DNA of 43,170 nucleotides from Chloroflexota bacterium (GTDB lineage Bacteria > Chloroflexota > Dehalococcoidia > Lucifugimonadales > UBA3495): contig PBMF01000009.1 in assembly GCA_002721995.1 (NCBI GenBank), positions 1-43,170 of the forward strand. The letters run 5' to 3'. Numbering within the stretch: position 1 is the stretch's first letter; each line of letters starts with the position of its first letter. Below are positions 1 through 43,170 of the stretch, in pieces. The notes under the pieces are model-generated. The model searched no databases and was not told the DNA's origin. It saw only the letters and a list, made by a program, of their open reading frames with translations. Both the position numbers and the translations under genes were made by a program.

Positions 1-294
1 CCCGAGACCAACGCGGCATCCGATTTCGTGGTTGACGACCTGCTGACCCACTACACAGCCGTTGATTTCGATGCTCTGATCAACGACGCCTACATGGTCG
101 AGCCACCCAATTCCGCCGAACAGACAGGCCAGACCTTCGCCGACTACCTGTGGTTGCTGGAGAAGACGAATGTCTCCGGGTCACTGACCGATGACGTCTC
201 CCGCAATGTTGTGGTCTTCAAGCTGATCAGCGTGACCGCCCTGAACCCCGGGGTGGACGACACAGTAGTTTTGCTCTATCAGCAAATCGTCTAA
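1..294 (+). CDS. C-terminal end of an unrecognised protein (5' partial)
   Basis: The reading frame is open from the first base of the window to a TAA at 292-294, so the gene starts outside. The visible 97 residues are acidic and rich in Val, Asp and Thr, with no cysteine pairs, no membrane segment and no motif I can name. The stretch around residues 35-60 (an EQTGQTFADYLWLLEKTN-like segment) looks like ordinary globular helix. A strong terminator lies just downstream, which fits this being the last gene of its unit. No function can be assigned from this piece. Confidence 0.6.
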   Translation, partial: PETNAASDFVVDDLLTHYTAVDFDALINDAYMVEPPNSAEQTGQTFADYLWLLEKTNVSGSLTDDVSRNVVVFKLISVTALNPGVDDTVVLLYQQIV

Positions 295-315
295 CCCCAT
301 AGACCGGGAAAGTAA

Positions 316-353
316 AAAAGAGGCGTCCCGAATTCTTCGGGACGCCTCTTTTT
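316..353. terminator. Bidirectional intrinsic terminator
   Basis: A near-perfect hairpin (GAGGCGTCCCGAA / TTCGGGACGCCTC, loop of about 3 nt) is flanked by an A-run on the left and a T-run on the right, so it can terminate transcripts from both sides. It sits between the convergent ends of the first gene (stop at 294) and the asparaginase gene (stop at 389). Confidence 0.9.
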
Positions 354-388
354 GTTTGTCCAGCTTTGGACTTAAAAGCGTTATCAAC

Positions 389-1399
389 CTAATACGTGAG
401 CATCATCCTCTGAATCTCGGCTGGGTCCTTGGTCACCGTTAGTGCCAACATCAGCAGAATACGCGCCTTTTTGGGCGTCAGGTTGTCAGCGACGATGTAC
501 CCATCCTCGGTGAATCTCCGGGTCTGGACCACTCTGCCAGTGCCGGTGTGGGTGGCAATAACCACCGGCAGCCCGCCGTCCGAGACCTCTTTCAATGCCG
601 CCATGTAGGGAGGCGCTGAACTGCCGCTGCCCAGGCCCGCCGCAACCAGACCATCAACACCGGCGTTGGCCAGGGCCCTGATCACCAGCCCATCGGCGCC
701 AGCGTAGGCAGGGGCTATGTCCACCCTAGGCAGCTGCTCGACGCTCGAAACATCAAACTCCGAGTCCAACGTGTGGGCCCGTTCCGGGCGCCGGTAATAG
801 ACCACCTGCTCGTCCGAGTCCGCATAGCCCAGGAAGCCAAAGTCAGGTGCTTGAAACGTCTCCAGCCGGTAACTGTTGGTCTTGGTCACATCCCTTGCCG
901 CTTGGACCTGGTTGTTCAGCACGGTTAGAACACCCCTGCCCGCTGATTGGGGCGCGGCGGCAACCCTGATGCAGTCCATCAGGTTGACGTCGGAATCCGT
1001 GCCCATGCCCGTGGGCGGCCGCATAGCACCCGTTACCACCACCGGCTTGCTGGTCTTCACCGTCAGGTTAAGGAAATAAGCCGTTTCCTCCAGGGTGGCC
1101 GTACCGTGGGTCACCGCAACGCCGGCGGCATCCTGGTCGTCATCGAATATCCGGTTGATCCGCTTGGCCAAACCCAGCCAGTGGGCCGGGGTCACGTCGG
1201 TGCTGCCCAAATTCAAGAACTGCTCAGCTCGGACGTCGGCTATGTCATGGACCTCAGGGACCCGCTCCACCATCTCCTCGATGGTCAGATGTTTACCATC
1301 GTAGCTGTAATTGGTGTAGTCGGTCCTAGTCCGGCCAATGAAGGAAATACTGCCGCCGGTGGCGACCAGATAGACCCTCGGCTTGCTTTTGCTAGTCAT
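389..1399 (-). CDS. L-asparaginase/glutaminase-like amidohydrolase with altered active site
   Basis: 336 residues, usual length for bacterial L-asparaginases (asparagine to aspartate plus ammonia). Seen: the N-terminal ATGGS motif (residues 13-17), HGTATLEET (98-106), the GAMRP segment (124-128) and DVTKTN (170-175), all in the family order. In the E. coli type II enzyme the catalytic residues are Thr12, Thr89, Asp90 and Lys162. Here the matching positions are Ser17, Thr100, Ala101 and Lys173, so the Asp is replaced by Ala (codon GCC at 1097-1099). No signal peptide is seen, so it is probably cytoplasmic. I chose ATG at 1399 because GGAG lies 7 nt upstream and homology begins there; an upstream start at 1483 would add 28 unconvincing residues. 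The family is sure. Whether it is an active asparaginase is open. Confidence 0.85.
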   Translation of the reverse strand: MTSKSKPRVYLVATGGSISFIGRTRTDYTNYSYDGKHLTIEEMVERVPEVHDIADVRAEQFLNLGSTDVTPAHWLGLAKRINRIFDDDQDAAGVAVTHGTATLEETAYFLNLTVKTSKPVVVTGAMRPPTGMGTDSDVNLMDCIRVAAAPQSAGRGVLTVLNNQVQAARDVTKTNSYRLETFQAPDFGFLGYADSDEQVVYYRRPERAHTLDSEFDVSSVEQLPRVDIAPAYAGADGLVIRALANAGVDGLVAAGLGSGSSAPPYMAALKEVSDGGLPVVIATHTGTGRVVQTRRFTEDGYIVADNLTPKKARILLMLALTVTKDPAEIQRMMLTY

Positions 1400-1583
1400 G
1401 CGGTAACTCCGTATGTGATGAATCTCACGCCTGAAGGTGTCCCCAACGTGGTCTTGAAAGCCGAAGTATACGATGGGACGCAAAAATAGATACAGATGGA
1501 TTGGTCCGTTGCCGCTATTAGGTCAACCACGCGGTCCATCTGGGCCGGCTACCGGAAAATCTCTTTCCCAACATGGGTACATG

Positions 1584-1592
1584 TGCTATTCT
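1584..1592 (+). promoter_or_regulatory. Possible extended -10 promoter for the PIN/TRAM operon
   Basis: TGCTATTCT is a TGN-TATTCT extended -10 element; no good -35 is visible. It would give an unusually long leader of about 330 nt before the TTG start at 1931. The same TGCTA-AAT style of -10 recurs at other genes in this window. Confidence 0.35.
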
Positions 1593-1794
1593 CAATTAAG
1601 TCCACCTACTCGATCCGCACCTGATAATTGAGGCTAAATTTCCACCAAATGCGGGATTGAAAGGGTCAACAAAGCGACTGATAAATAGCGCTATTTGGGT
1701 CCGCAGGATTTTCATTTTCTCAGGACCATCGGGGAACTTTACATTGCAAGGAGCTTTGGGAAGGAAGCCGCGACGGCGGCGCCTGTACCAGCCA

Positions 1795-1824
1795 ACAAGA
1801 GGCGGTTAAAGGACCGCCTTTTTG
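1795..1824 (+). terminator. Hairpin plus T-run inside the leader (possible attenuator)
   Basis: AGGCGGT / ACCGCCT with a 6-nt loop is followed by TTTTT, about 105 nt before the start of the PIN/TRAM gene. It lies inside an otherwise gene-free 530-base stretch (1400-1930), so it could terminate an upstream transcript or attenuate the operon. I looked for a T-box core, RNase P, SRP RNA and 6S signatures here and did not find a convincing one. Confidence 0.45.
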
Positions 1825-1930
1825 GTTCCCAAACTCGTTTATCCGGCAGCATAAAACAATCAAGTGTCCAGTGTCCGTAGGACCGGCTAACCCGAAGCCG
1901 GAGCCACGGCTGGCAAGGAGGTAACCACTG

Positions 1931-3049
1931 TTGGTGGCCCTTTGGATGCTCAGAGTACTGAGCGCCGCGGGTCTTGGGGTAATCGGCTGGCAACTCGGTC
2001 TTTATATATCGGAATCATTTTCAGATAAGAAAGAATTTCTTCCCTGGGGTCTGGTATCGACCCTCACCGGTGTAATCATCGGGGGAATAATTGTCCCCCT
2101 CCTGGTCCTCAAGCCCTGGCGCATGTGCGCTGAATATATAGACTCCCTACCCGGCTCGGCATTGATCTCGGCTACGGCAGGCCTGCTCGTAGGCTTGGTT
2201 GTTGCCTCGCTCATATCCATACCGTTGTACACATTGTCCGGCTGGCCCGGTTGGGGCGTGCCAATCATTGTGAACGTGGCCCTCGGTATCTCCGGCCTCT
2301 GGCTGGGGGTGCAACGGGAGCGGGATATGCGCGCCATCTTCCCCGGCCTGGAGGCCCCGGCGAGCCACGGTAACCACTCGGTAGGCTCCGTCGGATCCAA
2401 CGGCACGGGCTGGACCGGCAAGGCCGACAAGGTCAAGACCCAGAAGTCCTCACGCAATGGCAACATCCTGGTGGACACCAGCGCCATCATCGACGGGCGG
2501 ATCGCCGACCTCAGCATCACCGGGTTCTTAGAAGGCTCATTGGTCGTGCCCCGCTTCGTCTTGGACGAACTGCGTCACATCGCCGACTCCAGCGACCCCC
2601 TCCGGCGCAACCGCGGACGCCGCGGCCTGGAGGTGCTGGGCAAGCTGCGCAAGGACGAAGACGTGCCTCTCCAGGTCCTGGACGTGGGCGTGGAAAACGG
2701 AAACGAGGTGGACGCCGTCCTGGTCCAATTGGCCCGGGAGATGAAGTCCTCCATCCTGACCACCGACTACAACCTGAACCGCGTTGCCGAGCTGCAAGGC
2801 GTGCAGGTGTTGAACGTGAACGAGCTGGCCAACGCCCTCAAGTCCATCGTGCTTCCTGGCGAAGAGCTGCGGGTGAACATAGTGCAGGAGGGCAAAGAAG
2901 TCGGCCAGGGCGTGGCCTACCTGGACGACGGAACCATGGTCGTCGTCGAGGGCGGACGCCGCTACCTGAACTCCTTCCACGACGTGGCCGTGACACGGGT
3001 TTTGCAGACCGCGGCCGGGCGGATAATCTTCGCCCAGCCCAAAGACTAA
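1931..3049 (+). CDS. PIN/TRAM-domain integral membrane protein (YacL-like)
   Basis: 372 residues. The N-terminal half (about 1-130) has several hydrophobic segments. A basic linker follows, then a PIN domain from about residue 178, where NILVDTSAIIDGRI, DELRHIAD and TTDYNLNRVA carry the acidic metal-binding residues typical of PIN nucleases. The C-terminal part (about 295-365) resembles a TRAM RNA-binding domain. This matches the YacL/PilT-like architecture, whose cellular role is not settled. The start is TTG at 1931, preceded by AAGGAGGT at 1915-1922 with 8-nt spacing. It is the first gene of a run with ispD, ispF and cysS; the 22-nt gap to ispD suggests co-transcription. This PIN/TRAM-ispD-ispF-cysS order is familiar from Chloroflexota and Firmicutes. 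Confidence 0.85.
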   Translation: MVALWMLRVLSAAGLGVIGWQLGLYISESFSDKKEFLPWGLVSTLTGVIIGGIIVPLLVLKPWRMCAEYIDSLPGSALISATAGLLVGLVVASLISIPLYTLSGWPGWGVPIIVNVALGISGLWLGVQRERDMRAIFPGLEAPASHGNHSVGSVGSNGTGWTGKADKVKTQKSSRNGNILVDTSAIIDGRIADLSITGFLEGSLVVPRFVLDELRHIADSSDPLRRNRGRRGLEVLGKLRKDEDVPLQVLDVGVENGNEVDAVLVQLAREMKSSILTTDYNLNRVAELQGVQVLNVNELANALKSIVLPGEELRVNIVQEGKEVGQGVAYLDDGTMVVVEGGRRYLNSFHDVAVTRVLQTAAGRIIFAQPKD

Positions 3050-3071
3050 AAGCTCCAACTCCGGAGAGATT

Positions 3072-3764
3072 TTGGCCAACACCGGCCGTGGGACCGTAGG
3101 CGCTGTAATCGTTGCTGCCGGACGCAGCACCCGCATGGGGGGAGTGGACAAAACTTTCGCCCCCATGTTGGGACTGCCCCTGGTGGCCCACACCCTGGGC
3201 CGCTTCGAGAACTGCCCACTGGTTGATCAAGTCGTACTGGTATTGGCCGAGGATTCCCTGGAACAGGGCCGGAAGCTGGTCCAAGAACAGGGGTACAAGA
3301 AAATCGCCCACGTCTGCGCCGGCGGGGCCAGGCGGCAAGACTCGGTGAAAAACGGCCTGGACCTGCTTTCCCCATGCGACTGGGCCATCGTCCACGACGG
3401 CGCCCGACCCTGCTTCGACCAGGACATGCTGCAGCGGGGGATGGACGCGGCTTCAGAGTGCGGCTCGGCAGTGGCCGGAGTCCCGGTGAAAGACACCATC
3501 AAACGGATCTCCCCAGACCAGATGGTGGACGAGACCCCAGACCGGGCCCTACTCTGGGCTGCCCAGACCCCCCAGGTCTTCCGCTACAGCCTGCTCATGG
3601 AAGCCCACGACAACTGCCCCCAGGACGTAACCGATGACGCCGCCATGGTCGAGTCCCTGGGCCACCCCGTGAAGATGTTCCAGGGTTCCTACGAGAACAT
3701 CAAGGTGACCACCTCCGACGACCTGGTCATCGCCGAAGCGTTCCTGAAAGCTGCCTTACGGTAG
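3072..3764 (+). CDS. ispD: 2-C-methyl-D-erythritol 4-phosphate cytidylyltransferase
   Basis: 230 residues, the usual IspD length. It makes CDP-methylerythritol from MEP and CTP, the third step of the non-mevalonate isoprenoid pathway. Seen: the nucleotide-binding loop VAAGRSTRMGG with the following Lys (about residues 14-26), VHDGARPC (about 110-117), PVKDTIK (about 138-144), QTPQVFRY (about 166-173) and TDDAAMVE (about 188-195). The start is TTG at 3072 with GGAG at 3063-3066. It lies 22 nt after the PIN/TRAM gene and 61 nt before ispF, so an operon is likely. Nothing looks missing. Confidence 0.95.
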   Translation: MANTGRGTVGAVIVAAGRSTRMGGVDKTFAPMLGLPLVAHTLGRFENCPLVDQVVLVLAEDSLEQGRKLVQEQGYKKIAHVCAGGARRQDSVKNGLDLLSPCDWAIVHDGARPCFDQDMLQRGMDAASECGSAVAGVPVKDTIKRISPDQMVDETPDRALLWAAQTPQVFRYSLLMEAHDNCPQDVTDDAAMVESLGHPVKMFQGSYENIKVTTSDDLVIAEAFLKAALR

Positions 3765-3825
3765 TCCTCTCTCCCTGACGCGGGAATTTGCTCCCCCTTC
3801 CCCCTTAGCGTAAACTCTCGGCGAT

Positions 3826-4329
3826 ATGTCCACGCCTGCAAACCTGGAATTTCGCTCCGGCATCGGCTTTGATTCCCACCCTCTGACCGAGGGGAGAAGA
3901 CTGGTCTTGGGTGGAGTGGAAGTCCCCTACGACAAGGGCCTCTCGGGCCACTCCGACGGCGACGTTTTGGTGCACGCCGTGATGGACGCCCTGCTGGGCG
4001 CGGCCAACCTTGGTGACAAGGGCCTGCACTTTCCCTCCAGCGACTCCCAGTACAAGGATATTTCCAGCCTGTTGCTTCTGGAGCGGGTGGGTGTGCTGGT
4101 TGCCGAAGCTGGTTGGCGGCTCTCAAACGTTGATGCTACAATACTGGCGCAAAATCCCAGGCTCAGCCCCTTCAACGCGGAGATGCGGGAAAACGTTGCC
4201 AAAAGCCTCTCGGTTTCCCCGGACCGCGTCAGTGTAAAAGTCACCACCACCGACCACCTTGGGTTCGTGGGCCGGGAAGAGGGAATCGCCGCCTGCGCCG
4301 TGGCCTCGCTTATGTCCGGCGGCCCTTAA
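3826..4329 (+). CDS. ispF: 2-C-methyl-D-erythritol 2,4-cyclodiphosphate synthase
   Basis: 167 residues, slightly longer than the usual about 158 because of a short N-terminal extension. It cyclises CDP-ME 2-phosphate to MEcPP. Seen: the zinc ligands in FDSHP (about residues 15-19) and HSDGD (about 42-46), the GLHFPSSD segment (about 65-72) and TTTDHLGF with GREEGIAA near the C-terminus. The start is ATG at 3826. It sits directly between ispD and cysS, the usual isoprenoid pair. Confidence 0.95.
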   Translation: MSTPANLEFRSGIGFDSHPLTEGRRLVLGGVEVPYDKGLSGHSDGDVLVHAVMDALLGAANLGDKGLHFPSSDSQYKDISSLLLLERVGVLVAEAGWRLSNVDATILAQNPRLSPFNAEMRENVAKSLSVSPDRVSVKVTTTDHLGFVGREEGIAACAVASLMSGGP

Positions 4330-4350
4330 AGCACCTGTTCCAGCCGATAC

Positions 4351-5820
4351 ATGAAGCTATACAACACCCTCAGCAACGATGCCCAGGAATTTGCCCCCGC
4401 CGATGGCAAGACGGTGAAGATGTACGTCTGCGGGGTGACCCCCTATTCCTCCACCCACGTCGGCCACGCCCTCAGCTACGTCGCCTTCGACACCCTGCGC
4501 CGGTACCTGGAATTTCTGGGCTACGACGTGAAGCACGTCCAGAACTTCACCGACGTGGACGACAAGATCATCCAGCGCGCCCAGGAACAGGGGATCTCTC
4601 CCGACGACCTGGCCGAACGCTACATAGACGATTTCTACCGCACCATGGACGCCCTGAACATCCAGCGCGCCCACGTCTACCCCAGGGCCACCCTGGAGAT
4701 CGGGCCCATCCTGGAGACCATCCAGAAGTTGATCGACAACGGCTCGGCCTACGCCGCCGCCGGCGATGTGTACTTCCGGGTCACCAAGAAGGACGACTAC
4801 GGCAAGCTGAGCCACCGCACCCTGGACGGCATGCAGGCCGGAGCCAGGATCGAGGTGGACGAGAACAAGGAACACCCCATGGACTTTGTGCTCTGGAAGG
4901 GCGCCCGCGAGGGTGAACCGTACTGGGAAAGCCCCTGGGGACCGGGCCGGCCCGGATGGCACATCGAATGCACCGCCATGTCCATGACCTACCTGGGCGC
5001 CACCCTGGACATCCACGGCGGCGGTCAGGACCTGATCTTCCCCCATCACGAGAACGAGATCGCCCAGAGCGAGGCCTCCACCGGCGAGACGCCATTCTCC
5101 CGCTACTGGGTGCACAACGGCCTGCTCCAACTGGGCCAGGACAAGATGAGCAAGTCCCTGGGGAACCTGGTGTCGGTGGAAGAGGCGCTGGAGCAGTACA
5201 CCCCGGACGCCATCAGGCTGTATTTCCTGAGCTCCCACTACCGCAGCCCCCTCAGCTATACCGACGAGGGCTGCGACGCCATGGAGCGCAGCGCCGACCG
5301 TCTCCGCCACGCCCTGCGGCCCGGACCTGAGTCGGCGGCCGAACCCATGGACCCCTCCGCGTTTCGCAAGCAGTTCATCGCCGCCATGGACGACGACCTG
5401 AACACGCCCCGGGCCCTGGCCGCCATCTTCGACCTGTCCCGGGAGATGAACCGCCAAAGGGACGAGGGTCATTCCATAGAGAAAGCCCAGGAATGTCTCC
5501 GCGACCTGGGCGGGCTGCTTGGACTAACTTTTCAGGAACGGGAGACCACCCTGAGCATCGATGCCGGCTCCTTCAATTCCCTGGTTGAAAGCCTCCACGC
5601 ACAATTGACAGGACCGGATCAAGGAGATCTGGCCGGCTTGGTATCGGCCACCCAGGAGGTCTCCGGCCAAGATATCGATAGCCTGCTCGCCCTACGGGCC
5701 AGCTGCCGGGAACACAAACAGTATGCCCTGGCCGACGAGATACGTGCCTGGCTGGACGCCCAGAGCATCTCGGTGGAAGACTCGGCCGGCGGGAGCACCT
5801 GGGAATACCGGCCCTCCTAA
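4351..5820 (+). CDS. cysS: Cysteinyl-tRNA synthetase
   Basis: 489 residues, class Ia aminoacyl-tRNA synthetase that charges tRNA-Cys. Seen: MYVCGVTPY with the first zinc Cys (about residue 27), the HIGH-type motif THVGHA (about 35-40), FTDVDDKI (about 67-74), WHIECTAMS with the second zinc Cys (about 206-214), GGGQDLIFPHHENE with the zinc His (about 224-237), and KMSKSLGN (about 267-274). The C-terminal anticodon-binding part is present. The gene starts 21 nt after ispF, so it is probably the fourth gene of the same operon. Confidence 0.97.
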   Translation: MKLYNTLSNDAQEFAPADGKTVKMYVCGVTPYSSTHVGHALSYVAFDTLRRYLEFLGYDVKHVQNFTDVDDKIIQRAQEQGISPDDLAERYIDDFYRTMDALNIQRAHVYPRATLEIGPILETIQKLIDNGSAYAAAGDVYFRVTKKDDYGKLSHRTLDGMQAGARIEVDENKEHPMDFVLWKGAREGEPYWESPWGPGRPGWHIECTAMSMTYLGATLDIHGGGQDLIFPHHENEIAQSEASTGETPFSRYWVHNGLLQLGQDKMSKSLGNLVSVEEALEQYTPDAIRLYFLSSHYRSPLSYTDEGCDAMERSADRLRHALRPGPESAAEPMDPSAFRKQFIAAMDDDLNTPRALAAIFDLSREMNRQRDEGHSIEKAQECLRDLGGLLGLTFQERETTLSIDAGSFNSLVESLHAQLTGPDQGDLAGLVSATQEVSGQDIDSLLALRASCREHKQYALADEIRAWLDAQSISVEDSAGGSTWEYRPS

Positions 5821-5865
5821 CCCCGATTGCTGCCCCACGCCCCAGGCTTGACGGAGCCGATACCG

Positions 5866-7251
5866 ATGGCTGAATTGATCGATTCTCTGGTCCAAGCCCT
5901 GGGCCAAGAGAACGTCCTCACCGACCCCTACGACCTGGACCGTTACTCCGGAGACGCCCTCTCCCCCGTCCGCGCCTTCGGCGCCGAGGACTCCTTCGCG
6001 CGGCTGGCAGATGTCGTGGCCCGCCCCGGGTCAACGGCGGACGTGAGCGCGGTTTTGCGGCTGGCTAACGAACAGTCCATCCCGGTGATACCCTTCGGCG
6101 CTGGGACGGGCGTTATGGGCGGCACAGTGCCGGCAAAGGGCGGTATCGTCCTGGACTTACAACGCCTGAACAAGGTCCTGGCCATAAACCCCACCGACAT
6201 GACCGCCGAGGTGGAAGCCGGCGTCGTCCTTGAACACCTGGAGAACGAACTTAGGCCCCACGGACTCATGCCGGGCCACGACCCCTACAGCGTTCCGATA
6301 GCCACCGTCGCCGGCACCATTTCCACCAACGGCGTGGGCTACCGGGCCGGCAGCCACGGGCCCATGGGCGACCAGGTTGTGGCCCTGGAAGTGGTGCTGC
6401 CCGGCGGAGAAGTCCTCAACACCCGGGCCGTGCCCAACCAGTCTTCGGGACCCAGTCTGAAGCAGCTCTTCATCGGGTCAGAAGGTGTCTTTGGCGTGAT
6501 CACCAACGCCACGGTCCGCGTTTTCCGCCTGCCCGAAGCCCATGTCCTCCGCGCTGTGGCCTTCAACAGTTTCGACCAGGGGTTCAACGCCGCGGCTGAG
6601 ATGTTCGCCCTAGGAGTGAGACCGACCCTGGTAGACCTCACAGAAGAAGACGACGGTGTCCTCTTCCATCTGGTATTCGAGGGATTCAAAGAGGGCGTCC
6701 AGGCCAACGAGAGCCGGGCCCTGGCCGTGTGCGCCCAGTTCGGCGGCCGGTCCCTGGGGCCGGAACCCGCTGCCGCCTATTGGGAGGAGCGTCACCAGTC
6801 GGCCGAGAACTACAAGGCGACGGCCCTGGGCAAACCTCGCAGCGTGCGCTGGAGCCGCTGGCGGGGCCGCCGGGGGTTCGACTACCTCCACCTGGGCCTG
6901 CCCATCTCCCAGGTACTGGAATACCGCAGGAAATGCGACGAAATCATGGCAAAAGAGGGCGTGCGCTGCGTCGAATACGCCATCTGGTCCCGGCCCGAGC
7001 TTTTCTCCATGCTGATTACTTCTAACTCGGGGGTCACCGCCGATTCCAGAGAACGCCTTGGCACCACCGTGGACCAGGTACTGCGACTGGCCCAGGACAT
7101 GGGCGGGGTGATGGAGTACTGCCACGGCGTGGGAGTTAAGCTGAACCACCTACTGGCCCGGGAGATGGGCGTGGGCCAGGAAGTGGTGCGCACCATCAAA
7201 CAGGCCTTGGACCCCAACGACATCATGAACCCCGGCAAACTGGGCCTCTAG
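5866..7251 (+). CDS. FAD-linked oxidase, GlcD/D-lactate dehydrogenase type
   Basis: 461 residues. An N-terminal FAD-binding PCMH domain is seen in PVIPFGAGTGVMGGTVP (about residues 77-93), the following GGIVLDLQRLNK, and GYRAGSHGPMGDQV (about 161-174). The C-terminal FAD-oxidase domain ends with HGVGVKLNHL and PNDIMNPGKLGL. Members oxidise D-2-hydroxyacids such as glycolate or D-lactate and pass electrons to a quinone or partner subunit. No GlcE/GlcF partner is adjacent, so the substrate is unknown. I chose ATG 5866 over TTG 5827 because GGAG lies about 9 nt before it. It follows cysS by 45 nt on the same strand. Confidence 0.88.
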   Translation: MAELIDSLVQALGQENVLTDPYDLDRYSGDALSPVRAFGAEDSFARLADVVARPGSTADVSAVLRLANEQSIPVIPFGAGTGVMGGTVPAKGGIVLDLQRLNKVLAINPTDMTAEVEAGVVLEHLENELRPHGLMPGHDPYSVPIATVAGTISTNGVGYRAGSHGPMGDQVVALEVVLPGGEVLNTRAVPNQSSGPSLKQLFIGSEGVFGVITNATVRVFRLPEAHVLRAVAFNSFDQGFNAAAEMFALGVRPTLVDLTEEDDGVLFHLVFEGFKEGVQANESRALAVCAQFGGRSLGPEPAAAYWEERHQSAENYKATALGKPRSVRWSRWRGRRGFDYLHLGLPISQVLEYRRKCDEIMAKEGVRCVEYAIWSRPELFSMLITSNSGVTADSRERLGTTVDQVLRLAQDMGGVMEYCHGVGVKLNHLLAREMGVGQEVVRTIKQALDPNDIMNPGKLGL

Positions 7252-7259
7252 CGCTCAGC

Positions 7260-7619
7260 CCCAGCAATCAGTCTTAGCCCCGTCTCTGCATCCCGTAGGT
7301 GGTGAAAACGCCACCGGACCACGGTCGTCCTCAGTTGATAGTCATCGCAGATAGACGGTTCATGTCCATATATTTGATATACCAAACGTATTTCGCTAAT
7401 TTACCTGGCATTTAACAGTTAATTTATATAAATTCGTTAATATCAATGTAATCATGAACTGATACGTTCTATCATAAAATTCAATGCAGCCAGGCACACG
7501 TTATACATTGACACAATAATAAGGCAGGAATATCATATTTATAGATTAAGTAGCGATACTAGTATTGTAATACTCCATACTTAATCGGACGCGAAGTCCG
7601 AAGGCAAGGGATTCCTGAA
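7260..7619. other. AT-rich intergenic region upstream of the 64-residue protein
   Basis: About 360 bases without a gene. From roughly 7340 to 7585 the sequence is strikingly AT-rich compared with both sides, with many short TATAAT/ATTAAT-like words. It contains a strong sigma-70 promoter (annotated separately) and, just before the gene, a small hairpin CGGAC-GCGAA-GTCCG at about 7587-7601 in the leader. No ORF or known RNA is recognisable. Confidence 0.6.
7508..7536 (+). promoter_or_regulatory. Consensus sigma-70 promoter
   Basis: TTGACA at 7508-7513, a 17-nt spacer, then TATCAT at 7531-7536. This is the closest match to the housekeeping consensus in the window and sits in an AT-rich tract. 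Transcription would start near 7543, giving a leader of about 77 nt before the ATG at 7620. Confidence 0.75.
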
Positions 7620-7814
7620 ATGGCAAAGATCAACAAGAGCAAGAACGAGCACCATAACCTGCATTTCCTGGGTGAAGTGATTCACCACATGGAACATGGC
7701 GTTGTAGCGGCCTACGACTGGCTATCGGGCCCGGCCATGAGCGAGAAAGAGCGAGTTGAGCACAAGCTGGCCGAGACCGAGGCCATCCGCCGCTCTGGTT
7801 CGTTCGGCTTCTAA
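7620..7814 (+). CDS. Small histidine-rich hypothetical protein (64 aa)
   Basis: I do not recognise this protein. It has 64 residues, is hydrophilic and is rich in His, Glu and Lys. It has a basic N-terminus (AKINKSKNEHHN), a central LGEVIHHMEHGVVAAYDWL segment that could be an amphipathic helix, a charged MSEKERVEHKLAETEA helix and a SGSFGF end. There is no cysteine, signal peptide or membrane span. It is likely real: codon use is GC3-rich like its neighbours, AAGGG lies 9 nt before the ATG, a consensus promoter lies upstream and a terminator downstream, so it is a stand-alone transcription unit. The clustered histidines (HH, HHMEH) could bind metal; that is only a suggestion. Confidence 0.7.
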   Translation: MAKINKSKNEHHNLHFLGEVIHHMEHGVVAAYDWLSGPAMSEKERVEHKLAETEAIRRSGSFGF

Positions 7815-7944
7815 GAGAGCTTACCCACTCTCCGGAAATGGAGATATCTGTCCGGACGTATCCCCGGATGTGGCCACCTAGCCCATAAGGCCCCCAATGG
7901 CGCGACCTCCCCCCGTGGATGCAGCTGGGGCTACTCCATCTCCC

Positions 7945-7980
7945 AAGGCGGCAGTGAAATCTACTGCCGCCTTTCCTTTT
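7945..7980 (+). terminator. Intrinsic terminator after the 64-residue gene
   Basis: AAGGCGGCAGT / ACTGCCGCCTT with a 7-nt loop, followed by TCCTTTT. It lies between the small + strand gene and the convergent cyclodeaminase-like gene and may serve both. Confidence 0.85.
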
Positions 7981-8019
7981 GTCTCCGACTCCCGCTCTGC
8001 CTGAGGGCGAAGGAAGACC

Positions 8020-8979
8020 CTAAAAAGGCAGCTCCTGACCTATCCCCTGGGCCTTGGCCTTCTCATATACGTGCTTGGCCGCCGCTATGTCCTCCAGGGC
8101 CAGACCCATGGACTCGAATAGGGTGATTGAGTCCGGCGAAGGACGGCCGTTCACCTGACCGGCGACCACATCCTGCAGTTCCTTGGCCATATCCCAGCGG
8201 AATGTGCCCCGGGGCTCCAACCACAGCAGATCGCCGCACTCTATCTTGGCCTGGTCCAGGTCGTCCACCACGATGACCTCGGAGCGCAACACCGCCTCCT
8301 CGTCGATCTCCCGCCGCATCCAGTGGTTGCCGCCCGCGGCATTGATGTGGGCCCCCGGCGACAGCCATTCGCCCAACAGCGCCGGCTCCCGCGCGGAAGT
8401 GATAACGATCACCACATCCGCGCCATCCACGCATTCCTGGGCGGTGCCAACTGCTTTGACGTCCACGCCCAGCCGCTCTGTGCTGCGCTTGGCGAACTCC
8501 TCGCGGCGTTCCTCCCGGCGGCTGAAAACTCTCACGTCCTTGATGTCACGCACGGCGCAGACCGCCTCCAACTGGGTGCGGGCCTGGAATCCGGAGCCGA
8601 TCACCGCCACCGTGGCGGCGTCCTCCTTGGCCATGTACTTGGTGGCCACGCCGCTGGCGGCGCCGGTGCGGATCTGGCCCAACCGGCTGGCTTCCATGCA
8701 CGACAGCATTCCGCCCGTCTCATAGTCGTAGAGCATGACAATCATCTTGGCCGAGGCGGGCCCGCCAAAGGAGGGATAGGCCTTGAACCCGAAGACTCCG
8801 CTATCCGAATCCGACGCCGTCATGAAGTGGAAGAACCCGCCGGGCATGCGGATGCGGTTCCGGGGACGGTTGTCCACCTGGCCCTTGCCCGCGCTGGCAA
8901 ACGCCTTGTCCAGCACGTCCACGCATTCGTTCATGGGCAGAAGTTGGGCAACATCTTGATCGCTTAAAAACAGGGCCAT
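8020..8979 (-). CDS. Ornithine cyclodeaminase / mu-crystallin family protein
   Basis: 319 residues, usual family length. The family includes ornithine cyclodeaminase, alanine dehydrogenase (archaeal type), ketimine reductases and tauropine-type enzymes, so the substrate cannot be named. Seen: GVFGFKAYPSF with the conserved Lys, QIRTGAASGVATKYMA (about residues 108-123), the Rossmann motif VAVIGSGFQARTQLEA (about 133-148), VFSRREERRE and VVVDDLDQA with the conserved Asp. I chose ATG 8979 because GGGAG lies 6 nt upstream; longer starts at 8985 and 9072 are less likely. It is transcribed away from the glyoxylate reductase-like gene, with a divergent region of 176 nt between them. Confidence 0.87.
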   Translation of the reverse strand: MALFLSDQDVAQLLPMNECVDVLDKAFASAGKGQVDNRPRNRIRMPGGFFHFMTASDSDSGVFGFKAYPSFGGPASAKMIVMLYDYETGGMLSCMEASRLGQIRTGAASGVATKYMAKEDAATVAVIGSGFQARTQLEAVCAVRDIKDVRVFSRREERREEFAKRSTERLGVDVKAVGTAQECVDGADVVIVITSAREPALLGEWLSPGAHINAAGGNHWMRREIDEEAVLRSEVIVVDDLDQAKIECGDLLWLEPRGTFRWDMAKELQDVVAGQVNGRPSPDSITLFESMGLALEDIAAAKHVYEKAKAQGIGQELPF

Positions 8980-9090
8980 TGTCATCTCCCGGTTGTCTTG
9001 TTTAGTGTCCGCGCCCGGCCAGGCACAAAGGGAAGCCCAGTATAGCACCGGGGATTGACCCGGAATAGGCATCGATTTACCCGGATGCTT

Positions 9091-9099
9091 TGCTACAAT
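9091..9099 (+). promoter_or_regulatory. Extended -10 promoter (TGCTACAAT)
   Basis: A TGC-TACAAT extended -10 element lies about 57 nt before the ATG at 9156. No good -35 is needed or seen. It is identical to the element at 11576-11584. Confidence 0.5.
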
Positions 9100-9155
9100 T
9101 GGGTACGATCCAGCCTCGTATCAAAACCAGCTTCACAAGGGGAAGATTCACTGCG

Positions 9156-10148
9156 ATGCACAGACCCCGCGTTTATGTGACCAGAGAGATATTTCCCGAC
9201 GCCCTGGACCTCATCGAAAAGGAAGCGGAGCTTGAGGTCTGGCCGGAGGACGTACCCCCCACCCCCGAGCAGTTGAGGGAAGCCCTATCCGGAGTGGACG
9301 GCGCCCTGATAAATGTCATGGACCGCGTCGACGCGGTCCTGCTGGACGCAGCCCCCAACCTGAGGGTGATCAGTCAGGTGGCCGTGGGCCTGGACAACGT
9401 GGACGTGGCCCTGGCCACCCAGCGTGGCATCCCCGTGGGTTATACCCCTGGGGTCCTGGCCAAAGCGACCGCCGACCTGGCTTTCGCTCTTCTCCTGGCC
9501 ACCGCCCGCCGGGTGGTGGAAAGCGACAAGTGGGTGCGCGAAGGCAACTGGGAGATCGCCCATCACCCCATGTTCTGGCTGGGCTCCGAGGTCAACGGCA
9601 GCACTCTGGGCATCTTGGGCCTGGGGGGCATCGGCCTGGAGGTGGCCAAACGGGCGCTCGGGTTCGACATGAAGGTCATCTACCACTCCCGCACACGGAA
9701 GCCCGAGGTGGAGGCGGAGCTGGGTCTGAAATACACCACCACCAACAAGGTGCTGGCCCAGGCCGATTTCCTGTCCATCCATGTGCCCCTAACCCCCGAG
9801 ACGCACCACCTCATCGGCGAAAAAGAGCTTAAGAAGATGAAGCCCACCTCCATCCTGGTGAACCTTTCACGGGGCCCGGTGGTGGACACCGACGCCCTGT
9901 GCAAGGCCCTGACCAAGGGATGGATCGCCGGCGCCGGCCTGGACGTATTCGATCCGGAGCCAGTTCCGAAGGACCACCCTGTACTGGGCCTGGACAACGT
10001 GGTTGTACTCCCCCACATCGGCAGCGCGTCCAACCGGTCACGGCGGGAGATGTGTCTCCTGGCCGCGAGGAACCTGTTGGCCGGACTTAGAGGGGAACGC
10101 CTGGAGGAGTGCGCCAACCCGGAGGTCTACCAGGCCCTGGGCATCTAG
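9156..10148 (+). CDS. D-isomer-specific 2-hydroxyacid dehydrogenase, glyoxylate/hydroxypyruvate reductase-like
   Basis: 330 residues. It probably reduces glyoxylate or hydroxypyruvate with NAD(P)H. Seen: the Rossmann loop LGILGLGGIGLEVAKR (about residues 150-165), followed by YHSRTRK where the Arg/Lys residues favour NADPH. The catalytic Arg lies in LSRGPVVD (about 235), the catalytic Glu in DVFDPEP (about 264) and the catalytic His in LPHIGSAS (about 284). There is no ACT domain, so it is not a full SerA. ATG 9156 is preceded by AAGGGGA; homology begins there, so the earlier start at 9090 is rejected. The FAD-linked glycolate-type oxidase about 2 kb upstream makes a glycolate/glyoxylate context possible but not shown. 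Confidence 0.88.
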   Translation: MHRPRVYVTREIFPDALDLIEKEAELEVWPEDVPPTPEQLREALSGVDGALINVMDRVDAVLLDAAPNLRVISQVAVGLDNVDVALATQRGIPVGYTPGVLAKATADLAFALLLATARRVVESDKWVREGNWEIAHHPMFWLGSEVNGSTLGILGLGGIGLEVAKRALGFDMKVIYHSRTRKPEVEAELGLKYTTTNKVLAQADFLSIHVPLTPETHHLIGEKELKKMKPTSILVNLSRGPVVDTDALCKALTKGWIAGAGLDVFDPEPVPKDHPVLGLDNVVVLPHIGSASNRSRREMCLLAARNLLAGLRGERLEECANPEVYQALGI

Positions 10149-10231
10149 TGCCTGGCTGGCAGGGTTCGCCATTGGACCGGATGGGGAGAACGGGGAACAG
10201 TACGGGGGAGCTTGAAGGAAGAAGGGACTGG

Positions 10232-10318
10232 CGGAGAGGGCGGGATTCGAACCCGCGAGAGGCTTGCACCCCTACACGATTTCCAGTCGTGCCCGTTCGG
10301 CCGCTCCGGCACCTCTCC
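10232..10318 (-). tRNA. tRNA-Ser (GGA anticodon)
   Basis: Reads on the - strand as an 87-nt class II tRNA. The acceptor GGAGAGG pairs with CCTCTCC, the discriminator is G, and the long variable arm is typical of serine. The anticodon stem CACGA / TCGTG encloses a loop with GGA, which reads UCC/UCU codons. The T-arm is GCGGG-TTCGAAT-CCCGC. CCA is not encoded. Confidence 0.95.
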
Positions 10319-10397
10319 AGCATGGCGGGGTAGCCCCCGTCCAGAGACCCGGTTAAGCCGATTAGGACGAAACGCCGGGAACCCTGAGGCCACGGAT

Positions 10398-10427
10398 ATT
10401 ATAGTTACCGGCAGGCTGGGCTGTCCA
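10398..10427 (-). promoter_or_regulatory. Promoter of tRNA-Ser
   Basis: On the - strand, TGGACA (10427-10422), an 18-nt spacer, then a perfect TATAAT (10403-10398), about 80 nt before the tRNA 5' end. Confidence 0.6.
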
Positions 10428-10459
10428 CAGACGGACCGGCGGATTGGCCCTGTCTGCTA

Positions 10460-10488
10460 TTCAAATCGGGCTTTCCCATCCCTATAAT
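10460..10488 (+). promoter_or_regulatory. Promoter of the Rieske ferredoxin gene
   Basis: TTCAAA at 10460-10465, a 17-nt spacer, then TATAAT at 10483-10488. The ATG at 10538 follows after about 43 nt of leader with AGGAG at 10522-10526. Confidence 0.6.
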
Positions 10489-10537
10489 ACCCAGCATCCA
10501 AATCAGCGCCTCAGGCGGAGCAGGAGTTTAATAGACC

Positions 10538-10861
10538 ATGGCCGATGCAGGCTTTGTGAAAGTTGCCCAGGTAAGTGAGATTAAACCCGGCGAGATGATC
10601 GGGGTTGAGGTCTCCAACGAACAGGTCATGATTTCCAACATCAATGGCACCATCCATGCCATCGACGATATCTGTTCCCATGCCTATGCGTGCCTATCCG
10701 ACGGAGAACTGAGGGGAGAAGAGGTCGAGTGTCCGCTGCACGGCGGCGCTTTCAACGCCATCACCGGTCAACCCCTGGTGCCGCCCGTCAACGAGCGGGT
10801 GCGCGTCTTCCAGGTCCAGATCGAGGGTGATGACATCCTCATCGGGCCGCCCCAGGACTAG
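10538..10861 (+). CDS. Rieske [2Fe-2S] ferredoxin
   Basis: 107 residues, the size of stand-alone Rieske ferredoxins that feed electrons to ring-hydroxylating dioxygenases and related oxygenases. The cluster ligands are both visible: C-S-H in DICSHAYACL (about residues 45-54) and C-P-L-H in VECPLHGGAF (about 67-76). The protein is cytoplasmic with no membrane anchor, unlike Rieske subunits of bc complexes. ATG 10538 has AGGAG upstream. No oxygenase subunit is next to it, so it probably serves an enzyme encoded elsewhere. Confidence 0.92.
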   Translation: MADAGFVKVAQVSEIKPGEMIGVEVSNEQVMISNINGTIHAIDDICSHAYACLSDGELRGEEVECPLHGGAFNAITGQPLVPPVNERVRVFQVQIEGDDILIGPPQD

Positions 10862-10865
10862 ACGG

Positions 10866-11468
10866 TTAGCCCAAGCCGGGGACCCGGTCCAGGATATTCA
10901 GGAACTGTATCCCCGGCGCCGGCCAGTAGACCATCCACACCTTTCCCTGTAGATTGGCCTCGGGCACGGCCCCCCAATTACGCGAGTCGTTGCTGCGGTC
11001 GCGGTTGTCGCCCAGCACGTAATATTCCCCGTCCTTCAGCCGCAGTGGGTCAGCATTGGAGTTGCCCTTCTCCGTGATATAGGGCTCTTCCAGGATGTTG
11101 CCATTCACTATGACATCCCCGTTACGCACTTCCACCACCTCTCCCGGCAGACCGACCACGCGCTTCACAAAGTCTTTCCTGGGGTCAAGGGGATACTCAA
11201 AGACGATGATCTCGCCCCGGTTGGGAGCGTGGAGAGCGAACCGGGACGACTCCTCTTCAACCTCCCAGAACGGGACGATGCGGGACAGCCGTTGGAAGTC
11301 GATCTTGAAGTAGACCAGGCGGTTAACCAGTAGGTACTGACCGCCCTCCAGGGTTGGGTCCATGCTGGAGCCGTCAACCTTGAAGTTGCGGACGGAGGTC
11401 TGCAGCAGCATGAACACCACCACCGCCAGGACCACCGCTTCGATTATTTCTCTAGCAACGCGTGACAA
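10866..11468 (-). CDS. lepB: Signal peptidase I
   Basis: 200 residues, family S26A; cleaves signal peptides on the outer face of the inner membrane. Seen: one N-terminal membrane anchor (EAVVLAVVVFMLLQ, about residues 10-23), the catalytic Ser in DGSSMDPTLEGG (about 32-43), the general-base Lys in DFVKRVVGLPGE (about 93-104) and box E, GDNRDRSNDSRNWG (about 152-165). The listed start is TTG 11468; no strong ribosome-binding site is seen, so the start is the weak point. It ends 4 nt from the Rieske gene in convergent orientation. A second, shorter S26 peptidase gene lies at 20256-20669. Confidence 0.93.
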   Translation of the reverse strand: MSRVAREIIEAVVLAVVVFMLLQTSVRNFKVDGSSMDPTLEGGQYLLVNRLVYFKIDFQRLSRIVPFWEVEEESSRFALHAPNRGEIIVFEYPLDPRKDFVKRVVGLPGEVVEVRNGDVIVNGNILEEPYITEKGNSNADPLRLKDGEYYVLGDNRDRSNDSRNWGAVPEANLQGKVWMVYWPAPGIQFLNILDRVPGLG

Positions 11469-11520
11469 GGGGTACTATTTCCGCAGCCTCGGCTCATTGC
11501 CGATTTAGCCTGCACAAAAA

Positions 11521-11529
11521 AGTATAGCA
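11521..11529 (-). promoter_or_regulatory. Extended -10 promoter of lepB
   Basis: The - strand reads TGC-TATACT, an extended -10 element, about 53 nt upstream of the TTG at 11468. It lies back to back with the promoter of the SMP-30 gene. Confidence 0.5.
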
Positions 11530-11555
11530 CCCACCCTGCCGCTAAATAGCGCCGT

Positions 11556-11584
11556 TTGTGCCTGGCACTCTCCTCTGCTACAAT
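11556..11584 (+). promoter_or_regulatory. Promoter of the SMP-30 lactonase gene
   Basis: TTGTGC at 11556-11561, a 17-nt spacer, then TACAAT at 11579-11584 preceded by TGC (extended -10). The ATG at 11641 follows after a strong GGGAGGG ribosome-binding site at 11626-11632. Confidence 0.6.
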
Positions 11585-11640
11585 CGGCGCCTGGATTCAG
11601 GCTACCCAAAATCAGGCACGAATCAGGGAGGGACCCGCCC

Positions 11641-12543
11641 ATGAGTTGGCGTTTCCAACTGCTCAACAAACCCTACGGCAGCGTTACCGAAGGACCCGTC
11701 TGGGACGGCGAAAACCTGCTCTTTACCCACATCTCCGCCAGCCGTATCTACCGCTGCGACACCAAGACCGACGAGATCACAGTCTGGCGCGAGGGAACCA
11801 ACCGCACCAACGGCCTGGCCCACGACGCCGATGGGCAACTCTTCGGTTGCTGCTCCGGCGGCCGCGCCATCCTGCGCTTCGACCCCGACGGAAATAACGT
11901 GGTCATCGCCGACGGTTTCGACGGCCACAAACTGAACACCCCCAACGACCTGACCGTGGACCGCCAGGGACGCATCTGGTTCACCAACCCCTGGAACGCC
12001 ACCAACATCGACGCATCGGAGATCGAAGAGCCGGGACTCCGCGCCGTGCTCTGCGCCACCCCCCAGGCCGACGGCAGCTACTCCGTGGCCCGCGTCGAGA
12101 CCGATAGCACCATGCCCAACGGCATCCTGGTGTCCATCGACGGCAAGACCCTGTACGTGGCCGAGAGCAACAGCGACGACGCCAGCATAGACCGGGAACT
12201 GCGCGCCTACCCAATCAACGACGATGGCTCCCTTGGCCCCTACGAAACCCTCCACGCCTTCGGCACCAACAAACGGGACGCCCAGCGCGGCATCGACGGT
12301 ATGTGCCTGGACGTCGAGGGAAATATCATCGCCACCGCCGGCTGGCCCCAGTCCGGCCCCGGTCCGTTGATCTATGTCTTCGACCCCAAGGGACGGGTCA
12401 TCGAGACCCACCCGGTCCCCTGCCTGCGCCCCACCAACTGCGTGTTGGCCGGCCCGGGACGCTCCACCCTGTACGTGACCAGCGGCGAGGGCCATCTCTT
12501 CAAGGCCGAGACCGACCTAACCGGCTGGGCCCTCTTCCCCTAA
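11641..12543 (+). CDS. SMP-30/gluconolactonase/LRE family protein
   Basis: 300 residues, the usual size of the six-bladed beta-propeller lactonases that hydrolyse sugar lactones with one divalent metal. Seen: TEGPVWDGENLLFTH near residue 16 with the metal-binding Glu, RTNGLAHDADGQLF (about 55-68), NTPNDLTVDRQGRIWFTNP (about 99-117) with the conserved Asn-Asp, TMPNGILVSIDGKTLYVAES (about 157-176) with the second Asn, and DGMCLDVEGNI (about 219-229) with the catalytic Asp. No signal peptide. The start ATG 11641 has an excellent ribosome-binding site. The Gfo/Idh pair 10 kb away suggests sugar or inositol-type catabolism in this genome, but no direct link is seen. Confidence 0.9.
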   Translation: MSWRFQLLNKPYGSVTEGPVWDGENLLFTHISASRIYRCDTKTDEITVWREGTNRTNGLAHDADGQLFGCCSGGRAILRFDPDGNNVVIADGFDGHKLNTPNDLTVDRQGRIWFTNPWNATNIDASEIEEPGLRAVLCATPQADGSYSVARVETDSTMPNGILVSIDGKTLYVAESNSDDASIDRELRAYPINDDGSLGPYETLHAFGTNKRDAQRGIDGMCLDVEGNIIATAGWPQSGPGPLIYVFDPKGRVIETHPVPCLRPTNCVLAGPGRSTLYVTSGEGHLFKAETDLTGWALFP

Positions 12544-12645
12544 GCAGATTTCCATACAGGGGAAATTTCCACTAACATGGACTGAGCGGCTGGGTGATAT
12601 TTGGGTTATTGCCCAGCGCTCAGTTAATTATCGAGAGCCGAGACT

Positions 12646-13017
12646 ATGACGTTACACGGACGGGGCAGCCTGACCAACGCCGGCTTCACCAGGGCGCAAC
12701 TGCGCCAGGGCGGCGGAAGGGGCAACGGCAACGACCACCTCGATGAACTCATCGGAGCGACGGAGCTGTTCGTCTACCAGACGCCCAACAAAAAGCCCAA
12801 GGGCTTCGACTCACTGAAGCTGTTTCTGGAAGCGTCCGAGTGCGAGTTGATCTTCACCTTGGACGTCCCGCCGGAACTGAAGAACTACGAGGCCTTCCGC
12901 GTCACCCACAAGGGCGGCGACAAGATCCCCGACGCGGTGCTGCGCCGCTGTCACTCCTGGGCCCACGGCCGCAACTTCCTACACAGCTTCTTCAAACCCA
13001 TGTACGGCCAGCGGTAG
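12646..13017 (+). CDS. Hypothetical protein (123 aa)
   Basis: Not recognised. The N-terminus is glycine-rich and basic (RGSLTNAGFTRAQLRQGGGRGNGN). A more structured part follows from about residue 30: a DELIGATELFVYQ segment, the PNKKPKGFDSLKLFLE helix and VTHKGGDKIPDAVLRRCHSW. Two cysteines (about 66 and 103) are isolated. No signal peptide or membrane span. Codon use is like the host genome and a strong terminator follows, so the gene is probably real. The start ATG 12646 has only a weak GAG upstream. It lies 102 nt after the SMP-30 gene on the same strand, which may mean co-transcription. Confidence 0.6.
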   Translation: MTLHGRGSLTNAGFTRAQLRQGGGRGNGNDHLDELIGATELFVYQTPNKKPKGFDSLKLFLEASECELIFTLDVPPELKNYEAFRVTHKGGDKIPDAVLRRCHSWAHGRNFLHSFFKPMYGQR

Positions 13018-13044
13018 AACGACCCTTCAACCCGAGATATGAAA

Positions 13045-13076
13045 AGACCCGGCGGGTATCCGCCGGGTCTTTTTTT
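13045..13076. terminator. Bidirectional intrinsic terminator
   Basis: AGACCCGGCGG / CCGCCGGGTCT with a 4-nt loop, A's on the left and a run of seven T's on the right. It lies between the convergent 123-residue gene and the deacetylase gene. The T-run overlaps the last codons of the deacetylase gene. Confidence 0.9.
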
Positions 13077-13956
13077 ATCCCCCGGGGTGGCTGGCAAGAA
13101 AATCGTCGGCTATCTCGTTGAAGGTGTGGAACTGGACGCCGTCGTGGGACCGAATGTACTCCACCAGCCGCTCCAGCATCAGCAGCACCTGGGGACGGCC
13201 GCTGACGTCTGGGTGGATGGTGATTGGGAAGACCGCCTCGTCGTACTCGCGGTACACCCAGTCGAACTGGTCCCGCCACATCTGCTCGATATCCCTGGGG
13301 TTGGTGAAACCGTGGCTGTTGGGAGCCTTCTTGATGAACATCATGGGCGGCAAGTCGTCCAGGTACCAGTTGGCCGGAATCTCCACCAGGTCAGTCTCCT
13401 CGCCCCGCTCCAGGGCGTGCATCCACTCCTCGGCGGGCTTGGAGTAGTCGATCTTGGTCCAGCGGTCGCCCTTCCGCACGTAGTAGCACTCGAAGTCCCG
13501 GTGCATCAGGCTGTGGTCGTACTTGATGCCGTGTTTCTGGAGCAACTCGTTGGTCACGTGGCTGAACTCCCACCAGGGGGCCACATAGCCGTTGGGCCGC
13601 TGCCCGGATACGCGGGTGATCAGGTCTATGCAGCGGACCAGCACCGCCTCCTCCTGCTCCTCGCTCATGGCGATGGGGTTCTCGTGGGAATAGCCATGCA
13701 TGCCCACCTCGTGGCCGCCGTCCACGATCATCCTGCACTGGTCTGGGAAGGTCTCGATGGAATGGCCGGGGACGAACCACGTGGTGGTGATCCCCAACCG
13801 GTCGAACAACTTGAGCAGGCGTGGCGTGCCCACCTCGCCGGCGAACATGCCCCGGGAGATGTCGTCGGGCGAGTCCTCGCCCCCGTAGGAACCCAGCCAG
13901 CCGCAGACGGCGTCCAGGTCCACGCCAAATGCACAGGAAATCTTCTTGTCAGCCAC
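13075..13956 (-). CDS. Polysaccharide deacetylase family (CE4/NodB-like) protein
   Basis: 293 residues. The NodB fold is recognised by [13 protein letters not shown] with the catalytic/metal Asp (about residues 10-22), [15 protein letters not shown] (about 57-71), [13 protein letters not shown] with the metal-binding H-x3-H (about 81-93), [10 protein letters not shown] (about 122-131) and the C-terminal [11 protein letters not shown] (about 248-258). This pattern is close to the PuuE/HpPgdA-type subgroup (allantoinase- or imidase-like amidohydrolases) rather than secreted chitin deacetylases, and there is no signal peptide. It therefore probably acts on a small cytoplasmic amide or imide. The start is GTG 13956 with a perfect AGGAGG 8 nt upstream. 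Confidence 0.85.
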
Positions 13957-14041
13957 GGTTATTACCTCCTAAATCCGACATAGCACGCCGGTCTGGTAAT
14001 CAAGTGATAGGTGCGTACGAAACAACGATTGGGGGAACTGG

Positions 14042-14113
14042 TGGGCCCGGTTGGGATCGAACCAACTACCAGACGGTTATGAGCCGTCTGCTCTACCAAT
14101 GAGCTACGGGCCC
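14042..14113 (-). tRNA. tRNA-Met (CAT anticodon)
   Basis: Reads on the - strand with acceptor GGGCCCG / CGGGCCC, discriminator A and an encoded CCA (14041-14039). The anticodon stem GACGG / CCGTC encloses CTCATAA, anticodon CAT. The paired first base and standard D-arm point to elongator Met. An Ile2 tRNA with a lysidine-modified CAT cannot be fully excluded by eye. Confidence 0.9.
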
Positions 14114-14181
14114 CTGAATAAACACGAGGGCGGGGATTGCGCCAGGGACGGGCGTCCAGGCAGGGCGGCCCGGACAGATAA

Positions 14182-14211
14182 AGCTTAGTCCTGGGGTTTT
14201 CAGGGTGTCAA
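14182..14211 (-). promoter_or_regulatory. Promoter of tRNA-Met
   Basis: On the - strand a perfect TTGACA (14211-14206), an 18-nt spacer and TAAGCT (14187-14182), about 70 nt upstream of the tRNA. The -10 is weak. Confidence 0.45.
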
Positions 14212-14235
14212 GGAATCCGGGCGTGCCTGCGGGGT

Positions 14236-15591
14236 CTAGACCAGGCCCAGGTTCTTCAGGTAGTCGGGGTCCCAGGCGGCCAAGCGGCCTTTCTCCAGGG
14301 CTTCCTGCTCGGGAAGACGGGGCGAGGCCTCGCCGGTGGTCGGCACCTTGGCCACCACGGCGTCCTGCACCAGTCCCTGGTACGACTCCTCGTCCATACC
14401 CAGCAGGGCCTGGATGATGTCCTCGTTATGCTCGCCGAAGGTGGGCGGGGGACCCTGTATGGCCAGGGGACTCTTGGAGAACTTGTAGGGCCGGCCGATG
14501 AACATCCGCGAGCCCATGTTCCGCTCCGTGGGGTAGTCCACCCGCTCCAGGAAGCCCCGGCTCTTGAACTGCTCGTCGTAATGGATGTCGCGGCTGTCCA
14601 GCACCGGTCCCGCCGGGATGCCCGCACCCTGGAGGGCGTGCATCAACTCGTACTTGTCTACGCCGGTGGTCCAAGCGCTGATGATCTCGTCTATCCGGTC
14701 GTGGTTGCGCTTGCGGGAAAGCAGGTCGGCATACTCGGGGTCAGAGGCCAGTTCCGGTTTGCCCATGAGTTGGCACAGGCCCGCCCAGCCCTCGTCGTCG
14801 CCCACCGACAGCGTGATCCACTGGTCCTTACCCAGCGCTGGATAGCAGCCCTGGGGCGCCCGGTAGGGGTGGCGGTTGCCGATGCGGCCGCCCTCCCGTC
14901 CGTTCACCTGGGCGTCCATGATGTACTCGGACATGAACATCACGCCCGACTGGTACATGCCCAGGTCGGCCCACTGCCCCTGGCCGGTCTTGTTGCGGTA
15001 GCGCAGCGCCGAGCCGATGGCAAAGAGCGCAGTCCAGGTTGAGAGGAAATCCACGAAGGAAGCGCCTGCCTTGGAAGGCCCGCCGCCGTTATAGCCGGTG
15101 ATCCAGCAGTGGCCGTGGGTGGCCTCCTGGGTGGTGGCCTGGGCTGGGTAGCTGGAGTACGGGCCGCCGCCGTGGCCGTAGCCGGTGTTGGACACCATGA
15201 TGATGTCCGGCTTCAGCTTCCGCAGGTTGGGGTAGTCCAGGTCCCAACTGCGCATCACCCGGGGGGTGAAATTCTCCATGACCACGTCGCTGACCTTGAT
15301 CAACTCTTTGAAAAGCTCCCGGCCCCGTTCGTCGGTCATGTCCAGGGTGATAGAGCGCTTGCCCCGGTGGATCAGGTTGTAGGTGGACGGCCGGTTCCAC
15401 CAGTCGTCGCCCAGGTCGTTCTCCGGGAAGGCCCCGGCATAACCGCCGGTGCGGGTCACGTCGGGGCGGCCGGGCCCCTCCACCTTGATCACCTCGGCGC
15501 CCAGGTCGGCCAGCAGGCCGCCGGCGTAGGGCAGGGCGAACACATAGGTAGAGTCGATTATTCGGATGCCTTCCAGGGGTAACCTGGCCAT
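14236..15591 (-). CDS. CoA-transferase family III (CaiB/BaiF) protein
   Basis: 451 residues. Family III enzymes move CoA between carboxylic acids through an Asp-anhydride intermediate. Seen: the N-terminal GIRIIDSTYVFALPYAGGLLADLGAEVIKVE (CoA-binding Rossmann-like start, residues 8-37), ENFTPRVM (about 106-113), a conserved Asp in GASFVDFLSTWTALFA (about 172-187) at the expected catalytic place, and GQGQWADLGMYQ. Near the C-terminus GPPPTFGEHNEDI is the usual G-H-N-E motif. The start ATG 15591 has GGGAA upstream. It is the last gene of a - strand set with a second CoA-transferase, separated by 136 nt that hold a short palindromic repeat. The acyl substrate is unknown. Confidence 0.92.
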   Translation of the reverse strand: MARLPLEGIRIIDSTYVFALPYAGGLLADLGAEVIKVEGPGRPDVTRTGGYAGAFPENDLGDDWWNRPSTYNLIHRGKRSITLDMTDERGRELFKELIKVSDVVMENFTPRVMRSWDLDYPNLRKLKPDIIMVSNTGYGHGGGPYSSYPAQATTQEATHGHCWITGYNGGGPSKAGASFVDFLSTWTALFAIGSALRYRNKTGQGQWADLGMYQSGVMFMSEYIMDAQVNGREGGRIGNRHPYRAPQGCYPALGKDQWITLSVGDDEGWAGLCQLMGKPELASDPEYADLLSRKRNHDRIDEIISAWTTGVDKYELMHALQGAGIPAGPVLDSRDIHYDEQFKSRGFLERVDYPTERNMGSRMFIGRPYKFSKSPLAIQGPPPTFGEHNEDIIQALLGMDEESYQGLVQDAVVAKVPTTGEASPRLPEQEALEKGRLAAWDPDYLKNLGLV

Positions 15592-15686
15592 TTCTTGTTC
15601 CCTTTTCTGTCTGTTTCCCAGTGGTTTGGTGGATGGGGAAAATCGCCCCCATCTCCGACTGGGTCGAGAGTCTCGACTTCGTCGGA

Positions 15687-15720
15687 CCTAACCTTCCCCC
15701 GCGGGCGGGGAAGGTACTGT
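15687..15720. repeat. Short palindromic dispersed repeat (family 2), copy 1
   Basis: CCTAACCTTCCCC-GCGGGC-GGGGAAGG core, a near-perfect hairpin. Closely similar copies occur at 20762-20791 and 35547-35582. Here it lies between the two CoA-transferase genes. Confidence 0.7.
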
Positions 15721-15727
15721 TCTTGTT

Positions 15728-16951
15728 CTAGATGACGTCCAGTTGTCTTAGGCGGACGAAGTCCTCTCGGCTATATTCCAGGCCGTCCACATAAATCTCT
15801 GCGTTGTGCTGGCCCAGGGTGGGGGCCGGGCGGTTGAAGTGATAGGGCGTCAGGCTCAGGTTGAAGAGCACCGCCGGGACCTTCACCTTGCCGATGACCG
15901 GGTGCTCAATGTCGCGATAGAAATTGCGGGACTCCAACTGGGGGCAGTCCAGCAGTTCCGAGGGTGTCTGCACCAGGCCGAAGAGCATGCGCTTTTCGGC
16001 GGCCTTGGTGAACAGGTCCCACTTGCCCCGTTCCTTGATGGACTCCAGCACCACCTGGTCCAGCTCCTCGGTGTTGCGCAGGCGCTGGGCCGGGTCGGCG
16101 AACTTAGGCTCCATCAACTGGGGGTCGCCGAAGAAATCGGCGATGTCGGGCCAGGTGGCCCCACCGCCAGTCTGGACGATGATCCAGCCGTCCTTGCAGG
16201 GCATGGGGTGGCCGAAGTTGCTCCCCGTGGCCGGTCTCCGGGGGAGGGTGCCGCCCATGAAGGGGTAGATGGTCTGGGTGGCCATGGCCGATGAGGCCAC
16301 GCACTCGGTGATGGAGACGTCGATGTGCTGTCCCTCGCCGGTGCTGCTCTGCAAAAACAGAGCCATGGACGTGGACGCCGCGCCGTTCAGTCCACCCTCG
16401 TACTGGGCCTGGGAGCCGCCGTGCTTGAGGGGCTCCTGGCCTTGGACGCCGCTGATGCTCATGATGAGCCCCATGGCGTAGTTGACCACTTCCTCACCCT
16501 TGTACTGGCTGTAGGGGCCCGTCTGCCCGAAGGGGGTGATGGAGGTCATGATCAGGGCCGGGTTCTCGGCGGCCAGGTCGTCGTAGCCCACGCCCAGGTC
16601 AGCCAGATAGCCGGGGCGGAAGGACTCGATGACCACGTCCACATGGGGGACCAGTTTCTTGAGGATGTTCCGGCCGGTGACCGTCTCCAAGTTGAGCGTG
16701 GCGCCCTTCTTGTTCAGGTTCATCAGCAGGTAGAAGAGGCTCTTCTCCGGGTGAGGGTCGTCGCCGAAGAATGGGCCCATGCGGCGCAGAGCGGCCCCGG
16801 TGGGCGGCTCCAGCTTCAGGACATCGGCGCCGTAGTCGGCCAGAAGACGCCCGCAGAAGGAGCCGGCAATGTCCTCGCTCAGGTCCAGCACTTTGACACC
16901 GTCCAGAGGACCGTGGTCAAGGGGGGCCTGGGGCGATTGGGTCGAAGTCAA
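15728..16951 (-). CDS. CoA-transferase family III (CaiB/BaiF) protein, second copy type
   Basis: 407 residues. Seen: VKVLDLSEDIAGSFCGRLLADYG start (about residues 19-41), KLEPPTGAALRRMGPF, IESFRPGYLADLGVGY (about 112-127), ITPFGQTGPYSQYKGEEVV, GEGQHIDVSITE and the C-terminal APTLGQHNAEIY motif. Where a catalytic Asp normally precedes the helix (GD-x3-G), this protein has QAQYEGGLNGAA, so the Asp is absent or moved; the neighbouring Glu may substitute. The start is TTG 16951 with GAGGAG about 12 nt upstream. It is not a tandem duplicate of the neighbouring CoA-transferase, since the two differ throughout. Possibly the two act as partners on a dicarboxylate CoA ester. Confidence 0.9.
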   Translation of the reverse strand: MTSTQSPQAPLDHGPLDGVKVLDLSEDIAGSFCGRLLADYGADVLKLEPPTGAALRRMGPFFGDDPHPEKSLFYLLMNLNKKGATLNLETVTGRNILKKLVPHVDVVIESFRPGYLADLGVGYDDLAAENPALIMTSITPFGQTGPYSQYKGEEVVNYAMGLIMSISGVQGQEPLKHGGSQAQYEGGLNGAASTSMALFLQSSTGEGQHIDVSITECVASSAMATQTIYPFMGGTLPRRPATGSNFGHPMPCKDGWIIVQTGGGATWPDIADFFGDPQLMEPKFADPAQRLRNTEELDQVVLESIKERGKWDLFTKAAEKRMLFGLVQTPSELLDCPQLESRNFYRDIEHPVIGKVKVPAVLFNLSLTPYHFNRPAPTLGQHNAEIYVDGLEYSREDFVRLRQLDVI

Positions 16952-16991
16952 GTTACGCTCAGTCTCCTCGGGAGATGGTCAGACCGCGAGA

Positions 16992-17020
16992 ATTGTAGCC
17001 GACCCCAGCCAGCAAGGCAA
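16992..17020 (-). promoter_or_regulatory. Promoter of the CoA-transferase unit
   Basis: On the - strand TTGCCT (17020-17015), a 17-nt spacer, then TACAAT (16997-16992), about 35 nt before the likely transcribed leader of the gene starting at 16951. Confidence 0.55.
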
Positions 17021-17027
17021 TTCCGGA

Positions 17028-17957
17028 CTATGACCCGAAATGCTGCTCCAGGGTGGCGTTGAATTCGTTGAGCGTGAAACTGTGCTGCTGGGTGCCTTGG
17101 ATGCGCACGGCATAATGCCCGGCAACGTTACCCATCTGCACCGCCCGTTCCATGGGCAGACCGGCGACGATTCCCTTGATCAGACCGCCCCGGAAGGCGT
17201 CCCCCGCGCCGGTGGGGTCAACCGCGTCGGAAGTCGGCACCGGAGGAATCTCCACCGTTCCGGAGGTGGTCACCAGGTCGCAGCCATCGCCGCCCTTGGT
17301 CACCACGATGGTCTCCACGGTCTTGGCAACCTCGTCTCTGGACATTCCGGTGCTGTTGGAGATCATCTCCATCTCGTAGTCATTGCAGACCAGCATGTTG
17401 GACTGGCTGATGCACTTGGCCAGAGCGTCGGGCTGCCAGGCGGGCAGGGACTGGCCAGGGTCAAAGATGGAGAATATGCCCCGCTTCTGGTGCTCGGCGG
17501 TGTAGTCGGCCATGTCGCCCAGGTTGCCGGGGGCCACGATGGCCAGGCACTCCTTGGGGTCTATGGAGTCGAATACGAAGCCGGACTGCTGCTTCATGGC
17601 CCCGGGGTTGAACCCGGTTATCTGGTTGCTCTCAGTGTCGGTGGTGATGTACGCGCCCGCCGTCAGCTCTTCTTCCACCACAAGGATGTCCTGGGTGGGC
17701 ACGCCGATCTTGTTCAGCCACTCGAAATAGCGGTGGTAGTCCTGACCGATGGTGGCCAGGATGCGGGGCTTTTCCCCCAGCAGAGACAGCGAATAGGCGA
17801 TGTTACCCGCCGTACCGCCAAAGTTCTCGGTCAAACTGTTTACAGTGAAGCTCACATTGATCATGTGGAGCTGCTCGGCCAGCAGGTGGTCCGAGAATTT
17901 GCCGTCGAAGTCCATGATGCGGTCGTAGGCCATCGACCCGGAAACCAGGATGTCCAT
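17028..17957 (-). CDS. PfkB-family carbohydrate/nucleoside kinase
   Basis: 309 residues. Ribokinase-fold ATP-dependent kinase. Seen: the N-terminal VSGSMAYDRIMDF (about residues 5-17), the first PfkB signature GGTAGNIAYSLSLLGEKP (about 47-64), and the second signature DPTGAGDAFRGG with the catalytic Asp (about 246-257). The sequence most resembles adenosine kinase/ribokinase-type members; the exact sugar or nucleoside cannot be named. ATG 17957 has AGGGAC upstream (weak). It shares the strand with the DUF192 gene (38 nt upstream) and the CoA-transferases. Confidence 0.88.
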   Translation of the reverse strand: MDILVSGSMAYDRIMDFDGKFSDHLLAEQLHMINVSFTVNSLTENFGGTAGNIAYSLSLLGEKPRILATIGQDYHRYFEWLNKIGVPTQDILVVEEELTAGAYITTDTESNQITGFNPGAMKQQSGFVFDSIDPKECLAIVAPGNLGDMADYTAEHQKRGIFSIFDPGQSLPAWQPDALAKCISQSNMLVCNDYEMEMISNSTGMSRDEVAKTVETIVVTKGGDGCDLVTTSGTVEIPPVPTSDAVDPTGAGDAFRGGLIKGIVAGLPMERAVQMGNVAGHYAVRIQGTQQHSFTLNEFNATLEQHFGS

Positions 17958-17995
17958 GTGTTAGGTCCCTCGCTGTATTACTTACTTTTTCTTTT

Positions 17996-18550
17996 CTAAC
18001 AGAGGTACTTGCCCTCTATCGTACCCTGAAATTCCACCGGGTCGCCCGCTGCCAGACCCATGTCCGCGAACTCGCCGGCATTTATCTCCAGGACGTACCG
18101 GGTCGGCGCCTCGGGCGAGTATCTGGGCAGGTCGTCCAGGGATGTGTCCGGGTCTGGGGCCGGTACATCTTCGGATACTCCTGCCACCCGGCAGTCGGAG
18201 CCGATCCAGACTATGTCCAGCGGGATCAGCATCTCCTTCATCCAGAAGCGGAACCTTGAGTCCTCTTCAAATATGAAGAGCATTCCCGTCCCGGCGTCCA
18301 GGGATTCTCGCCCCGATAGACCCCTCTGCCTCTCGTCCCGTTCCACCGCCAGTTCCACCGGGAATTCGGCCCCGCCAATCCGCACGGACGGCCCCAGCAC
18401 AGGGGTCTCCGTGGGCGCGGCGGTGGGCAATTCAGTCGGGGGATTTGCCGGAACAGGTGTGGCGGTTGCGGCGTCTCCGCAGGCCGCGGCCCCAATGATC
18501 AGAGTTGCTGCCAGCCCCAAAATCAGGCGGCGGGGCCCAAGGGCGTTCAA
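17996..18550 (-). CDS. DUF192-domain lipoprotein
   Basis: 184 residues. The N-terminus is a lipoprotein signal: RRLILGLAATLIIGAAAC with the lipobox Cys at about residue 24. A Thr/Pro/Ala-rich linker (about 27-52) follows, then a DUF192 domain (about 55-182). Seen in it: VELAVERDERQRGLSGRE, TGMLFIFEE, FWMKEMLIPLDIVWIG and YVLEINAGEFADMGLAAGD, all typical of the family. DUF192 proteins are small beta-barrel proteins of unknown function, often secreted. The start is TTG 18550, with GATAAT on the - strand only a few nt upstream, so the true start or promoter is uncertain. It sits at the head of the - strand unit with the PfkB gene. Confidence 0.88.
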   Translation of the reverse strand: MNALGPRRLILGLAATLIIGAAACGDAATATPVPANPPTELPTAAPTETPVLGPSVRIGGAEFPVELAVERDERQRGLSGRESLDAGTGMLFIFEEDSRFRFWMKEMLIPLDIVWIGSDCRVAGVSEDVPAPDPDTSLDDLPRYSPEAPTRYVLEINAGEFADMGLAAGDPVEFQGTIEGKYLC

Positions 18551-18675
18551 ATATTATCCCCAGTCCCGCCAAATCTAAGGGTCAGGCGGTCTGAAGAATA
18601 TGTTATCCCAGGCTCACATCATCCACAAGCTGGACTGTGAAATTTGACCGTTCGCCAGGAGCGAATTTAGCTTTG

Positions 18676-18704
18676 TTGACGAATCTAGGGGCCTGCGTTA
18701 GTCT
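18676..18704 (+). promoter_or_regulatory. Possible promoter of the MaoC-like gene pair
   Basis: TTGACG at 18676-18681, a 17-nt spacer, then TAGTCT at 18699-18704, 31 nt before the ATG at 18736. The -35 is good and the -10 weak. Confidence 0.4.
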
Positions 18705-18735
18705 GTGGGCGTCAATTCACCGGAGGGAAACAGCT

Positions 18736-19299
18736 ATGACTCAGGAGTCCCAACAAGACACTCAATCCGTGCTCACGCCAGAGGTGAAAGCCATGATCGG
18801 CGTCGAGGGTGAACGGATCGAGTCCTGGGGCACCGTGGACGTTGAATATCTGCGACGTTTCACCCAGGCCGTCATGGACCCCGACCCCAGATACTGGGAC
18901 GAAGAGTTCGCCAAGAGCACCCGTTACGGCGAGGTCATTGTCCCACCCATCATGGTCAGCTACATGGTCGGACGCATCCGGCCCGAGCAGGAAGACGCCA
19001 TCACCAAGGCCTTTGAAGAGAACCCCATGTCCGACGGCATCGGCTCGGTGGAACGGCCCGGCGCCCTGCCCCCCATACCCACCCACCTGGTGCGGACGCT
19101 GAACGCCGGCAACGAGATCGAGGTCTATCAGTACCCCAGCATCGGCGACACCATTTACTTCCAGAACCGCTATCACGATATTAGAGAGCGCGTCGGGCGT
19201 GACGGAAAAGCCTTCTTGATCATCACCCGGGAAGTCACCTTCACCAACCAGAAGGACGAACTGCTCTGCATCACCCGCCAGTCTTCGATTCGCCGGTAG
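18736..19299 (+). CDS. MaoC-like / FAS1-like dehydratase-domain protein (N-half type)
   Basis: 187 residues with a single hot-dog fold. Seen: VDVEYLRRFTQAVMDPDPRYWDEEFAKSTRYG (about residues 36-67) followed by VIVPPIMVSYM, the pattern of the FAS1-type N-terminal MaoC domain, then NAGNEIEVYQYPSIGDTIYFQNRY. Such proteins often pair with a second MaoC-like protein to make a two-subunit enoyl-CoA hydratase, and the next gene is exactly that. I chose ATG 18736 because GGAGGG lies 9 nt upstream and the preceding 33 residues in frame are not protein-like. The substrate is an acyl-CoA by family knowledge and is otherwise unknown. Confidence 0.85.
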   Translation: MTQESQQDTQSVLTPEVKAMIGVEGERIESWGTVDVEYLRRFTQAVMDPDPRYWDEEFAKSTRYGEVIVPPIMVSYMVGRIRPEQEDAITKAFEENPMSDGIGSVERPGALPPIPTHLVRTLNAGNEIEVYQYPSIGDTIYFQNRYHDIRERVGRDGKAFLIITREVTFTNQKDELLCITRQSSIRR

Positions 19300-19342
19300 A
19301 CACCGACCCGACAAGACCAATTGACCAACTGAGGTTATGAAT

Positions 19343-19903
19343 ATGGTCACCCCGTTGGAAGACCTGCTAAAAATGACGCCTGCGGAGATTCAGGCCCGCA
19401 ACGAGCGGCCCACCGCCGAACAACTCCGCAACAAGACCCAGACCTACTACGAAGATGTGAACGTAGGCGACGAACTGCCCAAGTACATCTATGCGCCCAC
19501 GCCCACCCACCTGTTCCGGTGGAGCGCGGCCATCGAGAACTTCCACCGGATCCACTACGATCTGGACTTCGGCATGAACCACGACAAGAACCCCAGCATC
19601 CTGGTGCACGGTTCCTGGAAGCAAAGCGTGGTGCCCCAATACCTGAAGGACTTCACCCTCCCCAAGGGCTGGCCCTGGAAGGCCCAGTTCGAGCACCGGG
19701 CCATGCTGGTGCCCGGCGACACGCTCATCGTCTGGGCCACCGTGACCAACAAATACGAGAAGAACCAGATGGGCTTCGTCGAGATGGACCTGGGCATGAA
19801 GACCCAGGACGGCGTGGAGAGCATGCCCGGAAGCGCCACCGTGGTGCTGCCCCTCAGGGACGGGCCGGACATCCCCTATCCCTTCGTGCCGCCCAAAGAC
19901 TAA
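19343..19903 (+). CDS. MaoC-like dehydratase (C-half type)
   Basis: 186 residues, hot-dog fold. Seen: VNVGDELPKYIYAPTPTHLFRWSAA, then ENFHRIHYDLDFG with the D-x4-H-type hydratase pattern shifted to H-x-I-H-Y-D (about residues 71-83), NPSILVHGSWKQSVVPQYLKD and a C-terminal beta-rich part ending in PYPFVPPKD. It is probably the catalytic partner of the protein encoded 43 nt upstream. ATG 19343 is preferred over ATG 19337 because GAGG at 19331-19334 is properly spaced only for the later codon. With the two CoA-transferases nearby, this suggests a CoA-ester degradation route; that is inference. Confidence 0.85.
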   Translation: MVTPLEDLLKMTPAEIQARNERPTAEQLRNKTQTYYEDVNVGDELPKYIYAPTPTHLFRWSAAIENFHRIHYDLDFGMNHDKNPSILVHGSWKQSVVPQYLKDFTLPKGWPWKAQFEHRAMLVPGDTLIVWATVTNKYEKNQMGFVEMDLGMKTQDGVESMPGSATVVLPLRDGPDIPYPFVPPKD

Positions 19904-19975
19904 AACGAGCCTTTAACTGTCAGCATCCAGCGTTCAGCTTTCTGGCTGACGCCCAAATTAAGAGGTGAGGACCTT

Positions 19976-20245
19976 ATGGCCCGATTTCTAGCGATACACA
20001 CCGTTTCCGGACTAACCGAAGAACAGTTCCGGGAGAAGTTGAGCGCCGTCAGTAAGTGGCGGCCCGACCGCCGCACCACCATCCTCAAGGCCTACGGGGA
20101 CCTGGAGCGCGGCAAATTGGTCATCGAGTGCGAAGCCGTGGAGCAGGAGCACTTCGAGGACTGGATCAAGATGACCGGCTGGCCCGCCGAGACCATCTAC
20201 AACGTTGACCTGGTCATGCAGGTCGGCAATATCTGGAAACTTTAA
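19976..20245 (+). CDS. Small ferredoxin-like-fold protein (DUF4242-like), 89 aa
   Basis: 89 residues. It starts with MARFLAIHTVSGLTEEQF and continues with helix/strand segments (KLSAVSKWRPDRRTTILKAYG, ECEAVEQEHFEDWIKMTG, YNVDLVMQVGNIWKL). The size and pattern resemble DUF4242/nickel-binding-like small alpha-beta proteins, but I am not certain of the family. The ribosome-binding site GAGGTGAGG lies upstream of ATG 19976. It is 72 nt after the MaoC-like gene and probably in the same transcript, so a helper or monooxygenase-like role in that pathway is possible. Confidence 0.65.
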   Translation: MARFLAIHTVSGLTEEQFREKLSAVSKWRPDRRTTILKAYGDLERGKLVIECEAVEQEHFEDWIKMTGWPAETIYNVDLVMQVGNIWKL

Positions 20246-20255
20246 TTCCGTCGTT

Positions 20256-20669
20256 TTAGCTACGTCCGATGGACCGCCACCTGGTTGGCGGCCAACACCG
20301 GAACCAGACCCGCCCCTTGATCAATCCCGCAGACACCGGCCCAAAGGTCCGGCTGTCCTCACTGTCGGCCCGGTTGTCCCCCAGGAAAAAGTACTCATCC
20401 GGGCCGTTGAACCACTCCCGCCCTTCCACGGATAAGTCCTCGTCCGGCAGCCCCGCCACCCGCTTTATGTATGTGCCCCCAGCGGCCCCAGGGCGCTCAA
20501 AGAGGGCCACATCTCCCTTTCTGAGCCTATTCCACCGGAAGCGCGTGCGGACCACCAGAACGGACTCCCCGTGGGCCAGGGAGGGCAGCATGCTGTCCCC
20601 CTCGACCCGGTAACGGGCCGAGAAGAGGACGTTGACGCATCCTTGGAAGAATGAAAGTAGGGTCTTCAA
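20256..20669 (-). CDS. Short S26-family signal peptidase I-like protein
   Basis: 137 residues, much shorter than the LepB at 10866-11468. Seen: the catalytic Ser in EGDSMLPSLAHGE (about residues 23-35), the general-base Lys in YIKRVAGLPDE (about 67-77) and box E GDNRADSEDSRTFGPV (about 97-112). The N-terminus (LLSFFQGCVNVLF) is only weakly hydrophobic, so membrane anchoring is doubtful. The size and features resemble S26 peptidases dedicated to single substrates, such as the nickel-superoxide-dismutase maturation protease; no sodN is visible here. It ends 10 nt from the small + strand gene in convergent orientation. Confidence 0.85.
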   Translation of the reverse strand: MKTLLSFFQGCVNVLFSARYRVEGDSMLPSLAHGESVLVVRTRFRWNRLRKGDVALFERPGAAGGTYIKRVAGLPDEDLSVEGREWFNGPDEYFFLGDNRADSEDSRTFGPVSAGLIKGRVWFRCWPPTRWRSIGRS

Positions 20670-20761
20670 TGGAGCCTCGGTTGGGTGTTTGACGCAGACA
20701 TTCTATTCGGCGGCGGGGTTTTTTGCCTGGACCGTGGTCGACGGAGGGACGTAGCCCCCAT

Positions 20762-20791
20762 CCTAACCTTCCCCCGCAAGCGGGGGAAGGG
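20762..20791. repeat. Short palindromic dispersed repeat (family 2), copy 2
   Basis: CCTAACCTTCCCCCGC-AA-GCGGGGGAAGG, a perfect hairpin core preceded by CCCCAT. Related to the copies at 15687 and 35547. It opens a 600-base gene-free stretch (20670-21327) that otherwise holds MITE-like repeats. Confidence 0.7.
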
Positions 20792-20828
20792 ACGCTACGG
20801 TCTAACGACCGTCACGCCCTACATGACC

Positions 20829-20861
20829 TGTCATTCTGAGGCCGCAGCCGAAGAATCTGCC
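20829..20861 (+). repeat. MITE-like repeat, solo left arm
   Basis: TGTCATTCTGAGGCCGCAGC followed by CGAAGAATCTGCC. It matches the left arm of the full element at 34022-34141 and, as an inverted repeat, the arm at 20979-21011. Confidence 0.7.
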
Positions 20862-20892
20862 AGTCTCCACCAGTACAGGTCTTCCCCTCCCC

Positions 20893-21011
20893 TGTCATCC
20901 TTAGCGAAGCGAAGGATCTGCCAAGATGCACCTCACCGCGGGGACGCTGCTGAGAGACTGGACTGCGACAGGTAGGTTGGCAGATTCCTCGGCTGCCGCC
21001 TCGGAATGGCA
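20893..21011 (-). repeat. MITE-like repeat, full-length copy (reverse orientation)
   Basis: Starts TGTCATCCTTAGCGAAGCGA and ends CGCCTCGGAATGGCA. Its reverse complement aligns along its whole length, including the middle (CTGCCAACC-ACCTGTC-CAGTCC), with the element at 34022-34141. About 119 bp, imperfect terminal inverted repeats TGTCATyCyGAG. No coding capacity. Confidence 0.75.
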
Positions 21012-21107
21012 GCTGGGAATAGCCTCTCTTCTTGAACCGCAGCTCCTCCGTCACCCCGAGAGCAGCGAGGGTCTTTTTGTCCCTGCGCTGTGCCCTCCCA
21101 CCGGCAA

Positions 21108-21140
21108 TGGGATTCCTCGGCTGCCGCCTTGGAATTACAG
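21108..21140 (-). repeat. MITE-like repeat, solo arm
   Basis: GGGATTCCTCGGCTGCCGCC followed by TTGGAATTACAG. A degenerate reverse copy of the left arm. A further weak arm (GTCACCCCGAGAGCAGCGAG) lies near 21050. Confidence 0.55.
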
Positions 21141-21327
21141 GGGGCGGTGTCAGCCCATGTAAACGAGACCACGCCCCACCTCCGAAGGTCATTGGGCCCA
21201 GGCCTTGCCTAGCAGCTTGGCCCCCATGGCTGGCAAGTATGGACTAATACTCGCGCCTAGCCTAGAATTAGTCGGCTTAGTCCAGACCCCGTATTCCTTC
21301 GCCTAAGACCACCCACGGAGGGCAGCC

Positions 21328-22395
21328 ATGCAGGACGGAATCATCCGCGTCGGACTCATCGGCGCCGGCGCCAATACCAAACTAAGACACATACCCGGCC
21401 TCCGCGAACAGGAGGGCGTTGAGATAATCGCCGTGGCCAACCGGAGCCGCGAGTCAGGGGCGGCGGTGGCCAGCGAATACGAGATTCCCATCGTCTACGA
21501 CAACTGGCTGGAGCTCATGGAATCCGACGAGATCGACGCGGTCTGCGTCGGCACCTGGCCCTACATGCACCGCACCCTGGTCATGGCGGCCCTGGAGAAC
21601 GACAAGCACGTCCTGACCGAAGCCCGCATGGCCATGGACGCCCAGGAAGCCCACGACATGCTGGACGCCGCCCGCCAGTTCCCCCATCTGGTGACCCAGA
21701 TCGTGCCCGCGCCCCAGACGCTGCAGGTGGACCAGACGGTCCAGGAGATCATCGCCAGCGGAGAGTTGGGACAGCTGCTGGCCCTGCGCCTGCGGGTCTG
21801 CGACTACCACGGCCGGGCCGACCGCTCGGACACGTTCATGAATACCGAAGGCCACCTGCACTGGCGGCAGAACCGGGACTACAGCGGCTACAACATCATG
21901 GGCATGGGCATCTGGTACGAACAGCTCATGCGCTACGTCGGCCCCGCTACCAAGGTGATGGCCATGACCCGCGTCTTCACCAACAACAGGAAGGACGACA
22001 ACGGCATCATGCGGGGAGTGTCCGTTCCCGACCACGTGAACGTCCTGTGCGAGTTCGCTTCCGGCGTCCAGGCCGACCTGAGCTCGAGCACCGTCACCGG
22101 CATGTCCACCGGCTCAGAACTGTGGATCTTCGGCAGCGAGGGCACCCTCAAGCTGGAGGGCCCGCCCTTCGACAAGGTGTTTGTTGGCAAACCAGCCGAC
22201 ACCGAGTTCTCGGTACGCGAGATTGAAGAGAGCAAGCGGGGCAAGTGGCAGGTGGAGCAGGACTTCATCAACTCCATCCGCAACGGCGCCCCCGTGACTC
22301 ACACCCCCTTCGACGTGGGTGTCCAATACATGGAATTCACCGAGGCGGTGACCCGCAGCGCCCAGTCGGGCCAGGCAATCTATCTGCCCCTTTAA
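21328..22395 (+). CDS. Gfo/Idh/MocA-family oxidoreductase (first of a tandem pair)
   Basis: 355 residues. An N-terminal Rossmann domain (IRVGLIGAGANTKLRHIPG, residues 6-24; VANRSRESG, 36-44; DNWLELMESDEIDAVCVGTWPYMHRT) is followed by a C-terminal alpha/beta domain. The canonical catalytic EKP motif is replaced by EAR (residues 98-100), and the usual GGG-x-D-x-G-x-H region reads SGYNIMGMGIWYEQ, so the standard catalytic Lys and Asp/His are missing. It probably binds NAD(P), but its chemistry may differ from classical sugar dehydrogenases. ATG 21328 has GGAGGG upstream. The next gene is a paralogue, 40 nt downstream. Confidence 0.87.
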   Translation: MQDGIIRVGLIGAGANTKLRHIPGLREQEGVEIIAVANRSRESGAAVASEYEIPIVYDNWLELMESDEIDAVCVGTWPYMHRTLVMAALENDKHVLTEARMAMDAQEAHDMLDAARQFPHLVTQIVPAPQTLQVDQTVQEIIASGELGQLLALRLRVCDYHGRADRSDTFMNTEGHLHWRQNRDYSGYNIMGMGIWYEQLMRYVGPATKVMAMTRVFTNNRKDDNGIMRGVSVPDHVNVLCEFASGVQADLSSSTVTGMSTGSELWIFGSEGTLKLEGPPFDKVFVGKPADTEFSVREIEESKRGKWQVEQDFINSIRNGAPVTHTPFDVGVQYMEFTEAVTRSAQSGQAIYLPL

Positions 22396-22435
22396 CCCAG
22401 GGCCTGAAATCTCAGCAAGACCAGGGAGGACAAAC

Positions 22436-23473
22436 ATGGCCTCAGAAGGAATCAGACTCGGCCTCATCGGCGCCGGCCGCAACACCCGGGACCGGCACAT
22501 CCCCGGCTTCCAGAAGGTGGACGGTGTGGAGCTGGCCGCCGTGGCCAACCGCAGCCGCGAGTCGGGCCAGGTTGTGGCCGACCAATTCAACATCCCCACC
22601 GTCTACGACAACTGGCAGGACCTGCTGGAAGACCCCAGCATCGACGCCGTCTGCATCGGCACCTGGCCCTACATGCACCGCACCCTGACCATCGCCGCCC
22701 TGGACGCGGGCAAGCACGTACTCTGCGAAGCCCGGATGGCCACCTCGGTCCAGGAAGCCCAGGAAATGCTGGAGATGTCCCGGGAGTGTCCCGGCCTGGT
22801 CACGCAGATCGTGCCCTCTCCCCTGAGTTTCAAGATTGACAACCTGCTACAGGAAAAGATCGCCGACGGTTTCATCGGCGACGTGCTGGCGGTCTCGGTC
22901 CAGTCTTTGGGAAATAACTTCATGGACCAGAATGGACCCATGCACTGGCGGAACGACCGCGACCTCAGCGGCTATAACATCCTGAACATGGGCATCTGGT
23001 ACGAGGCCATGATCCGCTGGGTGGGCCGGGCCACCAAGGTGACCGCCATGACCAAGGTGAACGTGAACAGCCGCAAAGACGAGGACGGCAACGCGGTCAC
23101 CGTGACCATCCCCGACCACGTGAACATCCTGGCCGAGCTGGCCAGCGGCGCCCAGGCCAACATGCAGTTCAGCGCCGTCACCGGCCTGTCCTCGGGCAAC
23201 AGTGTCTGGATCTACGGCAGCGAAGGCACCATCCACGTAGACGGGGCCATGAACGTCTACGGCGGCAAGCGGGGCGACGATAAGCTGGCCGAGATTCCCA
23301 ATCCCCAGGAGGGCCAGGCCTATTGGCGGGTGGAAGAGGAATTCTGCAACGCCATCCGCGGCCTGGAGAAGGTGACCCGAACGCCCTTCGAGGTCGGCCT
23401 CCACTACATGGAGTTCACCGAGGCCGTGACCCGCAGCGCCCAGTCGGGTCAGACAGTGCCGATTCCCCTTTAG
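22436..23473 (+). CDS. Gfo/Idh/MocA-family oxidoreductase (second of a tandem pair)
   Basis: 345 residues, clearly paralogous to the upstream gene over the whole length (shared NRSRESG at residues 38-44, VYDNW, GTWPYMHRTL, HYMEFTEAVTRSAQSGQ at the C-terminus). It carries the same EAR substitution at residues 98-100 and SGYNILNMGIWYEAMIRWVG in place of the catalytic Asp/His region. The ribosome-binding site GGGAGGA precedes ATG 22436. The shared loss of catalytic residues argues that both keep a common function, perhaps as two subunits, rather than one being decayed. Substrate unknown. Confidence 0.87.
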   Translation: MASEGIRLGLIGAGRNTRDRHIPGFQKVDGVELAAVANRSRESGQVVADQFNIPTVYDNWQDLLEDPSIDAVCIGTWPYMHRTLTIAALDAGKHVLCEARMATSVQEAQEMLEMSRECPGLVTQIVPSPLSFKIDNLLQEKIADGFIGDVLAVSVQSLGNNFMDQNGPMHWRNDRDLSGYNILNMGIWYEAMIRWVGRATKVTAMTKVNVNSRKDEDGNAVTVTIPDHVNILAELASGAQANMQFSAVTGLSSGNSVWIYGSEGTIHVDGAMNVYGGKRGDDKLAEIPNPQEGQAYWRVEEEFCNAIRGLEKVTRTPFEVGLHYMEFTEAVTRSAQSGQTVPIPL

Positions 23474-23751
23474 GCGGGAAATGGCTCACGGTCGTAAAAC
23501 AGGGCCGCCCAGAACCAGGAGCAGGTTGGAAGCCCGCTGCTAGGTATCTTCGTTGCCCACGATACAGGTACACTACGGCGTCAGTTCCAATTTGGATCGT
23601 AATAAACGTGCAAGCCAAAACCACGCCCTATGATCCATGTTGGGGTTTGACCCGTATATATGTCGATCGCGCGTTTTCCATGCGCTTGAACCTCGTTGGA
23701 CACTGGGTTTTAAGTCCGGTTCCGCCAAAAACTTATAAATTAACTACCAGC

Positions 23752-23924
23752 CATAGGTGGTCCCGAGAGATCGGGACTGAAAAGGGAAGCCGGTGAGATA
23801 CCGGCGCGGTCGCGCCACTGTAACTGGTGTAGCCCACCCCATGTAGCATCGCCACTACTCCGACGAGTCGGGGTGGGAATGCCGGGGTTAGGGACCGAAC
23901 CAGGAGCCAGGAGACCTGCCTATG
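23752..23924 (+). ncRNA. Cobalamin (B12) riboswitch
   Basis: All main conserved blocks are present: AGGGAAGCCGGTG-GATACCGG (about 23782-23803), GCGCGGTCGCGCCACTGTAA (about 23804-23823) and the B12 box AGCCAGGAGACCTGCC (23905-23920). The closing stem P1 can form between CATAGG (23752-23757) and CCTATG (23919-23924). The riboswitch binds adenosylcobalamin or a related cobalamin and normally turns off the gene behind it. Here that gene is a broken ABC-transporter binding protein. The region 23474-23751 upstream has no gene; a TATAAA at 23734-23739 could be its -10. Confidence 0.95.
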
Positions 23925-23978
23925 ACTTTCGCTTAATGCACTTCGCAGTTGAGGGTATGAGTAGCGGTTTCTTTTTTT

Positions 23979-24007
23979 CCCCGACTTCAGAAGTCGGGGG
24001 TTTTTTT
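23979..24007 (+). terminator. Intrinsic terminator behind the riboswitch
   Basis: CCCCGACT / AGTCGGGG hairpin followed by seven T's, 55 nt after the B12 box. It is well placed to be the expression platform of the riboswitch (B12-bound form terminates). Confidence 0.85.
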
Positions 24008-24051
24008 GCCCAGAAATGAGACCTAGGAGCAGTAAAAATGAACTAGATAGC

Positions 24052-24465
24052 ATGTTTCTTCTGACCGGCGTTCGCCGTATTGCTATTCGCCATCGCCGCG
24101 TGTGGCGATTCGACGACAGCCGTTCCCGCCCAATTTGGCACCGCGGGTACGTCCGCGGCGACAGACGGCGCAGAGAACGTTTCCGAAGATTCAGGGGAAG
24201 AGCGCATCCTGAAGGTAGCGATGACTTTCTTAGACGAGCCCCCGGACCCATTTCAGGCCGGCTGGTTGGCTGTGCCGACCGGTCTCGCTGAAACTCTGTT
24301 CAAGCAGGATGAAAGCCTAAATACTGAACCCTGTCTAGCGGCAGGAACCACCGAGGCCGAACCTACTGCCTGGGAGATTTCCCTCCGTGAGGGGGTCAAG
24401 TTTCACAACGGAATCTTGATGGACGCGGCCAAGGTAAAGGGATCTCTCGTCCTGGCGCTGCTGCA
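24052..24465 (+). pseudogene. Truncated ABC-transporter substrate-binding protein (SBP family 5)
   Basis: What remains is the N-terminal part of a peptide/nickel-type binding lipoprotein. The lipobox AFAVLLFAIAACGDST is read from 24068, and the mature part has ETLFKQDESLNTEPCLAAG and WEISLREGVKFHNG, typical of SBP family 5. Two lesions are visible. First, the ATG at 24052 is in a different frame from the lipobox, and the lipobox frame has a TGA at 24062-24064, so the signal peptide is frameshifted. Second, after about residue 125 the frame runs straight into IS3 transposase sequence. The upstream riboswitch suggests it once served cobalt, cobalamin-precursor or related uptake. No permease or ATPase genes follow. 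Confidence 0.8.
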
Positions 24466-25139
24466 GAACAGCGGTTGGGATGTGAACCACAAGAGGGTGG
24501 AGAGGATCTGGCGGCGGGAAGGGCTGAAGGTACCAGGCAAACAACCCAAGCGGGGAAGGTCGTGGCTAAATGACGAGTCATGCATCCGGCTCAGGCCCCA
24601 ATCGCCGAACCACGTCTGGGCCTACGACTTTGTTCTAGTAAGGACCCAAGACGGTAGATCAGTGAGGCTACTGGCTGTCATAGACGAATACACCAGGGAG
24701 TGCCTGGCGATCAGGACAGACCGGCACATCAGGTCGAGCGACGTGATCGAGACCCTGGCTGGCTTGATGGCCAGAAGGGGTGTACCCGATCACATCCGGT
24801 CGGATAACGGACCGGAGTTCACCGCCAGAGAGAACAGAAGTGGCTGCGGAATGTGGGAGCTAAGACTCTGTACATAGAGCCTGGCTCATCGTGGGAGAAC
24901 GGCTACGTGGAGAGTTTCAACGGGAAGCTGCGAGACGAGCTGTTGGACAGGGAGACCTTCTACGCGCTAAGGGAGGTGCGAATCCTGACTGAACAGTACC
25001 GACATACCTACAACCAAGTCAGGCCCCACAGCTCTCTCGATTACAGGCCTCCGGAGTCGGCTGCCGTGTTGACTGTTGAAACCATCCCAGAGCTTGTGGG
25101 ACTAACATAACAACTGGTACAAAGATTGGGGGCAGGTCA
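24466..25139 (+). mobile_element. IS3-family insertion sequence remnant (3' part of transposase orfB and right end)
   Basis: From about 24466 the translation is IS3 OrfB: VNHKRVERIWRREGLKVP, then the DDE integrase core with HVWAYDFV (first D), IRSDNGPEFTA (second D) and ENGYVESFNGKLRDELL (E). A +1-type frameshift at about 24825-24840 separates the first part from the second, which continues as KWLRNVGAKTLYIEP and ends at the stop at 25108-25110. Shortly after, AACTGGTACAAAGATTGGGG followed by GCAGGTCA (to 25139) looks like the right terminal inverted repeat. OrfA, the first about 75 residues of OrfB and the left end are missing. So the element is dead, and it is fused to the binding-protein fragment. 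Confidence 0.88.
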
Positions 25140-25320
25140 GTGGTTCCATTCAATACATGGCCTAGGTATATCTACAGGAATTTCAGTATGAGGATTGGTG
25201 ACAGTTAAAAATGTGTGTTGTAACTGAGATGACTGTGTAACAATTAGGCCCTCAGTGTTGTTTGCTCGCAACCTTCAACACTCGGTTCATTCGAGATTCC
25301 ATCTGATGAGGATATGAACA

Positions 25321-26082
25321 ATGCCAGAAATCGAAGTACTTTTACCCGGATTCAGCGTAAATACAGACCAGACCACACTAGGACTCTGCACTGTAACTTT
25401 GATACGAGGAGAAAAATTAACAGTTGTGGACGTTGGTCACTTCGGCAGACGGACTATGCTGGTGGATACCCTCCAAAACCATGGAATCTCTCCTGTGGAT
25501 ATCGGAAGAGTAATTTTGACCCATGCTCACTGGGACCATTCTCAAAATACTGACCTGTTTCCTAACGCGGAGATTGTTATCTCAAAACAGGAACTAGAAT
25601 ACAGCAGGAACCCTCGGGCCAATGACTATGCCACAGCGAAATATTTCGCCGATACGTTGTCGCCTCATACGGTTGTAGAGGTTTCTGGTGAAACCGAGTT
25701 GGAAAAAGGAGTTGCCACCTTTGATACCCCGGGCCACACAGCTGGTCATCAAAGTGTGGTTGTTGAAACGGCGGGCGGACTGGTCTGCCTAGGTGGAGAC
25801 GCGATATCCGATGCTGGAGCATTCGCTCGAGGCGTGCCCGCTTTCGTATTTTGGAGCGTAGACCAAGCTCAGGCTAGTCTTAAGAAAATTTCTCAGACCG
25901 CCAGTATTATCTATCCTGGACACGACCGACCATTTAGGATAGATGGTAACCAGACTCAATATCTAACGGAAGCGCCCACGATTAAGGTCAGCGGGTTCTT
26001 AGATACAAGCCGAGATCTAGTCTCGGTTGAGCTGGGGCTGCCACCGAAATTCCAACCTAGGATCAATCCAGACGCACTTTAG
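25321..26082 (+). CDS. MBL-fold metallo-hydrolase
   Basis: 253 residues. The dinuclear-metal site is complete: THAHWDH (H-x-H-x-D-H, residues 67-73), TPGHTAGH (about 137-144), LGGDAISD (about 159-166) and YPGHDRPF (about 200-207). The overall pattern is like AHL-lactonase/arylsulfatase-type hydrolases of small esters or lactones, and there is no signal peptide. The start ATG 25321 has GAGG 10 nt upstream; the ATG at 25314 is out of frame. Composition is AT-richer than the genome. It heads the foreign-looking block, with 365 gene-free nt before the next gene, so a single operon is not assured. Confidence 0.88.
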   Translation: MPEIEVLLPGFSVNTDQTTLGLCTVTLIRGEKLTVVDVGHFGRRTMLVDTLQNHGISPVDIGRVILTHAHWDHSQNTDLFPNAEIVISKQELEYSRNPRANDYATAKYFADTLSPHTVVEVSGETELEKGVATFDTPGHTAGHQSVVVETAGGLVCLGGDAISDAGAFARGVPAFVFWSVDQAQASLKKISQTASIIYPGHDRPFRIDGNQTQYLTEAPTIKVSGFLDTSRDLVSVELGLPPKFQPRINPDAL

Positions 26083-26447
26083 CAAGAATTTATCTGACCC
26101 AAAATCCAAGAAGCACACCTTAAGAATACGATTTAGATTGCTCTATTTGCGTACTGAGCAGCGGGGATTTTAACGCCCGATTGCAGTTACCAATGGCGAC
26201 TAACCCGAGGGATTCGTCATCTAACCTTCGCATTGGTCAAAGATGTCGGAACAATACCTTATGAATGAGAATAAATGAATTGTCCGTAAGGGACACTGGC
26301 GACTGTGACTGGCGGAAGGCGCTATAAAATCCGCAACCTAAAGGACTAGCTACTAAATAGAGATCAGGCATTCGATATTGATATGCTTTTGGCAGGTAAA
26401 CGTACCGGTTCGACTATTTAGAAATAACTTAGAAGTGAATATTTTAC

Positions 26448-27608
26448 ATGGAGAACAACCCAACATTTGCGGCCGCCAAAAACATAGTGCCCATGATTGC
26501 ATCAAATGTGGAGCAGATTGCATCGGAATGTTCCCTGCCTCCGGTCCTTTCCAAAATCATGAACGATGCTGGCCTCTTTCGTTTATATGTGCCTAAGATT
26601 TTAGGTGGTCCAGAACTAGATCCCATTTCTGCATTCTATGTTGTTGAATTAATTGGTAAAACCGACGGGTCAGCGGGCTGGTGCTCGTTTAACGGGACCG
26701 CTCTTACTTCTGCTGTATCCAGATTATCTGTTGAAGCCGCCAAAGAATTATTTGGAGACCCGCCGGATGTCAGTGCATCGGGATCAGCTCGTTCAAGTGG
26801 CACTGCGAAAGTTGTCGATGGTGGGTATTTGGTAAACGGAAGATGGGACTATCTTAGTGGGATAGACCATGCTAAATGTTTGTTTCTCACTTGTACCGTA
26901 ACCGACGACGACGGACCAGTTAGAAATGAAGATGGAAGCAGAGTCTTGCGTGTCGTAGCGCTCCCGATCAGCCAAGGTGATATACATGTCAACTGGTCCA
27001 CTATGGGACTAAAGGGTACTGCTAGTAATGAAGCTTCATTTGTTGATGCATTCGTCCCAGAGAGCCACACTTACAAAAGGACAGGACAGCCGTTTCATGA
27101 AAATCCTTTGTACAATCCCAGCACCTCAATATTGTGCAGTTGGACCCTTGCTGCAGCCAATGCATTAGGGATGGCCCGTGGCGCGATAGAGACCTTTATG
27201 GGATTGGCACAGTCAGATAGCACTAATTCTGCAGTACTTCTACGAGATCGGACGTCTGCACAAACTACTACCGGCGAATGTGAAGCTATATTGCAAGCAT
27301 GCCGTAGCTATGTCCTTGACGCAGTTGGTTCAATGTGGAATTCGCAGCTTCACAAGCTTGATGACCTAATGGACAAAGCAGTACAGGCTCGACTAGCGAT
27401 AACCTTTGCGATACGACAATCAGTTGAGGTTGTCGAGAAACTGTTTTACGCTGCAGGGACCAGCGCTATTCATGACTCCAACGATTTGGAGAGATATTTC
27501 CGAGATTTACATGTTGCTGGGCAGCATATCTCAGGATTACATTCCAACTATGAATATGCAGGACAAGTGTTGTTGGGAGCCAGTATCACTGCTCCCACGT
27601 ACTCGTAG
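26448..27608 (+). CDS. Acyl-CoA-dehydrogenase-fold flavin-dependent monooxygenase-like protein
   Basis: 386 residues with the acyl-CoA dehydrogenase architecture: a helical N-terminal part (VLSKIMNDAGLFRLYVPKILGGPELDP, about 34-60), a middle beta domain (SGTAKVVDGGYLVNGRWDYLSGIDHA, about 113-138) and a helical C-terminal part. The signature VPKILGG and NGRWDYLSG are those of the HpaH/HsaA-type two-component flavin hydroxylases and related proteins, which oxidise aromatic or terpenoid substrates using reduced flavin from a partner reductase. True acyl-CoA dehydrogenase catalytic Glu is not evident. No flavin reductase gene is nearby. The ribosome-binding site before ATG 26448 is weak. AT-rich codon use. 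Confidence 0.8.
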   Translation: MENNPTFAAAKNIVPMIASNVEQIASECSLPPVLSKIMNDAGLFRLYVPKILGGPELDPISAFYVVELIGKTDGSAGWCSFNGTALTSAVSRLSVEAAKELFGDPPDVSASGSARSSGTAKVVDGGYLVNGRWDYLSGIDHAKCLFLTCTVTDDDGPVRNEDGSRVLRVVALPISQGDIHVNWSTMGLKGTASNEASFVDAFVPESHTYKRTGQPFHENPLYNPSTSILCSWTLAAANALGMARGAIETFMGLAQSDSTNSAVLLRDRTSAQTTTGECEAILQACRSYVLDAVGSMWNSQLHKLDDLMDKAVQARLAITFAIRQSVEVVEKLFYAAGTSAIHDSNDLERYFRDLHVAGQHISGLHSNYEYAGQVLLGASITAPTYS

Positions 27609-27782
27609 TATCGGATATACACTTTGCCTGCCCATGCTCAATCAAACCATCTTGCGTTGCACTAAGGTGTGAGATTAGGTTCCGGCTAATGAAGCCTATC
27701 AGGATTCGTCCTAGCATCGAAATAATCTTTGAGATTTCCGATATAAACCGCCTGATACTGTGTAATGATTTAAGGATGCACA

Positions 27783-28298
27783 ATGCCTCGAATACCACAG
27801 ATACCGTTGGGAGGGATACCTCCAGAAATCCTGGACACCTGTACAAAGTTTGCTGGTCATGACGCATTTTTAGATCGAATATTTAAGACGTTGTTGACAA
27901 ACCGGATTGTCGCAACCGAAATCGCTCGCATAAAAGAGACGATAGGCGAACTCGGTCTTGAGCCATGGGTTACATATACGATCGGCCTTACGGTCGTTGG
28001 TCACTACCACGACCGTAAGTTGTGGGACTCTATATTGCCTTTAGCAGAACAAGCCGGAGTTAAAGAATCGGTAATCACCTCTTTAAAAACCGGACTAGGC
28101 CCTCGTGGATTGTTGCCTAAAGATGCGATCTGGGTGCAGTTCACTAAGGACATGCTCTCAGGTTCAATGAAAGATACAGTATGGCAGGCTGCAGTACACC
28201 TGGTTGGGGATAGCGGTGTTGTAGGGTTGGCCTTCACTGTTTGTTATTTCGACATGCTCGTCCGTATGAATCAGGTGTTTGCATTAAACGACGAATAA
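27783..28298 (+). CDS. Carboxymuconolactone decarboxylase/AhpD-like protein
   Basis: 171 residues, all-helical. Seen: FKTLLTNRIVATEIARIKETIGELGLEPWVTYTIGLTVVGHYHDRKLWDSILPLAEQAGV (about residues 34-92; key features are the two helices and the catalytic-like H-Y-H), followed by GVKESVITSLKTG. This is the CMD/AhpD fold pattern. The CxxC of AhpD peroxidases is absent, so a non-redox role (decarboxylase or isomerase-like) is more likely. AAGGATG precedes ATG 27783. Part of the AT-rich block, between the monooxygenase-like gene and the SDR. Confidence 0.7.
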   Translation: MPRIPQIPLGGIPPEILDTCTKFAGHDAFLDRIFKTLLTNRIVATEIARIKETIGELGLEPWVTYTIGLTVVGHYHDRKLWDSILPLAEQAGVKESVITSLKTGLGPRGLLPKDAIWVQFTKDMLSGSMKDTVWQAAVHLVGDSGVVGLAFTVCYFDMLVRMNQVFALNDE

Positions 28299-28567
28299 GA
28301 AATGTTAGAAAATGCATGGGTGGCCGCACCTGGTTAGGATAGGCGGGCTCCATTAAGGAGATTGTGTCATGGAGTATCAAACACTATCCACCTATTAAAA
28401 ACCCGCCTAATTCCAATTAGTGTTGTGGCCGATTCATAGTTCATGCGGTTATTCTGTCGAACTCGTAATTCGTTTACTGTATGGCTTCTCCTTATACGTA
28501 AACTATCGGCTAAGCAAAGAGTATGGCATCTGAGAATTTTTGAACACTTGAATATCCGGAGAAGAAT

Positions 28568-29320
28568 ATGAGGGTCTTGAACAAAGTGGCACTTGTGAGT
28601 GGAGGGGGGAGAGGAATCGGTGCCGCTATCACGAAGACACTAGCGTCAGAAGGTGCCAAAGTTGTTATCGGCGATGTTCTTGAAGATGCTGGACAAAAAA
28701 CGGCGAGAGAGATTACACAATCTGGAGGAGAATGCATCTTCGTCCGACTGGACGTGACCAAAGAGTCGGATTGGGCTACCTTGGTCGATAAGACAGTTTC
28801 TCACTTTGGGTATATTAATGTCCTAGTTAATAACGCCGGGATTACCGCACGAGGATTGGTTGAAGAAATAACCGAAGAAGATTGGTCTAGGGTTATGGAA
28901 GTCAATGTTAAGGGCTGCTTCTTGGGAACTAAGGCGTGTATCCCTCAAATGAGGGCTGTTGGTGGTGGGTCTATCATTAACATATCGTCTGGCGCAGCGA
29001 TTGCGCCCCAACCAAATACTTCAGGAGCATATTCGGCTAGTAAAGGAGCCATAAGGATTTTTACTAAGTCTACTGCGATCCAATATGCGGTGGACAATAT
29101 ACGTTGTAATTCGGTCCATCCAGGTCCTGTTGAGACTGATATGTTGAATCTAGATCGGCAAGGTGATTCGGAGCTTGCCGAAATGAAAGCCCGTGTACCT
29201 TTGGGCAGATTTGGCAGTCCCCAAGATATTGGGTACGGAGTCTTGTATCTAGCGTCGGACGAATCATCTTTCGTCACTGGGTCTGAATTAGTTATAGACG
29301 GTGGGCGTACAGCTCAATAG
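28568..29320 (+). CDS. Short-chain dehydrogenase/reductase (SDR), AT-rich block
   Basis: 250 residues, classical SDR. Seen: the cofactor loop SGGGRGIGAAI (about residues 11-21), the acidic GDV at about 35-37 favouring NAD(H), NNAG (about 88-91), the catalytic Ser in NISSGAA (about 140-146), Tyr and Lys in YSASK (about 155-159), and the C-terminal VTGSELVIDGG. GGAG lies about 9 nt before ATG 28568. It probably oxidises a secondary alcohol in the same pathway as its neighbours; the substrate is unknown. Confidence 0.92.
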   Translation: MRVLNKVALVSGGGRGIGAAITKTLASEGAKVVIGDVLEDAGQKTAREITQSGGECIFVRLDVTKESDWATLVDKTVSHFGYINVLVNNAGITARGLVEEITEEDWSRVMEVNVKGCFLGTKACIPQMRAVGGGSIINISSGAAIAPQPNTSGAYSASKGAIRIFTKSTAIQYAVDNIRCNSVHPGPVETDMLNLDRQGDSELAEMKARVPLGRFGSPQDIGYGVLYLASDESSFVTGSELVIDGGRTAQ

Positions 29321-29611
29321 ACCAATTTGTGAACTACCCGGATTTGATAGTCATTTAGATACCGCCCAGGAATACATTCCTGGTTCAGACGTAATCTGAC
29401 CCACTTCACTAGTCTCTCGTCGCGGTAGCACCAGACGACAGCGTCTAAGTTGCAGATTCTTACGTCCACCGCGTCCAGAAATTCTCACCAGATCCGTAAT
29501 CCCCGCATATGTTACCAACCGAGCCCTCACCGGAGGCTTCAGACAAACTTAAGGCCGCGCCGCCGGTGGGGCCAACGCTTGGTCAATGAATACTGCCAAA
29601 GGAACAAACCG

Positions 29612-29775
29612 TTAGCAGCAGCTACTTTCCAGGTAGCAGGCGATGGTTTCGCCAGCGTTGGCAGTTTGGTATTGTCCTAAGTTTCGGTAAGCGATGCCCC
29701 TGCTGTAGTAGGCATCGGCATCATCTGGGTTGAGCTGAATGGCCTTGGTGTAGTCGTTGGTGGCCGATGTGTTGA
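29612..29775 (-). pseudogene. TPR-repeat protein fragment
   Basis: On the - strand the frame reads ATNDYTKAIQLNPDDADAYY then SRGIAYRNLGQYQTAN, a clear tetratricopeptide repeat, and ends at a TAA (29614-29612) after LESSCC. No start codon or further repeats are present upstream; the sequence runs into the terminator of the dnaC-like gene. It is a remnant of a longer TPR gene. The rest of 29321-29611 shows nothing recognisable. Confidence 0.7.
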
Positions 29776-29787
29776 GGTTCCTTCGCG

Positions 29788-29813
29788 AAAAAGGGCGGGT
29801 TGAAAACCCGCCC
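29788..29813 (-). terminator. Intrinsic terminator of the rplI-dnaB-dnaD-dnaC unit
   Basis: GGGCGGGTT / AACCCGCCC hairpin with a 3-nt loop; on the - strand it is followed by five T's. It lies 28 nt after the dnaC-like stop codon. Confidence 0.85.
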
Positions 29814-29841
29814 CTATGGAGGCAAAACGCGGTTGGGGAAA

Positions 29842-31221
29842 TTACCCCCGCCGCCGTTGGTCGCGGTAGTTGGGGGCGGTTATGGGTTGCCAGTCTACGA
29901 CCATGCCGTCCACCAGCCGGGAGGCGATGCGGGACTTGGTGTCTTCCAGTTCGTCGATGGTGGAGGCAGTGGTGATGACCGTGGGCAGGCGTATCTCGTG
30001 GCGGTGGACCACGATCTGGTAGAGCTTCTCCTCGGCCCAGGCGGTGCTGCTCTCGGCGCCCAGGTCATCCAACACCAGCAGCGGCACCGAGTTCAACTGC
30101 TCGAACAACTCGTCGTAGCCGATGGGGCTGTCGGGGCTGAATGTGGCCCGCAGGTGGTCCAGCAGGGTGGGCACGAAGGCGAAGAAAACTTGAGAGCCCT
30201 GGCGCAGCCGTTCGCCGGCTATGGCCACCGCCAGGTGGGTCTTGCCGCAACCCCTTGGTCCGTTGAACAGGAGCCAGCCCTCGGGATCGGCAGCGAAGGT
30301 CTGGGCCGTGTGCATGGCCCGGTCCAGGGACTCCTGGTCCTGGGGGGTGGCGTTGGCCCCGCCCCGGGTGTCGAAGTTGTCGAAGGTCATCCGCTCCAGC
30401 ATCTCGGGCCGGACTTCGCCGATGCCCATGGCCAGACGGCTGTTGAAGTTGCCCAGTTGCAGCACTTTGGCGACGCCGTCGGAGTTCTCCAGCCGGGTGC
30501 GCAGGTTCTCGTCCAGACGCTGTAACGGCCCGCGCACGGTGACCACAGTGGGCAGCGAGTTGTTGTAGCGGTGGTTTATCACCTGGAACAGTTTCTCCTG
30601 GGCCCAAGGCGTGGCGCTGGCCATGCCCAGGTCGTCCAGCACCAACACGGGGACGTTCCTAACCTGCTCGAACAGTTCGTCGTAGGAGACCGGGTTGTCG
30701 GGTGAATAGGTGGCTCTTAGGTGGTCCAGCAGGTCGGCTGCCACGATGAAGAAGGTGGTCTGGTTCCTCTCGATGCACCTGTTGGCGATGGCCACGGCCA
30801 GGTGTGTCTTGCCGCTGGCGCTGGGGCCGGTGAGCACCAGCCATCCCTGGGGGTCATCGGCGAACTGGGCGGCCAACGCGGCGCTCTCCCGGAACAGCTT
30901 CTGGCTGGCTGCGTCGGGCAGCGGCCCGTCCAGGTTGGTGGTGGCGAAGGAGATGCGAGACAGCGCGCCCAGGTTGCTGTAGCGGCGCAGTGAAGCCAGG
31001 CGGGTGGTGGTGTCCTCGGTCTGCTGGCAGGTGCAGGGAATGGCCTGGCCGAATTCGGGGTGGCCTATGTGGACGCGGCGGGTGACCCAACCGCTGCCGT
31101 TGCACTGATGGCAGAGATCAACGGCCGGCTCGTTGTCGGGGAGTGTTACCCCGCCGCCGTTGGTAGTCTTCGAGATATTTCTGACGCTGATCCTTCTCAG
31201 TATGTCGCCCAGACTTTCCAT
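29842..31221 (-). CDS. DnaC/IstB-type helicase loader with two tandem AAA+ domains
   Basis: 459 residues, about twice the usual 250-330. Order: an N-terminal zinc-finger-like module (CHQC at residues 37-40 and CTC at 63-65), then AAA+ domain 1 with Walker A GPSASGKTHLA (about 132-142) and Walker B VLVLDDLG (about 192-199), then AAA+ domain 2 with Walker A GPRGCGKTHLA (about 321-331) and Walker B LLVLDDLG (about 381-388). The two domains share long near-identical stretches (LLDHLRAT-SPD-P--YDELFEQ), which argues for an internal duplication. Both Walker A and B are intact. It probably loads the DnaB helicase encoded just upstream. ATG 31221 is chosen; GTG 31245 is an alternative. The start overlaps the dnaD-like gene by 104 nt. 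Confidence 0.88.
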   Translation of the reverse strand: MESLGDILRRISVRNISKTTNGGGVTLPDNEPAVDLCHQCNGSGWVTRRVHIGHPEFGQAIPCTCQQTEDTTTRLASLRRYSNLGALSRISFATTNLDGPLPDAASQKLFRESAALAAQFADDPQGWLVLTGPSASGKTHLAVAIANRCIERNQTTFFIVAADLLDHLRATYSPDNPVSYDELFEQVRNVPVLVLDDLGMASATPWAQEKLFQVINHRYNNSLPTVVTVRGPLQRLDENLRTRLENSDGVAKVLQLGNFNSRLAMGIGEVRPEMLERMTFDNFDTRGGANATPQDQESLDRAMHTAQTFAADPEGWLLFNGPRGCGKTHLAVAIAGERLRQGSQVFFAFVPTLLDHLRATFSPDSPIGYDELFEQLNSVPLLVLDDLGAESSTAWAEEKLYQIVVHRHEIRLPTVITTASTIDELEDTKSRIASRLVDGMVVDWQPITAPNYRDQRRRG

Positions 31222-31891
31222 AATTCCCTTCTCCGACCTCCCCACTGGCGGCGTAGTCGCCCCTGTTTTCCTTGCCCTCGGCGGTCCAGCGCCTGAGGAT
31301 GCCGGCCACGTAACGCCAGCTTCGCTTGTTCTCCGCCACCGCGATGCCGAAGGCTTCCCGGAGCCACGACTCCGGGTACCGGGCCTCGGCCTCTTTCAGT
31401 TCCTCGGCCAGCAGGGGCGACAGGGCCCCGATGCCGTCCTCATAAAGTGCGAATATGTTGGGCTTGTCCAACTCCGGAGGCTCCCCTGCCCCCTCTTCAA
31501 TCTCGCTGGCTACTTCGCCGGTTTTCAGACGCGCGAGCGCCCTCCGGTCGGCTTCGGTGTTCAGCAGGAAAATCGTCTCCGTTCCGTCTGACCGGTTGGC
31601 CAACTGGTGGGTCAGGAAGGTGCCCCGGGTAACGGCCAGGCGCAGTCCCCGGCGTATCTCCTCGGCGGTGTCTTTGCCTTCGGACTTAAGTCCTTTGAGC
31701 AGCGTCCGGTCTGCCAGGAACTCGTCCAGGGAGACCGACCTTACCGGGCCGCGCTTGCGGTGGAACAGCCAGAGGCCACGGAGCGTAACCTTGAGTTCGG
31801 CCAGGTCTTGAATCTGCTCCAAGAGGGGGCCGAAGACAGGGTTGGGCACCGGTGTATAGAGCGTGCTCCCGGTAAAACCCGAGAATACCAT
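31118..31891 (-). CDS. DnaD-domain replication protein
   Basis: 257 residues. A winged-helix-like N-terminal part (about 1-100, with ELKVTLRGLWLFHRKRG and TRGTFLTHQLAN) is followed by a DnaD/DnaB2-type C-terminal domain: FALYEDGIGALSPLLAEELKE (about 150-170; key YE-x-GIG-LSP pattern), then YPESWLREAFGIAVAEN and SWRYVAGILRRW, which is the signature of the family. A basic, low-complexity tail ends in RRRGNTPRQRAGR. DnaD-type proteins act in primosome assembly at the origin. The gene starts 3 nt after the dnaB stop (coupled translation likely) and overlaps the dnaC-like gene by 104 nt at its end. Confidence 0.85.
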   Translation of the reverse strand: MVFSGFTGSTLYTPVPNPVFGPLLEQIQDLAELKVTLRGLWLFHRKRGPVRSVSLDEFLADRTLLKGLKSEGKDTAEEIRRGLRLAVTRGTFLTHQLANRSDGTETIFLLNTEADRRALARLKTGEVASEIEEGAGEPPELDKPNIFALYEDGIGALSPLLAEELKEAEARYPESWLREAFGIAVAENKRSWRYVAGILRRWTAEGKENRGDYAASGEVGEGNYGKSGRHTEKDQRQKYLEDYQRRRGNTPRQRAGR

Positions 31892-31893
31892 CC

Positions 31894-33261
31894 TTAGAAG
31901 TCGTCCACCCTGGCGAATGAGTCGAAGCGCACCAAGTTGTCCCGGAAGTAGAGCTGGACGTTGCCTGTGGGCCCGTTCCGGTGCTTGGCGACGATCAGAT
32001 CAGCTATGTTTTTCGGGTAGGGGCGGCCGGGGAACTGCTGGTCCCACTCTTCTTCGGAAGTGTAGACATCGTCCCGGTGCAGGAACATGACCACGTCGGC
32101 GTCCTGCTCGATGCTTCCCGAGTCCCGAAGGTCGGAGAGCATGGGACGGTGGCCGGGCCGCTGTTCCACGCCACGGCTGAGCTGGGAGCAGGTGATTAGG
32201 GCGATGTTCAGGTCCCGGGCCATTCCCTTGAGGGACCGGGAAATCTCGCTGATCTCCTGGACCCGGTTCTCGGTGCCGCCGCGGCTCCGGCCCTGAATCA
32301 ACTGCAGGTAGTCAACCACCAGCAGGTCCAGACCGTGTTCCAAGAGCAGGCGGCGCGACTTGCTCCGCATCTCAATCATGCTCTGGAAGGGGGTGTCGTC
32401 GATGAAGACCGGCAGGTCGGAAAGCTGACCGATGGCATCGATGATGCGCTGCTCCTCCGCCTCGGTATATAGGCCCAGACGCAGGCGGTGGGAGTCGATC
32501 TCAGCCTCGGAAGAGAGAATCCTGAGAGCCAGCTGCTCCCGGCTCATCTCCAGACTGAAGAAACCGGCCGAAGAGCCGTTCTTGGCGGCGTTGAGACAGA
32601 TGTTCAGGGCCAGGGTGCTCTTGCCCAGTGAAGGGCGGGCGCCCAGGATGACCAGGTCCGAACGCTGGACACCACCCAGAAGTTCGTCCAAGTCGGTGTA
32701 GCCGGACATGACCGGGCCGGTGTTTTCTGATACAGGGTCGGCGATGGCGGCACGGTCTTCCAGGTATTGGTCATAGATCTGCCGCAGAGGGACGAAGCCG
32801 CGCTGGGTGTCGGTGCCGCGGACGGTGAACAGCACGTCCTCCGCCTGGCGGATGGTGGCATCAACGTCGTCGGTGTCCTGGTAGCCCATGGCCGAGATGC
32901 GGGAAGCGGCGTCGATGAGCTTCCGCATGGTAGCGGTGCGGGCCACAACATTGGCGTAATGTTCGGAGTGGGCCGAGGTCGGGGTAACGGAGATCAGGTG
33001 GCTGAGATAGGCCATGCCGCCCACCGTCTCCAGTTGGCTGGAGCGGCTCAGTTCCCTGGCCAGGGTTACCTGGTCGATCACCTCGTCCCGTTGGAAGAGG
33101 GCTTCGCAGGCGGCGAAGCACAACTGGTTCCTCTCCCGGTAGAAATCGTCGGGTTTGAGGTATGCGGCTATACGAGAGAAGCAGTCCCCATCGATTAAGA
33201 CCGACCCAACAACCGCTTCCTCCGCCTCCAAGTCATGGGGTAAGAGCTTCTCAGCGTACAT
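31894..33261 (-). CDS. dnaB: Replicative DNA helicase
   Basis: 455 residues, normal DnaB length. The N-terminal domain begins LLPHDLEAEEAVVGSVL (residues 6-22), and the RecA-like ATPase domain has Walker A GARPSLGKSTLALN (207-220), FFSLEMSREQLALR (about 237-250), Walker B LLVVDYLQLIQG (about 310-321), and SDLRDSGSIEQDADVV near the C-terminus. It unwinds DNA at the replication fork. There is no intein. It follows rplI by 4 nt and precedes the dnaD-like gene, a common order (rplI-dnaB-primosome genes). Confidence 0.97.
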   Translation of the reverse strand: MYAEKLLPHDLEAEEAVVGSVLIDGDCFSRIAAYLKPDDFYRERNQLCFAACEALFQRDEVIDQVTLARELSRSSQLETVGGMAYLSHLISVTPTSAHSEHYANVVARTATMRKLIDAASRISAMGYQDTDDVDATIRQAEDVLFTVRGTDTQRGFVPLRQIYDQYLEDRAAIADPVSENTGPVMSGYTDLDELLGGVQRSDLVILGARPSLGKSTLALNICLNAAKNGSSAGFFSLEMSREQLALRILSSEAEIDSHRLRLGLYTEAEEQRIIDAIGQLSDLPVFIDDTPFQSMIEMRSKSRRLLLEHGLDLLVVDYLQLIQGRSRGGTENRVQEISEISRSLKGMARDLNIALITCSQLSRGVEQRPGHRPMLSDLRDSGSIEQDADVVMFLHRDDVYTSEEEWDQQFPGRPYPKNIADLIVAKHRNGPTGNVQLYFRDNLVRFDSFARVDDF

Positions 33262-33265
33262 TCAC

Positions 33266-33715
33266 CTATTCTTCCACATCGGCGTTGACGTGGATGGTGG
33301 CCGTGACTTCGGTGGACAACCGAAGCAGAACATCGTACTCACCGGGCTCCCGGATGGGCTCGGAGATCTCCACCACGCGGCGGTCCACTTCACGGCTGGT
33401 CTGCTCAGAAAGCTCCATGGCGATGTGGGTGCTGGTGATGGCGCCGTAATAACGGCCCGTGGGAGTGACCCTGGCGGTCAGGGTGATGGTCTGGTCGTTC
33501 AGAGCGCCCGCCAGTTCTTCCATGATGGCGGTCTCGCGGACACGTATCTCATCCCCAACGGCGGTAATCTTGTGGATGCGCTTCAGCACCTCAGGAGTGG
33601 CGATCTCCGCGAACCCCTTGGGCAAAAGATAGTTGCGGGCGTACCCGTCTGGAACGCGGCGGACCTCGCCGGCCCGGGCCTTATTGGGTACGTCCTGAAT
33701 GAAAACTACTTCCAT
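33266..33715 (-). CDS. rplI: 50S ribosomal protein L9
   Basis: 149 residues, exactly the usual length. Seen: the N-terminal RNA-binding domain MEVVFIQDVPNKARAGEV and VPDGYARNYLLPKGFA (residues 21-36), the long connecting helix and the C-terminal domain with FGAI-type RYYGAITSTHIA. The gene heads the replication unit and is normally cotranscribed with rpsF/ssb/rpsR in many bacteria; those are not in the 1.2 kb upstream here. ATG 33715 has GGAAG upstream. Confidence 0.97.
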   Translation of the reverse strand: MEVVFIQDVPNKARAGEVRRVPDGYARNYLLPKGFAEIATPEVLKRIHKITAVGDEIRVRETAIMEELAGALNDQTITLTARVTPTGRYYGAITSTHIAMELSEQTSREVDRRVVEISEPIREPGEYDVLLRLSTEVTATIHVNADVEE

Positions 33716-33794
33716 TGTTGGTCACTTCCGTTGGGTTTCTCAGCTAGGCATAGCCGATTGGAATAGGTATAGGCCCTTAAAAAGGGTCGGACTA

Positions 33795-33800
33795 ATTATA
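33795..33800 (-). promoter_or_regulatory. -10 element of the rplI promoter
   Basis: A perfect TATAAT on the - strand, 80 nt upstream of the rplI start; the -35 (TTTCCC, 17 nt further) is poor. The rest of 33716-34166 holds only a MITE-like repeat. Confidence 0.5.
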
Positions 33801-34021
33801 CGGCATGCCCGGTTGAGGGGAAAGCGGGAGGGGTCTGCGGCCCGGTCCCGGTATCGCCTTCGCGGACCGATCGCCATCTGCATCCCGGTTGAAACGGGTG
33901 GCGAACCAATCCACGACCGTAGCAATATATCCCTCTTCGCCCGACAAATCCAGGCAGTTTCAACCAATTTCAACCGGATTTTTGGGAACCCGCTAAAACC
34001 ACGCCGCCTACCCCAGCCCAC

Positions 34022-34141
34022 TGTCATTCCGAGGCGCCAGCCGAGGAATCTGCCAACCCACCTGTCCCAGTCCTGTTTCTGAACAGCGCTTCGGCAGCGA
34101 AGTGTACCTTGGCAGATCCTTCGCTTCGCTCAGGATGACAG
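34022..34141 (+). repeat. MITE-like repeat, full-length copy
   Basis: 120 bp with imperfect terminal inverted repeats: TGTCATTCCGAG at the left end and CTCAGGATGACA at the right end. Internal CCGAGGAATCTGCCAACC and CCTTGGCAGATCCTTCGCTT blocks are shared with the copies at 20893-21011 and 41415-41503. No ORF. Confidence 0.75.
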
Positions 34142-34166
34142 AAGAGTGACCTGGACGGCGGAGTAG

Positions 34167-35006
34167 TTAATTCCTAACCAAAAAACCCGGCTGGCACTTG
34201 CGACAGTAGCTGGTGATGCGCTGGTTGGCGTTTAGCTGGGTAATGTTGCCGCCGCAGTTGGGGCACGGCTGGCCACCCTTGTTGTGGACCTTCAAGAAGT
34301 CGCGGACCTTCTTGTGAATATCGTCGCCCATGCGTTCGCGAAGGGTGTCGGTGGCCTCTTCCAGCACCTGGCGGCACTGGGCGTGGAGGGCCTTGAGCTC
34401 ATCGGGCTTCAATGCTCGGCACTTCTTGAAGGGAGAAATCCCGGCGGCGAACAGAATCTCGTCCGAGTAGGCGTTGCCGATGCCAGAGATGAACGCACCA
34501 CGGGTGAGCACTCCCTTGATCTCCCCGTTGAACTTCTTGAGCCGCGCCTGGAACTCCTCCAAGGAAATCCCAGAGAGCACGTCCGGCCCCAACCCAGTGT
34601 ACTGGGGCACCTGGTCGTCTTGGGCCTGACCGCCGTCCTCTCCGTTGTCGATGTAGTAGACCTTGCCCATCTGACGGTCGTCCAGGTAGCGCAGCTCCAT
34701 GCCGCCGCCCACTACCAAGGAGATGCACGTCTTCTTCTGGACACGCACGCTGTCGGCACAGTGCTGAATGGCGCCGGTGAGCATGGGGTTTATCACCAGG
34801 CTGCGTCCGCCGGAGAACCGCAGTGTCAGGAACTTGCCGCGCCTTTGGGCGTCCAACAACTTCCTGCCTGGCAGGTCTCCGCTCACCTCACCCGCCAATG
34901 AACGCACCACCGTGGGCCGCAGCACCTTGCAGGACTCTACAGGAGCGTCCTGTAGGTTGGCGTTCAGGTATTCCTTGATAACTTCCAGGTCGGGTGCTTC
35001 CGGCAT
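34167..35006 (-). CDS. Formamidopyrimidine-DNA glycosylase (Fpg/Nei family)
   Basis: 279 residues. A base-excision repair glycosylase/lyase. Seen: the N-terminal M-P-E (catalytic Pro2 and Glu3), the conserved Lys in RRGKFLTLRFSGG (about residues 54-66), the helix-two-turn-helix region FISGIGNAYSDEILF (about 166-180), and the C-terminal zinc finger CPNCGG ... CRKC (about 247-250 and 268-271). The M-P-E-A-P start is nearer to the Fpg/Nei border, so whether it prefers oxidised purines or pyrimidines is not clear. I chose ATG 35006 because the family always starts at MPE; the 86 extra upstream residues in frame are antisense to the next gene. A TATATT only 7 nt upstream hints at a leaderless transcript. 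Confidence 0.92.
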   Translation of the reverse strand: MPEAPDLEVIKEYLNANLQDAPVESCKVLRPTVVRSLAGEVSGDLPGRKLLDAQRRGKFLTLRFSGGRSLVINPMLTGAIQHCADSVRVQKKTCISLVVGGGMELRYLDDRQMGKVYYIDNGEDGGQAQDDQVPQYTGLGPDVLSGISLEEFQARLKKFNGEIKGVLTRGAFISGIGNAYSDEILFAAGISPFKKCRALKPDELKALHAQCRQVLEEATDTLRERMGDDIHKKVRDFLKVHNKGGQPCPNCGGNITQLNANQRITSYCRKCQPGFLVRN

Positions 35007-35050
35007 GGGCCTAATATACCCCAAACGCCGGGTGTGGAATAATGGGGCCC

Positions 35051-35524
35051 ATGTTGATTGGCGTAGTCTCGGATACCCACGGGTTCTACGACCCTCGTGT
35101 CCCGTCGCTGCTTGATGGCGTGGAGCACATCCTCCACGCCGGCGACATCGGCAAAGGCGGGATAATCGAGCAGCTATCAGAGATCGCGCCCGTGACCGCA
35201 GTGCGGGGCAACAACGACCGTGAAGGCCCGGAATCCCTCTACCCCGAGGTGGAGACCATCCCATTGGGCGGCTGCCGCATCTACCTGACCCACATCGTAA
35301 AAGTACCCAAGGAGGGGGACACCGCTGGCCTGTCGCCCTATCTGGAGGCTGGAGCAGATGTGGTCGTCTACGGCCACAGCCACATCGCCTTCCACGAGGA
35401 CCGGGGGCCGTTGAAGTTCTTCAACCCGGGCGCCGCGGGCAAGCGGCGGTTCAAGCTGGTGCCGTCCATCGGGCTGCTGGATGTGGGTGAGGCTGGGGTT
35501 GAGGGGCGGATTTTGGTGTTGTGA
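35051..35524 (+). CDS. Metallophosphoesterase, YfcE/MJ0936 family
   Basis: 157 residues, usual for this family of small calcineurin-like phosphodiesterases. The dimetal motifs are present: GVVSDTHG (residues 4-11), HILHAGDIGKGG (about 27-38), VRGNND (about 55-60), THIVKVPKEGD, then VVYGHSHIAFHED (about 107-119) and FFNPGAAGKRR near the end. The substrate is unknown (cyclic nucleotide or other phosphodiester by family). ATG 35051 (MLIGVVSD) is preferred over ATG 35042. It is transcribed divergently from the glycosylase gene with only 44 nt between start codons. Confidence 0.9.
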   Translation: MLIGVVSDTHGFYDPRVPSLLDGVEHILHAGDIGKGGIIEQLSEIAPVTAVRGNNDREGPESLYPEVETIPLGGCRIYLTHIVKVPKEGDTAGLSPYLEAGADVVVYGHSHIAFHEDRGPLKFFNPGAAGKRRFKLVPSIGLLDVGEAGVEGRILVL

Positions 35525-35546
35525 AGGGGTTGGTCCAGTGGCGTCA

Positions 35547-35582
35547 CCCCCATCCTAACCTTCCCCCCGGGCGGGGGAAGGA
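35547..35582. repeat. Short palindromic dispersed repeat (family 2), copy 3
   Basis: CCCCATCCTAACCTTCCCCC followed by CGGGCGGGGGAAGG. Same hairpin as at 15687 and 20762. It has been placed at the 3' end of the MFS pseudogene and now provides that frame's last sense codons (read as QFLPPPGGKVRMG). Confidence 0.75.
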
Positions 35583-36850
35583 ACTGTGCGGCTTCTTCGC
35601 GGCCTTTGATGGTGACTAAAGCAAGCAGGCCGGAACCGGCGGTTAGGGCTACCACGGTCTGGATGGCAGGGCGGAACCCGGCCAGATCTGCTAAGATTCC
35701 CGCCATGAGCGCCCTGAATATGAACCCCGCGTCCCGCCAGAACCGGTAGACCCCCAACACAGACGCCCTCTCCTGGGCGGGAACAGCGTCGCCCACCGCC
35801 GCCAGCAAGGTCGTGTACACCAGGGCGGTCCCCAGACCAAGCACCGACATGGCCGCGATCCAGATTCCAGTAGGAATCGACTCCGGCCGTCAGTGAGATG
35901 GCAACGCCCTGCAACACCATCCCCGTTACTATCAGCGGCTTCCGGCCCAGGATATCGCTGGCCCAACCGGTGGCAAGCTGCAATACACCCCAGACCAGGG
36001 GATAGACGGCCACCAGCACCGCTATCCGGTCGATGGACAGGCCCTGGTCGGCGTAGTAAAGGGGGAATATGCCCCAGGCCACGCCATCGTTCAGGTTCTT
36101 GACCAGCCCCGCCTGGGTGATGCCCACCAGCTCCGGTCTGCGCCAGGTGGCGGCGGCAAAATTGGTGTAGAAGGACGACGCAGCCCGGCTTACCCCCGAA
36201 TTCACCGTCTCCAGCAACAGGTGGGCGGCGGTGTCCCGGATGAACAGTGCCGACAGGGCCAGGCCTCCGGCGGCAATTCCGATGCCCAGGTAGAAGGGTT
36301 CGGGCCGCAGCCCATAGGAGTCGGCGATCACCCCGGTCAAGAACGCCATCACGGCAAGAGATAGGTACCCGGCTGACTCGTTGAACCCCAGCACCACTCC
36401 CCGCCAGCGGGGCCCGGCCAGGTCCATCTTCATGTTCACTGTCATGGACCAGACCAGCCCCTGGTTCACGCCCAGGAGCAGGTTCGCTCCGATCACCCAT
36501 CCCCAGGCCGGGGCCTAGACTAGAATCAGGGGCACCGGAATGCCGATCAACCACCCCGCGATGAGGATGCGGCGGCGGGTGAACCTTTGGGAGAGGGAAC
36601 CCACCAGCAGATTGGACGACGCCTTGGCCAGGCCGAAGGTGGCGATGAACGAGACCACCGCCGTCTTAGACGTGACACCGAACTCCTCTTCGGCCAGGCC
36701 GGGCAGGATGGTGCGTTCCATGCCCACCATGCCGCCGACGAACATGTTGGCGGCCACCAGCAGGGCTAGCTGCCGCCAGTTGCCGGCCAGGCCCTGGGAT
36801 ACGGGCTGAGTAGAGGCGGCGAAGGGCGGAAAACGTCTGAGGACGTTCAA
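35583..36850 (-). pseudogene. MFS transporter, disrupted by a stop codon and a frameshift
   Basis: The combined frames give a 12-helix-type major facilitator: an N-terminal part from TTG 36850 (NWRQLALLVAANMFVGG, FIATFGLAKASSNLLVG, SQRFTRRRILIAGW), a middle part (GANLLLGVNQGLVWS, WRGVVLGFNESAGYLS, ASDILGRKPLIVTGMV) and a C-terminal part (MSVLGLGTALVYTTLL, ERASVLGVYRFWRDAGF). An in-frame TAG at 36517-36515 interrupts the first part after IPLILV-type sequence, and the frame shifts by one near 35855-35875, between VDSYWN and MSVLGLG. The normal 3' end is replaced by the palindromic repeat. It lies 16 nt after the SDR gene, so it was probably co-transcribed with it. Substrate unknown. Confidence 0.85.
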
Positions 36851-36866
36851 ACCGGTCCCAGAGATG

Positions 36867-37715
36867 TTACTGGTTCAGCCGGATGGCTTGGGCGCCCAAC
36901 TGGGGCCAGGCGGCAGGGGCGGCGGATTTGGCAAGCCGTTCTTCCAACGGGAGATCCTCATCCCAGTAGTAGCCTATGAAGCGTTGGCCGTTGATGCCAT
37001 CCGACTCCTCAGACGCCAGCCAGACCACCGGCTTCTGCATCACCATGGGGTCGATCATGTTCTCCCGCTGGTGGGCGGTGTCATCGGGGATAAGGTCGGT
37101 ACTGGCCATCCCGCCCGGGACCAGGACGTTCACGGTGACGCCTGTGCCTTCCAACTCCCGGGACGCCATGGCCACCAGGGCTTCGTGGGCGGCCTTGGAC
37201 GGACCGTAGGGAGTGCCGCCCGCCCGGTACATGGTGTTCATGCTGGTGGTGACCCCAATGATGCGTCCCCAGCCCTGGGCCAGCATGTGGGGCACCACGC
37301 TACGGGTCATGTAGAACGGCCCGTTGCTGTTGACGCCCACCACCCGGTCCCATTCCTCAGCGGACACTTCCCAGAATTTGTTGCCGGTCTCCCCGCCCAT
37401 GAGCATGTTGCGGGGCGCGACGCCGGCGTTGTTGACCAGGATGTGCAGCCCACCCAGTTCCTCGATTGTGCGCTCCACGGAACGCTCGGCTTCCCCGAAG
37501 GACGACACATCCACCACCTGGGTCATGACGCAGTCGTCGCCGGCTATCTCCCGCATGTAATTGGAGGTTTCATCCAGCCACTGCTGGTTGATATCCGTCA
37601 TGGACACCCGGGCCCCGGCCCTGACCAGCGCCTCCGTCATGGCCCGGCCCAGCCCGCGCGGGCTGGCCGCTCCGGTGACGATGGCTATCTTCCCTTCCAG
37701 CTGCTTCTGTTGCAT
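36867..37715 (-). CDS. Short-chain dehydrogenase/reductase (SDR)
   Basis: 282 residues, classical SDR. Seen: VTGAASPRGLGRAM, the cofactor loop with a three-residue variant (about residues 13-26), MTDINQ with the Asp favouring NAD(H) (about 39-44), NNAG (about 96-99), the catalytic Ser in GVTTSMNTM (about 152-160) and YGPSK (about 167-171). The C-terminal extension ends with GYYWDEDLPLEERLAKS. I chose ATG 37715 because GGAG lies 6-9 nt upstream; the longer start at 37796 adds an unlikely tail. The following MFS gene is dead, so the SDR may have lost its transport partner. Confidence 0.9.
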   Translation of the reverse strand: MQQKQLEGKIAIVTGAASPRGLGRAMTEALVRAGARVSMTDINQQWLDETSNYMREIAGDDCVMTQVVDVSSFGEAERSVERTIEELGGLHILVNNAGVAPRNMLMGGETGNKFWEVSAEEWDRVVGVNSNGPFYMTRSVVPHMLAQGWGRIIGVTTSMNTMYRAGGTPYGPSKAAHEALVAMASRELEGTGVTVNVLVPGGMASTDLIPDDTAHQRENMIDPMVMQKPVVWLASEESDGINGQRFIGYYWDEDLPLEERLAKSAAPAAWPQLGAQAIRLNQ

Positions 37716-37886
37716 GGGTAAACTCCAGACTTGGCCTAATGCCATGGGATGGACCACGGCTAAGAGGCCGCAGATTCTGGGCGCAAGTATACCCACTATC
37801 CAAGGCGTTGGGTAAGAAGGAAGCCGGAATCACTTTGGGGCAGGACCGCGGCCGTCCGGCCGGTCTCCGCAGGGCCTAGATAGGGC

Positions 37887-38104
37887 CTAGATCTCGTCGT
37901 GGACAGCGTTTATCGCCTTGGCGTAGCGCTGCCGGCTGGCGTGGACCATACGGTCAACGACGGCAAATTCCTCAATCGCATCCAGGGTCAGGGGAGCCGG
38001 GCCGGCAGATACCGGTAGACCCGCTCCACGTTGGCCTCGTAGAGCTGGGCAAAGGCGTCCCGGTCTCCCCCTTGAGCGGAGAGGACTAGCGCCGCCTCTT
38101 CGTC
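37887..38104 (-). pseudogene. ECF sigma-factor region 2 fragment and an adjacent ORF remnant
   Basis: On the - strand, 38104 to 37988 reads DEEAALVLSAQGGDRDAFAQ then LYEANVERVYRYLPARLP and a TGA. The LV-AQ-GD-AFA-LYE-VYRYL pattern is the start of region 2 of an extracytoplasmic-function sigma factor. A TAA stands directly before it, so it has no start. A second frame just behind it (37990 to 37887) reads LDAIEEFAVVDRMVHASRQR, then YAKAINAVHDEI and stop, of unknown family. The -10/-35 binding regions of the sigma factor are missing. This is debris. Confidence 0.65.
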
Positions 38105-38266
38105 TTACCGAAGATCGCTTACAAGTCCATATTGCCAGTTATCCGATATAACAACCGGACACAGCAAAAGGATAGCAGTAGGGAAAAAATAGGGAAATTT
38201 GAAACTAAAGTGGTGAAAAGCCGGTGTGAGAAGAGATGGGAATCCCGGCAGTGCCCCTGCTTACTA

Positions 38267-38340
38267 AGCAGTCGCCATGAAGTTCGAACCAGAGGCATCT
38301 TGCTTGGGAAGCAAGTACTCTACCCCTGAGTTACGCCCGC
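38267..38340 (-). tRNA. tRNA-Gly (CCC anticodon), degenerate, possibly a pseudo-tRNA
   Basis: On the - strand the 5' half is normal: acceptor GCGGGCG, D-arm TAACTCAGGGGTAGAGT, and anticodon arm CTTGC-TTCCCAA-GCAAG with anticodon CCC. The 3' half is not. The TTCGAAC loop is there, but the T-stem halves (TCTGG and TTCAT) do not pair, there are two extra bases, and the acceptor 3' strand CGACTGC has one mismatch and one G-U pair. CCA is not encoded. It may be a decayed gene or one whose 3' end was changed by recombination. A -10-like TATACT lies on the - strand at 38360-38365. Confidence 0.6.
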
Positions 38341-38416
38341 TCGGGTTGGAACTGCATATAGTATATCTCCGTAATACGGCAGATGCATCCCAACGCCACT
38401 CCTTATGAAGCGTCGC

Positions 38417-39853
38417 CTAACCTTTTCCCGCTTCTGCTCTTGCGGCCACACGTTCATCACGGCAATCACGCATGGCGATGGGAACTATCGTCCAGGAGAG
38501 CCGGTTGGGCTGGTTGGCTTGAAATACTTCCGCCGACTTCTGCAGCAGCTCGCGTTTAACCCCGGGACTTTTCAAAAGACCGACCGACTTCGCAGCCGTT
38601 GTCCCCTTTGCAAGCGAAAGGCGAACGTCGATCTCATCATCTTCTAGACCCTTGGCAGTCAGCACCAGCATGTCTGCGGCTAGAAGTTTCTCCCGCACTT
38701 GGTAGAAAACCTCACCGGCGACAGTCTCCAGGAAGAACCAATCCAAGAGCTCCTGCGGCGTAGGGAACTTGGAGCCGGGCTTCGATATGGCAGCCTCGTT
38801 GTAGAAATCTCTGACGTCGTCGGTGATGAACCGCAGTAACTGGGGCATCGGATGACTGAAGCCGTCTGGCACCGCCAATTCGCCGTCTACCGCGAACCTC
38901 GCCAACACCCTAAGCATCTCGTCCACCGAATCAGCTCCCTTACCGCTGGTGCCGACGGAGGTGCGGCCGCGTGTTCGCAGCCCTTCATCGAACCAGGGCC
39001 GAAGCAGCTGGGCTTCCTGTTGCAGTTGGGCCGTCAACGCGTCGGCCTCGCTCTCGGGGGCTGGAGCAGGGAAGGTTACCGGGCATGACCATGCCTCATC
39101 TTCGACAGCGTCATCACCCTCTTCGCCGTTGTAGTCGATCAACGCCGGGCCTGACGCCTGGTCCACGAGAGCCAAAGTGCTCCGGAGAACTTCAAGCTGA
39201 ATGTCAGGACGGCCTGGGGGGCCCAAAGGGCGGCCAAAATTGAACGGAACCCACAGCGCCCGCGGTGGCGCTGTGGCTTCAGTCACCGGCCTGACTAAAC
39301 TGATCTGGACCGTGGCAATCTCGGCGCCGCCGTCCGATACAGGCCGCTCGATGAACTGGGAGAGCACGCCTACGGCGCGTGTGCAGCCGGGTCAAACGGG
39401 AATCAGTAGAACCAGATCTACGTCGTCGTCCCGAAGCTGTTTACAGACCTCTTTCGCTGCCGGTTCCATGCGTTCGGGGGCTGTTGATCCCATGAAGGAG
39501 TAGTGCCAGTTCGAGACAGAACCGATCTCGCCTGAGTCCACAAGGGTCTGCAGGTGCTCTAGTGGAAAACAGACGTTCACGTCCTGCTGATAGGCGCTGC
39601 GATCGAAATTGACGCTTGAGTGGGTCATAGCCAGGTCGGCGTATGAGACATCGCCCGGAATGATCCGGTAATCGCCCTCGTGCCCTCCGAATGGTCGGTC
39701 ATCAGCGCGGTGGATCGCGGCCGTGGTTATGACTGCTATCCGGGCATCGGCTAGTCTGGGTGGTTCAACCCAGGCCGTCCGCTCGAAAGGCTGAAAAGCT
39801 CTTCTCGTGAAGTTTTCCTGTAGGGGTGGGGGAATATCTGCCCAACGGACCAT
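38417..39853 (-). CDS. Glycine/sarcosine/betaine/D-proline reductase selenoprotein B family, Sec-containing (TGA read-through)
   Basis: Two same-frame ORFs are separated by one TGA (39394-39392) and together give 478 residues with selenocysteine at position 154. The sequence around it is LLIPV-U-PGCT-RAVGVL, i.e. the UxxCT redox motif of GrdB/PrdB. Upstream are the family landmarks SYADLAMTHSSVNFDRSAYQ, then QDVNVCFPLEHL and WHYSFMGS; downstream are ISLVRPVTE, PPRALWVPFNFGRPLG and a longer C-terminal part (about 230-478). A SECIS-like hairpin follows the TGA. ATG 39853 has GAGG 7 nt upstream. Family enzymes reduce C-N or related bonds using a Sec/Cys pair; the substrate here is unknown. Sec machinery (selA, selB, selC, selD) is not in this window, so decoding is inferred. 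Confidence 0.85.
39365..39379 (-). promoter_or_regulatory. SECIS-like hairpin 3' of the in-frame TGA
   Basis: On the - strand CGCGCC-GTA-GGCGTG forms a 6-bp stem (one G-U) with a loop starting G-U. The loop G is the 19th base after the TGA, a distance usual for bacterial SECIS elements. It lies within the coding sequence, as bacterial SECIS elements do. Confidence 0.55.
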
Positions 39854-40003
39854 GCCGTGACCTCAATCTGAAGCGGTTCATGCCGCGGAGAAAATTGAAA
39901 CCCAGGAGTGATTCAGTCTATCACGGAAAAAAAGTGGCAAAAACTAATAATGGAAGCTTTAGGAGTAGGGGAGAAAAAGCCATTTCAGGCACGAATAAAA
40001 TGG

Positions 40004-40075
40004 TCGGGGTGGGGAGAATCGAACTCCCGACCTCCTGCTCCCAAAGCAGGCGCCCTACCGCTGGGCTACACCCCG
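40004..40075 (-). tRNA. tRNA-Pro (TGG anticodon)
   Basis: On the - strand: acceptor CGGGGTG / CACCCCG, discriminator A, encoded CCA (40003-40001). The anticodon stem CCTGC / GCAGG encloses TTTGGGA, anticodon TGG. The T-arm is TCGGGAGTTCGATTCTCCC-like with a standard TTCGA loop. Confidence 0.95.
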
Positions 40076-40133
40076 ATGATAAGAGAGAGACCCGGAGACC
40101 GGCTGGGCCGGTGAAAATGAGGAAGAAAAATGG

Positions 40134-40205
40134 TACCCCCGGAGAGGGTCGAACTCTCGTCTCCGGCTCCGGAGGCCGGCACTCTATCCACTGAGCTACA
40201 GGGGC
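40134..40205 (-). tRNA. tRNA-Arg (CCG anticodon)
   Basis: On the - strand: acceptor GCCCCTG with CGGGGGT (G-U at the end pair and at pair 6), discriminator A, encoded CCA (40133-40131). The anticodon stem CCGGC / GCCGG encloses CTCCGGA, anticodon CCG. It lies 58 nt upstream of tRNA-Pro on the same strand, so the two are probably co-transcribed. Confidence 0.94.
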
Positions 40206-40340
40206 ACGTCAAATAAAAGAATAGCATGGTTGTAGGGGGCCAACAAGCAGTCCCCGGCAGGCTAACCCAGGGGTAAAACCCGGTGGACAAACCCCACCCC
40301 CGGTACTAGACTTATGCCACTTTCCCACCGAGGTTGAACC

Positions 40341-41393
40341 ATGCCTGTTTTCACGCCTGAATACCTGCACAAGGTCGCCTACCACATCTACCGCGCCAAG
40401 GGCACCCCCGAAGAGGAAGCGGAGATCGTCGCCAACCACTTGGTCAAGGCCAACCTGTGCGGCCACGACTCCCACGGCATCATCCAGACCCCCACCTATG
40501 TCGACCGCATCGACGCCGGACACATCGTCCCCGGCGCACGCTTCGACGTTGTGAAAGAGGCCCCCTGCACCGCCGTCATCGACGGCAACTGGGGCTTCGG
40601 CTTCGTAGTCACCGAGAAGGCCACCCGCATGGCCATCGAGAAGGCCAAGACCAACGGCGTGGGCGCGGTAACCGTCTACCATCAGAGCCACATCGGCCGG
40701 CTCGGCGACTACCCCACCATGATGGCCGCTGAAGACATGATAGGCATGATCACCGCCGACTCCGGCGCCGCTCCGAAGCACGTGGCCCCCTTCGGCGGCG
40801 TGGCCCGCAAACTGGGCACCAACCCCATCTGCATCGGCATGCCCAGCAACCTGGACGGCCCCGTGCTCATGGACATGGCCTCCAGCACCGTGGCCCTGGG
40901 CAAGATCGCCCTGGCCCGCAACCGCAAGGAGGACATCCCCTTGGGCTGGATCGTCGACAAGGACGGCAACCCCACCACCAACCCCAACGACTACTTCTCC
41001 GGCGGAGCGATTCTGCCCGTGGGCGTAGACCAGGCCCACAAGGGCTACGCCCTGTCCTTCATGGTGGAGGTCTTCTCCGGACTCCTCACCGGACTGGGCT
41101 TCGGCATCGACCCCGAGGGCCGACACAACGACGGCGTTTTCATCGCCGCCTTCAACCTGTCCCACTTCCGGGAGGTGAACGAGTTCAAGAAGGACATGGG
41201 CGAGTTCGTGAAGTACATCAAGGACTCTCCCCCCGCCGCCGGGTTCACCGAGGTGCTCTACCCCGGCGAGATTGAGTACAAGAAGGAACAGGAGCGCCGC
41301 CGGGACGGCATCTTCATCGAGGACGAGACCTGGGGCCAACTCTCCGACCTGATGAAATCCCTGAATGTTGAGGGCGAGGTGGGCCAACCCTAG
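40341..41393 (+). CDS. Malate/L-lactate dehydrogenase family (Ldh2) oxidoreductase
   Basis: 350 residues, the usual length of the Ldh2/YlbC family, which uses an unusual NAD(P)-binding fold and includes malate, L-sulfolactate, ureidoglycolate and 2,3-diketo-L-gulonate dehydrogenases. Seen: HDSHGIIQTPTYVDRI (about residues 43-58) with the conserved catalytic His, VTEKATRMAIEKAKTNGVGAV (about 91-111; key K and G residues), HIGRLGDYPTMMAA (about 117-130), FGGVARKLGTNPICIGMP (about 152-169) and the C-terminal GYALSFMVEVFSGLLTG. The substrate cannot be named. ATG 40341 has GAGG upstream. Strong GC3 preference shows it belongs to the host genome. Confidence 0.9.
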   Translation: MPVFTPEYLHKVAYHIYRAKGTPEEEAEIVANHLVKANLCGHDSHGIIQTPTYVDRIDAGHIVPGARFDVVKEAPCTAVIDGNWGFGFVVTEKATRMAIEKAKTNGVGAVTVYHQSHIGRLGDYPTMMAAEDMIGMITADSGAAPKHVAPFGGVARKLGTNPICIGMPSNLDGPVLMDMASSTVALGKIALARNRKEDIPLGWIVDKDGNPTTNPNDYFSGGAILPVGVDQAHKGYALSFMVEVFSGLLTGLGFGIDPEGRHNDGVFIAAFNLSHFREVNEFKKDMGEFVKYIKDSPPAAGFTEVLYPGEIEYKKEQERRRDGIFIEDETWGQLSDLMKSLNVEGEVGQP

Positions 41394-41414
41394 CCTCGAA
41401 GCCATCATCGCGTA

Positions 41415-41503
41415 TGTCATTCTGAGGAGCGGAGTCCCGACTAGTCGGGAAAGAATCTGCCAAGGTGAAGATTGGCAGACCCTTCGCTTCGCTCAGGGTG
41501 ACA
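41415..41503 (+). repeat. MITE-like repeat, shorter copy
   Basis: 89 bp. Left end TGTCATTCTGAGGAGCGGAG, right end CCCTTCGCTTCGCTCAGGGT followed by GACA. It shares GAATCTGCCAAG and the terminal inverted repeats with the copies at 20893 and 34022 but has a shorter, different middle (a CCCGACTAGTCGGG palindrome). Confidence 0.7.
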
Positions 41504-41557
41504 TAGGTGGAGTGTTACCCCAGAACGGAATTGGCTTTGTTCAGACAGGTAGATTAG

Positions 41558-42175
41558 ATGAGCGGTCAGGAAATACGAGCGGCCTACCTGGAGGCGGGAG
41601 AATTCTTCGCCGGCGTCGTTGACCAGGTGGACATCGACGGCTGGGAAGTCCCGGCCCTGGGCGAGTGGTGTGCCCGGGACCTGGCGGGTCACACCTACCG
41701 CTCTTTCACCAACGTCCTCAGCTACGCCGAGAAACCGGCCGACAAGGTGGAGGTGGAGACCCCAGTGGGATACTTCATCAAAGCCTTCGAGAGCCTGGCC
41801 GACCCCAAGCAGGTGGCCGAGTGGGGCCGCGCTGCGGGACTGGAAATCATCGACGACCCCAAGATGATGGTCCGCGGCTTCCAGATGTACGTGAAGAACA
41901 AGCTGGCAGAGCTGCCCGACGACTACATCCTGAACGTCCCCACCGGCGGCATGCGGCTCATCGACTACCTGCCGAGCCGCACCTTCGAGTTGGTGATACA
42001 CACCATGGACCTGGCCAAGGCCGTGGGCGTGGACGCCCAACCTCCCGAAAAGGCCATGGAGACCGCCCTGCTGTTACTGGGGCAACTGGCCCTGCACCGT
42101 GGACTCGCGCCCGACCTGGTCCTGGCCGCCACCGGACGTCATGGCCTGCCCAGCAGCTTCAACGTGGTGGGTTAA
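41558..42175 (+). CDS. DinB-like / maleylpyruvate isomerase N-terminal-domain protein
   Basis: 205 residues, four-helix-bundle DinB superfamily of the mycothiol-dependent maleylpyruvate isomerase type (TIGR03083-like). Seen: LEAGEFFAGVVDQVDIDGWEVPALGEWCARDLAGHTYRSF (about residues 11-50; key W-x-V-P and D-L-x-G-H metal His), then PSRTFELVIHTMDLAKAVG (about 141-159) with the second His. Many members bind a metal and act as thiol-dependent transferases or isomerases; the substrate is unknown. The start ATG 41558 has AGGTAG upstream. Its stop overlaps the stop of the convergent next gene in a shared TTAA. Confidence 0.8.
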   Translation: MSGQEIRAAYLEAGEFFAGVVDQVDIDGWEVPALGEWCARDLAGHTYRSFTNVLSYAEKPADKVEVETPVGYFIKAFESLADPKQVAEWGRAAGLEIIDDPKMMVRGFQMYVKNKLAELPDDYILNVPTGGMRLIDYLPSRTFELVIHTMDLAKAVGVDAQPPEKAMETALLLLGQLALHRGLAPDLVLAATGRHGLPSSFNVVG

Positions 42176-42900
42176 GCGACCGGTCCCATCGACGCCCGCA
42201 GTTTCTGCAGCACGGGAATCTTCCGTATCTTGGCCTCGTCCAGGTCCTCCCAGTAGATGCCCTGGGGCCTGGGCATCCCGCCATCGCACCTAATCAACTC
42301 GTCCGGTGTGGCTATGAAGTCCAGGCACACGTCGTGGTGGGTCCACGGCAGCTCCGTATCCAATACCTGCATGGCGTGGACGGTGCTGACCACCGGGGTC
42401 TCGGGGCTGACCACGCCGGCGGCGATGGCCAGTCCGTACTCCAGGTCGGCGAACCCGCCACCCTTGCCGACGCGCGTGCCCTGTCGGTTCACGGCCACCG
42501 ACCCGGATATGACCAGGTCCACGGGCCGCATCTCCTCCACCGCCACCAGCCGCCCGTGACGGAACGCACCGGAGATGGTGGACGCCTCGGACGGTGACGC
42601 GCCCAGCACCGCCGGGTCCAGTTCCACGAAGCACTTCTCCTGTTTCAACCGGGGCACGGCCATGTAGACCGTCTTGCCCTCTTCCAGGGCACGCTTGCGC
42701 AGCGGACCCTGGGGCTTGTCCGGGTTGCCCTTTATCACCCGTGCGTTCTGCCAGACCTCCAGTTCAAAAACCCGCTCGGCGGCCTGCTCTGCGCCCCGGA
42801 AAAAGGGAATACGGTCGTGGACCTTTTTGGTGTGGGCCGCGCCCGCCTCCTCTATGGCGGACCAGACCATTTCCCTGACATCATCTTTGCTGATCGGCAT
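42172..42900 (-). CDS. 5-formyltetrahydrofolate cyclo-ligase-like protein
   Basis: 242 residues. The family (MTHFS) converts 5-formyl-THF to 5,10-methenyl-THF with ATP; the longer members like this one are MTHFS-domain proteins of less certain function. Seen: the N-terminal SKDDVREMVWSAIEEAGA helix, FELEVWQNARVIKGNPDKPQ (about 46-65), LRKRALEEGKTVYMAVPRL (about 67-85), DLVISGSVAVNRQGTRVGKGGGFADLEYG (about 126-154), which carries the typical R-x-G-KGGG-x-x-D motif, and PWTHHDVCLDFIATPDELI (about 185-203). The usual nucleotide-binding R/K residues are present. ATG 42900 or ATG 42906 may be used. On the - strand TATAAA at 42915-42920 lies very close to the start. Confidence 0.82.
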   Translation of the reverse strand: MPISKDDVREMVWSAIEEAGAAHTKKVHDRIPFFRGAEQAAERVFELEVWQNARVIKGNPDKPQGPLRKRALEEGKTVYMAVPRLKQEKCFVELDPAVLGASPSEASTISGAFRHGRLVAVEEMRPVDLVISGSVAVNRQGTRVGKGGGFADLEYGLAIAAGVVSPETPVVSTVHAMQVLDTELPWTHHDVCLDFIATPDELIRCDGGMPRPQGIYWEDLDEAKIRKIPVLQKLRASMGPVA

Positions 42901-43011
42901 AACCATCCACAAATTTTATACGGCAAGAATCCCATGAAATAATGGGCCAAATCGAGCCTATCACAAACCTGGCGCTCCTAACGGGTCCCGGCGGTAAGGC
43001 CCCATCCTCCA

Positions 43012-43040
43012 TTGCCCGTCAAATGGCCCTATGCTATAAT
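43012..43040 (+). promoter_or_regulatory. Promoter of rpsO
   Basis: TTGCCC at 43012-43017, a 17-nt spacer, then a perfect TATAAT at 43035-43040 preceded by TGC (extended -10). The leader to the ATG at 43089 is about 42 nt and purine-rich (AAAAGAGAAGGAAAGAGAGA). S15 often represses its own mRNA through such leaders. Confidence 0.75.
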
Positions 43041-43088
43041 TCGGCGCAACGTAAAAGAGAAGGAAAGAGAGAAGCGTACACACATCTA

Positions 43089-43170
43089 ATGCTAGACGGA
43101 CAGACCAAAGCGCGGATTATCCAGGAATACCGGATCAACGACAAAGACACGGGCTCAGCAGAAGTCCAAG
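43089..43170 (+). CDS. rpsO: 30S ribosomal protein S15 (3' partial)
   Basis: The first 27 codons are visible: MLDGQTKARIIQEYRINDKD then TGSAEVQ. The IIQEY and DTGS-EVQ words are the conserved S15 start, which binds 16S rRNA in the 30S subunit. The gene runs off the window. It has a strong extended -10 promoter upstream and is transcribed divergently from the MTHFS-like gene. Confidence 0.92.
   Translation, partial: MLDGQTKARIIQEYRINDKDTGSAEVQ

What the first reader, a model, noticed from the sequence alone, without database searches (positions are those of the whole stretch)
38417..39853. Predicted selenoprotein: GrdB/PrdB-type oxidoreductase read through an in-frame TGA
Two adjacent - strand ORFs lie in exactly the same frame and are split by one TGA. 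Sense translation on both sides is family-like, and the TGA stands at the redox position of the UxxCT motif (U-P-G-C-T). A 6-bp hairpin with a G-U-starting loop sits 18 nt after the TGA. An automatic annotation would call two hypothetical fragments or a pseudogene. Sec use is known for clostridial glycine and D-proline reductases; in a Chloroflexota-like aerobic-looking context it is unusual and suggests an uncharacterised Sec-dependent reductase.
Basis: partly seen in the sequence, partly recalled or inferred. Interest (0 to 1): 0.85.

Follow-up and report, generated by a model that had tools for sequence, protein, structure and literature searches.

The report
Two-domain PrdB-like selenoprotein without partner
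An apparently broken gene in a marine Chloroflexota genome is one intact gene whose internal stop codon is read as the selenium amino acid selenocysteine; it belongs to a widespread, functionally unknown branch of the proline/glycine-reductase family that lacks the usual partner proteins and carries an extra domain of unknown kind.

Summary
Window 38417-39853 (-) is one 478-codon frame with a single in-frame TGA (39392-39394). Every one of 45 homologous loci read has TGA at the same place, in a UPxC motif (Dehalococcoidia, Acidimicrobiia, Gammaproteobacteria). Selection against amino-acid change continues after the TGA. A hairpin 15-29 nt downstream, with a G-U-bearing loop, shows strong covariation and is kept in 24 of 26 further Sec genes; it is lost in a Cys homologue. 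The genome has selA, selB and a selD that itself carries a TGA. Its tRNA-Sec is seen only as the 3' 70 nt at a contig end; close relatives carry intact copies. So it is a selenoprotein with high confidence. Residues 33-232 are PrdB/GrdB-like; a helical domain (about 269-400) has no Pfam or PDB counterpart found here. No GrdE or PrdA partner was found in the genome, although GrdE was found in 8 other Chloroflexota. The two-domain form is a supported clade, all Sec, in a lineage with a haem-copper oxidase. Sec-containing 'PrdB' was already reported as abundant in seawater (2005, 2008). I therefore call it a new variant of a known kind; most likely a stand-alone selenol-thiol reductase, substrate unknown.

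The parts
38417..39853 (-). coding sequence, 478 aa with Sec at residue 154; ATG at 39853, stop TAG at 38417-38419
   Evidence: homologous start (MVRW) and full-length relatives
39392..39394 (-). in-frame TGA read as selenocysteine, first residue of the U-P-G-C-T motif
39365..39379 (-). SECIS-like hairpin: covarying 5-bp stem with the G-U-bearing apical loop at 39370-39374
39158..39757 (-). PrdB/GrdB-like alpha/beta domain, residues 33-232, carrying Sec154 and the resolving Cys157
   Evidence: searches (NCBIfam TIGR04483, below its cut-off; Pfam GRDB), model
38654..39049 (-). helical domain, residues about 269-400, with invariant or near-invariant E280, R297, G301, D346, E353, W372, T377, G380
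   Evidence: no Pfam match, no clear fold match

Best explanation
The gene encodes an intact selenoprotein. The ribosome reads UGA as Sec at residue 154, directed by SelB bound to the hairpin just downstream. The product belongs to the PrdB/GrdB family but forms its own two-domain, Sec-only branch that works without a separate pyruvoyl/substrate-binding subunit (GrdE or PrdA). Most likely mechanism: the selenolate of Sec154 attacks an electrophilic centre of a small substrate held by the fused helical domain; Cys157 of the UPGC motif resolves the Se-substrate adduct, giving a selenenylsulfide; a dithiol reductant (a thioredoxin-like protein) regenerates it. Shown here (computationally): the reading frame, the UGA/Sec/Cys column, the hairpin, selA/B/D, the domain layout, the absence of detected partners, the clade. 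Inferred: the chemistry, the role of the helical domain, the reductant. Not known: the substrate. Confidence that it is a selenoprotein is about 0.98; the figure given here is for the whole statement including the mechanism.
For: TGA at the same column in 45 of 45 loci, UPxC throughout. Sec/Cys pair in one Chloroflexota family: L138 UPLCHRT against L135/L136 CPLCHRT. Hairpin: 97% of cells paired, 4 of 5 pairs with double changes, covariation 0.589 against 0.212 +/- 0.028 in shuffles and at most 0.168 in slid versions; found unprompted by RNAalifold; 24 of 26 further Sec genes keep all 5 pairs, the Cys homologue keeps 2. dN about 0.13-0.31 against near-saturated dS on both sides of the TGA. selA 563 bits, selB 343 bits, selD 372 bits with its own TGA. 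tRNA-Sec in relatives at about 66 bits; the window genome's C12 end has 70 identical nt. Family. No PF09338 in the own genome, but in 8 of 301 Chloroflexota; no PrdA over cut-off. Two-domain clade support 100/96, 61 rows, all Sec. COX1 533 bits. Mechanistic precedent: PMC10298544, PMC13188914.
Against: The own genome lacks a complete tRNA-Sec in the assembly (88% complete). The hairpin is not the minimum-energy fold of the window's own 51 nt. GrdE/PrdA absence rests on profile searches of incomplete genomes, and PrdA rang over cut-off nowhere, so its search has no true positive control. No structure or assay exists for this branch; a substrate-binding role for the helical domain is a guess. 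No protein evidence of read-through.
Confidence: 0.6

Rival explanations
1. It is a Sec-dependent thiol/peroxide oxidoreductase (redox or detoxification) rather than a C-X bond-cleaving reductase: the UPGC motif works like the UxxC of thioredoxin-like selenoproteins.
For: UxxC motif; no amino-acid reductase partners; respiratory oxidase in the genome; most marine selenoproteins are thiol redox proteins (PMC2398784).
Against: Residues 33-232 match PrdB/GrdB/GrdF/GrdH profiles, not thioredoxin-like families; many invariant residues outside the motif (H78, D84, D91, R198) suggest a substrate pocket.
Confidence: 0.25
2. It is a true D-proline or glycine/betaine/sarcosine reductase B subunit whose GrdE/PrdA partner was missed because the genome is incomplete.
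For: Best NCBIfam match is PrdB (93 bits); genome 88% complete.
Against: Far under cut-off (93 against 300; GrdB 31 against 602); PF09338 found in 8 of 301 Chloroflexota but not here, while homologues of this protein occur in 102 of 400; neighbours in the 14 related loci listed include no recognisable partner; fused extra domain absent from PrdB.
Confidence: 0.08
3. A pseudogene or sequencing error: the TGA is a real stop, and the downstream part is a decaying or separate gene.
For: Gene callers see two ORFs; the downstream part has an internal GTG start.
Against: Same TGA in 45 of 45 loci; purifying selection after the TGA; covarying hairpin; Cys homologues at the same column.
Confidence: 0.01
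4. UGA is read through as another residue (such as Trp by suppression or a changed code) and not as Sec.
For: Nothing specific.
Against: Homologues have Cys at this column; Sec machinery present; SECIS-like hairpin downstream.
Confidence: 0.01

Closest known systems
PrdB, Sec subunit of D-proline reductase (NCBIfam TIGR04483)
   Same: alpha/beta domain, position of Sec, UxxC motif
   Different: scores 93 bits against a cut-off of 300; no PrdA found in the genome; extra C-terminal helical domain; genome encodes a respiratory oxidase
GrdB / GrdF / GrdH, Sec subunits of glycine, sarcosine and betaine reductases (PF07355, TIGR01917, TIGR01918, NF040794, NF040795)
   Same: Pfam GRDB passes its cut-off (27 against 22 bits); the match is to the C-terminal part of the profile, up to the Sec motif
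   Different: lacks the N-terminal half of GrdB; no GrdE; all four NCBIfam scores below cut-off; different C-terminus
Marine Sec-containing 'PrdB' sequences of the Sargasso Sea and GOS surveys (PMC1088965: 42 genes; PMC2398784: 235 Sec and 110 Cys)
   Same: abundant marine, UxxC, assigned to the same family; very probably include this branch (inference, those sequences are not held)
   Different: the passages read call them proline reductase and do not describe a fused second domain or a missing partner
FarB, GrdB-like Sec protein proposed for fluoroacetate reduction in Synergistota (PMC10838667)
   Same: suggests that the family may act on substrates other than amino acids
   Different: has a GrdE-type partner (FarE) and an anaerobic host

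Membership tests
bacterial selenoprotein (UGA-encoded Sec) | in-frame UGA conserved, with Cys or Sec in homologues | tested here: met
bacterial selenoprotein (UGA-encoded Sec) | SECIS hairpin immediately downstream, G in apical loop | tested here: met
bacterial selenoprotein (UGA-encoded Sec) | selA, selB, selD in the genome | tested here: met
bacterial selenoprotein (UGA-encoded Sec) | tRNA-Sec gene | tested here: inconclusive
   complete in same-genus relatives; own assembly holds the 3' 70 nt only, at a contig end
bacterial selenoprotein (UGA-encoded Sec) | read-through product contains selenium | not testable with these tools
   needs 75Se labelling or mass spectrometry
GRDB superfamily (PF07355) | profile score over the gathering cut-off | tested here: met
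   27.1 against 22 bits; all 44 alignment members match at E <= 0.01
GRDB superfamily (PF07355) | catalytic chemistry (C-N or C-X cleavage through Sec) | not testable with these tools
   needs enzyme assays
D-proline reductase PrdB (TIGR04483) | equivalog score cut-off 300 bits | tested here: not met
   93.4 bits
D-proline reductase PrdB (TIGR04483) | PrdA proprotein in the genome | tested here: inconclusive
   none in own genome, but no genome searched rang over cut-off, so no positive control
glycine/betaine/sarcosine reductase GrdB | NCBIfam cut-offs | tested here: not met
   30.8 against 602; 42.4 against 65.5; 50.6 against 775; 39.1 against 800
glycine/betaine/sarcosine reductase GrdB | GrdE-type partner (PF09338) | tested here: not met
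   absent from own genome, present in 8 of 301 Chloroflexota in the same search; own genome is 88% complete

The most novel reading that the evidence does not exclude
A distinct enzyme class: single-chain, partner-free, Sec-dependent reductases made by respiring bacteria, which cleave a C-N, C-O or C-halogen bond of dissolved organic compounds without a pyruvoyl subunit, the substrate being held by a new helical domain.
Probability: 0.25. Interest if true: 0.75.

Novelty: new variant of a known kind. Interest (0 to 1): 0.5.

Why it matters
Glycine and D-proline reductases are textbook enzymes of anaerobes that need a pyruvoyl-type partner. Here the Sec subunit stands alone with a fused domain, has four family members in one genome, and occurs in a lineage with a respiratory oxidase. 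All five matching NCBIfam models score it below cut-off, so automatic annotation probably splits or drops it, and its members are easy to overlook. If the two-domain clade is a stand-alone reductase, it would be a selenium-dependent activity in open-ocean bacteria whose substrate can be sought directly.

Tried and rejected
Solved-structure search by sequence found no relative (CopM at E 0.04 was taken as chance). Foldseek gave nothing at E < 0.001 for the whole model or the helical domain; VIA-align best Z 8.0 for the whole model (Rossmann-like folds of many unrelated families) and 3.7 for the helical domain, which the tool's own notes class as uninformative. Minimum-energy folding of the window alone did not pick the SECIS hairpin. 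tRNA-Sec: the best eight Rfam matches in the own genome were Ser, Leu, Arg or Gly tRNAs and the C12 fragment. Conserved operon: none shared by all; GMC oxidoreductase genes lie near 8 of the related loci in three different neighbourhoods, but not near the window gene, and luciferase-like monooxygenases near several; kept as a lead only. An sraL match (39179-39280, +) is below its gathering score and ignored. No paper found on SAR202 or Dehalococcoidia with this protein.

Full report
What was checked. The - strand of 38417-39853 is one frame of 478 codons from ATG (39853) to TAG (38417-38419), broken only by a TGA at codon 154 (39394-39392). Read as Sec it gives LLIPV-U-PGCTRAVGVL.

Is the TGA meaningful? 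In 99 related genomes, 66 have a homologue, and every match that covers residue 154 contains a TGA. I read 45 loci in detail, 30 of these and 15 from named records of Dehalococcoidia, other Chloroflexi, Acidimicrobiales/Ilumatobacteraceae, Gammaproteobacteria and one Actinomycetes: all 45 have UPxC at the same column. In the 44-row alignment the Sec column, P155 and C157 are invariant (the tool prints Sec as C). In Chloroflexota at large, 102 of 400 genomes have a homologue; two of them (L135, L136) have Cys where their near relative L138 has Sec, CPLCHRT against UPLCHRT. Against close orthologues the part after the TGA is 70-75% identical in amino acids, with differences mostly at third codon positions and dN of about 0.18-0.25, as against 0.13-0.17 before the TGA, with dS near or beyond saturation. 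This is the mark of one protein-coding gene throughout.

The hairpin. I aligned 45 nt from the TGA for 40 distinct genes; there are no gaps. A 5-bp stem at nt 15-19/25-29 (from the T of TGA, counted as 0) forms standard pairs in 97% of cells; four of five pairs have changes on both sides; the outermost pair alone occurs as CG, UA, AU, GC, GU and UG. The covariation score is 0.589 against 0.212 +/- 0.028 for shuffles and at most 0.168 for slid partners. RNAalifold finds exactly this stem unprompted. The structure was first seen in these same sequences, so I tested it on 26 further Sec genes, including the short forms: 24 keep all five pairs in the same register, while the one Cys homologue that the script picked up keeps two (one locus, L117, duplicates L049 of the first set, and L120 is close to it). 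The loop carries G-U in nearly all. Shuffle counts are not probabilities, because the sequences are related, but the held-out result and the slid controls agree. The window's own 51 nt do not prefer this fold by energy alone.

Machinery. The genome (2.57 Mb, 50 contigs, 88% complete) has selB (343 bits, cut-off 242), selA (563, cut-off 268) and selD (372, cut-off 125), the last with its own in-frame TGA (CAGUAAKL). tRNA-Sec is complete in relatives of the same genus at about 66 bits, and ARAGORN names all 20 fetched copies tRNA-SeC. In the window's genome the first bases of contig C12 hold the 3' part with anticodon TCA, 70 nt identical to relatives, but the 5' part differs. An assembly break, or the far end of an element inserted in this tRNA gene, would both explain it; not settled.

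What the protein is. Pfam GRDB passes its cut-off (27.1 against 22), but the matched stretch is only residues 82-150; the best NCBIfam model is PrdB (residues 33-232, 93 bits, cut-off 300), and GrdB, GrdF, GrdH and the subfamily model also match below cut-off. So it is a family relative, not a proline or glycine reductase by curated standards. The AlphaFold2 model (mean pLDDT 84.9) has an alpha/beta domain with Sec154 at the start of a helix after a strand (strand 147-151, helix 155-169) and a helical domain at about 269-400; the C-terminal part was also folded alone with similar confidence (82.8). No Pfam family and no clear PDB fold was found for the helical domain; this does not show that the fold is new.

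Its own branch. A tree of 81 rows separates two-domain proteins (61 rows, 358-480 aa except one cut by a contig end; support 100/96) from short PrdB-like ones (20 rows); all two-domain members are Sec, and both Cys members are short. The root is by midpoint, so the direction of the domain gain is not shown. The window's genome has four members: the window gene, a 65% identical paralogue (C25), a more distant two-domain one (C30) and a short one (C34). Sequences of Acidimicrobiia and Gammaproteobacteria sit inside the Chloroflexota-rich clade, which suggests transfer.

Partners and setting. PF09338 (GrdE) was not found in the own genome; the first search had no positive control, so I repeated it over 301 Chloroflexota genomes: 8 ring, several beside long GrdB-like matches, the own genome does not. 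PrdA gave no match over cut-off in any genome, so its absence here is weaker evidence. A COX1-family subunit at 533 bits indicates respiratory capacity. The genus contains a Dehalococcoidia MAG from Station ALOHA (inferred from the isolate name): L053 lies on a contig of 48,477 bases, the same length as G008:C77, and the two proteins are identical in the tree. The window gene stands between tRNA genes and unrelated enzymes (short-chain dehydrogenase, malate/lactate dehydrogenase), with no operon partner. Around eight related genes a GMC oxidoreductase lies within a few kb, in three different neighbourhoods; beside the C25 paralogue the order selenoprotein, PCC-domain protein, GMC oxidoreductase is on one strand with a gap of about 40 nt. 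My control set was small (138 kb; its one strong hit is the same C25 gene), so this is a lead, not a result.

Mechanism. In D-proline and glycine reductases Sec is held to attack a substrate activated by a carbonyl group (pyruvoyl in proline reductase), and a thiol then releases the product and leaves a selenenylsulfide (PMC10298544, which notes that parts of this mechanism are unproven). A GrdB-like protein has been proposed to cleave the C-F bond of fluoroacetate (PMC10838667). By analogy I propose Sec154 as the attacking selenolate, Cys157 as resolving thiol and a dithiol reductant, with the helical domain replacing the missing partner. Only the Sec, Cys and domain layout are shown; the rest is inference, about 0.6 as a whole.

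Known or new. Sec-containing PrdB-family genes were reported as the third most abundant known selenoprotein family in the Sargasso Sea (42 genes, PMC1088965) and as 235 genes in GOS (PMC2398784). These surveys named them proline reductase; the parts I read do not mention a fused domain or the missing partner. A 2026 review lists D-proline reductase with UxxC under TIGR04483, and its text does not contain the word Chloroflexota or Chloroflexi (PMC13188914). So the Sec finding is a good confirmation of a known kind; the two-domain, partner-free, Sec-only clade is the new part.

Noticed in passing
L006 1-200 (G000:C12 start): 3' 70 nt of tRNA-Sec identical to relatives, but unrelated 5' sequence at the contig start, with a short reading frame ending just before it; several relatives' contigs also end near tRNA-Sec. 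May be the far end of an element inserted in this tRNA gene, or a misassembly.
   Followed up: partly
window 38267-38340 (-): tRNA-like sequence (Rfam tRNA 38.8 bits, anticodon loop CTTCCCAA, Gly-like) that ARAGORN does not call, just downstream of the selenoprotein gene; its 3' half looks irregular, perhaps a tRNA pseudogene or a junction.
   Followed up: partly
window 40001-40205 (-): tRNA-Pro (TGG) and tRNA-Arg (CCG) directly upstream of the gene.
   Followed up: no
window 23738-23937 (+): cobalamin riboswitch, 108.7 bits (Rfam RF00174).
   Followed up: no
L092 4894-8495 (-): paralogue of the window gene in a compact one-strand cluster with a PCC-domain (DUF296) protein and a GMC oxidoreductase; GMC genes recur near seven other related loci.
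   Followed up: partly
L101 8351-8782 (-): glyoxalase-superfamily gene 28 nt upstream of a selenoprotein paralogue, preceded on the same strand by a beta-lactamase-fold-like (by eye) and a carbon-nitrogen hydrolase gene; looks like a catabolic cluster.
   Followed up: partly
L020 1483-2529 (+): selD of this genome is itself a selenoprotein gene (in-frame TGA, CAGUAAKL).
   Followed up: yes
window 29842-31245 (-): 467-aa ORF with two similar ATPase-like halves, each with a GKTHLAVAIA motif, as in a tandem duplication of a DnaC-like protein (seen by eye in the translation).
   Followed up: no
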